A stretch of DNA of 64,000 bases from positions 930,001 to 994,000 of the forward strand of contig CP095846.1 of NCBI GenBank assembly GCA_023100825.1. The letters are read 5' to 3'. The translations under genes and the position numbers were made by a program. This stretch comes from Nocardioidaceae bacterium SCSIO 66511 (GTDB lineage Bacteria; Actinomycetota; Actinomycetes; Propionibacteriales; Nocardioidaceae). The notes under the pieces were generated by a model. The model saw nothing but the letters and a program-made list of their open reading frames with translations, searched no databases and was not told the origin of the DNA. Of this stretch, positions 1-64,000 are shown piece after piece. Numbering within the stretch: position 1 is the first letter of the stretch; the number at the start of each line of letters is the position of its first letter.

Positions 1-1
1 T

Positions 2-322
2 TTGAATCGAAGCGGCGACTCGCTTGTGCGGTCGCTTCGTCTGCTACTTACTGCTCCATTCCCGGACTCCCTGGTTGGGGATACACCGGTCGAGGCGCGC
101 GCGTACAACAAGGGGGCATTTCTGAATGCGAGCCTGACGTTCAACCCGGAGTTGCAGCCGATCATCGACGACATGTCACCTGCCGAGTACAAGAAGTTTC
201 TCGCAGCGATGGGCGTGAGTCGGCGTAGCGCGGATGCGCGGTCAGAGCGGGAGTCCGTTGAGAGCGATAACTCGTCGAACGGACTTGAGCAGCTGCTTTT
301 GGACGGAAGCGTTAGCGAATGA
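2..322 (+). CDS. MCE family protein, C-terminal fragment (MceE-like)
   Basis: This is the 3' end of a gene cut by the left edge of the window; the TTG at position 2 need not be its start. About 106 residues are visible, including LRLLLTAPFP and LTFNPELQPIID, which resemble the tail of actinobacterial MceE lipoproteins, followed by a charged low-complexity end. MCE proteins form the periplasmic substrate-binding tunnel of Mce lipid/sterol importers. The stop overlaps the next MCE gene by 4 nt (ATGA), so the two are translationally coupled. MceE is inferred from position directly before an MceF-like protein; MceD cannot be excluded. Confidence 0.7.
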   Translation: MNRSGDSLVRSLRLLLTAPFPDSLVGDTPVEARAYNKGAFLNASLTFNPELQPIIDDMSPAEYKKFLAAMGVSRRSADARSERESVESDNSSNGLEQLLLDGSVSE

Positions 323-1584
323 TCACACGCGCAACAAGACTGCGACTCCTCATCTTTGTTGTACTCACGCTGGTCGGCATTGCATATGTCGGTGCAAGGT
401 ACGCTCAGGTGGATCGCCTCGTCATCGACCGTACGTACGACGTGACTGTGGATCTGCCGGAATCCGGAGGCATCTTCGTTGGTGCTGACGTGTCCTATCG
501 TGGCGTGAGCGTTGGCAGGGTCAGCGATCTGAAGTTGTCGGAGACAGGTGTCCACACGACCCTGAGCATTGATGACACCAACGACGACATCCCGAGTGAC
601 CTCGAAGCGGTTGTCGCGGACAAATCGGCCGTCGGCGAGCAGTATGTTGACCTTCAACCACGGACAGACTCGGAGCCCTATTTGGCAGACGGCTCCGTCA
701 TCGAACAGGCTGACACGACGACGCCGATCTCGACTCAGGATCTGCTCGCCAACGTTTCGAGCTTTGTAGGATCTGTGAACACGCACGATCTGCGTACGGT
801 GGTGCACGAGCTCGGCGTCGGTTTCGACGGTACCGGTCAGGACATCAGCAAGATCATCGATACCTCGAACTCGTTCATCGAGACCGCGAACAAGCGGTTC
901 GGCGTCACTGCTCAGCTGATCCGTGACGGTTCGACGGTGCTGGACGGGCAGATTGCGGTTGGGAGCAGCATCCGATCGTTCAGCCGGGATCTCGCCGACT
1001 TCTCTGATGCGCTGCGTGAGTCCGATCCTGACCTGCGGGCGGTGCTGGAGGACGCGCCCGGCACGGCCGACGAGATCAGTGCGTTGCTCGACGAGAACAA
1101 GAAGAGTATTGGAGCATTGATCGGGAACCTGCAGAGTCTCAACAGGCTGACGGTGGCGAACCTTCCTGGTCTTCGCGGAGTTCTCGTTCTTGCTCCGTAC
1201 GCGGTTGAGAACGGATTCAGCGTGTTGTCGAAGGACCGAGATGGCAAGTACGAGATCCGGCTCGCGATGGCCGTGAGCAAGGAGCCGCCGTACTGCGAGA
1301 GTGGATACGTTCCGCTTACGGACCTCCCGAAGCCTTCAGATCTCGGGGCACGCAAACTTGTTGGCCGTGTCTGCAACGAGCCCGCATCGAAGACCAACGC
1401 GCGTGGGGTGCAGAACAACCAATCGCTTCGCGGTGCCCCGGTCGCCGGTGTGTACGACGAGGAGTCCGGCGAGTTCAGCACCGATGTGCCCGACGGCCTG
1501 TCGCGGCCGGCCCCGTCTGCCACCGATGAGCCGCCCTCGGACTCGTGGACGAACCTGATGATGGCACCATCGGTTACTCAATGA
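319..1584 (+). CDS. MCE family protein, MceF-like
   Basis: A 421-residue protein with one N-terminal membrane anchor (about residues 7-27, LRLLIFVVLTLVGIAYVGAR), then an MCE domain (about 35-125, containing YDVTVDLPESGGIFVGADVS and SAVGEQYVDLQPR), a helical middle region and a Pro/Ser/Asp-rich tail. This is the layout of the last of the six MCE subunits of an actinobacterial mce operon. Subunits A-F assemble into a transport tube for lipids or sterols together with YrbE permeases and an MceG ATPase, none of which is in view. The ATG start overlaps the upstream gene by 4 nt. The substrate cannot be told from the sequence. Confidence 0.88.
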   Translation: MITRATRLRLLIFVVLTLVGIAYVGARYAQVDRLVIDRTYDVTVDLPESGGIFVGADVSYRGVSVGRVSDLKLSETGVHTTLSIDDTNDDIPSDLEAVVADKSAVGEQYVDLQPRTDSEPYLADGSVIEQADTTTPISTQDLLANVSSFVGSVNTHDLRTVVHELGVGFDGTGQDISKIIDTSNSFIETANKRFGVTAQLIRDGSTVLDGQIAVGSSIRSFSRDLADFSDALRESDPDLRAVLEDAPGTADEISALLDENKKSIGALIGNLQSLNRLTVANLPGLRGVLVLAPYAVENGFSVLSKDRDGKYEIRLAMAVSKEPPYCESGYVPLTDLPKPSDLGARKLVGRVCNEPASKTNARGVQNNQSLRGAPVAGVYDEESGEFSTDVPDGLSRPAPSATDEPPSDSWTNLMMAPSVTQ

Positions 1585-2213
1585 GCGAAGCAGAAGACGA
1601 CCAGGTCGAGCCGGCCGCCGACGACTCGACTGAGGTCAAGCAGGATGAGCGTGCCCGTACCGCAGCACTTCCGATCGCGATCGTGCTCGTAGTCATCGCC
1701 GTGATCGCGGCAGGTGTCGGCATCTGGCTGGTGGCAGCGCCTCCGGCGACGACCGAGGAGACGAACGACTCGAATCGGCAGGACGCGATTGTCGCCGCGG
1801 AACGGTTCACGAGCCTCCTGACCGACTTCGACGCCACCAAGGACGTGAAGGCGTATGCAGGCGAGCTCGCCGACCAGCTGACCGACGGCACCGACAGTCC
1901 GTGCTGGTCGACTGTCGCAGGGTTCGTACCCGCGGTTGCCGACGAGGCGACCGCGCAGGCCGCGAAGCAGCGCAAGCAGCTCTATGAGGGCGAGGTTCGC
2001 GAGCGGGCTGTCGAGACCGTCGACTCGGATTCGGCACGCGTCATCCTTGCAGCCGATTTCGCCACGTCGGCGGTGATGAAAGGTAAGCGAGTTCCGCTGC
2101 TCGCGCAGCCCTTGCGCCTCAGGCTCGACCTCGAGCTCGACGGGGACAACTGGCTGGTCTCGAACTGCACCCTGGTCACGCCTGCCACGGGCGACGAGGA
2201 CGGTGAACAGTGA
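1581..2213 (+). CDS. Mce-associated membrane protein 1
   Basis: I place the start at the ATG at 1581, which overlaps the MceF stop (ATGA), rather than at the upstream GTG at 1545; this gives 210 residues. An acidic cytoplasmic leader is followed by one transmembrane helix (LPIAIVLVVIAVIAAGVGIW) and an extracytoplasmic domain carrying two Cys residues (SPCWS and SNCTL). This matches the Mas proteins that follow mceF in actinobacterial mce operons and help stabilise or assemble the transporter. Exact function within the complex is unknown. It is coupled to the next gene by a GTGA overlap. Confidence 0.8.
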   Translation: MSEAEDDQVEPAADDSTEVKQDERARTAALPIAIVLVVIAVIAAGVGIWLVAAPPATTEETNDSNRQDAIVAAERFTSLLTDFDATKDVKAYAGELADQLTDGTDSPCWSTVAGFVPAVADEATAQAAKQRKQLYEGEVRERAVETVDSDSARVILAADFATSAVMKGKRVPLLAQPLRLRLDLELDGDNWLVSNCTLVTPATGDEDGEQ

Positions 2214-3031
2214 TGACCCCGAGTCCTTCTGGGAGCAACCGTCGCCGGATTGCCGGTGACGCAGCACGCCGTCGCCGCGAGGCCGAAACGGGCGGTGACA
2301 CCGAGGCGGCCCCCGAAGCAGTCGAAGACGGTCAATCCGCCGCCGGCGCGGAGACCGATAGCCCATCGGACACGGTCGAGACTGAGCCTGCGGACGCGGA
2401 TACGAGTGACACCCCCACTCCCGACGCCGACCCGGCACCGGACCGAGCGCGCAAGAGCGTGTTCGACCTTGCAGTACCGCCGCGAGAGACCTGGTGGTGG
2501 CTGGGCGCGTTGATGGTCGTGATGATCGCTGCACTTGTTTTCGTGGCCTACGTGGGCTTCGGGTACCTCGATGATCGCAACGACGATCAGGCCTTCGCCG
2601 ACAATCGTGAGGACGCGACGTCATCCGCGGCAACCGCCGCCGAGACGATCTTGAGCTACAGCTACCAGAGCCTCGATGACGATCGGGCCGCGGCCGAGAA
2701 GACGATGACCGACGACTTCGCCAAGGAGTACGGCGAGTTATACACGAAGCCGTACTGCGAAGCGTTCCCGGGCCAGGAGGACTGCACCGTCGAAGGCACC
2801 TTCCCGGACGTGGTCAAACGCAACAAGCAGCAGACCGAAGCCGCGGTCGTCGACGTTGCGCCGATGGAGTGCGGTGACGAGTGCAGCGACGACAAGGCGT
2901 CGGTGTTGCTGTTCATCGACCAGGAAAGCACCTCGGACGGCGAACAACAGAACCCCGTCGGCAACCGAGCCGTCTTCACGATGGTCAAGCAGGACGGCGA
3001 CTGGCTCGTCGACGGCATCCGCTACGTCTAG
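2210..3031 (+). CDS. Mce-associated membrane protein 2
   Basis: A 273-residue protein starting at GTG 2210 (ATG 2213 is equally possible). It has a long acidic, Ala/Asp/Thr-rich cytoplasmic segment (about residues 1-90), one transmembrane helix (WWWLGALMVVMIAALVFVAY) and a C-terminal domain of the NTF2-like Mas type, with Cys residues in KPYCEAF, EDCTVE and MECGDEC. It ends the mce operon. Its neighbour upstream has the same architecture, so they are probably a paired accessory unit of the Mce importer. No hairpin terminator is obvious after the stop. Confidence 0.8.
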   Translation: MMTPSPSGSNRRRIAGDAARRRREAETGGDTEAAPEAVEDGQSAAGAETDSPSDTVETEPADADTSDTPTPDADPAPDRARKSVFDLAVPPRETWWWLGALMVVMIAALVFVAYVGFGYLDDRNDDQAFADNREDATSSAATAAETILSYSYQSLDDDRAAAEKTMTDDFAKEYGELYTKPYCEAFPGQEDCTVEGTFPDVVKRNKQQTEAAVVDVAPMECGDECSDDKASVLLFIDQESTSDGEQQNPVGNRAVFTMVKQDGDWLVDGIRYV

Positions 3032-3063
3032 CTCCGGTTGTGGCCTCCGTCACCTTCCGTTAC

Positions 3064-3131
3064 GGTCACTGGGTCACCGTGTGTGACACGCGGTGTATCA
3101 CCGAACGAGGGACGACGAGGGGACGACGGTG
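3064..3131 (+). repeat. 68-bp leader repeat, copy 1
   Basis: This segment aligns without gaps to 3901-3968 (about 58 of 68 positions identical by eye) and ends on the GTG start codon of the first secreted paralogue. The best conserved blocks are GTGACACG, GTGTAT and ACCGAACGAGG. It shows that the regulatory leader was duplicated along with the coding sequence. Confidence 0.85.
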
Positions 3132-3824
3132 AATTCACGAGTCATATTCGCGACCATAGGCTGCGTGTTGACATTTGGGTTGAGCACTGGTCCGTCTAGT
3201 GTGGCTACGCAGCCCAATGTCGCGGCGCCGAGCACCAGCGGTCGAACCAAGTTCATGAAGGCCACAGCCGACTACAGGTGTAAGGCAATAAATTCCGTGG
3301 TTGATCAGTTGATCGGTGGCCCGCAAGATGTTCGTGTTCACCTTGCTGGAAAGTTCCCGACGGTGCTTGCGAGTGGGCAGATTGCGAGGGTGCGGAAGTT
3401 TCGGGCGAGGTTGACGTTAAGTCGGAGGCTCGTTCGGAAGTTGAAGCACGAGCAGGGTGTCAAGCGTGTAGCGGCTAATGCTGGCGCACGTTACCTGGTC
3501 GGAAAGTCGAACCATGGTAAGCCGATTGGCCTTGTTGTAAAGTGGCAAGGCCGCCAAGAATATGTGCGTTCGAACCATAAACGTGGACGCTTCGTGAGGT
3601 TGCGGCTGGGGCATAAGAACGTAACCTACAGTCCGGGTCGGGTTAAGGTGCGTGCTCCGCAGTCGGCGGAGAGACTAGTGGTTCTTCTCCCGAAGCACCT
3701 TGGGTACGTCCAACACTATCGAATGCCATTGGTAATGGGAGGAAAGAAGCAGCCGTGGAAGTGCTCCGTGGCCGGAAAGGGTAAGCAAAAGGATCGGCGT
3801 CTCGGTGTGATCAAGGTTCGCTGA
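3129..3824 (+). CDS. Secreted basic protein, tandem paralogue A (unknown function)
   Basis: I do not recognise the family with certainty. Starting at GTG 3129, preceded by a GAGGGG stretch, it encodes 231 residues: a signal peptide (about 1-30), then a strongly Lys/Arg-rich mature part. Two Cys residues lie near the ends (YRCKA and WKCSV), which may form a disulfide. The layout (aromatic-x-Cys, then VHLAGKFPTVLASGQ, then beta-rich stretches) loosely recalls actinobacterial secreted DUF6801-like proteins; that is a weak resemblance. The next gene has the same plan and the same leader. Codon use is richer in A/T than the mce and rpoB genes on either side, which hints at transfer. Confidence 0.7.
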   Translation: MNSRVIFATIGCVLTFGLSTGPSSVATQPNVAAPSTSGRTKFMKATADYRCKAINSVVDQLIGGPQDVRVHLAGKFPTVLASGQIARVRKFRARLTLSRRLVRKLKHEQGVKRVAANAGARYLVGKSNHGKPIGLVVKWQGRQEYVRSNHKRGRFVRLRLGHKNVTYSPGRVKVRAPQSAERLVVLLPKHLGYVQHYRMPLVMGGKKQPWKCSVAGKGKQKDRRLGVIKVR

Positions 3825-3900
3825 GATGAACTACTGAGCGATGGGTGCTGGAAACTATCGTCGTGCGGCACGCAACTATGGCCTCGGCCATCTTCGGCGC

Positions 3901-3968
3901 GGTCACTGCGAAACCGCGCGTGACACGCCGTGTATAACCGAACGAGGAACGACGAGGGGGCTACGGTG
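3901..3968 (+). repeat. 68-bp leader repeat, copy 2
   Basis: Second copy of the leader at 3064-3131, again ending exactly on a GTG start. TGTATAAC here versus TGTATCAC in copy 1 lies in a position where a -10 element could sit, but no matching -35 box is clear. Confidence 0.85.
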
Positions 3969-4658
3969 AAGAAGCGTTTGGCCAGAGTCGCTTGGGTGGC
4001 CGTGGCTGTGGTTGCCCTGATGGCGGGCTCGGCGACCGCACATTCAGAGATGAAACTAGTTGCCGATGGCGAGCAGGTTCGGAACTCCAATACCAACCAT
4101 CGCATCGACGGGGAAACAGCTCGGCGAAAAGCCATTCGAGGTACGTCGCAGCATCGGTGCGAGATGCCACAAGGCAAGCCGATCCGTTTTCGGATTAGCC
4201 TGCGAGCCGACGTTCCCGTAAAAGTCAGGCGCGGGTCTACTGTCGTCCTCCACAATTGGCGCGCTCGGATTCGTCTATCAAAAGGCTCAGTAGCACGCCT
4301 TAAGGCCTACTCGAACGCGCAGCGTATCAAGATCTACATGGGAGCCGGAGCCTCCGAATACAATGCGATCTTCATTGTTGTCGGGAAAGGTAAGAAGCGA
4401 GTCGTGTCGCAGATCGATGACGGTAGGACGGGTGCGAAGCTGAAGCGTGGTAAGCCATCAGTTTTGCGACTGCGCGGCGATCGCCTGAAGGTCGCGTTGC
4501 CGAATCAGAGTGGACAGCGTGTATGGTTGCGTTTTGGTCGTTCGGGCTCCTGGTTCTACACGTTGATACCTCGAGACGATTCGGTGACCTCGCTCTTCTT
4601 GAATTGTCAGCGGATCGCGTCGCCTCACAAGATAGGATTCGTCACTGTGCGCGGGTAG
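3966..4658 (+). CDS. Secreted basic protein, tandem paralogue B (unknown function)
   Basis: Starting at GTG 3966, it encodes 230 residues with a clear signal peptide (KKRLARVAWVAVAVVALMAG, cleaved near ATAHS) and a basic mature domain. It parallels the preceding gene: a Cys in HRCEMP, then LRADVPVKVRRGS and WRARIRLSKGSVARLK, and a second Cys near the end (LNCQRI) followed by a GFVTVRG tail that matches GVIKVR in the first protein. The Cys pair and the end motif are shared, but overall identity is low, so this is an old duplication or one under fast change. No enzyme motif is visible. A cell-wall or surface role is a guess. Confidence 0.7.
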   Translation: MKKRLARVAWVAVAVVALMAGSATAHSEMKLVADGEQVRNSNTNHRIDGETARRKAIRGTSQHRCEMPQGKPIRFRISLRADVPVKVRRGSTVVLHNWRARIRLSKGSVARLKAYSNAQRIKIYMGAGASEYNAIFIVVGKGKKRVVSQIDDGRTGAKLKRGKPSVLRLRGDRLKVALPNQSGQRVWLRFGRSGSWFYTLIPRDDSVTSLFLNCQRIASPHKIGFVTVRG

Positions 4659-4688
4659 CCATCCAAAGCCTGAGGAGATGACATTGCA

Positions 4689-5199
4689 ATGCTCAGATCA
4701 ATTGCAATTGGTGCAATGGCCAGTCTTGTCGTCGTTGCGATAGGCTCGCCCGCCCAGGCGGCGGAGCGGACACTGCACGATAAGCGTGGAGACAAGAAGC
4801 AACTCGACATCGTCGCTACCAAGTTTGTGAACGGGGGAAATCGAGCGGAGTCGCGACCCGCTTCCGCAACTCGAGCATGGGCCGTGAGGGCTACGTCATT
4901 TCACTTCTCCGCCCGACCCGCAGGCCGGTCAACTTCTACTTGGTAGTTGGCTGGGACCCTCGCAGGGTGTCACGGGCGGCGTGATGCGTCAGTCACGTGA
5001 TCGCAAGCATATGAAGCTCATCACGAAACGTTGTGGTGTGAAGAAGGGTCGGAAGCACAGTCGTATCTGGATCAGCGTCGATGCTGATCGGTGCTTCGGT
5101 CGCGCCGCGGGTGCGATGCGCTTCGGAACGAGCAGCGCATCCGACGACCATGCCCCTCAGAAGCGACTCGTCACCAAACATCCGGTCAAGCGCGGCTGA
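4689..5199 (+). pseudogene. Secreted protein gene with two 1-base frameshifts
   Basis: The ATG at 4689, with GAGGAG upstream, opens a signal peptide (AMASLVVVAIGSPAQAAERT) and reads TLHDKRGDKKQLDIVATKFV, then runs to a stop at 4946 in an out-of-frame stretch. Sense continues in the -1 frame from about 4835 (SSGVATRFRNSSMGREGYVI, then PVNFYLVVGWDP), and in the next -1 frame from about 4958 (SQGVTGGVMRQSRD, then KLITKRCGVKKGR) to the TGA at 5197-5199. Restoring one G in the G run at 4833-4837 and one base in the CCC at 4957-4959 would rebuild an uninterrupted protein of about 170 residues. This is either a recent pseudogene or two homopolymer sequencing errors. Confidence 0.7.
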
Positions 5200-5517
5200 G
5201 GCTGTAGGCAGAGTTCGCCGACTTCTCGGTGCTGGCGAGCGCGTTCGGCACCTAAAAGTCCGCGAACTCTGGCCAGCGGCCGCCACGAAGGCTGGCGCAC
5301 GCCCAACCCGCCGGGGTACGGTGCTTGACGTGCGGTTCGCAACCGGGCATAGTCGCCGGTTGCGTTCTTGCCGTCGTGGGTCTAGACTGCTTATTTGCGC
5401 TGCCTGCATCCCGCCTTGGTCCCCTTGACTGGGGCGATGTGGCCTGCGCGGAATCCGCCGGATTCCCAAGCCGGATGAGCTTCATCGAGAACAGCGAGCC
5501 CTCGGAAGGACCCTCTC
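5200..5517 (+). other. rpoB upstream region (318 nt)
   Basis: No convincing gene is present. It holds the rpoB promoter described separately, a transcribed leader of about 160 nt, and a GGAAGGACC ribosome-binding stretch (about 5506-5514) in front of the TTG start. I see no strong intrinsic hairpin in it. Confidence 0.6.
5325..5353 (+). promoter_or_regulatory. Predicted housekeeping-sigma promoter of rpoBC
   Basis: TTGACG (5325-5330) and CATAGT (5348-5353) are separated by exactly 17 bp, close to the sigma-70/HrdB consensus. It lies about 165 nt before the rpoB start, leaving a long leader as is common for rpoB in actinobacteria. Confidence 0.6.
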
Positions 5518-8982
<3,465 letters not shown>

Positions 8983-9067
8983 GGCCGGGGGCCCGCCGGC
9001 ACTCGGTGGGCCCCGACCCCCACTCCCCACCTTTGAGTTTCACCAAGATTGAGGATGCGAAGACAAC

Positions 9068-12895
<3,828 letters not shown>

Positions 12896-12900
12896 CCCAT

Positions 12901-12998
12901 CGCTGAGACGCGACTTATATCGCACTGAGACGAGAACTGCCCCAGCCGATCGGCTGGGGCAGTTCTCGTCTCAGTGCGATATAAGTCGCGTCTCAGCG
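12901..12998. repeat. 98-bp perfect palindrome between convergent genes; likely bidirectional terminator
   Basis: Every one of the 49 bases of 12901-12949 pairs with 12950-12998, with no unpaired loop beyond the centre GCCGATCGGC. The anchor CTGAGACG occurs twice in the left arm, at 12903 and 12925 (22 bp apart), and is mirrored in the right arm. The right end supplies the stop codon (12993-12995) of the minus-strand phosphoesterase gene. It can end transcription from rpoC and from the opposing gene. The length and perfect symmetry exceed what a terminator needs. Confidence 0.9.
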
Positions 12999-14876
12999 CT
13001 CTTCGACGACCTTGAACACCATCGTGCGATCGAACTCCCGACCGTACGCGTCCGTCGCGGTCACCACGGCCTTGTGCGTACCGGCGTCCAGCGTCGTCGG
13101 CAGCTCGTGCCGCCACAGATGCATGGACCGGTCGGCAACGCTCCCGCCATTGACGAGTTGCTGGGCGACGGCGTGCGGATCCGACCACTGCGGACCGATG
13201 CGCTGGTCCTCGCCCTGCATCGGCTGCGTACGTACGGCCTCACCCGCGGGTTCGCCGTCGATCGTGACCTCGACCGTCGAGTCCGACGATCCCATCCAGA
13301 AGTTGGCCGTCAGCCAGCTGCCGCCTTGCAGGTCTGCGCGCGTGATGCGGCGCAGGTCGCCGAGCTCAGGTGCTTTGCCCTGCTTATCGTCGTTCCACTT
13401 CTGGCGGGCGACGTACCACTGCCGGTACGACGGGGAGTTGACGCTCAGCTGCACCTGGTAGTCGTCGGGTTTGCCGGTGACCGTGTAGCGCTCCTGGAAC
13501 GAGTTGCCGTCTACGTCCAGAGTCAAGATGCCCGGCCGCCCACCGTCACGGCCGACGGCTACCGGGTAGCCCTCCGGAGTGAGCTCGCCGGAGAACCAGT
13601 CACCGGAGATCGCGCCCGCCACGAGATGCGGGAACGGCAGCCCCTCTATACCGAAGATGTCCTTCCAACCCTTGACCAGGTCTCCGGTCTTCATGTTCTC
13701 GATCGAGTGCGTATGACCGGCGACGGCAACGGCGTCACGGCCGTCGAGCAGCCGGTAGACCTCGCGTACCTGATCGACCTGGTGGATCGGGCTGCCCTCG
13801 TCGGCGAACGTCAGCAGCGGGATATGGCTTGCGATCACGACCAGCTTGTCGTCGGGAACGTTGCGCAGATCGCGCTCCAACCAGTCGAGCTGGTCTGCGC
13901 CGAGCCGTCCGTTGTACGACGGATCGTTCTTCGGGTCGTCACACTCGGGACGCTTGCCGTCGGAGTTGTCGACGTCAGGCGTGCAGGGATAGCGAACCGT
14001 GTTCAGCGCGACGACGTGCGCTTCGCCGACGTCATAGGAGAAGTACGTCGGCGCGAGCTGCTCCCGGAAGGTGTCGAAGGAGTGCTCGGCGGTGGGCGAG
14101 TCGTAGTCGAGGTCGTGGTTGCCCGGCAGGAACCGAACCGGACCGTTCAGCTGGTCGGCCAGGCCGCGTACGTCCGGGTACAGCGACAGATCGTCGCCGA
14201 CGACGTCGCCGATGAACAACGCACCGCAGCTGGCGTAGTCGGTGCGCTCGGACAGGTCGGTGATGGCGCCGTCTCGCGCGTACCCGATCTCGGTCTTGTC
14301 GTACGGCTGCAGATCGCCGGCGATCACGCAGCCCTGCTCGCGATCGGCGGTCGCCTTGCTCTTGGCCAGCGGAAAGTTGACGGCGTCGGGCAAGGGCCCG
14401 GTCGGCTCGATCCCGCCGTACTTCAGCTTCGGGGAGCCGGCCGGCAGATGGGTGTAGTGGAACTGCGCGACATTCGATTCGTCGACCGGCACTTGGTAAC
14501 CCGCGGGCTGGGTGATGAACACGGTCATGTTCTCGTACGCGGGCAGTTCGTACCGACCGAACCGGTCGGTCGTCGTGACGTCGCGTCCGTTGGAAACGGT
14601 GACCTCGGGAAGGCCTCGTTCGCCGCCGTCGCTACTGCTGTCACGGTCGCGGTCGACGAAGACCCGGCCCTTCAGGGTCTCGGCGGAGCGCGACTCAGAG
14701 CCGCTCTCGCGTACGACCTCGACCTGGCCACGGTACGCAGTGGCGTCCCAGTCGGCCGGCGCAGCGGCGTGGGCGGGTGGAGAGACGGATGGGCTGGTGG
14801 TCGACAGTCCGGCGACGGCGATGGCGCCGGATGCGATCAGGGCGAGGGTGGTTCGACTTCGGTGCGGAGCGGACAT
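12993..14876 (-). CDS. Secreted calcineurin-like metallophosphoesterase
   Basis: A 627-residue exported protein with a signal peptide (about 1-38, ending APPAHAAAPA in outline), an N-terminal Cna/SdrD-like beta domain (about 68-125: GRVFVDRDRDS, then TTDRFGRYELP), a metallophosphoesterase core with metal-ligand motifs GDVVGDD, GNHDLDYD and AGHTHS, and a C-terminal beta domain. The family includes nucleotidases, phosphodiesterases and phytase-like enzymes; the substrate cannot be assigned. It is monocistronic, convergent with rpoC, and its stop lies inside the 98-bp palindrome. Confidence 0.88.
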   Translation of the reverse strand: MSAPHRSRTTLALIASGAIAVAGLSTTSPSVSPPAHAAAPADWDATAYRGQVEVVRESGSESRSAETLKGRVFVDRDRDSSSDGGERGLPEVTVSNGRDVTTTDRFGRYELPAYENMTVFITQPAGYQVPVDESNVAQFHYTHLPAGSPKLKYGGIEPTGPLPDAVNFPLAKSKATADREQGCVIAGDLQPYDKTEIGYARDGAITDLSERTDYASCGALFIGDVVGDDLSLYPDVRGLADQLNGPVRFLPGNHDLDYDSPTAEHSFDTFREQLAPTYFSYDVGEAHVVALNTVRYPCTPDVDNSDGKRPECDDPKNDPSYNGRLGADQLDWLERDLRNVPDDKLVVIASHIPLLTFADEGSPIHQVDQVREVYRLLDGRDAVAVAGHTHSIENMKTGDLVKGWKDIFGIEGLPFPHLVAGAISGDWFSGELTPEGYPVAVGRDGGRPGILTLDVDGNSFQERYTVTGKPDDYQVQLSVNSPSYRQWYVARQKWNDDKQGKAPELGDLRRITRADLQGGSWLTANFWMGSSDSTVEVTIDGEPAGEAVRTQPMQGEDQRIGPQWSDPHAVAQQLVNGGSVADRSMHLWRHELPTTLDAGTHKAVVTATDAYGREFDRTMVFKVVEER

Positions 14877-15004
14877 GAGGGGTGGCCTCCTGCTCGACGG
14901 ACGGAGCGAACGCGACCGCCAACCGGTCGCTGCGGAGGTGATTCCCAGGCATGCTGAACGTTCGGCGAGGCGGGGTCGAACGGTCGATGGCCGCTCGGTG
15001 GAGC

Positions 15005-15070
15005 GTGCAGGAGCGCCGACTCAGCGGTGCAGGAGCGCCGACTCAGCGGGGTACTTCTCGCGTCTCAGCG
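15005..15070. repeat. Three 22-bp tandem units at a gene end
   Basis: 15005-15026 and 15027-15048 are identical 22-mers; 15049-15070 is a diverged third unit. Each ends in CG(A/T)CTCAGCG, i.e. CGCTGAG(A/T)CG on the minus strand. The TGA stop of the minus-strand acyltransferase gene (15043-15045) lies inside the second unit. The third unit shares TCGCGTCTCAGCG with the end of the palindrome at 12986-12998. Confidence 0.85.
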
Positions 15071-16113
15071 GGGGAGTCGTCGCGGAAGAGCCACTTCAGC
15101 CGTGGCTCGAGGATCGGCCGGAAGCCGTCGGCTACGGCCCGCGTCATCAGCAGGTTCGCCAGCACCAGCGCCGCGATGACCGAGATGCCCATGCCGACAC
15201 CACCGTGTTCGAGCAGGTAGTCGAAGGCGCCGTAGTAGGTGAGCGCGAGTACGACGAAGCCGTGCAGCAGATAGCAGTACAGGGTGCGCTGGCCCATCCG
15301 CGAGTACCACGCCCACCCGTGCGGTACGAGCGCAAGCACCGCCGCCGCGAGAAGGAACCCGATCGCGAGCAGTCCGCCGCGGTTCAGCATCCCGTCGATG
15401 GCCGAGGCGTCGAGCGGCGATTCGGAGTACGCGTCGCGCCAGTACAGCCACGACACGATCCAGTCCTTTGGCTCCAGCACGCATACGTACGCCGCGATCG
15501 CGAGGGCTGCCGCACCGCCGGCGCGTACACGCCAGTCGCGCAACCTGTCGAAATGCTCACGTCGCAGCTGCATGCCGACGACGTAGAACGGCAAGAACCC
15601 GATGATCTGCGGGATGGCCAGCACATCGCTGACCGGGGCCAGCCCGCCGATGAGCGAGATCGCGATCGCGACCGGGATCGGCCAGCGGATCGCCCGCCAG
15701 ATCGGCGTCGTCAGCCGCCACACGAACAGCGCCGCGATGAACCAGGTGAGCCATTGCGGTTCGAGCACGTGCAGCTCCAGCGGCTCATCGGCCAGCCACG
15801 CCTCGTACGCCTCGAGCCCCAGCTCGACGACGAGGTACGGGACGACGAGCGCACCGACCATCCGACGGATCTGACGCGGCGTCCCTGTGTAGTGCCGACT
15901 GGTGTAGCCCGAGATCAGGATGAACACCGGCATGTGGAACAGGTAGATCCAGCGGTACGCCGCGCGCGCCTCGTCCTGGGCGAGCAAGGGGGTGAGGAAG
16001 TGCCCGATGATGACGAGCAACATGACCCAGTACCGTGCGTTGTCGAGGAACGGGTCACGCGCCGGCGACGCCTGGCGGCTGGTGGTGTCGGTCGTCGGTG
16101 CCGTAACAGTCAT
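15043..16113 (-). CDS. Acyltransferase 3 family membrane protein
   Basis: I choose the ATG at 16113 (MTVTAPTTDT) over the further upstream start at 16185, giving 356 residues. The protein has about ten hydrophobic segments and the family hallmarks RDPFLDNARYWVMLLVIIGH near the N-terminus and FHMPVFILISGY. Such integral-membrane acyltransferases O-acetylate sugars, peptidoglycan, lipids or secondary metabolites. The acceptor here is unknown and there is no glycan cluster around it. It diverges from a NUDIX gene; the roughly 100-bp gap must hold both promoters. Confidence 0.8.
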   Translation of the reverse strand: MTVTAPTTDTTSRQASPARDPFLDNARYWVMLLVIIGHFLTPLLAQDEARAAYRWIYLFHMPVFILISGYTSRHYTGTPRQIRRMVGALVVPYLVVELGLEAYEAWLADEPLELHVLEPQWLTWFIAALFVWRLTTPIWRAIRWPIPVAIAISLIGGLAPVSDVLAIPQIIGFLPFYVVGMQLRREHFDRLRDWRVRAGGAAALAIAAYVCVLEPKDWIVSWLYWRDAYSESPLDASAIDGMLNRGGLLAIGFLLAAAVLALVPHGWAWYSRMGQRTLYCYLLHGFVVLALTYYGAFDYLLEHGGVGMGISVIAALVLANLLMTRAVADGFRPILEPRLKWLFRDDSPAETREVPR

Positions 16114-16220
16114 AGGGAAAGCGGTGGGTCCTCGATTCGCTGGTCCGGTCGTTCCCACCGTGCCAGTTATCGTTTCGTTACACAAAATCGGCGGCGTGGA
16201 GGACGGCCTAAGGTGGCCCC

Positions 16221-16670
16221 GTGACAGACCCCATCGAGCCCGTGCGACGCCAGCGGATCGCGGCGTACGCCCGAATCATCAGCGGCGACCAGCTGCTGCT
16301 GACCCGCATCTCACGAATCGGTCATCACGACGGATCGTGGACGCTCCCGGGTGGTGGTATAGATCACGGGGAGAACCCGCGGGACGCGCTCGTACGCGAG
16401 GTCTACGAGGAGACCGGACTCGACGCGCAGATCGGCGCACTGCTCGACGTACACGACACCCATTTCACCGGCACGGCGCCGAACGGGAGGGTGGAGGACT
16501 ACCACGGCATCCACCTCGTCTTCGCTGCGACCGTGCCGGACGGCGTTCGCGCGGCGGTCACGGAGGTCGGTGGTACGACCGACGCCGTGGAGTGGGTACG
16601 ACTCGACGCCGTCGGCGACCGGCCGGTGCTCCAGGTCGTTCGCTACGCGCTGGAGCTACCGAGAGGCTAG
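16221..16670 (+). CDS. NUDIX hydrolase
   Basis: A 149-residue protein with a complete Nudix box at about residues 48-70: GGGIDHGENPRDALVREVYE followed by ETGL, fitting GX5EX7REUXEEXGU. These residues bind Mg and hydrolyse nucleoside diphosphates linked to another moiety. The GTG start lies close to the divergent acyltransferase. The substrate is not predictable. Its stop overlaps the stop of the opposing lipoprotein gene at a shared CTAG (16667-16670), so the two genes converge with no spacer. Confidence 0.9.
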   Translation: MTDPIEPVRRQRIAAYARIISGDQLLLTRISRIGHHDGSWTLPGGGIDHGENPRDALVREVYEETGLDAQIGALLDVHDTHFTGTAPNGRVEDYHGIHLVFAATVPDGVRAAVTEVGGTTDAVEWVRLDAVGDRPVLQVVRYALELPRG

Positions 16671-18040
16671 GACCCTTCGGACTTATCGTCCTTCTCGGTG
16701 TCGTCCGACTTGTCGTTGTCGTCCTTCTCGCCCTGCTGCGCCTTCTGCCGCAGGTTCGGACCCGGTGGCGAGTCGGCGTCGTCGGAGTACAGCAGCTCGA
16801 TGTAGTTGCCTCGACCCGTCGCAACGGCCGTCACAGCGATAGCGGGGCCCGAGCCGTCGTTGCGCGGTGTGTACGTGATGCTGCGCTCGTTGCGGTCCTC
16901 GACCTCGTCGATCTTCGGCGTCGTCGCCACATCGGCGAACGCGCGTACGTACCGGCGGGCGATCGCCTCGGTGTCTGCGCCGTCCTTGACCGCGAGCATT
17001 GCCACCTTCGGCGTCGCGCTGCTCAAGATGACCTCGGTGTTGGGACGGATCTTCCACTTCGGCGTGAGGATCCAGTCGCCCGCCTCGGCCGGGCGCTCAC
17101 GCTTCATGGTCGGCCACTTGGGCTCGTCCGGCTTGTCGGCCTCGGGATCACCGGAGCCGTCGGAGTCGGGCTCGTCGCCGTCGCTCGTCGGATCGTCGGT
17201 TTCGGGCTGGTCGCCGTCACTACTCGCATCGCGTACGCCGGCCTTATCGGGCTTGGCCGCCGACTTGTTGTCGGCCTTGCGCTTGTCGCGCTCCTTCGCG
17301 ATCGCGGCCTCCTCGGCCTTACGCGCATCGAGGGCGTTCTGCGCGTCGCGCGCCTGTGCGTCGGCGCGGTCGCGCTGACCGGACTCGGCACGCGGACCGA
17401 GCTGCTCGAGCGTCAAGACCAGCACCGGCCGGAGCAGCGAGCCCGCGGCGGCGAGCTTCGCCTTCGGGTCACCGGGGTACACGGTGAGTTCGACGGCGAC
17501 GTGCACATCGTCATCGGTCGTACCTCGATCGGCAAGCCGGCACCCCATGATCTGCGCGTCGTCGACGACGCAGTAGTCGCGCCAATGCTCGGCGTCGATC
17601 TCGCTCCCCTCGAGGGAGTCTGACAGCTCGCCCAACATGGCCGGAACGACCTCATTGGGGTCACCGTCGACGCGCAGCATTGCGGTGGTGAAGTCGGGCA
17701 GCGCGGGCTCGTCGGGATCGCGCGTCTCCGGATCGGCCGGATCGGCCGGGTCACCGTCGTTGGCGAAGGCATCCTCGCGTCCGTCGACGTCGTCGATGAC
17801 CTCCTGTACGTCGGCACGCCGCTGGCGGATCAGCGGGCCGACCTGCACGGCGCCTTCGGGGACGTCGATGCCGAACGAGATGGGCGTACCTGAGGTCGCC
17901 TCGTGGCGTTCGACCTCATCGGGGTCGACCGCAACGTGTTTGGTGGGTGCATCCGTCGGGCCGTCGTCCGAGTCCGCCGTGCATGCCGTCGCTGTTGCGA
18001 TCAGGGCAGCCGTCGCAATGCCGATGGCGACACGTCTCAT
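16667..18040 (-). CDS. Lipoprotein of unknown function with charged central region
   Basis: The start is set at the ATG at 18040, where a lipoprotein signal begins (MRRVAIGIATAALIATATAC, lipobox ATAC, Cys at residue 20); upstream in-frame ATGs would bury it. The protein has 457 residues: an N-terminal domain (about 50-220, with Cys residues in RDYCVVDD and QIMGCRLAD), an Ala/Asp/Lys-rich and Asp/Pro-rich low-complexity linker (about 235-330), and a C-terminal beta domain ending in an acidic/Lys tail. I recognise no family. It is likely surface-anchored. It is divergent from the FAD/Fe-S dehydrogenase. Confidence 0.72.
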   Translation of the reverse strand: MRRVAIGIATAALIATATACTADSDDGPTDAPTKHVAVDPDEVERHEATSGTPISFGIDVPEGAVQVGPLIRQRRADVQEVIDDVDGREDAFANDGDPADPADPETRDPDEPALPDFTTAMLRVDGDPNEVVPAMLGELSDSLEGSEIDAEHWRDYCVVDDAQIMGCRLADRGTTDDDVHVAVELTVYPGDPKAKLAAAGSLLRPVLVLTLEQLGPRAESGQRDRADAQARDAQNALDARKAEEAAIAKERDKRKADNKSAAKPDKAGVRDASSDGDQPETDDPTSDGDEPDSDGSGDPEADKPDEPKWPTMKRERPAEAGDWILTPKWKIRPNTEVILSSATPKVAMLAVKDGADTEAIARRYVRAFADVATTPKIDEVEDRNERSITYTPRNDGSGPAIAVTAVATGRGNYIELLYSDDADSPPGPNLRQKAQQGEKDDNDKSDDTEKDDKSEGS

Positions 18041-18309
18041 GGCTACCCTTCGGTCGGGGATCGGCAGGACTCCGGCGACCGGCCACGACGCTTGCGCGAG
18101 GAGGTTCCAGGTGGCCGACGCTACACAGGTTACCGGTGCCCTCATAAGGGACGCGACACGCGATGGCGGGGTTCCCGTCACATTCGCCGAAAGCGTCGCG
18201 AAACCTCGCGCATGGCCACGCCTCGGACGGCCCGCAGAGCGCCTGTGCCCGCCCCCTAGTCTGTCCTTCGAGGCGGCTCAGCGGCGGGCTGCGAAGGAGT
18301 GGGGTGTCG

Positions 18310-21132
18310 ATGACAGTTGTGGAGACCGCGACCGGCGACGTCGTCGCGGCACTGCGACGTAATGGGGTCGGCGATGTCGACGACTCGAGCCTGGCGCGGG
18401 CGCTGTACAGCAGCGACGCGTCCCTCTATCGCGTGACGCCCCAGGTCGTCGTACGCCCAAGAGAGATCGACGAGGTGATCGCAACGGTCACCGCCTGTGC
18501 CGAGACCGGCGTACCACTCACGGCCCGAGGCGCCGGAACGTCGATCGCCGGCAATGCGGTCGGCACCGGCGTCGTCCTCGACTTTCGCCGCCACCTCGGC
18601 GCGGTCGAGCACATCGACCCGGAGGCGCGTACGGCGCTGATCCAGCCGGGTGTCGTGCACGCGAATCTGCAGAAGGCGGCGGCGCCGCACGGCCTGCGCT
18701 TCGGGCCCGATCCGTCCACACATACGCGGTGCACGATCGGCGGCATGATCGGCAACAACGCATGCGGATCCCGCGCCCTCGGGTACGGCCGGATGGCCGA
18801 CAATGTCGCCGGCCTCGACGTCGTGACGATCAAGGGCGAGCGCCTCCAGCTCGTACGCGGCGGGCGTACCGCTTCGTCGACTCTCGATGCGCTCGAGACG
18901 GTCGTCGGAGACGGGCTCTCGACCATCCGCACCGAGTTCGGACGCTTCGGCCGCCAGGTCTCGGGCTACAGCCTCGAGCATCTCCTCCCCGAGAACGACT
19001 TCGACGTCGCAACGTTCATGACCGGCACCGAGGGCACCCTCGCGATCCAGCTCGGTGCGACGGTCGACCTCGTACGCGACGCGGCGCATCGCGTACTCGT
19101 CGTGCTCGGGTATCCGTCGATGGCCGACGCCGCCGACGCGGTTCCCGCACTACTCCCGTTCGGTCCGATCGCATGTGAGGGTCTCGACTCGCGCATCGTC
19201 GACGTGGTGCGTACGCAGAAGGGCGCGCACGCCGTACCCGAGCTCCCCGACGGCAAGGGATGGCTGTTCGTTGAGCTCGCCGGTGAGGACGCGGGTGAGC
19301 TCGCAGCCCTGGCCGACAAGGTGGCACGCGCCTCGGAGTCGGTTGCCAGCCGCGCTGTTGAGGATGCCGGAGAGCGTGCGGCGCTCTGGCGAATCCGCGA
19401 GGAGGGTGCCGGTCTCGCCGCGCGTACGCTCGACCGACCTGCGCTGTCGGGCTGGGAGGACGCGGCAGTCCCGCCGGAAAAGCTCGGCGGGTACCTGCGC
19501 GAGTTCGAGTCGTTGCTCGTCGACCATGACCTGCAGGGCATTCCGTACGGCCACTTCGGCGACGGATGTGTGCACATCCGCATCGACTTCCCGATCGACG
19601 AGCCCGGCGGCACTGGTGTGTTCCGCGGGTTCCTCGAGGAGGCGGCAGATCTCGTGGCGCGCCATGGCGGCACTCTGTCGGGTGAGCACGGTGACGGCCG
19701 GGCTCGCTCGGAGCTGCTGCCGCGGATGTACTCCGCCGATGCGATCGCGATGTTCGAGCAGGTCAAGCACGTCTTCGACCCCGACGACCTGCTCAACCCC
19801 GGTGTGCTTGTACGACCCCGCGCGGTCGACGCGGACCTGCGCATCTCCGGTCGAGGTGCGGTACGTGAACGCCTCGGCCTTCGGCTCATCCACGACGACG
19901 GCGACTTCGGATCGGCCGTGCACCGGTGTACGGGAGTCGGCAAGTGCATCGCCGACTCCTCCGCGAGCGGCGGAGTGATGTGCCCTTCGTACCTCGCGAC
20001 TCGTGATGAGAAGGACTCGACGCGCGGGCGGGCGCGAGTGCTGCAGGAGATGGTTGACGGGCGTACGGTCACGAAGGGCTGGAAGTCGCCCGAGGTACAC
20101 GAGGCACTCGATCTCTGCCTGTCGTGCAAGGGCTGTGTGCACGACTGTCCGACCGGCATCGACATGGCGACGTACAAGGCGGAGGTGCTGCACCAGACGT
20201 ACCGCAAGCGCATCCGGCCTCGCAGCCACTATCTGCTCGGTTGGCTGCCGCGTTGGGCTCGTCTGTCGGCGCCGATCGCCTGGCTTGCGAATGTGATCCT
20301 GATGACGCCGGGGCTTCGCTCGATCGCCCGGTGGGCCGCCGGCGTCGACCAGCGCAGGAGCCTGCCGACGTTCGCGACGACAACCCTGCGCAAGTGGGCG
20401 AAGCGGCGTGACGCATCGGCGCAGGGCAGACACGGTGACGTGGTGATCTGGGCCGACTCCTTCACCGACTACTTCTCGACCGATGCGGGCAAGGCGGCGG
20501 TCGACGTGCTGGAGGACGCCGGCTATTCGGTACGCGTACTCGACAAGTCCGCGTGCTGCGGTCTGACCTGGATCTCGACGGGTCAGCTCGACGCCGCGCG
20601 GCGGATGGTCGCGGGCACGGTCGCCACGCTGCACCAGGTCGTGTCCTCGGGTACGCCGGTCGTCGGTCTGGAGCCGTCCTGTCTCGCGGTGCTGCGCTCC
20701 GACGCGCTCGATCTGGTCGACGATCCGAGAGCGGCCGAGGTGGCCGAGGGCGTACTCACCCTGTCGGAGCTGCTGGAGCGTACGCCCGACTGGACCCCGC
20801 CCGATCTCTCCGGCACCGAGATCGTCGCGCAACCGCACTGCCACCATGCGTCGGTGCTGGGGTGGCGTGCCGACGCGGCGTTGCTCGAACGATCGGGTGC
20901 TTCCGTACGTCGGATGGGCGGCTGCTGCGGGCTCGCGGGCAACTTCGGCGTCGAGAAAGGGCACTACGAGGTCTCGGTCGCGGTCGCGGAGCATCAGCTG
21001 CTGCCGGCCGTACGCGAGGCCGGACCGGGTACAGTCGTCCTCGCCGACGGGTTCTCCTGTCGTACCCAGCTCGACGACCTCGCCGACGTACGCGCGATGC
21101 ACCTCGCGGAGCTGCTCGCAGAGCGACGGTGA
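18310..21132 (+). CDS. FAD-binding oxidoreductase fused to Fe-S/CCG domain protein (D-2-hydroxyacid dehydrogenase type)
   Basis: The start at ATG 18310 is supported by AAGGAG at 18294-18299; 940 residues result. The N-terminal half is a PCMH-type FAD domain (VVVRPREIDEVIATV, GAGTSIAGNAVGTG, IGGMIGNNACGSRALGYGRM) with the GlcD/D-LDH C-terminal fold (YGHFGDGCVHIRIDFP, SGEHGDGRARSELLPRMY). The C-terminal half holds two 4Fe-4S sites (CTGVGKCIAD and CLSCKGCVHDCPTGID) and a GlpC-like cysteine-rich CCG region (SACCGLTW, MGGCCGLAGNFG). Such fusions oxidise D-lactate or other D-2-hydroxyacids and pass electrons to quinone. The physiological substrate is not determined. Confidence 0.88.
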   Translation: MTVVETATGDVVAALRRNGVGDVDDSSLARALYSSDASLYRVTPQVVVRPREIDEVIATVTACAETGVPLTARGAGTSIAGNAVGTGVVLDFRRHLGAVEHIDPEARTALIQPGVVHANLQKAAAPHGLRFGPDPSTHTRCTIGGMIGNNACGSRALGYGRMADNVAGLDVVTIKGERLQLVRGGRTASSTLDALETVVGDGLSTIRTEFGRFGRQVSGYSLEHLLPENDFDVATFMTGTEGTLAIQLGATVDLVRDAAHRVLVVLGYPSMADAADAVPALLPFGPIACEGLDSRIVDVVRTQKGAHAVPELPDGKGWLFVELAGEDAGELAALADKVARASESVASRAVEDAGERAALWRIREEGAGLAARTLDRPALSGWEDAAVPPEKLGGYLREFESLLVDHDLQGIPYGHFGDGCVHIRIDFPIDEPGGTGVFRGFLEEAADLVARHGGTLSGEHGDGRARSELLPRMYSADAIAMFEQVKHVFDPDDLLNPGVLVRPRAVDADLRISGRGAVRERLGLRLIHDDGDFGSAVHRCTGVGKCIADSSASGGVMCPSYLATRDEKDSTRGRARVLQEMVDGRTVTKGWKSPEVHEALDLCLSCKGCVHDCPTGIDMATYKAEVLHQTYRKRIRPRSHYLLGWLPRWARLSAPIAWLANVILMTPGLRSIARWAAGVDQRRSLPTFATTTLRKWAKRRDASAQGRHGDVVIWADSFTDYFSTDAGKAAVDVLEDAGYSVRVLDKSACCGLTWISTGQLDAARRMVAGTVATLHQVVSSGTPVVGLEPSCLAVLRSDALDLVDDPRAAEVAEGVLTLSELLERTPDWTPPDLSGTEIVAQPHCHHASVLGWRADAALLERSGASVRRMGGCCGLAGNFGVEKGHYEVSVAVAEHQLLPAVREAGPGTVVLADGFSCRTQLDDLADVRAMHLAELLAERR

Positions 21133-21162
21133 CCGGCCCGGCGAGGGTCTCTGGACCCGATT

Positions 21163-21191
21163 TTGACCGAGATACCGCCAGCCGGTAGTCT
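21163..21191 (+). promoter_or_regulatory. Predicted promoter of the str operon
   Basis: TTGACC (21163-21168) and TAGTCT (21186-21191) are spaced 17 bp, about 160 nt upstream of rpsL. This is the best sigma-70-like pair in the 221-nt gap after the dehydrogenase gene. Confidence 0.6.
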
Positions 21192-21353
21192 TGTCCGATG
21201 TGCCTGGCCTTCCCAGGCCATCCAGTGTGCCAAGACGCCGTCTCCGTGCGGTAGGCATGACACGCCCGAGTGCGGGGGTCGCAGGCGAGAGCCATTCACC
21301 CCAACCAGGGCACGTGCACGACTCAGCAGCCCGCCAGAAGAAGGAAGTACGTA

Positions 21354-21728
21354 GTGCCCACGATCCAGCAGCTGGTCCGCAAGGGCCGTCAGGACAAGGT
21401 GGCTAAGCAGAAGACACCGGCCCTGAAGGGTTCGCCACAGCGTCGCGGCGTATGCACGCGCGTGTACACCACGACGCCGAAGAAGCCGAACTCCGCGCTG
21501 CGCAAGGTTGCACGCGTCAAGCTCTCGAGCGGCATCGAGGTCACCGCGTACATCCCCGGCGTCGGCCACAACCTCCAGGAGCACTCGATCGTGCTCGTCC
21601 GCGGCGGCCGGGTGAAGGATCTCCCCGGTGTTCGTTACAAGATCATTCGCGGTTCGCTCGACACCCAGGGTGTGAAGAACCGTAAGCAGGCTCGCAGCCA
21701 CTACGGCGCGAAGAAGGAGAAGAGCTGA
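21354..21728 (+). CDS. rpsL: 30S ribosomal protein S12
   Basis: A 124-residue S12, part of the decoding centre. The GTG at 21354 ([14 protein letters not shown]) is preceded by AAGGAAG; longer upstream ATG forms are not needed. The streptomycin-contact lysines are wild type ([13 protein letters not shown] and [12 protein letters not shown]). First gene of the str operon; its stop overlaps the rpsG start by 1 nt. Confidence 0.97.
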
Positions 21729-22198
21729 TGCCGCGCAAGGGCCCCGCACCGAAGCGACCGATCGAGACCGATCCGGTCTACAGCAGCCCGCTGGTCACCC
21801 AGCTGGTCAACAAGGTGCTCGAGGACGGCAAGAAGCAGGTCGCTCAGCGCATTGTGTACGCAGCGCTGGAGGGCACCCGAGAGAAGACGGGCACCGACCC
21901 GGTCGTCACGCTCAAGCGCGCACTCGACAACGTGAAGCCGAGCCTCGAGGTCCGCAGCCGTCGTGTCGGCGGCGCGACGTACCAGGTCCCCGTCGAGGTC
22001 CGCGCCGGCCGCCCGACAACGCTCGCGCTGCGCTGGATCGTCAAGTACGCCAGTGAGCGTCGCGAGAAGACCATGTCCGAGCGACTGATGAACGAGCTCC
22101 TCGACGCGTCCAACGGCCTGGGCGGCAGCGTGAAGAAGCGCGAGGACACGCACAAGATGGCCGAAGCCAACAAGGCATTCGCTCACTATCGCTGGTGA
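21728..22198 (+). CDS. rpsG: 30S ribosomal protein S7
   Basis: A 156-residue S7, the primary 16S rRNA-binding protein that nucleates the 30S head. Typical motifs [20 protein letters not shown] and [13 protein letters not shown]-like (here [17 protein letters not shown]) are present, and the length equals the family norm. It overlaps rpsL by 1 nt and is followed by fusA after 63 nt, the standard str order. Confidence 0.97.
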
Positions 22199-22261
22199 CG
22201 AACTCCCAGGCGCCGCTGTAGGTGTCGGGTACCGATCAATACGTAAGGGAAGAAACTCCAG

Positions 22262-24370
<2,109 letters not shown>

Positions 24371-24442
24371 TCGTCGACCTGTAATAGGGTCGGCGCGCGC
24401 TCAACCGCACGGCGTAAGACATTCAATCGAGGAGGAGCCCCA

Positions 24443-25636
24443 GTGGCTAAGGCGAAGTTCGAGCGGACTAAGCCGCACATGAACATCGGCACCATCGGTC
24501 ACATCGACCACGGCAAGACCACTCTTACCGCGGCGATCACCCAGGTGCTTCACAAGAAGTACCCGGAACTCAACGAGGCTTCGGCCTTCGACATGATCGA
24601 CAAGGCGCCGGAAGAGAAGCAGCGCGGCATCACGATCTCGATCGCCCACGTCGAGTACCAGACCGAGAACCGGCACTACGCGCACGTCGACTGCCCCGGG
24701 CACGCCGACTACGTGAAGAACATGATCACCGGTGCGGCGCAGATGGACGGTGCGATCCTCGTCGTCGCGGCGACCGACGGTCCGATGCCGCAGACGCGTG
24801 AGCACGTGCTGCTGGCTCGCCAGGTCGGCGTTCCGGCGATGGTCGTTGCGCTGAACAAGTGCGACATGGTCGACGATGAGGAGATCCTGGAGCTCGTCGA
24901 GCTCGAGGTCCGCGAGCTGCTCTCGGAGCAGGAGTTCGACGGTGACAACGTCCCCGTCGTGAAGGTCGCGGCGTACCCGGCGCTGAACGGCGACGAGAAG
25001 TGGTCGGAGGCCATCCTCGAGCTGATGAACGCCGTCGACTCCTACATCCCGGAGCCGGAGCGCGAGACCGAGAAGCCGTTCCTGATGCCGGTCGAGGATG
25101 TCTTCACGATCACCGGTCGCGGCACGGTCGTCACCGGTCGTATCGAGCGCGGCATCATCAAGGTCAACGAGACCGTCGACCTCGTCGGCATCCGTGACGA
25201 CAAGCAGACCACGACCGTCACCGGTATCGAGATGTTCCGCAAGCTCCTCGACGAGGGCCAGGCGGGCGAGAACGTCGGTCTGCTCCTGCGCGGTACGAAG
25301 CGCGAGGACGTTGAGCGCGGCATGGTCGTGATCAAGCCGGGTTCGACCACTCCGCACACGGACTTCGAGGGCCAGGTCTACATCCTCGCCAAGGATGAGG
25401 GCGGGCGTCACACGCCGTTCTTCAACAACTACCGGCCGCAGTTCTACTTCCGTACGACCGACGTCACCGGTGTCGTCACGCTGCCCGAGGGCACGGAGAT
25501 GGTCATGCCGGGCGACAACACGTCGATGGCAGTTGAGCTGATCCAGCCGATCGCCATGGAGGAGGGCCTGCGCTTCGCAATCCGCGAAGGCGGCCGTACC
25601 GTCGGCGCCGGCCGGGTCACCAAGATCAACAAGTGA
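24443..25636 (+). CDS. tuf: Elongation factor Tu
   Basis: A 397-residue EF-Tu that delivers aminoacyl-tRNA to the ribosome. GTG start after GGAGGAG. G-motifs [24 protein letters not shown] and NKCDMVDD are intact, and the C-terminal barrels end with [17 protein letters not shown]. The 72-nt gap after fusA may carry a tuf-specific promoter but none is convincing. A strong terminator follows 18 nt after the stop. Confidence 0.98.
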
Positions 25637-25654
25637 TCTAGCCGAACAACGAAG

Positions 25655-25687
25655 GGCCCCGATCCGCACTGCGGATCGGGGCCTTTT
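25655..25687 (+). terminator. Intrinsic terminator after tuf
   Basis: A 13-bp perfect G/C-rich stem (25655-25667 with 25671-25683) and a 3-nt ACT loop are followed by TTTT (25684-25687). It closes the str operon. Confidence 0.93.
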
Positions 25688-25698
25688 CGCATCTCCAC

Positions 25699-25768
25699 CT
25701 CCCGCCGAGGTACGGAGTCGTTCCCATGGCGTACGCCTCATGGGAACGAATCCGTACCTCGGCGGGAG
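25699..25768. repeat. Long palindrome, copy 1, upstream of DUF559 gene
   Basis: 30-bp arms (25699-25728 and 25739-25768) pair with one mismatch around a 10-nt spacer that is itself mostly palindromic (GCGTACGC). The arm core is CCGAGGTACGGA then TTCCCATG. The same core recurs at 26785-26890, on the other side of the next gene. Confidence 0.92.
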
Positions 25769-25829
25769 ATTCCGAAAATTGGGCTGTGGATAACGCAAAG
25801 TACAAGCCCGATCTGCGCAACGCTTGGGC

Positions 25830-26783
25830 ATGCCTGGAGCCCGTGCAATCCCGACCGAACTCAAGAGTGGAATCGTCACCGAATGGGACGCCAAAGCCTA
25901 TGGACTGAGTACGAAGGTCTTGCGCCGGGCCGGATTCAGGCAGCTACATCGCAGCATCTACATCTGGCCCGAGGTCGAAGTCACGCCACAGCTGCAATAC
26001 GACGCAGCCCAACTCACGATGGCGTGGACGGCGTTGGCATCGCATCAAACTGCGGCACAGCTGCACGGTCTGCCCGTACCCGATCCGAGTGTGCCGCACT
26101 TCTGGTTTCCCGAACGAGACAAGGGCATTGATACCTCCGGCCTACGGGCGCACTGGTTCAAGACCGGCGAGGTGCCGAGGTACCGGATGATCGACGGTCG
26201 CCGCGTCACCTCCATCGGCAAGACCTTCATCGACCTGGCGACGGAACTCTGCTTGTTCGATCTCGTTGCGTTCGCCGATGCGGCGATCAAACGGCCCGAG
26301 GTGACGATTGACGAGTTGCGTGAACTCTCCCTCGAACGTGGCCGTCGCCACATCCGTAAAGCGCGCCAGGCCGTAGACCTGGTTCGGCCTAGAGTCGACT
26401 CTCCGCCGGAAACACACCTTCGACTACTCCTTCACTTCGCAGGGCTTCCTGAGCCGAAGACCGGCACTGCGGGACTCGACGCGGAGGGGGAGTGGATAGC
26501 GACTCCGGACCTGAGCTTTCCGGAGGTCCGGCTGGCGATCGAGTACGACGGTGAGCACCATCTGCGGCAGAGGAAGCAGTGGACTCGCGACGTCGACCGA
26601 AACGCCGAGTACGTCGAGAACGGATGGACGGTCGTCGTCGTGATCGCCGACCATCTGTACCGACGGCCGCAGCTGATCCTCGATCGGATTCACGGCCATC
26701 TGCGTCGGCTGGGACATCCGAGTACGCCGCGCGTACTCGCCGGCGAGTGGGAGCGGTACCTGAACGAGGTGCGCCTGCAATAA
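25830..26783 (+). CDS. AbiEi-like HTH plus DUF559/Vsr-like endonuclease-domain protein
   Basis: Starts at ATG 25830 (or TTG 25824) and gives 317 residues. The N-terminal half (about 10-90: TKVLRRAGFRQLHRSIYIWP, then TAWTALASHQTAAQLHGLPVP in part) resembles the AbiEi-type antitoxin winged-helix region. The C-terminal part (about 200-285) is DUF559-like, a Vsr/PD-(D/E)XK fold, with SPPETHLRLLL, PDLSFPEVRLAIEYDGEHH and WTVVVVIADHL carrying candidate catalytic E, D, E and H residues. Function is unknown; a DNA-nicking or repair role is inferred from fold. The gene stands alone and is bracketed by copies of the same palindrome. Confidence 0.72.
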   Translation: MPGARAIPTELKSGIVTEWDAKAYGLSTKVLRRAGFRQLHRSIYIWPEVEVTPQLQYDAAQLTMAWTALASHQTAAQLHGLPVPDPSVPHFWFPERDKGIDTSGLRAHWFKTGEVPRYRMIDGRRVTSIGKTFIDLATELCLFDLVAFADAAIKRPEVTIDELRELSLERGRRHIRKARQAVDLVRPRVDSPPETHLRLLLHFAGLPEPKTGTAGLDAEGEWIATPDLSFPEVRLAIEYDGEHHLRQRKQWTRDVDRNAEYVENGWTVVVVIADHLYRRPQLILDRIHGHLRRLGHPSTPRVLAGEWERYLNEVRLQ

Positions 26784-26784
26784 C

Positions 26785-26890
26785 CCCACCAGTCCCGCCG
26801 AGGTACGGATTCGTTCCCATGAGACGCGCGCCATGGGAACGAATCCGTACCTCGGCGGGCTGGTGGGAGGGAATCCGTACTTCGGCGGGA
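26785..26890. repeat. Long palindrome, copy 2, plus extra half-site, downstream of DUF559 gene
   Basis: Arms 26785-26821 and 26832-26867 pair over about 36 bp with a single inserted base, and a further partial arm sits at 26870-26890 (AATCCGTAC, then TTCGGCGGGA), 30 bp from its counterpart in the right arm. The core is the same as at 25699-25768, so the nuclease gene lies between two copies. Confidence 0.92.
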
Positions 26891-26925
26891 ACTTTTGGGT
26901 ACGTAGGTGGGTCTGACGAATAGCG

Positions 26926-26967
26926 AAAGCCCACCGCTCCGGAGGGAAAGAGGGAGCGGTGGGCCTT
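26926..26967 (-). terminator. Intrinsic terminator for the META-domain gene
   Basis: A 12-bp perfect stem (26929-26940 with 26953-26964) has a 12-nt loop. Read on the minus strand it is followed by TTTCG, giving a terminator about 50 nt after the gene's stop. Confidence 0.75.
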
Positions 26968-27014
26968 CACGGGCCCCTACACCGGAGTGGGTGGCGCAGG
27001 GGTGGTTGGGCGGA

Positions 27015-27926
27015 TCAGTTGGCCGTGTAGATGAGTGCACCGCCGTCGGTCTGGATCCGTAGCTGACTGCCTTCGATGTCGTAACCGATCGGACCCGCGA
27101 GTACTTCCCGCACGGCACGGTCGAGTTTCGGATCGGCGCATGCGTTCGTCCCCGATGACGCGGCCTCGTCGCCGGTGACCGTCATCGATCCATCGGAGAC
27201 GTCGACGCCGGTCGTACGCTCGGCGCAGCCGGTCGACATGGTGAGCTCATCGGACTCATAGGACAGCGTCGCCTTGGCGCCGTGCGGGGCGCTCGAGACG
27301 ACGTCGCCGTCGACGATCGAATCGAGCTTCCAGTTCGTACCCTCCAGCGGCTTGTCGGCGACGGGCTTGGCGGACAGCGCCACTTCGCTCTTGCCGTTGT
27401 CGAGCGTCAGCCGATCGCCGTCGACGGCCACCTTCGGCCCGGAGCCGAGGAAGGACTCCATCCACGCATCGGCCTTACCGAGGCCGGGGCAGAAGCCCAT
27501 CGTCGCGCCCATCGGCGAGGAGACGAGCACGTCGTCGCTCATGTCGTAGTCGCCGGAGAACGTATTGCAACCCGCGGATGCGGAGTACGAGCCCTGGTGG
27601 AAGTCGATCTCGACGTCGACGCCCTTGGGCAGGCCGCGAGAGGCATCCTGGTCGAGGGTGTACGTATTGCCGGCGACCGATGCCGGCTCGGGCAGCGCGG
27701 CGGCGAACTCCACCTCGGAACCCGAGCCCGCGGAGCCGGCGTCGGACCATGGCGAGGTGACACCGAGGCCGACCGCACCGGCGACGACCGCGGCGCCCGC
27801 GATCGGAGTCGCGACCTGGGTGCGTACGCGGCGCCGATGAGCCCGGGCGAGGACCTGTGTCACGTCACCCGCGGGTTCGACGGCGTCGCCTACCTGGCGG
27901 TAGAGATCCTTCAGCTGTGTGTTCAT
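27015..27926 (-). CDS. Membrane-anchored double META-domain protein, sigma-factor partner
   Basis: The ATG at 27926 overlaps the stop of the upstream sigma factor (ATGA), giving 303 residues. A cytoplasmic N-terminus with MNTQLKDLYRQVGDAVEPAG is followed by one transmembrane helix (about 38-57) and two HslJ/META-like domains: about 85-185 (SYSASAGCNTFSGDYDM, MGFCPGLG) and about 190-303 (LEGTNWKLDSIV, STGCAERTT). The N-terminal segment and operon position suggest an anti-sigma or sensing role for the co-encoded sigma factor, but no classical zinc anti-sigma motif (HxxxCxxC) is present, so this is inference. Confidence 0.78.
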   Translation of the reverse strand: MNTQLKDLYRQVGDAVEPAGDVTQVLARAHRRRVRTQVATPIAGAAVVAGAVGLGVTSPWSDAGSAGSGSEVEFAAALPEPASVAGNTYTLDQDASRGLPKGVDVEIDFHQGSYSASAGCNTFSGDYDMSDDVLVSSPMGATMGFCPGLGKADAWMESFLGSGPKVAVDGDRLTLDNGKSEVALSAKPVADKPLEGTNWKLDSIVDGDVVSSAPHGAKATLSYESDELTMSTGCAERTTGVDVSDGSMTVTGDEAASSGTNACADPKLDRAVREVLAGPIGYDIEGSQLRIQTDGGALIYTAN

Positions 27927-28444
27927 TCGGCTACCTCGACTGATTCGGCGGTGAGCAGATGCGGTGCGGTTTCGCGGAGCTTGGCAAGCGCCGCGTGCGA
28001 CTGACTCTTGACGGTGCCCGTTGAGCACCCGAGGAGGCGAGCCGTCTCGGCCTCCGAAAGGTCTTCGTAATAGCGGAAGTACAGCGTCGCGCGCTGCCGC
28101 GCGGTCAGCGTCTGCAGCGCCCGCCCGAGTACGGACTTCGCGACGACGGCTGACTCGATGTCGTGCGCGGAGTGGACCTCCGGGACCTCGTCAGTTGCAT
28201 ACTCCGTGATCTTCTGTCGACGACGCCAACGCGAGCGCACGAGGTTGAGCATGACCTGACGCACGTACGCATCGGGATTCCCGTTCGGGTGTATCCGATG
28301 CCATTTGGCCGCGGTCTTCACCATCGCCTCTTGAAGTAGGTCTTCGGCTGCGTTGTCGTCACCGGTCAGGAAGAAGGCGGTGCGCGACAGATCGGAACGG
28401 CGCGCCGCGAAGAACTCGCGGAACCCGTCGTAGCGATCTGACAT
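27923..28444 (-). CDS. SigE-family ECF-like RNA polymerase sigma factor
   Basis: Start at ATG 28444, with GGAGGGAG upstream, gives 173 residues. Region 2 (YDGFREFFAARRSDLSRTAF, DLLQEAMVKTAAKWHRI, YVRQVMLNLVRSRWRR) and region 4 (LTARQRATLYFRYYEDLSEA, LLGCSTGTVKSQSHAALAKL) are both present, as in the small two-domain sigma factors annotated SigE family in actinobacteria. It is translationally coupled to the META-domain membrane protein. The signal and target promoters are unknown; autoregulation is likely for the class but no motif is evident here. Confidence 0.9.
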   Translation of the reverse strand: MSDRYDGFREFFAARRSDLSRTAFFLTGDDNAAEDLLQEAMVKTAAKWHRIHPNGNPDAYVRQVMLNLVRSRWRRRQKITEYATDEVPEVHSAHDIESAVVAKSVLGRALQTLTARQRATLYFRYYEDLSEAETARLLGCSTGTVKSQSHAALAKLRETAPHLLTAESVEVAE

Positions 28445-28963
28445 GTCACTGTCTCCCTCCTGCTGACTCACCCCTTAGTACGCACGAGTGCGGCGAATGG
28501 TTGGCCGTTTCCGATATCGGTTGAGGGCTCTTTCGCAGACACCGCCATCGCGGGCGTACGAAGGCCCGACAACTCGGCCGAACGCGGCCGCAGAAGCTGA
28601 TCGAGACGCGGACCCGGAACGCGGCGTCAACCCCGATTTGGCATCGGCCGGTGATGTCTGTCAGACTGTTGCGGTTGCTCCGGTGGAGTTGCCGGGGTGT
28701 GCGCTGCTCGCAGCCACACCGAACCAGGAGACTCCACTCGGCTCGATGCAGATCAGGTCGGGCCCAACTACCTAACTCGAGAAGTGTGTGCCGTCGTGTG
28801 CCTTGTGCCCATCGCGACACGCCCGACCTCGGGGGTCGGAAGAGCCGTGCAGGCCACGTCGACGGGTTACCGGAGCGCAGCACACGGCTCAGCCGAGGCG
28901 TGACGAGACCAGACCTGGCACCACGCCGGGCCCGGGCACGAAGAAAGGGACGAAGCGAGCGCT
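28445..28963 (+). other. Intergenic region upstream of the S10 operon (519 nt)
   Basis: No convincing coding sequence or RNA gene is visible. It must contain the divergent sigma-factor promoter and the S10 promoter, and about 300 nt of ribosomal-operon leader. A GAAAGGGA ribosome-binding stretch precedes rpsJ. I see no clear strong hairpin in the leader. Confidence 0.5.
28638..28667 (+). promoter_or_regulatory. Possible S10 operon promoter
   Basis: TTGGCA (28638-28643) and CAGACT (28662-28667) are spaced 18 bp, about 300 nt before rpsJ. The -10 is a weak match (A at position 2 and final T only), so this is tentative. Confidence 0.35.
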
Positions 28964-29272
28964 ATGGCGGGACAGAAGATCCGCATCAGGCTCAAGGCCT
29001 ATGACCACGAGGTGATCGACACCTCGGCGCGGAAGATCGTGGACACCGTGACGCGGACCGGCGCGAGCATCGCCGGACCGGTGCCGTTGCCGACCGAGAA
29101 GAACGTGTTCTGCGTCATCCGCTCGCCGCACAAGTACAAGGACAGCCGCGAGCACTTCGAGATGCGTACGCACAAGCGACTCATCGACATCATCGACCCG
29201 ACACCGAAGACGGTCGATTCGCTGATGCGTCTCGATCTGCCGGCCGGTGTCGACATCGAGATCAAGCTCTGA
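28964..29272 (+). CDS. rpsJ: 30S ribosomal protein S10
   Basis: A 102-residue S10 ([40 protein letters not shown]), a 30S head protein that also acts with NusB in antitermination. The length is the family norm. First gene of the long S10 operon, which runs unbroken through rpsQ with short spacers. Confidence 0.98.
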
Positions 29273-29285
29273 GGACCGAACACCA

Positions 29286-29951
29286 ATGAGCAAGCAGACT
29301 AGCCAGAGGAAAGACGTACGCGGGCTGCTCGGCCGCAAGGTCGGCATGACGCAGACCTGGGACGCCGACAACCGCGTCGTGCCCGTCACCGTGATCGCGG
29401 CCGACACGAACGTCGTCACGCAGATCCGCAAGGCCGAGACCGACGGATACACCGCCGTTCAGATCGGCTTCGGCGAGATCGACGGTCGCAAGGTCACCAA
29501 GCCGCGTGCGGGTCACTTCGAGAAGGCCGGCGTGACGCCGCGCCGCCACGTTGCCGAGATCCGCACCGCCGCGATCGACGGATACGAGATCGGGCAGCAG
29601 ATCAGCCCCGACATCTTCGCCGCCGGTGACGTCGTCGACGTCACGGGTACGAGCAAGGGCAAGGGCTACGCGGGCGTGATGAAGCGCCACGGCTTCGCCG
29701 GCGTCAGCGCATCCCACGGTGCACACCGCAACCACCGCAAGCCGGGTTCGATCGGCGGCTGCGCCACCCCCGGCCGGGTGTTCAAGGGCCTGCGGATGGC
29801 CGGACGCATGGGCAACGACCGCGTGACGGTCCAGAGCCTCGCGATCCACGCAGTCGACACCGACAAGGGCCTGATCCTGATCAAGGGCGCCGTACCCGGC
29901 GCCAAGGGCTCGACGGTCATGATCCGTTCAGCCGCCAAGAAGGGAGCCTGA
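29286..29951 (+). CDS. rplC: 50S ribosomal protein L3
   Basis: The ATG at 29286 ([20 protein letters not shown]) with GAGGACC upstream gives 221 residues; the longer frame from 29247 overlaps rpsJ and is not used. Motifs [19 protein letters not shown] and the glycine-rich [20 protein letters not shown] near the peptidyl-transferase centre are typical of L3, an early 23S rRNA assembly protein. Confidence 0.98.
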
Positions 29952-29953
29952 TC

Positions 29954-30568
29954 GTGAGCATCGTCAAGGTCGATCTCCCCGCTGAGATCTTCGATGTCCA
30001 GGTCAACGTCCCGTTGATCCACCAGGTGGTCGTGGCCCAGCAGGCCGCGGCGCGCCAGGGCACGGCCGCCACCAAGACCCGCGGCCAGGTTCGCGGCGGT
30101 GGCGCCAAGCCGTACCGCCAGAAGGGCACCGGCCGCGCCCGCCAGGGTTCGACCCGGGCGCCGCAGTTCGCCGGCGGTGGCACCGTGCACGGCCCGACGC
30201 CTCGGTCGTACGTTCAGCGCACGCCGAAGAAGATGAAGGCCGCCGCACTCCGTGGCGCGCTCTCGGATCGCGCCCGCAACGACCGCGTGCACGTGGTCGA
30301 CGGTCTCGTTTCCGGCGACACCCCGTCCACCAAGGCCGCGCTCGCCGCGGTTCGCGAGATCACCGAGCGCGAGCACGTGCTCGTCGTCGTCCAGCGTGAC
30401 GACGAGGTGACCGTCAAGAGCCTGCGCAACGTGGCGACGATCCACCTGTTGCCGTCCGACCAGCTGAACACCTACGACGTCCTCCGCAACGACGACGTCG
30501 TGTTCACCAAGGCGGCCTACGACGCGTTCGTCGAGCGCGTCACACCCGCGAAGGAGGCTGCCAAGTGA
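29954..30568 (+). CDS. rplD: 50S ribosomal protein L4
   Basis: A 204-residue L4 with GTG start two bases after the rplC stop. The extended loop is present ([20 protein letters not shown] then [14 protein letters not shown]), which lines the exit tunnel and is a macrolide-response site; it shows no unusual deletion. The stop overlaps the rplW start by 4 nt. Confidence 0.97.
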
Positions 30569-30870
30569 GCACGCTGCACGGAGACCCGCGCGACGTACTC
30601 CTCGCGCCGGTCGTCAGCGAGAAGAGCTATGGCCTGCTCGACGAGAACAAGTACACGTTCCTCGTCGCGCCGGATGCCAACAAGACGCAGATCAAGATCG
30701 CGGTCGAGAAGATCTTCGACGTGAAGGTCACCGGTGTGAACACGCTCAACCGTCCCGGCAAGCGCCGTCGTACGCGTACGGGTTGGGGCAAGCGTCCCGA
30801 CACCAAGCGTGCGGTCGTGAGCGTGGCCGAGGGCCAGAGCATCGACATCTTCTCCGGACCGGGCGCCTGA
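30565..30870 (+). CDS. rplW: 50S ribosomal protein L23
   Basis: A 101-residue L23 located at the tunnel exit, the docking point for trigger factor and SRP. GTG start overlapping rplD by 4 nt. Typical motifs: [40 protein letters not shown]. The length is normal for actinobacteria. Confidence 0.97.
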
Positions 30871-30889
30871 GGGACACGAGGACGACAAC

Positions 30890-31720
30890 ATGGCTATTCG
30901 CAAGTACAAGCCGACAACTCCGGGCCGTCGCGGCTCGTCGGTTGCCGACTTCGCCGAGATCACCCGCACGACGCCCGAGAAGTCGCTGACCCGCCCGCTG
31001 CCGAAGAAGGGCGGCCGCAACAACCAGGGCCGCATCACCACGCGGCACCAGGGTGGCGGTCACAAGCGCGCATACCGCGTCATCGACTTCCGCCGCTACG
31101 ACAAGGACGGCGTGCCGGCCAAGGTCGCTCACATCGAGTACGACCCGAACCGCACCGCTCGGATCGCCTTGCTGCACTACGCCGACGGCGAGAAGCGCTA
31201 CATCATCGCGCCGGCCGGCCTCTCGCAGGGCGCGACCATCGAGGCGGGTGTCAAGGCCGACATCAAGCCGGGTAACAACCTGCCGCTGCGCAACATCCCG
31301 GTCGGTACGGTCGTGCACGCAATCGAGATGCGCCCGGGTGGCGGCGCCAAGCTCGGCCGGTCTGCAGGTGCGGCCGTCCAGCTGGTCGCCAAGGAAGGCA
31401 ACCGCGCACAGCTGCGGCTGCCGTCGGGCGAGATGCGTTACGTCGACGTCCGCTGCCGCGCCAGCATCGGTGAGGTCGGCAACGCCGAGCAGTCCAACAT
31501 CGACCTCGGCAAGGCCGGCCGCAACCGCTGGAAGGGCAAGCGCCCGAGCGTTCGCGGTGTCGTGATGAACCCGATCGACCACCCGCACGGTGGTGGCGAA
31601 GGACGTACGTCCGGTGGACGCCACCCGGTGTCGCCGTGGGGCAAGCCCGAAGGCCGTACGCGTAAGCGCAAGGCCAGCGACAAGTTGATCGTCCGCCGCC
31701 GCAAGACCGGCAAGCGCTGA
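30890..31720 (+). CDS. rplB: 50S ribosomal protein L2
   Basis: A 276-residue L2, needed for subunit association and peptidyl-transferase assembly. Conserved [20 protein letters not shown] and the C-terminal [20 protein letters not shown], including the functionally important His in HPHGGGEG, are intact. It sits 19 nt after rplW. Confidence 0.98.
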
Positions 31721-31742
31721 GACCGGGAGAGACGAGAAAGCA

Positions 31743-32024
31743 ATGCCACGCAGCCTCAAAAAGGGCCCGTTCGTCGACGGCCATCTGATCAAGAAGGTCG
31801 ACGCACAGAACGACCAGGGCAGCAAGAACGTGATCAAGACGTGGTCGCGTCGCTCGATGATCGTGCCGGCAATGATCGGCCACACCATCGCAGTGCACGA
31901 CGGCCGCAAACATGTCCCGGTCTTCGTGACCGAGGCGATGGTCGGGCACAAGCTCGGCGAGTTCGCCCCGACACGTACGTTCCGCGGGCACGAGAAGGAC
32001 GACCGAAAGGCGCGTAGACGATGA
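31743..32024 (+). CDS. rpsS: 30S ribosomal protein S19
   Basis: A 93-residue S19 of the 30S head, contacting S13. Motifs [20 protein letters not shown] and [20 protein letters not shown] are typical. The ATG follows a GAGACGAGAAAG stretch. Its stop overlaps the rplV start by 4 nt. Confidence 0.97.
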
Positions 32025-32458
32025 GCACGATGGAGCGCGGACGCGTGAGCGCTCGGCGAGACTCGCTTCTGGGAGACGCAGAAGGTGCATTCGCCGTCGC
32101 GCGGTTCGTCCGGGTCACCCCGATGAAGGCACGCCGGGTCGTCGACCTCGTACGCGGGCTTCCCGTTGACGAGGCGCTCAGCGTGCTGCGGTTCGCGCCG
32201 CAGGCCGCTGCCGAGAACGTCCGCAAGCTGCTGGAGAGCGCGATCGCCAACGCCGAGGGCGGCGAGGGTCTCGATGCATCGACGCTGGTCGTCAGCAAGG
32301 CGTTCGTGGACGAGGGCCCGACGCTGAAGCGTTGGCGTCCCCGCGCACAGGGTCGGGCGTACCGCATCCGCAAGCGCACGAGCCACCTGACGATCGTCGT
32401 CCAGCCTGAGGACGCCGTCGCCGAAAACACTGCCGGAAGCAAGGGAAGGAACCGCTAG
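32021..32458 (+). CDS. rplV: 50S ribosomal protein L22
   Basis: A 145-residue L22 lining the exit tunnel ([40 protein letters not shown]). The N-terminus is about 20 residues longer than the E. coli form; an internal ATG at 32030 is an alternative. The beta-hairpin loop involved in macrolide response is intact. Overlaps rpsC by 1 nt. Confidence 0.96.
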
Positions 32459-33285
32459 TGGGACAGAAGGTCAACCCGCACGGGTTCCGACTCGGAGTCT
32501 CGACGGATCACAAGAGCCGTTGGTACGCCGACAAGCTCTACTCGAGCTACGTCGGTGAGGACGTCAAGATCCGCAAGCTGCTGACCACCGGCATGGACCG
32601 CGCCGGTATCAGCAAGGTCGAGATCGAGCGCACCCGTGACCGTGTACGCGTCGACATCCACACCGCCCGTCCCGGCATCGTCATCGGTCGCCGTGGCGCC
32701 GAGGCCGACCGCATCCGCGGTGAGCTGGAGAAGCTCACCGGTAAGCAGGTGCAGCTGAACATCCTCGAGGTCAAGAACCCCGAGACCGATGCGCAGCTGG
32801 TGGCGCAGGGCGTCGCCGAGCAGCTGTCGGGTCGTGTCCAGTTCCGCCGTGCGATGCGCAAGGCACTGCAGACGACGATGCGCAGCGGCGCGAAGGGCGT
32901 TCGCATTCAGTGCTCCGGCCGTCTCGGCGGTGCCGAGATGTCGCGCCAGGAGTTCTACCGCGAGGGCCGCGTGCCCCTGCACACGCTGCGCGCCGATGTC
33001 GACTACGGCTTCTACGAGGCGCGTACGACCTTCGGCCGGATCGGCGTGAAGGTCTGGATCTACAAGGGCGAGGTGGCTGGCACCCGCGCCGAGCGCGAGG
33101 CACAGGCCGCCGCGCGCGCCGCGGCACCGAGCGGTCGCGGTCGCCCGTCGCGCGGACGCCGTCCGAGCCGTCGTGGTGGCGATGACCGCCGCGACGCCGC
33201 GGGTGCCGCGCAGAAGAGCAGTGCGCCGGCCGCCGAGGCCGCAGCTCCGGCAGCCGAGAGCGCACCGACCGGACAGGAGAGCTGA
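32458..33285 (+). CDS. rpsC: 30S ribosomal protein S3
   Basis: A 275-residue S3 with GTG start. The KH domain ([20 protein letters not shown]) and the S3 C-terminal domain ([40 protein letters not shown]) are intact; S3 helps form the mRNA entry helicase. The basic then Ala/Glu-rich tail of about 60 residues is usual for actinobacteria. Confidence 0.97.
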
Positions 33286-33288
33286 ATC

Positions 33289-33708
33289 ATGCTGATCCCC
33301 AAGCGGGTCAAGCACCGCAAGCAGCACCACCCGAAGCGGCGTGGTGTCGCCAAGGGCGGCACCTCGCTCGCATTCGGCGATTACGGCATCCAGGCCGTCG
33401 AGGGCAACTACGTGACGAACCGGCAGATCGAGTCGGCGCGTATTGCGATGACGCGGCACATCAAGCGTGGCGGCAAGGTGTGGATCAACATCTACCCCGA
33501 CCGTCCGCTGACCAAGAAGCCGGCCGAGACCCGGATGGGTTCCGGTAAGGGCTCCCCGGAGTGGTGGGTCGCCAACGTGAAGCCCGGCCGCGTGATGTTC
33601 GAGCTGTCCGGTGTTACCGACGAGACCGCTCGTGAAGCGCTGCGCCGTGCGATCCACAAGCTCCCGATGAAGTGCAAGATCGTGAGCCGCGAGGCAGGTG
33701 ACAACTGA
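33289..33708 (+). CDS. rplP: 50S ribosomal protein L16
   Basis: A 139-residue L16 near the A-site tRNA elbow ([20 protein letters not shown], then [20 protein letters not shown], then [20 protein letters not shown]). The length is standard. It begins 3 nt after rpsC and overlaps rpmC by 1 nt. Confidence 0.97.
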
Positions 33709-33956
33709 TGGCAGCGTCCACCCAGGCCGCAGAGCTGCGTACGTTGAACGCGGATGACTTGGCCGAGAAGCTCGCCGAGCACAAGGCGGAGCTGTTCAAC
33801 CTGCGCTTCCAGGCGGCGACCGGCCAGCTCGAGAGCCATGGTCGGCTGCGTACGGTGCGGCGCGATATCGCCCGCATCTACACGGTGATCCGCGAGCGTG
33901 AGCTCGGCATCATCGAGGCCGACGAGCCCACCGACGAGAGCGAGGGTGCGGCATGA
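33708..33956 (+). CDS. rpmC: 50S ribosomal protein L29
   Basis: An 82-residue L29 ([40 protein letters not shown]) with a short acidic C-terminal extension. It sits beside L23 at the tunnel exit. Overlaps rplP by 1 nt and rpsQ by 4 nt. Confidence 0.96.
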
Positions 33957-34249
33957 CCGAGCAGCAGATTGAGAAGGACACCGTGGCAGAAGCAGAGGGC
34001 CGTAACGCACGCAAGGTGCGCGAGGGACTCGTCGTCAGCGACAAGATGGACAAGACCGTCGTCGTCGATGTCGAGGATCGTGTGAAGCACGCGCTGTACG
34101 GCAAGGTCATGCGCCGCAACAGCAAGCTCAAGGCTCACGACGAGACCAACCAGTGTGGTGCCGGCGACCGCGTCCTGATCATGGAGACGCGTCCGCTGTC
34201 GGCAACCAAGCGCTGGCGCGTCGTCGAGGTCCTCGAGAAGGCGAAGTAG
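33953..34249 (+). CDS. rpsQ: 30S ribosomal protein S17
   Basis: A 98-residue S17, an early 16S rRNA binder ([20 protein letters not shown], then [20 protein letters not shown], then [12 protein letters not shown]). It has an acidic N-terminal extension of about 18 residues typical of actinobacteria. The last 27 bp of the gene (34222-34248) recur downstream at 34305-34331. Last gene before a 150-nt gap that separates the S10 group from rplN. Confidence 0.96.
34222..34248 (+). repeat. 27-bp direct repeat, copy 1 (end of rpsQ)
   Basis: Identical over 27 bases to 34305-34331, encoding the VEVLEKAK tail and the first bases of the stop codon of rpsQ. The copies start 83 nt apart. Confidence 0.95.
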
Positions 34250-34251
34250 TC

Positions 34252-34332
34252 ATGTACGCGGTGTTGAAGGGTCTCTCGGGGAGCGAGACGACCATGCAGC
34301 ACAGCGTCGAGGTCCTCGAGAAGGCGAAGTAA
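34252..34332 (+). CDS. Micro-ORF ending in a copy of the S17 tail
   Basis: An ATG 2 nt after the rpsQ stop opens a 26-codon frame (MYAVLKGLSGSETTMQHS then VEVLEKAK) ending TAA. Its last eight codons are identical in sequence and frame to the end of rpsQ because of the 27-bp repeat. No separate ribosome-binding site is seen; translation would rely on reinitiation after rpsQ. It may be a duplication scar rather than a working gene, or a leader peptide for the rplN group. Confidence 0.4.
   Translation: MYAVLKGLSGSETTMQHSVEVLEKAK
34305..34331 (+). repeat. 27-bp direct repeat, copy 2
   Basis: Second copy of the rpsQ 3' end, in the spacer before rplN. The frame is kept, so it provides the end of the micro-ORF. 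Confidence 0.95.
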
Positions 34333-34399
34333 CTATCCGTTCCACCAGGCTCGTCCGGCAGACCCGGTAGAGAACCAGTGAGACAACAGGAGATATCCG

Positions 34400-34771
34400 A
34401 TGATCCAGCAGGAGTCGCGGCTCAAGGTCGCCGACAACACCGGTGCCAAGGAGATCTTGTGCATCCGCGTGCTCGGTGGCTCCGGCCGCCGCTACGCCGG
34501 AATCGGCGACACCGTCGTTGCCACCGTCAAGGATGCGATTCCGGGCGGCAACGTGAAGAAGGGTGACGTCGTGAAGGCAGTCGTCGTGCGCACCGCCAAG
34601 GAGCGGCGTCGTCCCGACGGCTCGTACATCCGCTTCGACGAGAACGCGGCCGTCATCCTCAAGGCCGACGGCGGCGAACCCCGCGGTACGCGCATCTTCG
34701 GCCCGGTCGGCCGCGAGCTGCGCGATAAGCGCTTCATGAGAATCATCTCGCTGGCACCGGAGGTGCTCTGA
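34400..34771 (+). CDS. rplN: 50S ribosomal protein L14
   Basis: A 123-residue L14 ([28 protein letters not shown]-like [40 protein letters not shown]) that forms an intersubunit bridge. ATG with AGGAGA upstream. First gene of the spc group; its stop overlaps rplX by 1 nt. Confidence 0.97.
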
Positions 34772-35154
34772 TGGCCAAGAAGCAAGCCAGCCTGAACATC
34801 AAGAAGGGCGACGAGGTACGCGTCGTCGCCGGCAAGGACAAGGGCGTCGAAGGCAAGGTCATCGCGGTCATCCCCGAGCGGGAGCGCGTGATCGTCGAGG
34901 GCGCCAACCGCATCAAGCGCCACACCAAGACCCAGCAGCAGGGCGGCCGCGCCGGTAACACCGGAGGGATCATCACCCAAGAGGCCGCGATCCACGTCTC
35001 GAACGTCATGCTGCTGGTCGAGAAGGACGGCGAGAAGGTCACGTCGCGTGTCGGTTCGCGCCGCGAGGACGTCACCAAGACCCGTGCGGACGGTTCGACC
35101 TACGACGCTCAGCGCAGCGTACGGGTCGCGAAGCGCACCGGCGAGGAGATCTGA
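34771..35154 (+). CDS. rplX: 50S ribosomal protein L24
   Basis: A 127-residue L24, an assembly initiator for the large subunit, with the KOW motif near the start ([20 protein letters not shown]) and [20 protein letters not shown]. It is slightly longer than the E. coli protein, with a basic C-terminal extension. Overlaps both neighbours by 1 nt. Confidence 0.97.
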
Positions 35155-35723
35155 TGAGCACCACCACCGAGACGGCTCCGACGCCGCGACTGCGTACGCG
35201 CTACCGCGAGGAGATCATCCCCGCCCTGCGCGAGGAGTTCGGCTACGAGAACATCATGCAGGTCCCGGGCCTCACCAAGATCGTCGTCAACATGGGCGTC
35301 GGCGAGGCGGCCCGTGACTCGAAGCTGATCGACGGTGCGGTCAACGACCTGTCGCTGATCGCGGGCCAGAAGCCGGCGATCACGAAGGCACGTAAGTCGA
35401 TCGCGCAGTTCAAGCTGCGCGAAGGAATGCCGATCGGCGCGCACGTGACGCTACGCGGCGCGCGCATGTGGGAGTTCCTGGACCGGCTGCTGAGTGTTGC
35501 GCTGCCGCGCATCCGCGACTTCCGTGGTCTGTCGCCGAAGCAGTTCGACGGTCGCGGCAACTACACGTTCGGGATGACCGAGCAGGTCATGTTCTACGAG
35601 ATCGACCAGGACAAGATCGACCGCAGCCGCGGTATGGACATCACGATCGTGACGACCGCGACCAACAACGACGAGGGCCGGGCGCTGCTGAAGCAGCTCG
35701 GTTTCCCCTTCAAGGAGAACTGA
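35154..35723 (+). CDS. rplE: 50S ribosomal protein L5
   Basis: A 189-residue L5 that binds 5S rRNA and contacts P-site tRNA ([26 protein letters not shown]-type stretch here [20 protein letters not shown]). The length is standard. The stop overlaps the rpsN start by 1 nt. Confidence 0.97.
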
Positions 35724-35908
35724 TGGCGAAGACAGGACTTCGGGTCAAGGCAGGGCGCAAGCCCAAGTTCGCGGTCCGCGCGTACACCCGCTGCCAGCGT
35801 TGCGGCCGGCCGAAGGCGGTTTACCGCAAGTTCGGCCTGTGCCGGGTGTGCCTTCGTGAGATGGCGCACCGCGGGGAGCTCCCCGGCGTGACCAAGAGCA
35901 GCTGGTAA
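35723..35908 (+). CDS. rpsN: 30S ribosomal protein S14, zinc-binding type
   Basis: A 61-residue S14 of the short type (rpsZ) with an intact zinc ribbon: CQRCGRP and CRVCLRE. Cys-minus paralogues (S14 C-) are often encoded elsewhere in actinobacteria and used under zinc limitation; none is in this window. The start overlaps the rplE stop by 1 nt. Confidence 0.97.
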
Positions 35909-35971
35909 CCACCACCGAGACTGAACGCCACAGGTCGCAGCAGCGAAACCGTGGCGGGAGAGACATACATC

Positions 35972-36379
35972 ATGACGATGACCGATCCGATCGCGGACAT
36001 GCTCGCGCGTGTCCGCAACGGTAACCAGGCCTTCCACGACGACGTACGCATGCCGTACAGCAAGTTGAAGGTCGGCGTTGCGGAGATCCTGAAGCAGGAG
36101 GGCTACATCACCTCCTACCAGGTCGATGAGCCGGCCGAGGGCGCCGTCGGCAAGACGCTGACGGTGACCTTGAAGTACGGCCCGCACCGCGAGCGCTCGA
36201 TCTCCGGTATTCGCCGCATCAGCAAGCCGGGTCTGCGGGTGTACGCGAAGGCCACCAACCTGCCCAAGGTCCTCGGCGGCCTCGGCGTCGCGATCATCTC
36301 GACGAGCCAGGGACTGCTGACCGACCGCCAGGCGACCCAGAAGAAGGTAGGCGGGGAAGTCCTCGCCTACGTCTGGTGA
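35972..36379 (+). CDS. rpsH: 30S ribosomal protein S8
   Basis: I take ATG 35972 ([20 protein letters not shown]) instead of the GTG at 35951, giving 135 residues. S8 binds the central domain of 16S rRNA; the C-terminal motif [20 protein letters not shown] is typical. GGGAGAG upstream fits as the ribosome-binding site. Confidence 0.97.
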
Positions 36380-36397
36380 GGCCGGAGGAGGAACGTT

Positions 36398-36937
36398 ATG
36401 TCACGCATTGGCAAGCTGCCCGTCACCGTGCCCAGCGGTGTCGAGGTGACCATTGACGGCCAGCACGTCACGGTCAAGGGACCCAAGGGCACCCTCGACC
36501 ACACCGTTGCGGAGCCGATCACGGTCGCGCTCGGCGACGACGGCGTCGAGGTCTCCCGTCCGGACGACGCACGCGAGAACAAGGCGCTGCACGGGTTGTC
36601 GCGCACGCTGATCCAGAACATGGTCATCGGCGTCACCGACGGCTACGAGAAGAAACTCGAGATCGTCGGCGTCGGTTACCGCGTCCTCGCGAAGGGCCCG
36701 TCGGCCGTCGAGCTGAACCTCGGCTACAGCCACCCGGTCAACTTCGAGGCTCCCGAGGGCATCACGCTCACGGTCGAGTCGGCCACGAAGTTTGCCGTAC
36801 AGGGCATCGATAAGCAGGTCGTCGGCGAGGTCGCCGCAAAGATCCGCAAACTACGCAAGCCCGAGCCGTACAAGGGCAAGGGTGTTCGTTACGCCGGCGA
36901 GCACGTCCGCCGCAAGGTCGGAAAGGCTGGTAAGTAG
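36398..36937 (+). CDS. rplF: 50S ribosomal protein L6
   Basis: A 179-residue L6 ([40 protein letters not shown]) next to the factor-binding site of the 50S subunit. ATG with GGAGGAGG upstream. The two L6 repeats are complete. Confidence 0.97.
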
Positions 36938-36939
36938 TC

Positions 36940-37323
36940 ATGGCCATCGCTTTGAAGCATCGTCGCAACCTCGCGACGCGCACTGCGTCGAAGGCGCGTC
37001 GCCAGGTACGCGGTCGCAAGAAGCTCAACGGCACCCCCGCGCGTCCGCGCTTGGTCGTGACCCGCTCCAGCCGGCACATCGTCGCCCAGGTGGTCAACGA
37101 CCTCGAGGGTCGTACGCTGGCCTCGGCATCGTCGATGGAAGCCGACCTGCGTGGGCTCGACGGTGACAAGACGGCGAAGGCGCATAAGGTCGGCGAGCTT
37201 GTCGCCGACCGTGCGAAGGCCGCCGGGGTCGAGACCGTCGTGTTCGACCGGGCCGGAAACAAGTACCAAGGTCGCGTAGCGGCTCTGGCCGACGGCGCCC
37301 GCGAGGGCGGGCTGGCCTTCTGA
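36940..37323 (+). CDS. rplR: 50S ribosomal protein L18
   Basis: A 127-residue L18 that binds 5S rRNA (RHRRVRKK-type start here [40 protein letters not shown], ending [20 protein letters not shown]). It lies 2 nt after rplF and the length is normal. Confidence 0.96.
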
Positions 37324-37351
37324 TGAGAACAGCAATTATGAGGAGTTCGAA

Positions 37352-37933
37352 ATGAGCGGATCGCAGCGCCGCAGCGGTGGCGGCGGTGGCCGTCGGGGCC
37401 GCGACGGGTCGGCGGACAAGACCGCCTACATCGAGAAGGTCGTCGGCATCAACCGCGTGGCGAAGGTCGTCAAGGGCGGCCGGCGCTTCAGCTTCACCGC
37501 GCTCGTCGTCGTCGGTGACGGCGACGGCATGGTCGGAGTCGGTTACGGCAAGGCCAAGGAAGTCCCGACCGCGATCGCCAAGGGCGTCGAGGAGGCGAAG
37601 AAGAACTTCTTCCGCGTCCCGCGCATCCAGGGCACGATCCCGCACCCGGTGCAGGGTGAGAAGGCGGCAGGCGTCGTCATGCTGCGCCCCGCTGCACCCG
37701 GTACCGGTGTGATCGCCGGCGGACCCGTGCGCGCCGTGCTCGAGTCGGCCGGTATCCACGATGTGCTGAGCAAGTCGCTCGGATCGGCCAACGCGATCAA
37801 CATCGTGCACGCCACCGTCGAGGCACTTCGCTCGCTCGAGTCGCCGGAGTCGGTCGCGCAGCGTCGCGGTCTCCCGGTCGAGGATGTCGCGCCGAGCGCG
37901 CTGCTGAAGGCACGCGCGGAGGTGTCGTCGTAA
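37352..37933 (+). CDS. rpsE: 30S ribosomal protein S5
   Basis: A 193-residue S5 with the dsRBD-like N-domain ([40 protein letters not shown]) and the C-terminal fold. The spectinomycin loop around VVKGGRRF is wild type. The Gly/Arg-rich N-terminus is usual in actinobacteria. Overlaps rpmD by 1 nt. Confidence 0.97.
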
Positions 37934-38115
37934 TGGCGAACGTCAAGGTACGCCAGGTGCGCTCGGTCATCGGGTGCAAGAAGAACCAGCGCGAGACCCT
38001 GCGTACGCTCGGTCTGAAGCGCATCGGTGACGAGGTCGTTCGCGAGGATCGCCCGGAGGTACGCGGCATGCTCGCGACCGTCACCCACCTCGTCAACATC
38101 GAGGAGGTCGACTGA
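37933..38115 (+). CDS. rpmD: 50S ribosomal protein L30
   Basis: A 60-residue L30 ([40 protein letters not shown]), a small surface protein of the 50S subunit. It overlaps rpsE by 1 nt and lies 1 nt before the rplO start codon. Confidence 0.96.
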
Positions 38116-38116
38116 C

Positions 38117-38557
38117 ATGGCGCTCAAGCTCCATCACCTGCGTCCCGCTCCGGGTGCCAAGACGGCGAAGACCCGGGTCGGACGCGGCGAGGCCAGCAAG
38201 GGCAAGACCGCGGGCCGCGGAACCAAGGGTACGAAGGCTCGTAACCAGGTGCCCGCCACTTTCGAGGGCGGTCAGACGCCGCTGCACATGCGGCTGCCGA
38301 AGATGAAGGGCTTCAAGAGCCCGTTCAAGGTCGAGTTCCAGGTCGTGAATCTCGACCGGTTGTCGGCTCTGTACCCCGACGGCGGCGAGGTCGTCGTCGA
38401 CGACCTGGTGGCCAAGGGTGCGGTTCGCGCCGGCAAGCCGGTCAAGGTGCTCGGCACTGGCGACATCACCGTTGCCGTTCAGATCACTGCGCATGCGTTC
38501 TCGGCGTCGGCGCGACAGAAGATCGAGGCGGCCGGGGGTACGGTCACCCAGCTGTGA
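38117..38557 (+). CDS. rplO: 50S ribosomal protein L15
   Basis: ATG 38117 ([20 protein letters not shown]) gives 146 residues; longer upstream frames overlap rpmD and are not used. The N-terminal Gly/Lys-rich stretch ([20 protein letters not shown]) threads into 23S rRNA as in other L15 proteins. It ends the spc ribosomal protein run. Confidence 0.97.
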
Positions 38558-38580
38558 CCGGCATGATGGAATCAGCGATG

Positions 38581-38617
38581 AGGCGTGTCTTCGCGGGAGG
38601 CTGCGAGTGACACGCCT
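38581..38617 (+). terminator. Possible hairpin (attenuator) between rplO and secY
   Basis: A 9-bp stem (AGGCGTGTC at 38581-38589 with GACACGCCT at 38609-38617) encloses a 19-nt loop that can itself pair. There is no T-run, so partial termination or mRNA processing is more likely than full termination. Confidence 0.4.
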
Positions 38618-38710
38618 TATTGCGATCTCATTGACCGACCGGCAGTTCGCGACCCGGAGTGTCCGGGCCGACCGTGACAACCGCCCCTACGGGGTACGTG
38701 GGAGGACTTG

Positions 38711-40015
38711 GTGCTAGGCGCCTTCGTCAACGCGTTCAAGACGCCCGATCTGCGACGCAAGTTGCTGTTCGTGCTGCTCATCGTCGTGTTGTTCCGGCTC
38801 GGTTCGACGCTGCCCGCGCCGGGCGTGAACGTCGAGAACGTCCAAGCTTGCTTCACCAACGCGTCCGAGGGCGATCAGGCCGGCCTCTTCACGTTGATCA
38901 ACGTTTTCTCCGGCGGCGCGCTGCTGCAGCTGACCGTGTTCGCGCTGGGCATCATGCCCTACATCACGGCCAGCATCATCTTGCAGCTGCTGACCGTCGT
39001 GATCCCGCGGCTCGAGGCGCTCAAGAAGGAGGGCCAGTCCGGGCAGGCGAAGATCACCCAGTACACCCGTTACCTGACCCTGGGCCTCGCCGTTCTGCAG
39101 GGCACCGGCATCGTCGCGCTCGCCCGCTCGGGCAACCTGTTCGGCAGCTCATGTGACATGCCGCTCCTGCATGATCCCGACAGCATCACGCAGTTCCTCG
39201 TCACCGTGCTGACAATGGTCGCCGGCACCTCGGTGATCATGTGGTTCGGCGAGCTGATCACCGATCGCGGTATCGGCAACGGTATGTCGATCATGATCTT
39301 CACCCAGGTCGTCGCGACCTTCCCCGGTGCCATGTGGACCATCCGTCAGCAGAGCGGCTGGCGTACGTTCGCGATCGTTATCGTGATCGGTCTCGCGGTT
39401 GTCGCCGCGGTCATCTTCATCGAGCAGGCGCAGCGCCGGATCCCGGTTCAGTACGCACGCCGTATGGTCGGCCGCCGCATGTTCGGCGGATCCTCGACGT
39501 ACATCCCGCTGAAGGTCAACCAGGCCGGCATCATTCCGGTCATCTTCGCCTCCAGCCTGATGTACATCCCGGCGCTGATGGCGCAGTTCAACCAGGAAGC
39601 GTCGTGGGCCGGTTGGGTGAACAGCCACTTCGTACAGGGTGACCACCCGCTCTACATGGCGACCTACTTCGCGCTCATCATCTTCTTCACGTACTTCTAT
39701 GTGTCGATCACCTTCAACCCCAAGGAGGTCTCCGACAACATGAAGAAGTACGGCGGCTTCATCCCGGGCATCCGGGCGGGTAAGCCGACCGAGGAGTACT
39801 TGGGGTACGTCCTGTCCCGTATCACGCTGCCGGGCTCGCTCTACCTCGGCCTGATCTCGATGATTCCGCTGATCGCGTTCGTGTTGATCAACGCGAACCA
39901 GAACTTCCCGTTCGGCGGTACGACGATCCTGATCATCGTCGGCGTCGGTCTCGACACCGTCAAGCAGATCGAGAGCCAGCTGCAGCAGCGCAACTATGAA
40001 GGGTTCCTTCGCTGA
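38711..40015 (+). CDS. secY: Preprotein translocase subunit SecY
   Basis: I prefer GTG 38711 (VLGAFVNAFKTPDLRRKLLF) over TTG 38708 because GGGAGGA sits about 6 nt before it; 434 residues result. SecY is the channel of the Sec translocon with ten transmembrane helices, here including VFSGGALLQLTVFALGIMPY and GIGNGMSIMIF. It lies 153 nt after rplO and is coupled to adk by a 1-nt overlap. Confidence 0.97.
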   Translation: MLGAFVNAFKTPDLRRKLLFVLLIVVLFRLGSTLPAPGVNVENVQACFTNASEGDQAGLFTLINVFSGGALLQLTVFALGIMPYITASIILQLLTVVIPRLEALKKEGQSGQAKITQYTRYLTLGLAVLQGTGIVALARSGNLFGSSCDMPLLHDPDSITQFLVTVLTMVAGTSVIMWFGELITDRGIGNGMSIMIFTQVVATFPGAMWTIRQQSGWRTFAIVIVIGLAVVAAVIFIEQAQRRIPVQYARRMVGRRMFGGSSTYIPLKVNQAGIIPVIFASSLMYIPALMAQFNQEASWAGWVNSHFVQGDHPLYMATYFALIIFFTYFYVSITFNPKEVSDNMKKYGGFIPGIRAGKPTEEYLGYVLSRITLPGSLYLGLISMIPLIAFVLINANQNFPFGGTTILIIVGVGLDTVKQIESQLQQRNYEGFLR

Positions 40016-40593
40016 TGCGTATGTTGCTGATGGGCCCACCTGGGGCGGGCAAGGGCACGCAGGCCGTACGGCTGTCGTCGACGCTGTCGGTGCCGCAGAT
40101 CTCGACGGGCGACATCTTCCGGGCCAACGTCTCGGAGGGCACCGAGCTCGGCAAGACCGCGCAGTCGTACATGGACGCCGGTGAGTACGTACCCGACGAG
40201 GTCACCAACGCCATGGTGCGCGACCGGCTCAACGCCGACGATGCGCGCGGCGGGTTCCTGCTCGACGGCTACCCGCGCACCCTCGATCAGGTGCGTACGC
40301 TCGACGACATCCTCGCCGAGCAGAGCGCCAAGCTGGAGGCGGCGATCGAGCTCTCGGTCGACTCCGAGGAGCTCATCGCGCGGCTGCTGAAGCGTGCGCA
40401 GGAGTCGGGCCGTGCCGACGACACAGAAGAGGTCATCCGTCACCGCCAGGAGGTGTACGTCGAGCAGACGGCGCCTCTGGTGGAGACCTACGAGCAGCGT
40501 GGCTTGCTGATCCAGGTCGACGGCATGGGCGAGGTCGACGAGGTGTCCGATCGCATCGCTGCCGCGCTACGAGAGCGCGGCCTAGGGCGCTGA
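40015..40593 (+). CDS. adk: Adenylate kinase
   Basis: A 192-residue adenylate kinase (ATP + AMP to 2 ADP) of the short form lacking the long LID domain, typical of actinobacteria. The P-loop is GPPGAGKGTQ (residues 8-17), the AMP-binding segment ISTGDIFRANV and FLLDGYPRT are intact. Located between secY and map with 1-nt overlaps on both sides. Confidence 0.97.
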   Translation: MRMLLMGPPGAGKGTQAVRLSSTLSVPQISTGDIFRANVSEGTELGKTAQSYMDAGEYVPDEVTNAMVRDRLNADDARGGFLLDGYPRTLDQVRTLDDILAEQSAKLEAAIELSVDSEELIARLLKRAQESGRADDTEEVIRHRQEVYVEQTAPLVETYEQRGLLIQVDGMGEVDEVSDRIAAALRERGLGR

Positions 40594-41414
40594 TGGGCCT
40601 GCTCGACCGGGGCATCGAGCTCAAACGCCCGGACCAGATCGATCGCATGCGCGAGGCGGGCGTCGTCACGCGTGAGGCGCTCGAGCTCGTTCGCGAGCAC
40701 GTACGACCCGGGGTGACGACCGGGGAGCTCGATGCGATCGCGGAGAAGCACATCCGCTCGCGCGGAGCGGTGCCGAACTTCAAGGGCTACCACGGATTCC
40801 CAGGCACCATCTGCACATCGGTCAACGACATCGTCGTGCACGGCATCCCCGGTGATCGCGAGTTGCACGACGGCGACATCATCTCCGTCGACTGTGGTGC
40901 GATCGTTGACGGCTGGCACGGCGATGCCGCGATCACGGTGGCCGTCGGCTCGGTACCCGACGAGATCATCGAGCTGATGGCGGTCTGCCAGGAGTCGATG
41001 TGGCGCGGGATCGCCGCGGCCCGGCTCGGCGGTCGGGTGACCGACATCGGCAATGCCATCGAGACCTACGTACGTGCTCGTGGTTCGTACGGCATCGTCG
41101 AAGACTACGTGGGGCACGGGATCGGCTCGGCGATGCACCAGCCGCCGAACGTCCCGAACTACGGTAAGGCCGGTCGCGGGCCGAAGCTGGTCAAGGGCCT
41201 GGTGCTCGCGGTCGAGCCGATGATCACCCAGGGCACCATCGAGACCCGCGTACTCCCCGATGAGTGGACCGTCGAGACGATCGATGGCTCGTGGTCGGCG
41301 CACTTCGAGAACACCTTCACGCTCACCGACACCGGCACCTGGGTACTCACCGAGCACGATGGCGGCAAGGCGAAGCTGGCCGAGCTGGGCATTCCGTACG
41401 GCGGTCCGAGCTGA
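40593..41414 (+). CDS. map: Type I methionine aminopeptidase
   Basis: A 273-residue M24A peptidase that removes the initiator Met from nascent proteins. Metal ligands are seen in context: ISVDCGAIVDGWHGDAAITV (Asp pair), GHGIGSAMHQPPNVPNYGK (His) and LAVEPMITQGT plus the later Glu in HFENTFTLT. It overlaps adk by 1 nt. The expected next genes infA-rpmJ-rpsM are not present downstream; the operon is followed by a transporter gene instead. Confidence 0.96.
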   Translation: MGLLDRGIELKRPDQIDRMREAGVVTREALELVREHVRPGVTTGELDAIAEKHIRSRGAVPNFKGYHGFPGTICTSVNDIVVHGIPGDRELHDGDIISVDCGAIVDGWHGDAAITVAVGSVPDEIIELMAVCQESMWRGIAAARLGGRVTDIGNAIETYVRARGSYGIVEDYVGHGIGSAMHQPPNVPNYGKAGRGPKLVKGLVLAVEPMITQGTIETRVLPDEWTVETIDGSWSAHFENTFTLTDTGTWVLTEHDGGKAKLAELGIPYGGPS

Positions 41415-41572
41415 GCGATCCGCGGTGCTTTCTCCGTGTCGGTCGTCGGATTTCCCTTCACTGAGGGTGATTCCTGGGGTGTCCAGGTTGCTGTCTCCGC
41501 TCAACTTCGGTAGATGTTGCGCTCGTGCCCGCCTGACGGTGGCCACCTGACACTCAGATCGGTAGGGTGTCG

Positions 41573-41585
41573 GATTGTCAACAAA
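41573..41585 (+). promoter_or_regulatory. Candidate GntR operator, site 1 (weakest), upstream of MHS transporter
   Basis: GATTGTCAACAAA keeps the TTGT-N2-ACAA dyad of the four better sites but loses the last T. It lies 66 nt before the transporter start, in the otherwise featureless 236-nt gap after map. Confidence 0.5.
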
Positions 41586-41650
41586 ACTACGAACCTCGTA
41601 CGTCGGCCAGGTGAACTCGACTCGGGTCGGCACGACCAAGGGAGCGGCCG

Positions 41651-43039
41651 ATGGCCTCCAGCGGAGCGAACGAAACGAGCGAGGCATCCGATGAGGTGCC
41701 ACCGGGTGTACTGAAAAGGGCCGTCGCCGCGTCGGCGATGGGCAATGCGACCGAGTGGTTCGACTACGGCGTCTATGCCTATGTCGCGACCGAGATCGGC
41801 GCCAACTTCTTTCCCGGCGAACACGAGAACCTCGGTGCGCTGCTCGGCTTCGCAGTCTCGTTCGTACTGCGTCCACTCGGTGGAATCGTCTGGGGTCCGC
41901 TAGGCGACAAGCTCGGACGTTCGACGGTCCTCGCAACGACGATCCTGTTGATGTGCTCGGCCACGTTCTGCGTCGGTCTGATTCCCAGCTACGACACCAT
42001 CGGCATCTGGGCACCGATCCTGCTGATCCTGCTGCGAGTCGTCCAGGGCTTCTCGACCGGTGGCGAGTACGGCGGCGCCGCGACGTTCATGGCAGAGTAC
42101 TCGCCGGACAAGAAGCGCGGCTTCTGGGGCAGCTTCCTGGAGTTCGGCACGTTGGCCGGCCTGTCGCTGGCCCTGATCGTCGTTGCCGTGCTGCGCTACT
42201 TCATCGGCGACACCGCCATGGAGGATTGGGGCTGGCGGATTCCGTTCTTCATCGCGGGCCCGCTCGGTGCCATCGGTCTGTACCTGCGCGTGAAGATGGA
42301 AGACACTCCGGTCTTCAAGGAACTCGAGGCGAAGGACGAGGTTGAGCACGAGGCGACCGGCGCGTTGAGGGATCTGCTCGCCACGTACTGGAAGCCGATC
42401 CTGCAGCTGTTCGGACTGGTGATCGCACTCAACGTGGCGAACTACACGCTGCTCTCGTACATGCCCACCTACCTTCCGGACACCATCGGGATGGCGAAGG
42501 GCGACGCCGAGCTGATGGTGCTGATCGGCCAGGTGCTGATGATGCTCGTGATCCCGTTCGCCGGATCACTCTCGGATCGGATCGGTCGTAAGCCATGCTG
42601 GTGGTATTCGCTGATCGGATTGTTCATCCTCGCCCTGCCGATGTACTGGCTGATGGCACAGAACCTCGCCCTGGCGATCGTCGGCTTCGCGGTCCTCGGG
42701 CTGGTGTACGTGCTCCAGCTGGGAACGATCTCCGCGACGTTCCCTGCGATGTTCCCGACGCACGTCAGGTACGCGGGGATGGCGATCTCGTACAACGTTG
42801 CGACCGCGGCGTTCGGTGGCACCGCACCGTTGGCTAACGAAGCGCTGATCGACGCGACCGGCAACTCCTACATTCCCGCCTTCTACATGATGGGTGCCTG
42901 CATCTGCGGCATGGTGGGTCTGTATTTCATGGTCGAGACCAGGGGTGCGTCGCTCAAGGGTCGTGGAGTTCCGGGCGTCATCTCGAAGCCGTCCGGTCGT
43001 CGGCCCGGGGGTGGGAAACCGCGCACTGCCGAGGCCTGA
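41651..43039 (+). CDS. MFS transporter, metabolite:H+ symporter (ProP-like) family
   Basis: A 462-residue transporter with 12 predicted membrane segments. MHS-family signatures include ATEWFDYGVYAYVATEIGAN, LRPLGGIVWGPLGDKLGRST and RVVQGFSTGGEYGGAATFMA. ProP, the best known member, imports proline, betaine and ectoine in symport with protons; other members carry citrate, ketoglutarate or shikimate. A weak copy of the ATTGTYGACAAT dyad upstream and the adjacent aminotransferase suggest it belongs to the solute-catabolism locus. Convergent with the aminotransferase over a shared terminator. Confidence 0.88.
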   Translation: MASSGANETSEASDEVPPGVLKRAVAASAMGNATEWFDYGVYAYVATEIGANFFPGEHENLGALLGFAVSFVLRPLGGIVWGPLGDKLGRSTVLATTILLMCSATFCVGLIPSYDTIGIWAPILLILLRVVQGFSTGGEYGGAATFMAEYSPDKKRGFWGSFLEFGTLAGLSLALIVVAVLRYFIGDTAMEDWGWRIPFFIAGPLGAIGLYLRVKMEDTPVFKELEAKDEVEHEATGALRDLLATYWKPILQLFGLVIALNVANYTLLSYMPTYLPDTIGMAKGDAELMVLIGQVLMMLVIPFAGSLSDRIGRKPCWWYSLIGLFILALPMYWLMAQNLALAIVGFAVLGLVYVLQLGTISATFPAMFPTHVRYAGMAISYNVATAAFGGTAPLANEALIDATGNSYIPAFYMMGACICGMVGLYFMVETRGASLKGRGVPGVISKPSGRRPGGGKPRTAEA

Positions 43040-43054
43040 TCGTCAACCAGGCAT

Positions 43055-43089
43055 GAAGAAGGGCCCCGCCGGATCGGCGGGGCCCTTCT
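43055..43089. terminator. Bidirectional intrinsic terminator
   Basis: A 16-bp perfect stem (43055-43070 with 43074-43089) around a GAT loop starts with AAGAAGG and ends with CCTTCTT, so a short pyrimidine run follows in both directions. It separates the convergent transporter and aminotransferase genes. Confidence 0.9.
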
Positions 43090-43109
43090 TGCGTTTCGTG
43101 CGAACGGCG

Positions 43110-44363
43110 TCAGCTGAGAACCGCGTCTACGGCCTCGCCCCACACGCCGGCCGCTTCGTCGACCTCTGCGGAGTTGACGACGAGCGCCGGGATGAAGCGC
43201 ACGACCTGACCCCACGCGCCGCAGGTGAGCAGCAGCAGTCCGCGCTTGGCGGCTTCTTGCTGTGCCGCGCTTGCGGTAGCGCCGTCGGGGTTGCCGTCGG
43301 CGTCGCGGAACTCGTTGCCGACCATCAGGCCGAGTCCGCGTACGTCGGTGATCTGGTCGTGCTTGGCGGCTACGCCCGACAGCGCCGAGCGCAGGTCATC
43401 GCCGCGGTCGGCGGCGTTCTGGACGAGCTTCTCGTCCTCGATCACGTCGAGGGTTGCCAACGCGGCGGCGCAGGCGACGGCGTTGGCGCCGTACGTGCCG
43501 CCCTGGGAGCCCGGCCATGCCTTGGCCATCAGCTCTTCTGACGCGGCGATGGCCGACAGCGGGAAGCCGGAGGCGATGCCCTTGGCGGTGACGAGTACGT
43601 CGGGCTGCACGCCGAAGTGGTCGTGTCCCCAGAACTTGCCCGTGCGGCCCCAACCGGTCTGCACCTCGTCGATGACCAGCAGGATGCCGTACTTGTCGGC
43701 GCGCTCGCGCAGGCCGGCGAGGAAGCGCTCGTTGGCGGGTACGTACCCGCCCTCGCCGAGTACCGGCTCGACGAAGAACGCCGCGGTGTCCTGCGGTGAC
43801 GACATGGTCTGCAGGGTGAAGTCGAGCTGCTTCAGTGCGAAGTCGGTCGCCTCCTCCTGGGTCCAGCCGAAGTGAGTCGGGTCGGGGAAGGGGGAGACGT
43901 GCACGCCGGCCATCAGCGGGCTGAAGCCCGCCCGGAACTTCGTGCCGGACGTGGTCAGCGACGCCGCCGCGACCGTACGCCCGTGGAAGCCGCCGTGGAA
44001 CACGACGATGTTCGGACGGCCGGTGGCCTGCCGGGTCAATCGCAGCGCGGACTCGATCGCCTCGGATCCGGAGTTGGAGAAGAACACCCGCTCCAAGCCG
44101 GCCGGCAGCACCTCGCTCAATCGTTCGGTGAGCGTCAGCAACGGGCGGTGCATGACCGTCGTGTACTGCGCGTGGATCACCTTCGCGACCTGCTCCTGCG
44201 CGGCCGCGACGACGCGCGGATGGCAGTGCCCGGTGCTCGTGACGCCGATCCCGGCGGTGAAGTCGAGATAGCGGCGCCCCTCCTCGTCGAAGAGATGGAC
44301 GCCCTCGCCGCGCTCGACGACGACGCCGGTCGCTTGCTTGAGTATCTGAGACAGTTCGGCCAC
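43110..44363 (-). CDS. Class III PLP aminotransferase (Atf/GABA-transaminase-like)
   Basis: The GTG at 44363, with GAGGAG upstream, gives 417 residues starting AELSQILKQATG; longer frames run into the divergent gene. Fold-type I motifs: FSNSGSEAIESALRLTRQAT, FHGGFHGRTVAAAS, LVIDEVQTGWGRTGKFW and the PLP lysine in VTAKGIASGFPLSA. The family transfers terminal amino groups (GABA, ornithine, 2,4-diaminobutyrate). In described ectoine clusters an aminotransferase (atf/doeD) converts L-2,4-diaminobutyrate to aspartate semialdehyde, which fits its place beside the dehydrogenase; GABA is the alternative. A perfect operator palindrome sits in the divergent promoter. Confidence 0.85.
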   Translation of the reverse strand: MAELSQILKQATGVVVERGEGVHLFDEEGRRYLDFTAGIGVTSTGHCHPRVVAAAQEQVAKVIHAQYTTVMHRPLLTLTERLSEVLPAGLERVFFSNSGSEAIESALRLTRQATGRPNIVVFHGGFHGRTVAAASLTTSGTKFRAGFSPLMAGVHVSPFPDPTHFGWTQEEATDFALKQLDFTLQTMSSPQDTAAFFVEPVLGEGGYVPANERFLAGLRERADKYGILLVIDEVQTGWGRTGKFWGHDHFGVQPDVLVTAKGIASGFPLSAIAASEELMAKAWPGSQGGTYGANAVACAAALATLDVIEDEKLVQNAADRGDDLRSALSGVAAKHDQITDVRGLGLMVGNEFRDADGNPDGATASAAQQEAAKRGLLLLTCGAWGQVVRFIPALVVNSAEVDEAAGVWGEAVDAVLS

Positions 44364-44457
44364 GGACGCTCCTCTGATAGGCGGGTCGACGCCGATGCAG
44401 CCCCCCACTCGACAGTGGTCGACCCGGTTGCTCGCCCCCTCGATCCGGGGGCTGGTA

Positions 44458-44471
44458 GATTGTCGACAATC
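44458..44471. promoter_or_regulatory. Candidate GntR operator, site 2, between aminotransferase and dehydrogenase
   Basis: GATTGTCGACAATC is a perfect 14-bp palindrome placed about 95 nt from one divergent start and 83 nt from the other. It matches sites 3-5 except for one central base. Confidence 0.8.
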
Positions 44472-44553
44472 AGCGTAACAGGGTCGCGCTCCCACGGGGA
44501 AGCCGCGGCCGTACCGTTGCCGTAAGACGCCTTTACCCCCCGGGAGAGTGACC

Positions 44554-46041
44554 ATGACCGACAACGACGCCCGCAGTGCGACCGCCGGCTCCGCCGAGGC
44601 GGTGATTGCGTCGGTACCAAAGCAGTTGTACGTGGGGGGTGAATGGCGCGATGCGCAGGGTGGAGCGACGTTCGACGTACTCGATCCGGCGACCGGCGAG
44701 GTGCTGTGCGCCGTTTCGGATGCGACACCCGCCGACGGACGCGCGGCGCTCGACGCCGCGGTCGGAGCGCAGGCGTCGTTCGCCGCAGTGTCGCCGCGTG
44801 AGCGTTCCGACATGCTCACCAAGGCCTTCGAGTTGCTCCATGAGCGCATCGACGACCTCGCTCGGCTGATGACTCTCGAGATGGGCAAGCCGCTCGCCGA
44901 GGCGAAGGGCGAGATCGCGTACGCGGCTGAGTTCTTCCGCCACTTCGCCGCCGAGGCCGTACGCATCGACGGCGGCTACCAGACTGCGCCCGCGGGCAAT
45001 GCGCGGTTCCTGGTCGCCAAGCAGCCGGTCGGCCCGTGTCTGCTGATCACGCCGTGGAACTTCCCGATGGCGATGGGTACGCGCAAGATCGGCCCGGCGA
45101 TCGCGGCCGGCTGCACCAGCGTGATCAAGCCCGCGCATCAGACGCCGCTTTCGATGCTCGCGCTCGTCGAGATCCTGCGTGAGGCGGGCGTGCCCGACGG
45201 CGTCGTGAACGTCGTGCCGACGACGGATCCCAACGGCCTGATGGAGCCGCTCATCCGGTCCGGCGATGCGCGCAAGCTGTCGTTCACGGGCTCGACCAAG
45301 GTCGGTCGCATCCTGTTGGAGCAGTGCGCCGACAAGGTTCTTCGTACCTCGATGGAGCTCGGCGGCAACGCGCCGTTCGTGGTGTTCGAAGACGCCGACC
45401 TCGACGAGGCGGTCCAGGGCGCCCTCGCCGCGAAGATGCGCAACATGGGCGAGGCATGCACTGCGGCGAACCGGATCTACGTCCACGAGAGCGTGATCGA
45501 CGAGTTCGGCGACAAGCTCGCGAAGGCCATGGCAGCAATGCCGGTCGGACGCGGCATCGATGACGGTACGCGCGTCGGTCCGTTGATCGACGACGCGGCA
45601 CTGCGCAAGGTCTCCGAGCTGGTCGAGGACGCCGTCGAGCGCGGCGCGAGCGTACTCACCGGCGGTGAGCCTGGGCAGGGCGCCGGCTACTTCTACCCGC
45701 CGACCGTGCTCACGGGTGTGTCCGAGGACTCCAAGATGGCAAGCGAGGAGATCTTCGGCCCGGTAGCCCCGCTGACGTCGTTCTCGACCGAGGAGGAGGC
45801 GATCGCAGCGGCCAACGACACGGAGTACGGACTCGTTTCGTACGTCTACACCAACGATCTGCGCCGTTCGCTACGGGTCGCCGAGGCCCTCGAGACCGGC
45901 ATGGTCGGGCTGAACCAGGGTGTCGTCTCGAACCCCGCCGCGCCGTTCGGCGGTGTGAAGATGTCCGGTCTCGGACGCGAGGGTGGTTCGACCGGCATCG
46001 ACGAGTTCCTCGAGATCAAGTACATCGGCATCACTGCCTGA
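44554..46041 (+). CDS. NAD(P)-dependent aldehyde dehydrogenase, succinate/aspartate-semialdehyde type
   Basis: ATG 44554 (GTG 44548 possible) gives 495 residues. Class motifs: ITPWNFPMAMGTRKIGPAIA, FTGSTKVGRILLEQ, the general-base Glu in SMELGGNAPFVVFEDADLDE, the catalytic Cys in NMGEACTAANRIYV and GVKMSGLGREGG. It oxidises a short-chain semialdehyde to the acid. Ectoine clusters carry such an enzyme (ssd/doeC) next to the aminotransferase; that arrangement is reproduced here as a divergent pair sharing an operator. The exact substrate and the cofactor are not provable from sequence. Confidence 0.87.
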   Translation: MTDNDARSATAGSAEAVIASVPKQLYVGGEWRDAQGGATFDVLDPATGEVLCAVSDATPADGRAALDAAVGAQASFAAVSPRERSDMLTKAFELLHERIDDLARLMTLEMGKPLAEAKGEIAYAAEFFRHFAAEAVRIDGGYQTAPAGNARFLVAKQPVGPCLLITPWNFPMAMGTRKIGPAIAAGCTSVIKPAHQTPLSMLALVEILREAGVPDGVVNVVPTTDPNGLMEPLIRSGDARKLSFTGSTKVGRILLEQCADKVLRTSMELGGNAPFVVFEDADLDEAVQGALAAKMRNMGEACTAANRIYVHESVIDEFGDKLAKAMAAMPVGRGIDDGTRVGPLIDDAALRKVSELVEDAVERGASVLTGGEPGQGAGYFYPPTVLTGVSEDSKMASEEIFGPVAPLTSFSTEEEAIAAANDTEYGLVSYVYTNDLRRSLRVAEALETGMVGLNQGVVSNPAAPFGGVKMSGLGREGGSTGIDEFLEIKYIGITA

Positions 46042-46048
46042 GCCCACC

Positions 46049-46146
46049 ACGCTGACACGCGAGTTCCACCACGCTGACACGCGGGTTTTGACGTACAGAA
46101 CCCGCGTGTCACCGGGACAGAACCCGCGTGTCAGCGTGTGGTGGAA
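46049..46146. repeat. 22-bp units arranged as an imperfect palindrome before sulfatase gene
   Basis: GCTGACACGC occurs at 46051 and 46073 (22 bp apart) and its mirror CGCGTGTC at 46103 and 46125 (again 22 bp apart). The outer arms 46064-46087 and 46121-46146 pair with a 2-base insertion. The right arm ends on the A of the sulfatase ATG and supplies the GGTGGA in front of it. Confidence 0.88.
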
Positions 46147-48497
46147 TGTGCGGCGTGACCGACCTCGACCGCACCAGGCTCCCGCTCGACGTACGCTCCG
46201 CGACCCGCGATGCCGCGGCCGGCAGCCAGACGCAGAGCCCACCCGACCCGGTCGTCCCCGTACGCCCGCCCGCCGGTGCGCCGAACGTCGTGATCGTGCT
46301 GGTCGACGACATGGGATTCGGTGCATCGAGTGCGTACGGCGGACCGTGCGAGATGCCGACCGCAGAGCGCCTGGCCGGCGGTGGGTTGCGCTACAGCCGT
46401 TTTCACGTGACGGCGCTGTGTTCACCCACGCGCCAGGCGCTGATGACCGGGCGCAACCATCACTCGGTCGGTATGGGCGTGACGTCGGAGATGGCGACGC
46501 CGAATGCCGGCTACACGGGCTATCGGCCACCGAGTGCCGCGACGATCGCGCAGACCCTGTCCGGCAACGGCTACAGCACGGCCGCATTCGGCAAGTGGCA
46601 TCAGACGCCGCCGGCGGAGGTGAATCCGTCAGGTCCCTTCACCCGTTGGCCGACGGGTGAAGGCTTCGACGCGTTCTACGGCTTTATGGCGTGCGAGATG
46701 AACCACTGGCACCCGCAGCTCTACAACGGCACAACACCCATCGACCCGCCGCGTACGCCTGACGAGGGATACCACCTGTCCGAGGACCTCGTCGACCAGG
46801 CGATCGACTGGGTGACGACTCAGCAGTCCCTGACGCCGGACAAGCCGTTCTTCACCTACCTCGCACTCGGCGCCACCCACGCTCCGTTCCATGTCGCGCC
46901 GGAGTGGACTCAGAAGTACGCGGGACGCTTCGACGACGGCTGGGATGCTCAACGGGAGCAGACGCTTGCGCGACAGAAGGAGCTGCGCCTCGTACCCGAG
47001 TCCGCCGACCTCGCACCGTGGGCCGAAGGCGTGCCGCATTGGGACGACCTGGACGACGCCGAACGCCGCGTCGCAGCCAGGTTCATGGAGACGTACGCGG
47101 GCTTCGCCGAGCACGCCGATGCTCAAGTCGGCCGGTTCGTCGACGCGCTCGAACGGATCGGCGAACTCGACAACACCTTGTTCCTCTACCTCCTGGGCGA
47201 CAACGGCGCCTCCGGTGAGGGCGGCCTCGAGGGTACGTTCCGCGAGCATCTCGTCGGCCACGGGATCGCCGACGACACCGCGTACATGGATGATCGTCTC
47301 GATCAGCTCGGTGATCCATCGACGTACCCGATCTACCCCGTCGGCTGGGCGCTTGCGATGAACACGCCGTACCAGTGGACGAAGCAGGTCGCTTCGCACT
47401 ACGGCGGTACGCGTGACGGCATGATCGTGCGATGGGGGAGCGGAATCGAGGCGCGCGGCGAGGTCAGGCATCAATGGCATCACGTGATCGACGTGCTGCC
47501 GACGTTGCTCGACGTCGCCGGTCTGCCACAGCCGGAGTACGTCAACGGCTTTGCACAGCAGCCGATTGAGGGCGTGAGCATGCGCTACTCGTTCGACGAC
47601 GCCGATGCGGCCGACCGGCGTACGACGCAGTACTTCGAGATGGTCGGCAACCGCGGCATCTACCACGAAGGCTGGACGGCCGTGACCCGCCACGGTGTGC
47701 CGTGGCAGATGGTGCCCGAGGGTCCGCGACCATTTGATGCAGACATCTGGGAGCTGTACGACACGACGACCGACTGGACACAGGCGCACGACCTCGCCGC
47801 CGAGCAACCAGAGAAGCTGCGCGAACTGCAGGAGATCTTCGTCGCGGAGGCGGAGAAGTACAACGTGTTCCCGCTCGATGATCGCGTGACCGAGCGCGAG
47901 AACCCGCAGCTCGCCGGCCGCCTCGACCTGCACCACGGGCGTACGTCGATCGAGCTCGGCCCGACGGCGGGTCGGTTATCGGAGGATGCGGCTCCGAACG
48001 TCAAGAATCGTTCGCATGTGATCACCGTCGACGTCGAGGTCGCCGGTACGGCAAATGGCGTGCTCGTCGCTCAGGGCGGGCGCTTCGGCGGCTGGTCGCT
48101 CTACTGCGTCGACGGAGCGCTGAGGTACGCGTACAACTGCTACGGACGCGACCGCGCGCTCGTACGCGCCGAGCAGCAGCTGCGGCCCAGGCGACACCGG
48201 CTCGCGATGCGGTTCGCGTACGACGGCGGTCCTGCGGGCAGCGGTGCGACGGTGTTCCTCGAGGTCGACGGCGAGACCGTCGGCGAGGGGCGGGTCGAGG
48301 CCACGACGGCGTACTACTTCTCGTTCGACGAGACGCTCAATGTCGGCATCGACCGGGGTACGCCGGTCTGCGAGGACTACGCCGTCGGCGACAACGCCTT
48401 CACCGAGACGATCCATCGGGTGCATTTCGATCTCGACACCGATGGCTCCGAACTGACCAACGCCGAGCGCCTACGCACCCGCCTCGCGCACCACTGA
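46146..48497 (+). CDS. Sulfatase (AtsA-like arylsulfatase)
   Basis: ATG 46146 (GTG 46155 possible) gives 783 residues. The formylglycine signature CSPTRQALMTGRNHH is present at about residues 93-107, with Cys as the residue matured by formylglycine-generating enzyme, plus the metal ligands VLVDDMGFG and the GDNGASGEGG stretch. The C-terminal 200 residues form the beta domain common to AtsA-type arylsulfatases. It hydrolyses sulfate esters; substrate unknown. No signal peptide is visible, so it is probably cytoplasmic. It lacks an operator site and may not belong to the neighbouring regulon. Confidence 0.87.
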   Translation: MCGVTDLDRTRLPLDVRSATRDAAAGSQTQSPPDPVVPVRPPAGAPNVVIVLVDDMGFGASSAYGGPCEMPTAERLAGGGLRYSRFHVTALCSPTRQALMTGRNHHSVGMGVTSEMATPNAGYTGYRPPSAATIAQTLSGNGYSTAAFGKWHQTPPAEVNPSGPFTRWPTGEGFDAFYGFMACEMNHWHPQLYNGTTPIDPPRTPDEGYHLSEDLVDQAIDWVTTQQSLTPDKPFFTYLALGATHAPFHVAPEWTQKYAGRFDDGWDAQREQTLARQKELRLVPESADLAPWAEGVPHWDDLDDAERRVAARFMETYAGFAEHADAQVGRFVDALERIGELDNTLFLYLLGDNGASGEGGLEGTFREHLVGHGIADDTAYMDDRLDQLGDPSTYPIYPVGWALAMNTPYQWTKQVASHYGGTRDGMIVRWGSGIEARGEVRHQWHHVIDVLPTLLDVAGLPQPEYVNGFAQQPIEGVSMRYSFDDADAADRRTTQYFEMVGNRGIYHEGWTAVTRHGVPWQMVPEGPRPFDADIWELYDTTTDWTQAHDLAAEQPEKLRELQEIFVAEAEKYNVFPLDDRVTERENPQLAGRLDLHHGRTSIELGPTAGRLSEDAAPNVKNRSHVITVDVEVAGTANGVLVAQGGRFGGWSLYCVDGALRYAYNCYGRDRALVRAEQQLRPRRHRLAMRFAYDGGPAGSGATVFLEVDGETVGEGRVEATTAYYFSFDETLNVGIDRGTPVCEDYAVGDNAFTETIHRVHFDLDTDGSELTNAERLRTRLAHH

Positions 48498-48515
48498 CCG
48501 ATAGCGGCCCTTGGC

Positions 48516-48878
48516 CTACCGGGCAAGGATGCGCCGAATCGCGTCCACATCGCGAGCGAGGTCATCGCTGAGGGAGCGCCAGACGATGCGGTAGTCGATG
48601 AATCCGTACTCGTGTGCAACGACATTTCGCATGCGCTTCATCTTCAGCCACTCGACCTCCGGGTGGGCTGCGATGAAGTCGTCGTCGAGACGCGAGACTG
48701 CTTCGCCCAATCGGTGCAGTAGCGCCTCGGTGACCAGCTGAGTCGGCCGGTCGTCGAAGAAGTTCTGTTGGCCGTGCGAGATCACGTACTGGCTGATTTC
48801 GTCGGCGAAGGTGAGCATGTCCGTGAGAATGCGCTCAGTTCGATGATCTGGGCCCGCACCCGTCGGCGAACTCGTCAC
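48516..48878 (-). CDS. HepT-like ribonuclease toxin
   Basis: A 120-residue HEPN-domain protein (DUF86/HepT family). The catalytic RX4HXY motif is intact: RNVVAHEYGF near residue 85. HepT toxins cleave RNA and are silenced when the MNT antitoxin adds AMP units to the motif tyrosine. The GTG start overlaps the stop of the antitoxin gene (GTGA), so toxin translation is coupled to and follows the antitoxin. It lies between the convergent sulfatase gene and the antitoxin. Confidence 0.85.
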   Translation of the reverse strand: MTSSPTGAGPDHRTERILTDMLTFADEISQYVISHGQQNFFDDRPTQLVTEALLHRLGEAVSRLDDDFIAAHPEVEWLKMKRMRNVVAHEYGFIDYRIVWRSLSDDLARDVDAIRRILAR

Positions 48879-49306
48879 ACCGCCACCGGACCCTCGATCC
48901 GATCGACGCCGGCCGCGCCATCTGAAATGACGTCGACCCGGATCCCGAGCAGCTCCTCCAACGCCTCGGCGAGTGCGATCTGGTCGTAGAGGGTCGCATC
49001 GTCGGAGAAGCGCACCAGCAGGTCGAGGTCGGATGTCGTGGTGTCGGTGCCGGTTGCGGCCGACCCGAAGACCCTGACGTCGCTCGCATGGTGTTCGGCG
49101 GCGACGCCGACGATGTCGTTGCGGTACTGTGCGAGCAGCATCGACGGGCGCATCCGCGTCGCCTCCTCGATCCGCGCGAGGGTTGCCGGGCTCGGGGTGA
49201 GCCTGCCCGACTCGTAGGCCGAGATGTTGGGCTGGGCGATTCCGGTGAGTTCGGCGAGTTCCCGCTGAGACAAGCCCGCACGACGGCGCCGCTGTCGAAT
49301 CTCCAT
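48875..49306 (-). CDS. MNT-type nucleotidyltransferase antitoxin with N-terminal Xre HTH
   Basis: A 143-residue two-domain protein. An HTH_3/Xre domain fills about residues 3-58 (LSQRELAELTGIAQPNISAY) and a minimal nucleotidyltransferase fills about 60-143, with the catalytic motif VFGSAATGTDTTTSDLDLLV (GSX10DXD). The NTase part is expected to AMPylate and inactivate the downstream HepT toxin; the HTH part would bind the operon's own promoter. Joining both functions in one chain makes a compact self-regulating antitoxin. ATG start; a GATATCAGCGCTTATATC-like dyad just upstream (about 49314-49331) could be its operator. Confidence 0.85.
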   Translation of the reverse strand: MEIRQRRRRAGLSQRELAELTGIAQPNISAYESGRLTPSPATLARIEEATRMRPSMLLAQYRNDIVGVAAEHHASDVRVFGSAATGTDTTTSDLDLLVRFSDDATLYDQIALAEALEELLGIRVDVISDGAAGVDRIEGPVAV

Positions 49307-49373
49307 TTTCCGATGATATCAGCGCTTATATCTTGCTCTCGGAGTTACGCGGTCGGGATCACTCCGAGGGAGG

Positions 49374-50054
49374 TCAGTCGTCGCTGCGGGGTACGACGGT
49401 CGCCAGTCGCTCGATCGCGTCATCCATATGCGCGACCAGCAGCCGATCGACGAGCGCGGGGTCACCCGCAGCGAAAGCATCGGCGATCGCCTGGTGCTCG
49501 GGTACGCGTACGTCGGGTGCGGGGTACGTGCCGCCGAGCGCGTTGATGCACATGCGGGTCTCGGTCAAGAGTGTGTCGTGCATCCGGGACAGCCGTAGGC
49601 TCTGCGCTCCGCGTACGAGGCAGTCGTGGAAGTCGAGGTCGGACTCGCCGACCTGATCTGCCCGCTCCCGGTCGGACGCGGCCGACATGTGCTCGGCGAT
49701 CGCGCGGAGGTCGGCGGCGGTCTTGAGCGGGTCGTGCTCGAAGACCTGGGCTGCGGCGGCGCGTTCGACGGCACTACGGGCGACGTACATATCGCGTACG
49801 TCGGCCTCGGTCATCTCGACCACGAACAACCCGCGGTTCGGGATCGAGATGAGCAGCCCCTCTTGGGTGAGGCGCTGCATGCCTTCGCGTAAAGGCCCCC
49901 TGCTGACGCCGAGCTCGCGGGCGAGCTCGGCTTCGCCGAGCTGCGCACCCGCCGGCAGCTCTCCGCTACGGATGGCATCGCGCAGCTTGGCCGCGATGAT
50001 GCTCGGGGTCGACTCTCGTACGACGGGTTCGAGATGGCGGCGGTTAGTGGTCAC
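49374..50054 (-). CDS. GntR family regulator, FCD (FadR-like) subfamily
   Basis: GTG 50054 is chosen because AAGGAG lies about 6 nt before it; this gives 226 residues. The winged HTH (about 15-75: SIIAAKLRDAIRSGELPAGA, LARELGVSRGPLREGMQRLT, then GLFVVEMTEADVRDMYVARS) is followed by an all-helical FCD ligand domain with candidate metal/ligand residues (DLDFHDCLV, EHQAIADAFAAGD). It is co-transcribed with and 32 nt downstream of a EutA-like gene whose promoter region carries a strong dyad. I infer it represses the five ATTGTYGACAAT sites and is released by a pathway intermediate. Confidence 0.87.
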   Translation of the reverse strand: MTTNRRHLEPVVRESTPSIIAAKLRDAIRSGELPAGAQLGEAELARELGVSRGPLREGMQRLTQEGLLISIPNRGLFVVEMTEADVRDMYVARSAVERAAAAQVFEHDPLKTAADLRAIAEHMSAASDRERADQVGESDLDFHDCLVRGAQSLRLSRMHDTLLTETRMCINALGGTYPAPDVRVPEHQAIADAFAAGDPALVDRLLVAHMDDAIERLATVVPRSDD

Positions 50055-50086
50055 GACGGCTCCTTGCGCAGCGGACGATTCGGCGG

Positions 50087-50809
50087 TCACCGTCGGAACA
50101 GCGTCCCGAGTCCGTCGAGCCGGGGTACGTCGCCGATCAGGTCGAGCCCCTTCCACACCGTCACCTGGTTGGCGGTGAGCACGATCTTGCCGGCGGCCTC
50201 CTCGAGCTCGTCGAGCCAGGCGAGCGAATGCATCGCGGTGTCGGGGACGAGCACGGCCTCGGCGTCGGGCACATCGGCGGCATGGATCATCGAGATCACG
50301 GCGTCCTTGCCGAGCGTACCCACCTCGGCGGCGGTGATGATGTCGTTGCTGCGCATCGTGAGTACGTCGGCGCCGCCCTTGCGCATGAAGTCGACGAAAT
50401 GGGTGGCGACGTCTTCGGGGTACGAAGCGGCGACGGCGACCTTGCTGATGCCCAGGTGGCGGAATGCATCGACGAACGCGATCGACGTCGAGGAGACCGG
50501 TACGTCGAGCTCGGCGGCGACTCCCGCGGCCTGCTCGCGTGCGCCGTCCCAGCCGAACACGAAGCTGCCCGAGGTGCATGCCCACATGACGGCATCGGGC
50601 TCGTACTCTTCGAGCGCCCGGGCGCCCTCGGCGAGCCTCGGTGCGCTGCCGAGGTCGAGGAGTGCGTCGACGCGGTGAGCGTCCTCGCCGACCGAGGTGT
50701 GTACGAGCGGCAACCGGATCGCACCGTCGAGACGCTGCTCGAGTGCGGGGTAGTCATCCTCGGCACTGTGGCCCGGATACAGTAGGCCGATCGTCGGTTT
50801 ATCGCTCAT
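50087..50809 (-). CDS. Maleate isomerase/Asp-Glu racemase superfamily protein, EutA-like, single-Cys form
   Basis: ATG 50809 with AGGAG upstream; 240 residues. The superfamily's first catalytic cysteine is present (WACTSGSFVFGWDG), but the second position reads VLVPDTAMHSLAW, with no cysteine. Two-cysteine members are racemases or isomerases, while one-cysteine members include arylmalonate decarboxylase-type enzymes, so the activity may differ from its two-cysteine relative at 61027-61803. It forms an operon with the GntR regulator and diverges from the first ABC importer across an operator. Confidence 0.8.
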   Translation of the reverse strand: MSDKPTIGLLYPGHSAEDDYPALEQRLDGAIRLPLVHTSVGEDAHRVDALLDLGSAPRLAEGARALEEYEPDAVMWACTSGSFVFGWDGAREQAAGVAAELDVPVSSTSIAFVDAFRHLGISKVAVAASYPEDVATHFVDFMRKGGADVLTMRSNDIITAAEVGTLGKDAVISMIHAADVPDAEAVLVPDTAMHSLAWLDELEEAAGKIVLTANQVTVWKGLDLIGDVPRLDGLGTLFRR

Positions 50810-50881
50810 TAGTGACTCCTCGTGATGGTATAGATGCGCGTTGTGACCAGCACTTTCACAACGAGGTCACAATACGGTGCA

Positions 50882-50915
50882 GATTGTTGACAATGCTACT
50901 GCGCCTGGTTAGTTT
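50882..50915. promoter_or_regulatory. Candidate GntR operator, site 3, overlapping promoter of first ABC importer
   Basis: GATTGTTGACAAT (50882-50894) contains the -35 box TTGACA (50887-50892), followed after 17 bp by TAGTTT (50910-50915). Repressor bound here would block polymerase directly. It also lies in the divergent promoter region of the EutA-like/GntR operon, implying autoregulation. Confidence 0.8.
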
Positions 50916-50959
50916 CCAAGAAATTCGCAACCGTCTCGGGTGCACGACGAAGGGCTTGT

Positions 50960-51895
50960 ATGTACCTCACCGGACCAACGACACGACGTCGCCGAATCGG
51001 AGTCGCCGCGATCGGGGCTTTGCTCTCCGTCGGCCTGATCGCCGCTTGTGGTGGTGAGACGGACGACTCTGGCGACCGCGGTGGGGGCGACACCGATAAG
51101 AACGCCACGCTGGAGTCGCTGAAGGACGAAGGCACGATCACCGTCGGCATCGCGGGTGAGGAGCCGTACAGCTACACCGACGAAGACGGTGAGCTCACCG
51201 GCGCGACCATCGCATTGCACAAGAAGATCTGGGGCGACCTCGGCATCGACAACGTCGAAGCGCAGCAGGTCGAGTGGGATGCGCTGATCCCGGGCCTGAA
51301 CGCCGGGCGCTACGACGCGATCAGTGCCGGCATGTCGATCCTGCCTGACCGCTGCGAGCAGGCAGACTTCGGCGACCCCGAGATCATGTATACGACCGCG
51401 TTCATGGTGCCCGAGGGCAACCCCGAGGACCTGCACGATATGCAGGACATCAAGGACTCCGGTGTCTCGTTCTCGGCGATGAACGGCGCGATCGAGCAGG
51501 GCTATGCCGACACGATGGGCATCAAGACCATCACCGTTCAGACTCCGGAGGACGGGATGGAGGCCGTGGAGAGCGGTCGCGCCGACGTCTACGCCCTGAC
51601 CGGCATCTCCCTGCGTGCCCTGGCCGACAAGCACCCCGACGCCAAGGTCGAGGTGACCGATCCGTTCACCGCCGTCGTCGACGGCAAGGAGCAGGTCGGC
51701 GCCGGCGCGACGGTGTTCCGCAAGGACAGCGACGACCTGCGCGAGGCGTACAACAAGGAGCTCGCCAAGATCGTCGGCGACAAGCAGTCGTTCGAGGACG
51801 TTGTCGGCGAGTTCGGCTTCACCGAGGCCGAGCGGCCGCAGGGTGACGTTGACACCGAGATGCTCTGCGCCGGCGATCTGCCGGACGCCGAGTGA
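50960..51895 (+). CDS. Substrate-binding lipoprotein of amino-acid-type ABC importer, EhuB-like (1)
   Basis: A 311-residue lipoprotein with a signal peptide and lipobox (GLIAACGG, Cys near residue 30). The mature part is an SBP_bac_3 fold: GTITVGIAGEEPYSYTDEDG, then AGMSILPDRCEQADFGDPEI and VPEGNPEDLHDMQDIKDSG, which closely follow the pattern of EhuB ectoine/5-hydroxyectoine-binding proteins. GAAGGG precedes the ATG. It heads a four-gene EhuBCDA-type operon under operator site 3. Ectoine binding is inferred from family resemblance and locus content; a polar amino acid is the alternative. Confidence 0.83.
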   Translation: MYLTGPTTRRRRIGVAAIGALLSVGLIAACGGETDDSGDRGGGDTDKNATLESLKDEGTITVGIAGEEPYSYTDEDGELTGATIALHKKIWGDLGIDNVEAQQVEWDALIPGLNAGRYDAISAGMSILPDRCEQADFGDPEIMYTTAFMVPEGNPEDLHDMQDIKDSGVSFSAMNGAIEQGYADTMGIKTITVQTPEDGMEAVESGRADVYALTGISLRALADKHPDAKVEVTDPFTAVVDGKEQVGAGATVFRKDSDDLREAYNKELAKIVGDKQSFEDVVGEFGFTEAERPQGDVDTEMLCAGDLPDAE

Positions 51896-51916
51896 TCCGA
51901 CCGTCGTTCCGTCGAC

Positions 51917-52627
51917 GTGTCTGAGATCTTCGATGCCCTGAGCGACTACGGGCCGCAGATCCGCGATGGCCTGTTCGTCACACTGCAGTTATCGCTGGGA
52001 GGCGCCGTTGTCGCGTTTCTCGTCGCGGTGATCCTCGGCCTGGCCGCGATATCCGGGCATGCGGTGCCGCGGACGATCTCCCGCATCATTGTGGAGTTCT
52101 TCCGCGGCACCTCGCTCGTGGTCCAGTTGTTCTTCATCTACTACGTGTTCCCTGCGTTCGGGCTGGAGCTTGATGCGGTCACCTGCGGGGTGATCGCGCT
52201 CGGGTTGAACTACGGCGCGTACGGCTCCGAGGTCGTACGCGGGTCGCTGAACGCCGTGCCCAAGGGGCAGTGGGAGACGGCAACGGCGCTGTCGATGCCA
52301 TGGGTGACCAAGATCCGCCGGATCATCTGGCCGCAGGCCTGGGCGTTGATGCTGCCCGGGTTGAACAACCTGATGATCATGCTGGTCAAGGGCACCGCGA
52401 TCGCGTTCCTGATCGGGCTGCACGATCTGACGTACGCGTCGGATGAGATGCGCAGTGGCGGTGTCGGCACCTACGTCGCGTACGGCATCGGGTTCGTCAT
52501 CTACTACCTCGTCTCGCTGGTGTTCTACAGCCTGCTGCGGTTGTTGGAGCGACGCGCGCAACGTCGGCTGGGTATCAAACCGACCAAGGTGCAGACGGTT
52601 CAAGCGACGGCAGGGGCGGTGGCCTGA
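51917..52627 (+). CDS. ABC importer permease, EhuC-like (1)
   Basis: A 236-residue HisM/EhuC-type inner-membrane permease with about five helices. The EAA-like coupling motif is EVVRGSLNAVPKGQWETATA, which contacts the ATPase. GTG start 21 nt after the binding-protein gene; its stop overlaps the next permease by 1 nt. It pairs with the following permease to form the translocation path. Confidence 0.88.
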   Translation: MSEIFDALSDYGPQIRDGLFVTLQLSLGGAVVAFLVAVILGLAAISGHAVPRTISRIIVEFFRGTSLVVQLFFIYYVFPAFGLELDAVTCGVIALGLNYGAYGSEVVRGSLNAVPKGQWETATALSMPWVTKIRRIIWPQAWALMLPGLNNLMIMLVKGTAIAFLIGLHDLTYASDEMRSGGVGTYVAYGIGFVIYYLVSLVFYSLLRLLERRAQRRLGIKPTKVQTVQATAGAVA

Positions 52628-53310
52628 TGAACTGGCATTGGGATATCGCCGGGGACGCGTTCCCGGTCATGCTGGAGGCCTTCCTCAAGACCACCCTCCT
52701 CGTCACGGTGGTGGGTTCGCTCATGGCTGCCGTCCTCGGTTTGGTCTGGGCGATGGGGCAACGCGAGCTTCCGGGTCCGGCGAGTAAGTTCCTCGGTTGG
52801 GTCCTCGGGGTCATCCGAATGACGCCGCTCCCGCTGCAGTTGCTGTTTGTCGCAGCGCTGTACGCGAACGAGTTCGACGGCTACCACAGGTTTGAGAGCC
52901 TCGACTCGACCACGGTTCTGACCGTCATCGGCATCCTCGTATTCGGCGTGCATTACTCGACCTACATGGCAGAGTCTTACCGCGCCGGCATCGACTCGAT
53001 CCCCAAGGGGCAGTGGGAGGCAGCGACCGCGCTTTCTCTGCCACTGGGGCGTACGTGGCGGGCGGTGATGATCCCGCAGGCCATCCGGGCCACGTTGCCG
53101 TCGCTGGGCAACTGGGCGATCGCGATGTTCAAGGACACCCCGTTCCTGCTCGCGATCTCCGTACCCGAGATGGTTGCCGAGGCAAGGCGTATTGGTGGTG
53201 CGCAATTCTCGTACACCGAGGCGTTCACCATCGCCGGACTCATCTTCCTGGCGGCGAGTTATCCGACCGCCATTCTGATGCGCAAATTGGAGAAGAAGCT
53301 TGCCTACTGA
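52627..53310 (+). CDS. ABC importer permease, EhuD-like (1)
   Basis: A 227-residue permease of the same class, with an EAA motif in ESYRAGIDSIPKGQWEAATA. The ATG overlaps the EhuC-like stop, and the last 11 nt overlap the start of the ATPase gene. Together the two permeases make a heterodimeric channel, as in the EhuABCD ectoine importer. Confidence 0.88.
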   Translation: MNWHWDIAGDAFPVMLEAFLKTTLLVTVVGSLMAAVLGLVWAMGQRELPGPASKFLGWVLGVIRMTPLPLQLLFVAALYANEFDGYHRFESLDSTTVLTVIGILVFGVHYSTYMAESYRAGIDSIPKGQWEAATALSLPLGRTWRAVMIPQAIRATLPSLGNWAIAMFKDTPFLLAISVPEMVAEARRIGGAQFSYTEAFTIAGLIFLAASYPTAILMRKLEKKLAY

Positions 53311-54079
53311 GAACGCATCACCGCGGATCGTCTTCGAAGACGTACTGAAGAAGTTCGGTAAGAACACCGTTCTGAACGACCTCAACTTCTCGGTGGAGAA
53401 GGGCGAGCGGGTCACGTTGATCGGGCCGAGCGGGTCCGGTAAGACCACCATCCTTCGGTTGCTGATGACGCTGGAGGAACTCACCGACGGCTACATCTAC
53501 ATCGACGGTGACCCGCTCACGCACGCCAACCGCGACGGCAAACGGACGAAGCTTCGTCCGAAGGAGATCAGCCAGATCCGCCGCCGGATCGGCATGGTCT
53601 TCCAGCAGTTCAACCTGTTCCCGAACATGTCGGTCATCGACAACGTGATCGAGGCCCCGGTGCACGTGCTGGGGATGAACAAGGACGAAGCGCGTGAGAA
53701 GGGCGAGACGCTGCTGAAGCAGGTCGGTCTCGGCGACAAGACGGGTGCGCATCCGACGCAGCTCTCGGGCGGCCAGCAACAGCGGGTGGCGATCGCCCGT
53801 GCCCTGGCCATGGAGCCGGAGATCCTGTTGCTCGACGAGGTCACCTCGGCGCTCGACCCGGAGCTGGTCAAGGATGTTCTCGGAGTGCTGCGCGATCTCG
53901 CGGAGACGACCGACATCACGATGCTGATCGTCACGCATGAGATGCAGTTCGCGCGCGACGTCTCGCACCGGGTGCTGATGTTCGACCAGGGCCACATCAT
54001 CGAAGAGGCCGATCCGGACGTCATGTTCACCGATCCGAAGCAGCGGCGTACGCGGGAGTTCCTGGAGGCGATCCTCTAA
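53300..54079 (+). CDS. ABC importer ATPase, EhuA-like (1)
   Basis: A 259-residue polar-amino-acid-type ATPase. Walker A is GPSGSGKTT, the Q-loop lies in GMVFQQFNLFPNMSV, the signature is LSGGQQQRVAIARALAM, Walker B is ILLLDEVTSALDPE and the switch His is in VTHEMQFARD. TTG 53300 is the likely start, overlapping the permease gene by 11 nt. It powers the first importer. Confidence 0.9.
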   Translation: MPTENASPRIVFEDVLKKFGKNTVLNDLNFSVEKGERVTLIGPSGSGKTTILRLLMTLEELTDGYIYIDGDPLTHANRDGKRTKLRPKEISQIRRRIGMVFQQFNLFPNMSVIDNVIEAPVHVLGMNKDEAREKGETLLKQVGLGDKTGAHPTQLSGGQQQRVAIARALAMEPEILLLDEVTSALDPELVKDVLGVLRDLAETTDITMLIVTHEMQFARDVSHRVLMFDQGHIIEEADPDVMFTDPKQRRTREFLEAIL

Positions 54080-54107
54080 GGGGGCCGACTCGCTTCTCAG
54101 ATGCTGT

Positions 54108-54145
54108 GCAGATTGTTGACAATCTGCGTGGGTCATCGCTAGGTT
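54108..54145 (+). promoter_or_regulatory. Candidate GntR operator, site 4, overlapping promoter of second ABC importer
   Basis: 54108-54127 is a near-perfect 20-bp dyad around GATTGTTGACAATC. It contains TTGACA (54116-54121) with TAGGTT (54140-54145) 18 bp downstream. This is the longest of the five sites and lies between the two importer operons, so each importer has its own control point. Confidence 0.82.
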
Positions 54146-54231
54146 TCCGGAACGGTCAGCCTGCGCACATCAAAGACGCTGTGCGCGCTGGCCGTTCCTT
54201 CGCACTTTTGTCGCGATGATTGGACAGCGTC

Positions 54232-55119
54232 ATGTCCCACGACCCATCCAGGCGGCGGCTGCTGCGCGGAATCGGCGCGGCCGCCGTCGGTGTTCCGCTG
54301 CTGGGCTGGTCGACCGGCTGTACGTTCACCGAACCCGGCACCGGCGCCCCGAAGGGCAGTGTGCTCGACCGCGGCCGCGACCAAGGCTCGCTCAAGGTGG
54401 CGATCTTCAACGAGCCTCCGTACACCAAGCTCGAAGTCGACGGCACCGTCACCGGCGCCGAGCCGGATGTGCTCCGTGCGGTGCTCGAACGCCTCGGCAT
54501 CGACGACATCGAGGGCGTACGCATCGAGTACGACGCGATGATCCCGGCGCTGAAGTCCGGACAGGTCGACGTGATCGCCGCCGGCCTGTTCATGAAGCAG
54601 TCCCGCTGCTCCGAGGTCGCCTACACCGAGCCGGTCATCGTGTCGACGGAGTCGTTCGCCGTACCGCCGGGCAACCCACAGAACGTCACCACGATCCAGG
54701 ATGTGCTCGACACGCCGAAGCTGAAGGTCGCAGTGCTGCCCGGCGGGTTCGAGGAGGGCATCCTGATGGCCGCCAACGTGCCGGAGAAGCAACGCGTGAT
54801 CGTGCGCGACAACGTGACGGGTGTTGAGGCCCTGGAGGCGGGCCGGGCGAATGCGTTCCTGCTGCCGACCCTGTCGCTGCAAGGGCTCGCCAAGGAGAAC
54901 GACACCTTCGAGGTGACCGACCCGATCGAGGACGCACCGGCCACCGGCTCCGGTGCCGCGTTCGAGCAGTCACAGACCGACGACGTCGTCGAGTACAACA
55001 AGGAGCTCGCAAAGTTCAAGCAGAGCAGCGACTTCGACGATCTGATGGACAAATGGGGCTTCGACGCCGAGGCGGCTCGAAACGCCACCACCGAAGAACT
55101 CTGCAAGGCTGACGGGTGA
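54232..55119 (+). CDS. Substrate-binding lipoprotein of amino-acid-type ABC importer, EhuB-like (2)
   Basis: ATG 54232 gives 295 residues. The signal is twin-arginine plus lipobox (SRRRLLRGIGAAAVG, then LGWSTGC), so the protein is likely exported folded by Tat and lipidated. The mature SBP_bac_3 domain includes KVAIFNEPPYTKLEVDGTVT, IAAGLFMKQSRCSEVAYTEP and VPPGNPQNVTTIQDVLD, again EhuB-like but clearly different from the first copy. It may take a related solute, for example one protein for ectoine and the other for 5-hydroxyectoine; this is inference. Confidence 0.82.
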   Translation: MSHDPSRRRLLRGIGAAAVGVPLLGWSTGCTFTEPGTGAPKGSVLDRGRDQGSLKVAIFNEPPYTKLEVDGTVTGAEPDVLRAVLERLGIDDIEGVRIEYDAMIPALKSGQVDVIAAGLFMKQSRCSEVAYTEPVIVSTESFAVPPGNPQNVTTIQDVLDTPKLKVAVLPGGFEEGILMAANVPEKQRVIVRDNVTGVEALEAGRANAFLLPTLSLQGLAKENDTFEVTDPIEDAPATGSGAAFEQSQTDDVVEYNKELAKFKQSSDFDDLMDKWGFDAEAARNATTEELCKADG

Positions 55120-55125
55120 TCGCGG

Positions 55126-55815
55126 ATGTCTGAGGTTCTCGAATATCAAAGCCTGCTGTGGGAAGGTCTACGGATCACGGCCGTCGCAGCCGTCTTCGGC
55201 ATCCTGCTCACGATCGTGGTGGCGTTCGTGGTCGGCATGATGCGGCTGTCGCGGAGTCCCTGGCTGCGCGGACCTTCGTACGTCTTCGTCGAGTTCTTCC
55301 GCGGTACGTCGATCCTCGTCCAGCTCGCCTGGGTGGTGTACGCGCTGCCGTTCCTCGGTGTGCGATTCACCGACAACCTGGTCGCGGGCATCGTCGTGCT
55401 CGGTTTGAACGAGGGTGCGTACGCATCGGAGGTCGTACGCGGGGCGATCGCCTCCCGGCCACGTGGGCAGACCGAGGCCGGCATCGCGCTCGGCCTGACT
55501 CCTGCACAGCGGATGCGCAGAATCCTTGTGCCACAGTCGATTCCGGTGATGCTGCCGTCGTTCGGCAACGTCGCGGTCGACCTGTTGAAGGCGACGCCGT
55601 TGCTCTACTTCATCGGCATCACCGACTTCACCGCCAACGGCATGTCCATTCGTACCGAGACGCAGCAGACGACGGCGATCTTCATCGGCATGCTGATCGT
55701 GTACTTCATCCTGTCGTTGCTGCTCGCGGCGTTCACCCGCTGGATGGAGAACAGGTTCGCGCTGGAACGACGACGTAGCCCGCTGTTGCGCCCACTGGTC
55801 GGGAGCGCCTCATGA
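55126..55815 (+). CDS. ABC importer permease, EhuC-like (2)
   Basis: A 229-residue permease starting at ATG 55126, 6 nt after the binding-protein gene. The coupling motif is EVVRGAIASRPRGQTEAGIA, less standard than in the first importer (PRGQTEAG instead of PKGQWEAA). The stop overlaps the next gene by 4 nt. Confidence 0.87.
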   Translation: MSEVLEYQSLLWEGLRITAVAAVFGILLTIVVAFVVGMMRLSRSPWLRGPSYVFVEFFRGTSILVQLAWVVYALPFLGVRFTDNLVAGIVVLGLNEGAYASEVVRGAIASRPRGQTEAGIALGLTPAQRMRRILVPQSIPVMLPSFGNVAVDLLKATPLLYFIGITDFTANGMSIRTETQQTTAIFIGMLIVYFILSLLLAAFTRWMENRFALERRRSPLLRPLVGSAS

Positions 55816-56495
55816 CCAATGACACGACTCTCGCCGCCGACATCTGGGACAACGGCTTCGCCGTCGACATCTTCCCCAAGCTGCTCGATGCGTTCTGGCT
55901 GACACTTCGGCTCACCGCCGGAGGCATGACCATCGCGTTGGTGCTCGGGCTGATCGTCGCGGTGATCCGTTACCCGCGGATTCCCGTGCTGTCACAGGTG
56001 TTCGACTTCTACGTGCTGTTCATTCGCGGCACACCGTTGCTGGTGCAGATCTTCGCGGTGTACTTCATCCTGCCCGACTACGGCATCACGCTGTCCTTGT
56101 TCGTCACGGGTGTGCTCGTGCTGGGCGTGAACTACAGCGCGTACACCGCGGAGGTCTATCGGTCGGGTATCGAATCTCTGCCGAAGGGCCAGTGGGAGGC
56201 GTCGACCGCACTGAACCTGCCACGAGCGCGGATTTGGACCAAGATCGTGCTGCCGCAGTCGATTCCGCCGACCATCCCGGTGCTCGGCAACTACCTGATC
56301 CAGATGTTCAAGGACACCGCATTGCTGTACGCGATCGGCGCCTTGGAACTGCTGACCCAGGCACGTGCGATCGGGCAGAGCGAGGGTCGGTTCCTCGAGC
56401 CGCTCACCATCGCCGGTCTGATGTACCTGGTGGTCAGCTACATCGCCGCCGTCAGCGTCAGGCGATTGGAACGTCACTATGCACCCGCCGTCTGA
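55812..56495 (+). CDS. ABC importer permease, EhuD-like (2)
   Basis: A 227-residue permease, ATG overlapping the previous stop (ATGA). The coupling motif EVYRSGIESLPKGQWEASTA is canonical. Helical content and length match the HisM/EhuD class. A 36-nt gap with AGGAAGAG leads to the ATPase gene. Confidence 0.87.
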   Translation: MTNDTTLAADIWDNGFAVDIFPKLLDAFWLTLRLTAGGMTIALVLGLIVAVIRYPRIPVLSQVFDFYVLFIRGTPLLVQIFAVYFILPDYGITLSLFVTGVLVLGVNYSAYTAEVYRSGIESLPKGQWEASTALNLPRARIWTKIVLPQSIPPTIPVLGNYLIQMFKDTALLYAIGALELLTQARAIGQSEGRFLEPLTIAGLMYLVVSYIAAVSVRRLERHYAPAV

Positions 56496-56531
56496 CCCGA
56501 CCGTCTTCGTACGTACCGATAGGAAGAGCCG

Positions 56532-57287
56532 ATGATCACCTTCGAGAACGTCAGCAAGAGCTGGGGCGACAACCACGTGCTTCGATCGCTCAACTTCGAG
56601 GTCGAACGCGGCGAGAAGGTCTCGATCATCGGGCCGTCCGGATCGGGTAAGACGACGATCCTGCGCGTGCTGATGACCCTGGAGACACCCGACGACGGGG
56701 TCGTCACCATCGACGGCGAGACGCTGTGGGACGCGAGGGACGGTAAGAAGCCCAAGGAGACCAAGCAGATGCGCGCGGTGCGCAGCAAGGTCGGGATGGT
56801 CTTCCAGTCGTTCAACCTGTTCCCGCACATGACGGCGTTCGAGAACCTCATCGAGGCGCCGATCCGCGTACTCGGCATGAGCAAGGCCGAGGCCGGTGAG
56901 CGTGCGCTCGATCTGCTGGACCAGGTGGGACTACGCGATCATGCCGACCACAAACCACCGAAGCTCTCCGGCGGTCAGCAGCAGCGGGTCGCGATCGCGC
57001 GGGCGATGGCGATGCGGCCCTCGATCCTGCTCTTCGACGAGCCGACATCGGCGCTCGACCCGGAGCTGATCGGCGATGTGCTGGCGGTGATCCGCGATCT
57101 TGCCAACGACACCGATATGACGATGCTGATGGTCACCCACGAGATGCGCTTCGCGGAGGAGATCTCCGACCGGGTGGTGATGTTCGACTCCGGTGCGACG
57201 GTCGAGACCGGGCCGCCAGAGCAGGTGCTGAAGAATCCGACGCACGAGCGCACGCAGCGCTTCCTGCACGCCGTACTCGACCACTGA
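56532..57287 (+). CDS. ABC importer ATPase, EhuA-like (2)
   Basis: A 251-residue ATPase with Walker A GPSGSGKTT, Q-loop MVFQSFNLFPHMTA, signature LSGGQQQRVAIARAMAM, Walker B ILLFDEPTSALDPE and VTHEMRFAEE. It completes the second importer. It converges with the deacylase gene across only 18 nt, with no separate hairpin seen. Confidence 0.9.
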   Translation: MITFENVSKSWGDNHVLRSLNFEVERGEKVSIIGPSGSGKTTILRVLMTLETPDDGVVTIDGETLWDARDGKKPKETKQMRAVRSKVGMVFQSFNLFPHMTAFENLIEAPIRVLGMSKAEAGERALDLLDQVGLRDHADHKPPKLSGGQQQRVAIARAMAMRPSILLFDEPTSALDPELIGDVLAVIRDLANDTDMTMLMVTHEMRFAEEISDRVVMFDSGATVETGPPEQVLKNPTHERTQRFLHAVLDH

Positions 57288-57305
57288 CGGCCCGGCCCGG
57301 ATCTG

Positions 57306-58499
57306 CTAACGCAGCAGGCGCATAGCCGCCAGGGCGTACGTGCGGGCGGCGACCACGAGCTCGTCGACGCCGACCGATTCATCCGGCTGGTGTGCTTGGC
57401 TTCCGACCGAGCCCGGGCCGAGTACGACGACCGGCATACCGTACGTACGCGCGATGAAGCCGCCGTCGCACGCCGCGCTCCAGCCCGCGAGCGGAAGACC
57501 GGGGCCGCCCGCCGCGCGGAGTGCACCGTCGGTCGCGCTCACGAACGCGTGGTCGGCCGGTGTCTCGAAGCCCGGCATCTCCATGGTCATGTCGATCTCG
57601 ACGCTGAGGCCGCGGGCCTCCAACTCGAGCGCCGCAATGCGCTTACGCGTCTCGGCAAGCACCGGCGCACCGTCCTCGGTCGGCAGCAGCCGCCGGTCGA
57701 CCATCAGGTTGCACTCGGCCGGCACCGTTGACGTACCGAGTCCGCCGTCGATCTGTCCGACGTTCCAGGTCGGCGGACCGACCAGCGGATGTGCGTCGGC
57801 GGCAGCCATCTCGACGTGCCAGCGCTCGAGCTCGCCGACGATCGTCGCAGCGCCGTTGATCGCGTTCACGCCGTCGGCCGGGTTGCCCGAATGCGCAGCC
57901 TTGCCCGTCACCCGGATCGCGATGTACGAGTCGCCGCGCGCCGCGATGATGGGCTGCAGATCGGTCGGCTCGGCCACGATGCAACCGCCGAAGCCGGAGC
58001 CTCCCGCACGCTCGATGTAGTGCCGAATGCCCTTGCCCGTCTCCTCTTCGTCCATCACGGCGGCGAGCTCGACGGGGCCGGCCAGCGATACGCCCGCCGT
58101 ACGAAGGGCGGACATCGCCACGACCGACGCCGCAAGTCCGCCCTTCATATCGGTTGACCCGCGCCCGTACAGCCGACCGTCGCTGACATCGCCGCCGATC
58201 GGATCGCGCGTCCAGCCGTCGCCGATGGGTACGACGTCGGTGTGGCCGAGCAGAATGAGCCCAGGTGCCGAACCACCAGCCAGCGTTGCGGAAACGTTGG
58301 GCCGGTCGGGCTCCACATCGTCGAGCTCGACGTCCAACCCACGCGCCCGGCACGCATCGGCGAGTACGCGTGCGGTCTCGGACTCGCCTCCGGGCGGGTT
58401 CTCGCCCGGTGCACGCACGAGCGCTCCGGTGAGCGTGACGACGTCGTCGGCCGAGATCAGGTCGAGGACCTCGCGCTCGGCGGCGGTCAGCTCGCTCAT
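57306..58499 (-). CDS. M20 family metallodeacylase (ArgE/DapE-like)
   Basis: A 397-residue zinc hydrolase. Metal and catalytic motifs are LLGHTDVVPIGDGW, GRGSTDMKGGLAAS and MDEEETGKG; the dimerisation domain (TGKAAHSGNPADGVNAI) is present. Family members remove acyl groups from N-acylated amino acids. In ectoine breakdown the ring-opened N-acetyl-diaminobutyrate is normally deacetylated by an M14-type enzyme (DoeB/EutE); this M20 protein occupies that position in the operon, so I infer a functional replacement. ATG overlaps the aminotransferase stop by 4 nt. Confidence 0.84.
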   Translation of the reverse strand: MSELTAAEREVLDLISADDVVTLTGALVRAPGENPPGGESETARVLADACRARGLDVELDDVEPDRPNVSATLAGGSAPGLILLGHTDVVPIGDGWTRDPIGGDVSDGRLYGRGSTDMKGGLAASVVAMSALRTAGVSLAGPVELAAVMDEEETGKGIRHYIERAGGSGFGGCIVAEPTDLQPIIAARGDSYIAIRVTGKAAHSGNPADGVNAINGAATIVGELERWHVEMAAADAHPLVGPPTWNVGQIDGGLGTSTVPAECNLMVDRRLLPTEDGAPVLAETRKRIAALELEARGLSVEIDMTMEMPGFETPADHAFVSATDGALRAAGGPGLPLAGWSAACDGGFIARTYGMPVVVLGPGSVGSQAHQPDESVGVDELVVAARTYALAAMRLLR

Positions 58500-59704
58500 G
58501 CGGCGACGTGCTTGTCGATCGCGGCGCGAAGCCGGCGTACGCCCTCATGCGTACGCTCGGCGTCGGTGGTCGCGAAGCAGAGGCGCAACGCATCGGAGAA
58601 GTGACCCTCCGGCGAGAAGGCCGGACCCGGGATGTACGCGACGCCTTCGGCGAGAGCGGTCTCGAACAACGCCTGGGTGTCGACGCCGTTGGTCAGCGTG
58701 ACCCACAGGAAGAAGCCGCCCTCGGGGTCGGTCCAGCGCGCGATGTCGCCGAGATGCTGGGTCAGTGCGTCCTGCATCGCGTGCTTGCGCTTGCGGTACT
58801 GCTCGCGCTGGGTTTCCAGATGCTTGTCCAGATGGCCGCCTTCGAGGAAGCCGGTGACGAGGCGCTGCGCGGGCAGGTTCGTGCAGGTGTCCATCGCCTG
58901 CTTCGCGTTGATCAGCAGCGACTGCAGCTCGGGGGCGGCGTCGACCCAGCCGACGCGCAGCCCCGGCGCGATGATCTTCGAGAACGTACGTACGGAGAAG
59001 ACCAGCGGGTCGCCCTCGCCGATCTCGCGCAGGGTCGGTAGGTCCTCGCCCTCGAAACGCAGCATGCCGTACGGATCGTCGTCGATCACGACGGAACCCC
59101 ACTCACGCGCGAGCGCGAGGAGCGAGCGGCGGCGTTCCAGCGACATGGTCGAACCGGACGGGTTTTGGAACGTCGGCACCGTGTAGATCGCCTTGGGCGT
59201 ACGCCCCGCACGCTCAGCGATCCCCGGCAGCGCCTCGACGACCATGCCGTCGTCGTCGACCGGCACCTCGGCCAGCTTCGCGCCGTACGACATCGCGGTC
59301 GCGCTGCCGTTGGTGTACGTCGGGCCCTCGACCACCACGAGGTCGTCGGGGTCGACGAACGCCTTGCAGGCCAGGTCGAGACCCTGCATGCCGCCGGCGG
59401 TGATCGTCAGCCGATCGGCGGTCGTCGCGTCACTCGTACCCTGCAGCGTCGACAGGAGTGCTTCACGCAGTGGCGGATCGCCCTCGGTGGCGCCGTAGCC
59501 GTAGGCGTCCGCGGCGTCGGGGCTCAACGCCGACTCGGCGATCCCCGCGAGGATCTGCGACGGAACGGCGTCGTCGGCTGGGCTGCCCATGGCGAACCGC
59601 ACGATGTCGTGGGACTGCTGCTGCAGCAACGACGTGCTGGAGTCGATGACCGATCCCACGAGCTGGTCGGCGCGGGCGGCGAGTGGGAGGTTCGATGAGG
59701 TCAT
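58496..59704 (-). CDS. Class I/II PLP aminotransferase (2-aminoadipate/MocR-catalytic-domain type)
   Basis: A 402-residue fold-type I aminotransferase with the PLP lysine in VRTFSKIIAPGLRVGW and substrate-arm residues in YGYGATEGDPPLREALL and PTFQNPSGSTMSLERRR. It resembles the aminotransferase half of MocR regulators but has no N-terminal winged helix, so it is an enzyme and not EnuR, the MocR regulator of proteobacterial ectoine clusters. A role in amino transfer from the diamino intermediate is plausible. It starts 5 nt after the ectoine-hydrolase-like gene. Confidence 0.85.
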   Translation of the reverse strand: MTSSNLPLAARADQLVGSVIDSSTSLLQQQSHDIVRFAMGSPADDAVPSQILAGIAESALSPDAADAYGYGATEGDPPLREALLSTLQGTSDATTADRLTITAGGMQGLDLACKAFVDPDDLVVVEGPTYTNGSATAMSYGAKLAEVPVDDDGMVVEALPGIAERAGRTPKAIYTVPTFQNPSGSTMSLERRRSLLALAREWGSVVIDDDPYGMLRFEGEDLPTLREIGEGDPLVFSVRTFSKIIAPGLRVGWVDAAPELQSLLINAKQAMDTCTNLPAQRLVTGFLEGGHLDKHLETQREQYRKRKHAMQDALTQHLGDIARWTDPEGGFFLWVTLTNGVDTQALFETALAEGVAYIPGPAFSPEGHFSDALRLCFATTDAERTHEGVRRLRAAIDKHVAA

Positions 59705-59708
59705 GCGA

Positions 59709-60950
59709 TCACTTCCTTACAGTGAGCTCGTGCGGTAGGTCGGTCAGGTGCTCGACGCCGTCAGGGGAGACGACGATCGGTTCGGACAGCTCATAGCCCC
59801 AACCGTCCATCCAGATACCCAGGATGACGTGGAACGCCATGCCGGCTTCGAGGACGGTCGGATCGGCTGCGCGCAGGCTGACCGTACGCTCGCCCCAGTC
59901 GGGGGGATAACCGATGCCGATCGAATAGCCGATGCGTGACTCCTTCACGAGTCCCTGCCGGCTCAGGATGTCGTTGACGGTCGCGTGTACGTCCGAGACG
60001 ATCGCGCCCGGTTTGATCGCCTCGAGGCCGGCGGCGAGTGCTTCGTCGACCGTCTTCGCGGTGTCGGTGAGCAGCGGCGGCGGGTCGCCGAGATGGATGG
60101 TCCGCGCGAGCGGCGCATGGTAGCGACCGAACGCTCCCGCGAGCTCGATGGTCGTGGCCTCACCTGCGATGAACGGCTGCTCGCTCCACGTCAGGTGCGG
60201 CGTACCTGCGGCAGCGCCGGTCGGCAGCATCGGCGGGATGGCCGGGTAGTCGCCGCCGTGCTCGGCAGTGCCCTTCGCCTGCGCAGCGACGATGTCACCG
60301 GCCACATCGCATTGGCGCCGGCCAGGCCACACCGACTCCAACGCCGCCTGCATCGTCGCCTCGGCGATCTGACCGGCGATCCGCAGTTGGGCGACCTCGT
60401 GGTCGGACTTGACCAGACGTACCCAGTTGACCAGCTCGGCGCTGTCGACGACCTTGGCGCCGTCCAAACCTGCGACGAGGTCGACGTACGCGCGCGCGGA
60501 GAAGAAATGCGAGTCGCATTCGGCGCCGACGACGGCGTCGGGGCCGGCGGGGAGGATCCCGCGTTCGCGAGCTGCCTCGGTGATCCATCCGAACGGGTGG
60601 ATGTCCGGGCGGTGTACGAGGGTCTCGGGGTACCCGACGATCTGCTCATCGGGCAGGTTGCAGGTGTGGCGTGCGCCCGCGGCGTCCATCGCGCGAGCGA
60701 ACAGCGTCGGCGGTCCGTCGGCCGGCAGGATCAGGCACTGCGGCGTGTAGAAGGACCAGGCGTTGTACCCGGTCAGATAGAACAGGTTCGCCGGGTCTGT
60801 GACGACCAACGCCGACAGCGACCTCGTTCGCATCGATGTGCGTACGCGGCGTAGCCGGTGCGCGTACTCGTCGTCGCTGGCCATGCTGGCCATCTCGGTG
60901 GAGCGTGTCATCGCGTCCTCGCTGTCGGCCATCTCCGGTGAGCGTGTCAT
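59709..60950 (-). CDS. doeA: M24 family ectoine-hydrolase-like protein (DoeA/EutD)
   Basis: ATG 60950 has GGGAGGA upstream (413 residues); a second ATG at 60911 gives 400, nearer the usual DoeA length. As I recall the family, DoeA hallmarks are abundant: FYLTGYNAWSFYTPQCLIL, RAMDAAGARHTC, GGDYPAIPPMLPTG, PHLTWSEQPF, FGRYHAPLARTIHLGDPP and IGIGYPPDWGERTVSLR. These enzymes open the ectoine ring to N-acetyl-diaminobutyrate. The peptidase metal Asp pair is absent, as in creatinase/DoeA relatives. The N-terminus holds a 39-nt near-repeat (MTRSxEMA twice), duplicating the start region. Confidence 0.82.
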   Translation of the reverse strand: MTRSPEMADSEDAMTRSTEMASMASDDEYAHRLRRVRTSMRTRSLSALVVTDPANLFYLTGYNAWSFYTPQCLILPADGPPTLFARAMDAAGARHTCNLPDEQIVGYPETLVHRPDIHPFGWITEAARERGILPAGPDAVVGAECDSHFFSARAYVDLVAGLDGAKVVDSAELVNWVRLVKSDHEVAQLRIAGQIAEATMQAALESVWPGRRQCDVAGDIVAAQAKGTAEHGGDYPAIPPMLPTGAAAGTPHLTWSEQPFIAGEATTIELAGAFGRYHAPLARTIHLGDPPPLLTDTAKTVDEALAAGLEAIKPGAIVSDVHATVNDILSRQGLVKESRIGYSIGIGYPPDWGERTVSLRAADPTVLEAGMAFHVILGIWMDGWGYELSEPIVVSPDGVEHLTDLPHELTVRK

Positions 60951-61026
60951 CGGGTCCTCCCTTCGGTTGTGTGAATACGTCAATGCGGCCGGCGGAGTGT
61001 TCCGCGGCCGAGATCGGTGGATGCGT

Positions 61027-61803
61027 TCAGCCGTCCAGCAGCGCCTGGCCCTGGCCGATTGCATGCTTGTTGATTGCACGGAGCGCGGCCCACATCGTCG
61101 CCTGGTTGGCGGTGACGATCGGCTTACCGAGCTCGCGCTCGAGCGGCGCGATCACGTCGTACGTCGGGAGGTTCGTGCACGAGACGACGATCGCGTCGGC
61201 GTCGGGTCGGTCTGCCTGTCGGATGAGTCGGGTCGTACGCGCGTACCCCACCTCCCAGATCTTCTCGTGCAGGCCGAGACACGCCTTGCCGACGACTTCG
61301 GCGCCGGCCTCCTCGAGGTACTCGTCGAGCAGCGCGGTCATCGGCTCGTCGTACGGCGTCGCGATCGAGACCCGCTTGGCGCCGAGGTGCTCGATCGCGT
61401 TGAGCACGGCGCCCGAGGTGGTGAGTGCCCGCTGCGCACCGGCCGCCTCCATCGAGGAGACCAGGCTGTTCTCGCCGAGGATGCCGTTGGCGAAGCTGCC
61501 CGACGTGCAGCCGTACGCGACGACGGACAGTTCGATCGTCGAGATATCGGCAACGCACTGCGCGATCGCCGTCGGGTCACCGATCAGCATCGCCATCTCG
61601 ACGGTGACCGGAAGGGGTACGAAGGCCTCGCGGGTGAAGTGCAGCGTCACGCCCTTCGGCGTCCACCGCCACATCTCGCCGTCGAGGGCCATGTCATGGG
61701 GCACGATGATGCCGATCCGCAAGGGCATCGATGGTCCGACGAGGTCGGCGACCTCGACGGGAACGTCCGCGGCTTCGGTGCCGGTCGGAATCGAGGTCGT
61801 CAT
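61027..61803 (-). CDS. eutA: EutA-like maleate isomerase/racemase superfamily protein, two-Cys form
   Basis: ATG 61803 gives 258 residues. Both catalytic cysteines are present: AYGCTSGSFANGIL and VVSCTNLPTYDVIAPLE, the latter typical of the maleate isomerase/EutA group. EutA occurs in ectoine/5-hydroxyectoine utilisation clusters, where its role is thought to involve isomer or racemate handling. It heads the minus-strand operon eutA - doeA - aminotransferase - M20, with operator site 5 in the divergent promoter. The gene name is by family and context; activity is not shown. Confidence 0.78.
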   Translation of the reverse strand: MTTSIPTGTEAADVPVEVADLVGPSMPLRIGIIVPHDMALDGEMWRWTPKGVTLHFTREAFVPLPVTVEMAMLIGDPTAIAQCVADISTIELSVVAYGCTSGSFANGILGENSLVSSMEAAGAQRALTTSGAVLNAIEHLGAKRVSIATPYDEPMTALLDEYLEEAGAEVVGKACLGLHEKIWEVGYARTTRLIRQADRPDADAIVVSCTNLPTYDVIAPLERELGKPIVTANQATMWAALRAINKHAIGQGQALLDG

Positions 61804-61827
61804 GCGGAAATGATGCACCAGAAACGT

Positions 61828-61862
61828 GATTGTTGACAATCCTACTGAGGGGTTCCTACGCT
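61828..61862. promoter_or_regulatory. Candidate GntR operator, site 5, overlapping promoter; leaderless start
   Basis: GATTGTTGACAATC (61828-61841) includes TTGACA (61833-61838); TACGCT (61857-61862) lies 18 bp downstream. The predicted transcription start is at or within 1-2 nt of the GTG at 61869, so the dehydrogenase mRNA would be leaderless. It also lies in the divergent eutA promoter region, 25 nt from that start. Confidence 0.78.
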
Positions 61863-61868
61863 CCCATC

Positions 61869-62861
61869 GTGAACCGACCAATCATCGCCGTGCTCACCGC
61901 GCCCGGTGTCGCCGATCCCGCAGGCATAGCGGCGATCGAGGACCGTGCCGATATCCGCTTCACCGACGTCGGCGGGTTGGCCGCCGCGGTCTCCGGCGCC
62001 GACGCGCTCTTGCTCTGGGACTTCTTCTCAACGGCCGTCCGCGACGTGTGGCCGCACGCGGGTTCGCTGCGCTGGATCCACGTCGCGGCGGCCGGGGTCG
62101 ACAAGCTGTTGTTCGACGAGCTGCGCGAGTCCGACGTCGTGGTGACGAACGCCCGCGGTGTCTTCGACCGGCCGATCGCGGAGTTCGTGCTCGCGTCCAT
62201 CCTCGCGCAGGCCAAGGGCATGCACACCAGCCACGACCACCAGCAGGAGCGTCGCTGGGAGCATCGCGAGACGCGTACGCTCGTCGGCGAGAGAGCGCTT
62301 GTCGTCGGCACCGGGGCGATCGGTCGCGAGACCGCCCGGCTTCTCGCCGCCGTCGGCATGGAGGTACGAGGGGCGGGGCGTACGGCTCGCAGCGGCGACC
62401 CCGACTTCGGAGAGATCGTCGAGAGCGCATCGCTCGCCGAGCAGGTGGGTTGGGCCGATCATGTCGTGGTCGCCGCGCCGCTCACGGACGCGACCAGAGG
62501 TTTGGTCGACGCCGAGGTGCTCGGCGCGATGCAGCCGAGCGCACACCTGGTGAACATCGGCCGGGGAGAGATCGTCGACGAGGACGCACTGCTCGCGACT
62601 CTCGAGGCGGGCGGGATCGCCGCCGCTTCGCTCGACGTCTTCTGCACCGAGCCGCTGCCCGACGACAGTCCGCTGTGGAGCGCACCTGGCCTGGTCGTCT
62701 CGCCGCATATGTCCGGCGACGTACTCGGCTGGCGGGAAACGCTCGCCCGCCAGTTCGTCGACAACGCACAACGATTCCTCGACGGCGAGCCGCTGGCCAA
62801 CGTCGTCGACAAGCGTCTCGGGTTCGTACCCGCCGATACCGCAGGGAGTGCTCGTGCCTGA
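61869..62861 (+). CDS. D-isomer-specific 2-hydroxyacid dehydrogenase
   Basis: GTG 61869 gives 330 residues; the longer upstream frame would cover the promoter. NAD-binding Rossmann motif is VVGTGAIGRETARLLAAVGM; catalytic Arg in NIGRGEIVDEDALL, Glu in FCTEPLPDDSPLW and His in VVSPHMSGD. It reduces or oxidises a 2-keto/2-hydroxyacid. No ribosome-binding site is needed if the mRNA is leaderless. It shares operator site 5 with the divergent eutA-like operon, so the substrate is probably a pathway intermediate; which one is unknown. Confidence 0.85.
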   Translation: MNRPIIAVLTAPGVADPAGIAAIEDRADIRFTDVGGLAAAVSGADALLLWDFFSTAVRDVWPHAGSLRWIHVAAAGVDKLLFDELRESDVVVTNARGVFDRPIAEFVLASILAQAKGMHTSHDHQQERRWEHRETRTLVGERALVVGTGAIGRETARLLAAVGMEVRGAGRTARSGDPDFGEIVESASLAEQVGWADHVVVAAPLTDATRGLVDAEVLGAMQPSAHLVNIGRGEIVDEDALLATLEAGGIAAASLDVFCTEPLPDDSPLWSAPGLVVSPHMSGDVLGWRETLARQFVDNAQRFLDGEPLANVVDKRLGFVPADTAGSARA

Positions 62862-64000
62862 TCCGAATCTCTGGTCCGTCGCGGAGCTGACCGCCGCGTA
62901 CCGCTCGCGTGAGGTGTCGCCCGTCGAGGCGACCCAGGCCTCGCTCGACACCATCGAGGCGCACGACGGCGACGTCAACGCGTTCGTACGCGTGGAGGGC
63001 GAGTCCGCCCTCGAAGCCGCTCGGGCATCCGAGAAGCGGTGGGCCGCCGGCGAACCGATCGGCCCGGCCGACGGCGTACCCACGTCGATCAAGGACATCT
63101 TCCTGACCCGAGACTGGCCGACGCTACGCGGCAGCGCGCTGATCGACGAGGCCGGAGCCTGGACCGAGGATGCGCCGAGCGTTGCCCGGCTGCGGGAGGC
63201 CGGCGCGGTCTTCGTCGGTAAGACGACGACGCCGGAGTTCGCCTGGAAGGGCGTCACCGACTCACTGCGGTTCGGCGCCACCGGCAACCCGTGGGCCGCC
63301 GATCTGACCGCGGGCGGCTCGAGCGGGGGAAGCGCTACTGCGGTCGGGCTCGGTATGGGCACCTGGTCGGTCGGAACCGACGGTGGGGGCTCGGTAAGGA
63401 TCCCGGCGGCGTTCACCGGCACCGTCGCGATCAAGCCCACGTACGGGCTGATCCCGCTGTACCCGGCGAGCCCGTTCGGAACGCTCGCACATGCCGGGCC
63501 GATGACGAGGTCGGTCACGGACGCGGCCACGATGCTCGACCTCATCACCGGCTACGACCCACGAGACTGGTCGGCGATGCCGACTCCCACCGGATCGTTC
63601 CTCGACGGGCTCGAAGACGGCGTCGAGGGGATGCGCATCGCGTACTCGCCGAACCTCGGCTTCGTTGCGAACGACCCGGAGGTCGACGCGGCCGTACGCG
63701 CAGCGGCCGCGGTACTCGCCGATGCCGGCGCGGTTGTCGAGGAGGTCGACCCGGGATTCGACGACCCGGTCGAGGCCTTCGAGGTGCTCTGGTTCACCGG
63801 CGCGGCCAAGGTGATCGAACCGTACGGCGACGACGCGCTCGAGCGGATCGACCCGGGTCTGCGCGCGGGCGTCGAGCGCGGTCGAACGATGTCGGCCGGC
63901 GACTACCTCGACGCGACCGCAGTACGAATGGCGCTCGGCAAGCGCATGAGCGAGTTCCACGAGACGTACGACGTGCTGCTCACCCCGACCATGCCGATCG
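62854..64000 (+). CDS. Amidase signature family enzyme, truncated by window end
   Basis: A GTG at 62854 overlaps the dehydrogenase stop by 8 nt and follows GCAGGGAG. The frame stays open to the last base, showing 382 residues. The Ser-cisSer-Lys triad is visible: Lys in PTSIKDIFL, cis-Ser in AGGSSGGSATAV and the nucleophile in GTDGGGSVRIPAAFTG. Amidases of this family hydrolyse carboxamides. Coupled translation with the dehydrogenase places it in the operator-site-5 regulon. The C-terminal part and any following genes are outside the window. Confidence 0.88.
   Translation, partial: MPDPNLWSVAELTAAYRSREVSPVEATQASLDTIEAHDGDVNAFVRVEGESALEAARASEKRWAAGEPIGPADGVPTSIKDIFLTRDWPTLRGSALIDEAGAWTEDAPSVARLREAGAVFVGKTTTPEFAWKGVTDSLRFGATGNPWAADLTAGGSSGGSATAVGLGMGTWSVGTDGGGSVRIPAAFTGTVAIKPTYGLIPLYPASPFGTLAHAGPMTRSVTDAATMLDLITGYDPRDWSAMPTPTGSFLDGLEDGVEGMRIAYSPNLGFVANDPEVDAAVRAAAAVLADAGAVVEEVDPGFDDPVEAFEVLWFTGAAKVIEPYGDDALERIDPGLRAGVERGRTMSAGDYLDATAVRMALGKRMSEFHETYDVLLTPTMPI

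Follow-up and report, generated by a model that had tools for sequence, protein, structure and literature searches.

An AbiEi-like/EDxHD nuclease gene between its own dispersed palindromes, and a REP-like layout among its actinobacterial homologs

Why should a solitary gene with the features of a nuclease sit between copies of one long palindrome? The question is raised by a locus in a 64,000-nucleotide stretch of the Nocardioidaceae bacterium SCSIO 66511 genome (contig CP095846.1, positions 930,001 to 994,000; the whole stretch is called the window here). The gene follows tuf, and downstream of it lie a META-domain gene and then a sigma-factor gene, in the opposite direction (Table 1). The first-pass annotation, made from the sequence alone, had described a gene placed between two palindromes with an extra half-site, and this layout is supported by the coordinates, by the complementarity of the arms and by folding. 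As single-stranded DNA, the two palindromes reach −39 and −38.6 kcal/mol, whereas shuffled versions reach about −12 kcal/mol (sd about 2), with 0 of 200 shuffles as good for each; the half-site alone gave no fold in the same analysis. The upstream palindrome is separated from the ATG by 61 bp, and the 83-bp inverted repeat that contains the downstream palindrome begins one base past the TAA. With one of them inverted, the two palindromes are equal at 62 of 66 positions, compared to 58 of 66 in direct orientation. Their exact core, CCGAGGTACG, is present four times in the window, always inside one or the other palindrome. If one mismatch is tolerated, its occurrences exceed chance elsewhere as well (32 against 7.75), so the core alone is not diagnostic. 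Matches of Rfam miRNA families over the palindromes were far under their gathering scores and were dismissed, as they merely reflect hairpins.

Table 1. Features of the nuclease gene locus (positions counted from the first letter of the window).
Feature	Position	Strand	Remarks
Terminator-like inverted repeat	25652-25686		
Upstream cognate palindrome	25699..25768	.	70 bp; arms 30 nt, 97% complementary; loop 10 nt
AbiEi-like/DUF559 nuclease gene	25830..26783	+	317 aa; ATG start; TTG at 25824 possible
AbiEi-antitoxin-like half, residues 3-186	25836..26387	+	structure and profile matches
EDxHD/Vsr-type nuclease half, residues 191-296	26400..26717	+	structure match and conserved residues
Outer inverted repeat	26785-26867		83 bp, one unpaired base; contains the downstream palindrome
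Downstream cognate palindrome	26793..26859	.	67 bp; arms 28 nt, 100% complementary; loop 10 nt
Extra half-site, one arm	26864..26890	-	89% like palindrome arm
Terminator-like inverted repeat	26925-26968		

The protein had been read as an AbiEi-like DNA-binding half joined to a nuclease-like half, and profiles, structure matches and conserved residues all bear this out. A model predicted from an alignment of 22 sequences had a mean pLDDT of 90 and a pTM of 0.87. Its N-terminal half matched the AbiEi antitoxin 6y8q_A (Z 9.6, 178 residues aligned, Foldseek E 1.8e-6) with an rmsd of 7.5, which indicates that the domains are probably rotated, and matched Rv2827c more weakly (Z 7.3). PADLOC profiles for AbiEi covered residues 13-179 with an E-value of 1.2e-11. 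The C-terminal half superimposed on I-Bth0305I (3r3p_A) over 97 of 97 residues with a Z of 9.4 and an rmsd of 2.7, a match for which Foldseek alone gave only E 0.13, and on Vsr (1cw0_A) with a Z of 8.0 and 27% identity. A profile search of solved structures returned the ‘endonuclease-like protein’ 3hrl (1.5e-4, profile positions 214-286). In Pfam, MTES_1575 (E 2.3e-6) and DUF559 (E 0.0016) were matched, both of them only below the cut-offs.

Across an alignment of 81 homologs, residues S191, E194, D227, E238, G241 and R257 are invariant, and D240, H244 and D254 are kept in 77, 78 and 79 of the 81 proteins, respectively. We infer that E194, D227, H244 and D254 make up the EDxHD catalytic set, although they were not aligned to a solved structure residue by residue. 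Conservation of the IEYDGEHH motif in alignment A2 is biased, since 25 homologs were found by six peptide patterns that include it; 13 of the 81 proteins compared above come from that set.

Parts of this architecture recall known systems. As in the AbiE type IV toxin-antitoxin system, the N-terminal half has an AbiEi fold, and AbiEi binds inverted repeats according to the accessible part of the source (PMC7319586). Unlike in AbiE, one polypeptide joins the antitoxin-like half to a nuclease, and no AbiEii (DUF1814) toxin gene lies beside the window gene, its neighbors encoding EF-Tu, a META-domain protein and then a sigma factor. The nuclease fold and the DUF559 match are shared with Vsr and with Vsr-like DUF559 nucleases such as Caulobacter VsrA, as far as the available portion of PMC12907096 describes it. 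The additional AbiEi-like half and the flanking palindromes set the window gene apart from these nucleases. Vsr nicks T:G mismatches within a methylated motif; no methyltransferase domain was found in the three neighboring proteins scanned.

The bracketing is not peculiar to the window gene. We compared the flanks of 105 homologs, namely eight genes of the window genome (G000), 72 others in the family and the 25 pattern-found homologs in other actinobacteria; the family set is the best 73 of 95 matches, window gene included. Using full reading frames, the threshold was set at 19.0, the 99th percentile of 3000 mismatched flank pairs, which 1% of such pairs pass. Above it, 83 of the 105 homologs, window gene counted, share a repeat across the gene: all seven other paralogs of the window genome, 61 of 73 family genes and 15 of 25 genes from other actinobacteria. 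Among the controls, distal flanks passed in 1 of 101 cases, unrelated spans in 3 of 485, and spans beside genes of the other-actinobacteria set in 0 of 241. Median distances are 82 bp from the upstream repeat to the start and 8 bp from the stop to the downstream repeat; the pair is direct in 36 cases and inverted in 47. Five further records, obtained from seven database matches, were all bracketed (the gene ends of two, L234 and L236, were guessed, and matches H4 and H5 were not included).

No repeat pair was detectable for 22 of the 105 homologs, that is, 12 family genes, five from Bifidobacterium, and L036, L042, L045, L048 and L054. Start codons were set by rule, and a few negatives, for instance L113, may reflect wrong gene ends. 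Two outcomes had been named beforehand as refutations. A palindrome scattered without any link to DUF559 genes is contradicted by the 83 bracketed homologs; a gene occurring without any palindrome holds in part, since those 22, all five Bifidobacterium genes among them, fell below the threshold. Those five genes (L043, L046, L049, L050 and L051) are 67–75% identical to one another, with one flank 85–96% identical, in the pairs listed other than L043/L046.

Each of the eight such genes found in the window genome has a different flanking repeat, and no pair of paralog repeats scored above 11 when compared with each other. The ortholog in the congener G001, which is 69% identical and also follows tuf, likewise lies between two palindromes, whose inner arms have changed. 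The first-pass annotation had advised a search for the 28-bp core and for DUF559 genes; the palindrome is indeed scattered in the window genome, but the core as the sole query would miss the general pattern, because each gene has another repeat sequence. Hairpin scans indicate that many flanking repeats are single long palindromes. A strict palindromicity control was passed by only 32 of the 83 positives, a low figure attributable to a control drawn from loci that themselves hold palindromes. By eye, L030, L037, L044, L015 and L053 seem to carry arrays of 20–30 bp half-sites, tandem or inverted, on both sides without a single palindrome.

The same comparison bears on the idea that an unrelated transposase spreads the palindromes and that nuclease genes merely settle between them. 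Among mobilizing enzymes only one, the HUH-Y1 transposase domain PF01797, has been excluded, and this in three genomes (none in G000, G001 or G006; the control was positive in 5 of 14 genomes), which leaves some room for such an enzyme. Chance settling, however, would not be expected to bracket 83 of 105 genes when control spans give 0–0.6%, nor does it account for repeats that differ among paralogs of one genome, and we regard this explanation as highly improbable.

The palindromes are not confined to the flanks of genes. We tested six palindrome families, and all proved dispersed, with at least 4 to 41 copies. The window family occupies 20 places in the window genome, a lower bound because 35 of 1861 candidates were scored, and has 12 exact-ended copies there; the congener G001 holds 41 exact-ended copies, and a reversed-pattern control gave none. 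A paralog in the window genome, at 3335340, has a palindrome that was found in 15 places there and in 5 places of G001; the two copies beside the gene are identical, and the remaining copies are at most 91% alike. In G006, the palindrome bordering gene L020 was found in 15 places, 12 of which were read, and the palindrome of the gene shared by G108 and G111 in 12 and 11 places, respectively. The palindrome beside EL451_RS09310 of Tsukamurella tyrosinosolvens NCTC13231 was detected at 20 places, spread over 8 records, every one from Tsukamurella, among the 72,556 of a plasmid collection, and that of Arthrobacter sp. ERGS1:01 in 7 places in one record; as these places count both strands, they correspond to at least 10 and 4 copies. 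The window palindrome had no match in the plasmid collection. A covariance search of 149 family genomes under strict filters recovered it in four (3 of 26 genera; the hit in G074 is weak), so the sequence itself is lineage-specific, and searching for it alone misses the pattern. Two window-family copies lie 1.8 kb apart at L009 (G000:4006000-4012500), beside what appear by eye to be two similar sigma-factor-like genes, possibly a local duplication.

Within copies of the window family, the two arms change together. In G001 the arm reads CGAGGTACG-NNN-TCC-N-GCC-AAT, where the N positions vary among copies and are matched within a copy. These four positions match between arms in 29, 34, 33 and 22 of the 41 copies, compared to 16.1, 15.9, 16.3 and 15.4 expected, and identity to a copy's own arm is 0.831 versus 0.704 (sd 0.016) after shuffling (z 7.8, n=41). 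Nine copies from the window genome show two-sided compensated changes in 9 of 26 pairs; the RNAalifold covariation term for the same nine copies is slightly unfavorable (+0.34), and several pairs are broken in some copies. Because the arms covary within copies, the hairpin matters. A dimer binding the duplex would need no matched arms at free positions, from which we infer that selection acts on the hairpin or that copies originate by way of it.

What kind of system combines a gene with dispersed copies of its own flanking palindrome? The closest counterpart is the REPtron, in which, as described in the accessible parts of PMC6006769 and PMC3733652, each palindrome family has one gene that it flanks, the palindromes are dispersed and intergenic, several families occur per genome, and gene and palindrome coevolve; the same sources describe TIRtrons, which have long terminal inverted repeats, some of them dispersed. 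The homologs studied here resemble REPtrons in that 83 of the 105 enzyme genes lie between copies of their own repeat and in that palindromes of all six families are dispersed in intergenic DNA, with only 3 of 31 copies in the window genome inside a crudely called frame. The likeness to REP palindromes and their processing enzyme proposed in the first-pass annotation thus holds in layout (20 places in G000, 41 copies in G001, 83 of 105 genes bracketed). It does not extend to the enzyme: whereas REPtrons use a RAYT (TnpA-REP), the protein here is AbiEi-like/EDxHD, matches DUF559/MTES_1575 and contains no PF01797. The window palindromes also differ from REPs in their size of 67–70 bp with arms of 28–30 nt, and the GTAG or CGTC end tag is absent from the window family, the only one read for it, whose ends read CCCGCCGAGG and CCTCGGCGGG. 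Since its enzyme is not the defining one and the window family lacks the sequence tag, we have not filed the system as a REPtron. We consider it fairly probable that the gene and its palindromes belong to a large actinobacterial family of REP-like pairs in which the cognate enzyme is a nuclease and not an HUH transposase; that the protein binds and cuts the palindrome and that copies spread is inference.

Solo copies have a marked preference in position. We examined 55 of them, 18 and 13 from two families of the window genome, 8 from G001, 9 from G108 and 7 from G111. For 44 of them a stop codon is no more than 30 bp away (11, 10, 8, 8 and 7 by set), and 17 lie between two convergent stops, versus 4.6% and 0.3% of random positions; the control comprised 4000 positions and was not limited to intergenic DNA. 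A crude gene caller placed the 31 copies of the window genome between tandem (14), convergent (7) or divergent (5) genes or inside a called frame (3), with 2 undecided. The gene-end preference is strong, not absolute.

Such positions could also be explained by everyday use as operators and terminators. In that case, the AbiEi-like half would bind the upstream palindrome and repress its own gene, the palindromes would serve as two-way terminators, solo copies would be useful gene-end hairpins, and the nuclease would have another job. Both AbiEi and Rv2827c control their own expression via inverted repeats, judging from the part of PMC7319586 that is available, and both the median distances of the flanking repeats from start and stop and the crowding of solo copies at gene ends agree with such use, as does the occupation of two G108 slots by other repeats in G111. 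It offers no reason for a separate repeat sequence, itself dispersed, at each gene. Moreover, no T-run follows either window palindrome, the stem behind tuf was the sole hit of a terminator scan in which 1.0 would be expected by chance, and tuf already has a terminator-like repeat ahead of the upstream palindrome. We therefore judge this explanation unlikely, while noting that it accounts well for the positions and may be true alongside the REP-like pairing that we prefer.

The first-pass annotation had asked whether empty sites exist. Between the window genome and G001 (~79% identical), 16 of 31 solo copies were tried, 15 of the 16 target stretches were retrieved and 7 sites were resolved; for the other 9 the flank was missing or other sequence lay in between. 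The palindrome is missing from G001 at four resolved sites (L005, L162, L168 and L170), and it is present in both at three (L006, L153 and L159). At L006, one of the shared sites, the two inner arms show a joint change of the kind that conversion between copies would produce. In the closer pair G108 and G111 (~91% identical), 9 of 11 fetched copies, out of 12 places in total, are common to both: 7 of 9 solo copies plus the flanking pair. The two remaining G108 slots are filled in G111 by other repeats, one a clear palindrome, as if such convergent slots were refilled by different repeat families. At these slots (L205 and L198 in G108), the G111 loci L209 and L207 hold a different family of palindromes or half-sites, of the CTTTCGACAAGCTCAAGG type, and G114 has other sequence. 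No target-site duplication of the sort that marks a MITE or insertion sequence was read, the compared species being ~79–91% identical at the sites and thus too diverged to show one. Solo copies differ among species yet change slowly.

The palindromes vary along with the protein, and most sharply with its N-terminal domain. Similarity of proteins and similarity of repeats are correlated with a Mantel rho of 0.26, compared to at most 0.13 in permutations and 0.11 for outer flanks; two of the 83 positives (L030 and L040) were left out of this test and of the 81-protein comparisons for length. The correlation is weak overall and owes something to shared descent, with the signal coming mostly from close relatives with similar flanks. 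Where nuclease halves are 70–80% identical, pairs with similar repeats have an N-domain identity of 0.65 and a middle-domain identity of 0.77 (n=8), while pairs with different repeats have 0.53 and 0.68 (n=12); where repeats differ, then, the middle domain differs as well, not just the N domain. The clearest case is the locus L027/L141, compared between G012 and G033: flank identity is 97%, that of the gene only about 75%, and the repeats are dissimilar. By domain, identity is 36% in the N domain, 64% in the middle domain and 90% in the nuclease. At three loci, among the matches listed, the gene has opposite orientation in related species, with flanks 71–93% and the gene ~64–76% identical (L108/L131; L110, L142 or L128/L145; L120, L103 or L107/L138). 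These cases suggest, as an inference from sequence, replacement or inversion through the palindromes, with the N half as specificity module.

Exchange of this kind could also be the work of a homing-type cassette, in which palindrome, gene and palindrome would be replaceable at fixed loci: the nuclease would cut resident palindromes, the gene would be copied in, and alleles would be exchanged and orientation flipped. The L027/L141 comparison and the three inverted loci speak for such a cassette, and the nuclease half has the fold of the EDxHD catalytic domain of I-Bth0305I, a homing endonuclease of intron origin, and conserved E194, D227, H244 and D254. In contrast to a homing endonuclease gene, however, the window gene is intergenic with complete palindromes on both sides and no interrupted site, assuming that the palindrome is the target, and solo copies are far more numerous than genes. 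On balance, a homing cassette seems to us quite unlikely.

Under the REP-like reading, the AbiEi-type half would recognize one palindrome family, an inference drawn from AbiEi biology as far as the source presents it (PMC7319586) and without binding data. The EDxHD/Vsr-type half, judging from its fold, might nick or cut its own palindrome, probably as a hairpin or cruciform. Repair of the break could then convert copies into one another and occasionally seed a new copy at a gene 3′ end, and the palindromes would behave as slowly spreading selfish repeats for which a resident enzyme does the work. To our knowledge, a nuclease of such a fold does not join DNA the way an HUH transposase does. Layout, dispersal, arm covariation, active-site conservation and linked change are matters of observation here; the first-pass annotation had taken the unit for a small selfish or domesticated module, but that it moves as a whole was not demonstrated, and no binding, cutting or movement was seen. 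Whether these genes form a widespread second class of palindrome-maintaining systems, independent of RAYTs and not related to them, with recognition of the own family by the N half, processing of hairpins, conversion together with slow spread to gene 3′ ends, and specificity swapped by N half and palindromes jointly, is a question on which we are evenly divided.

REP palindromes with a dedicated enzyme have been linked to a single kind of enzyme, the HUH tyrosine transposase, in those parts of PMC6006769 and PMC3733652 that are accessible. We found nothing in the open literature searched that links DUF559 genes to palindromes, with subscription papers and preprints mostly outside the scope of the search. 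What appears to be new is the pairing of dispersed palindromes with an AbiEi-like/EDxHD nuclease, the logic of the layout being already known from REPtrons. If the pairing is functional, REP-like repeats arose at least twice with unrelated enzymes, and several such families can coexist in one actinobacterial genome. The natural protein-palindrome pairs, in which one domain seemingly sets specificity, make recognition directly testable, and they offer a possible role for proteins annotated just as ‘DUF559 domain-containing’. Finally, at one site where the window genome has a solo palindrome, G001 carries another gene together with a palindrome, GAGTTCGGTGCGAA..., that by eye is like that of the paralog L013 (L181, G001:3661850-3663340).
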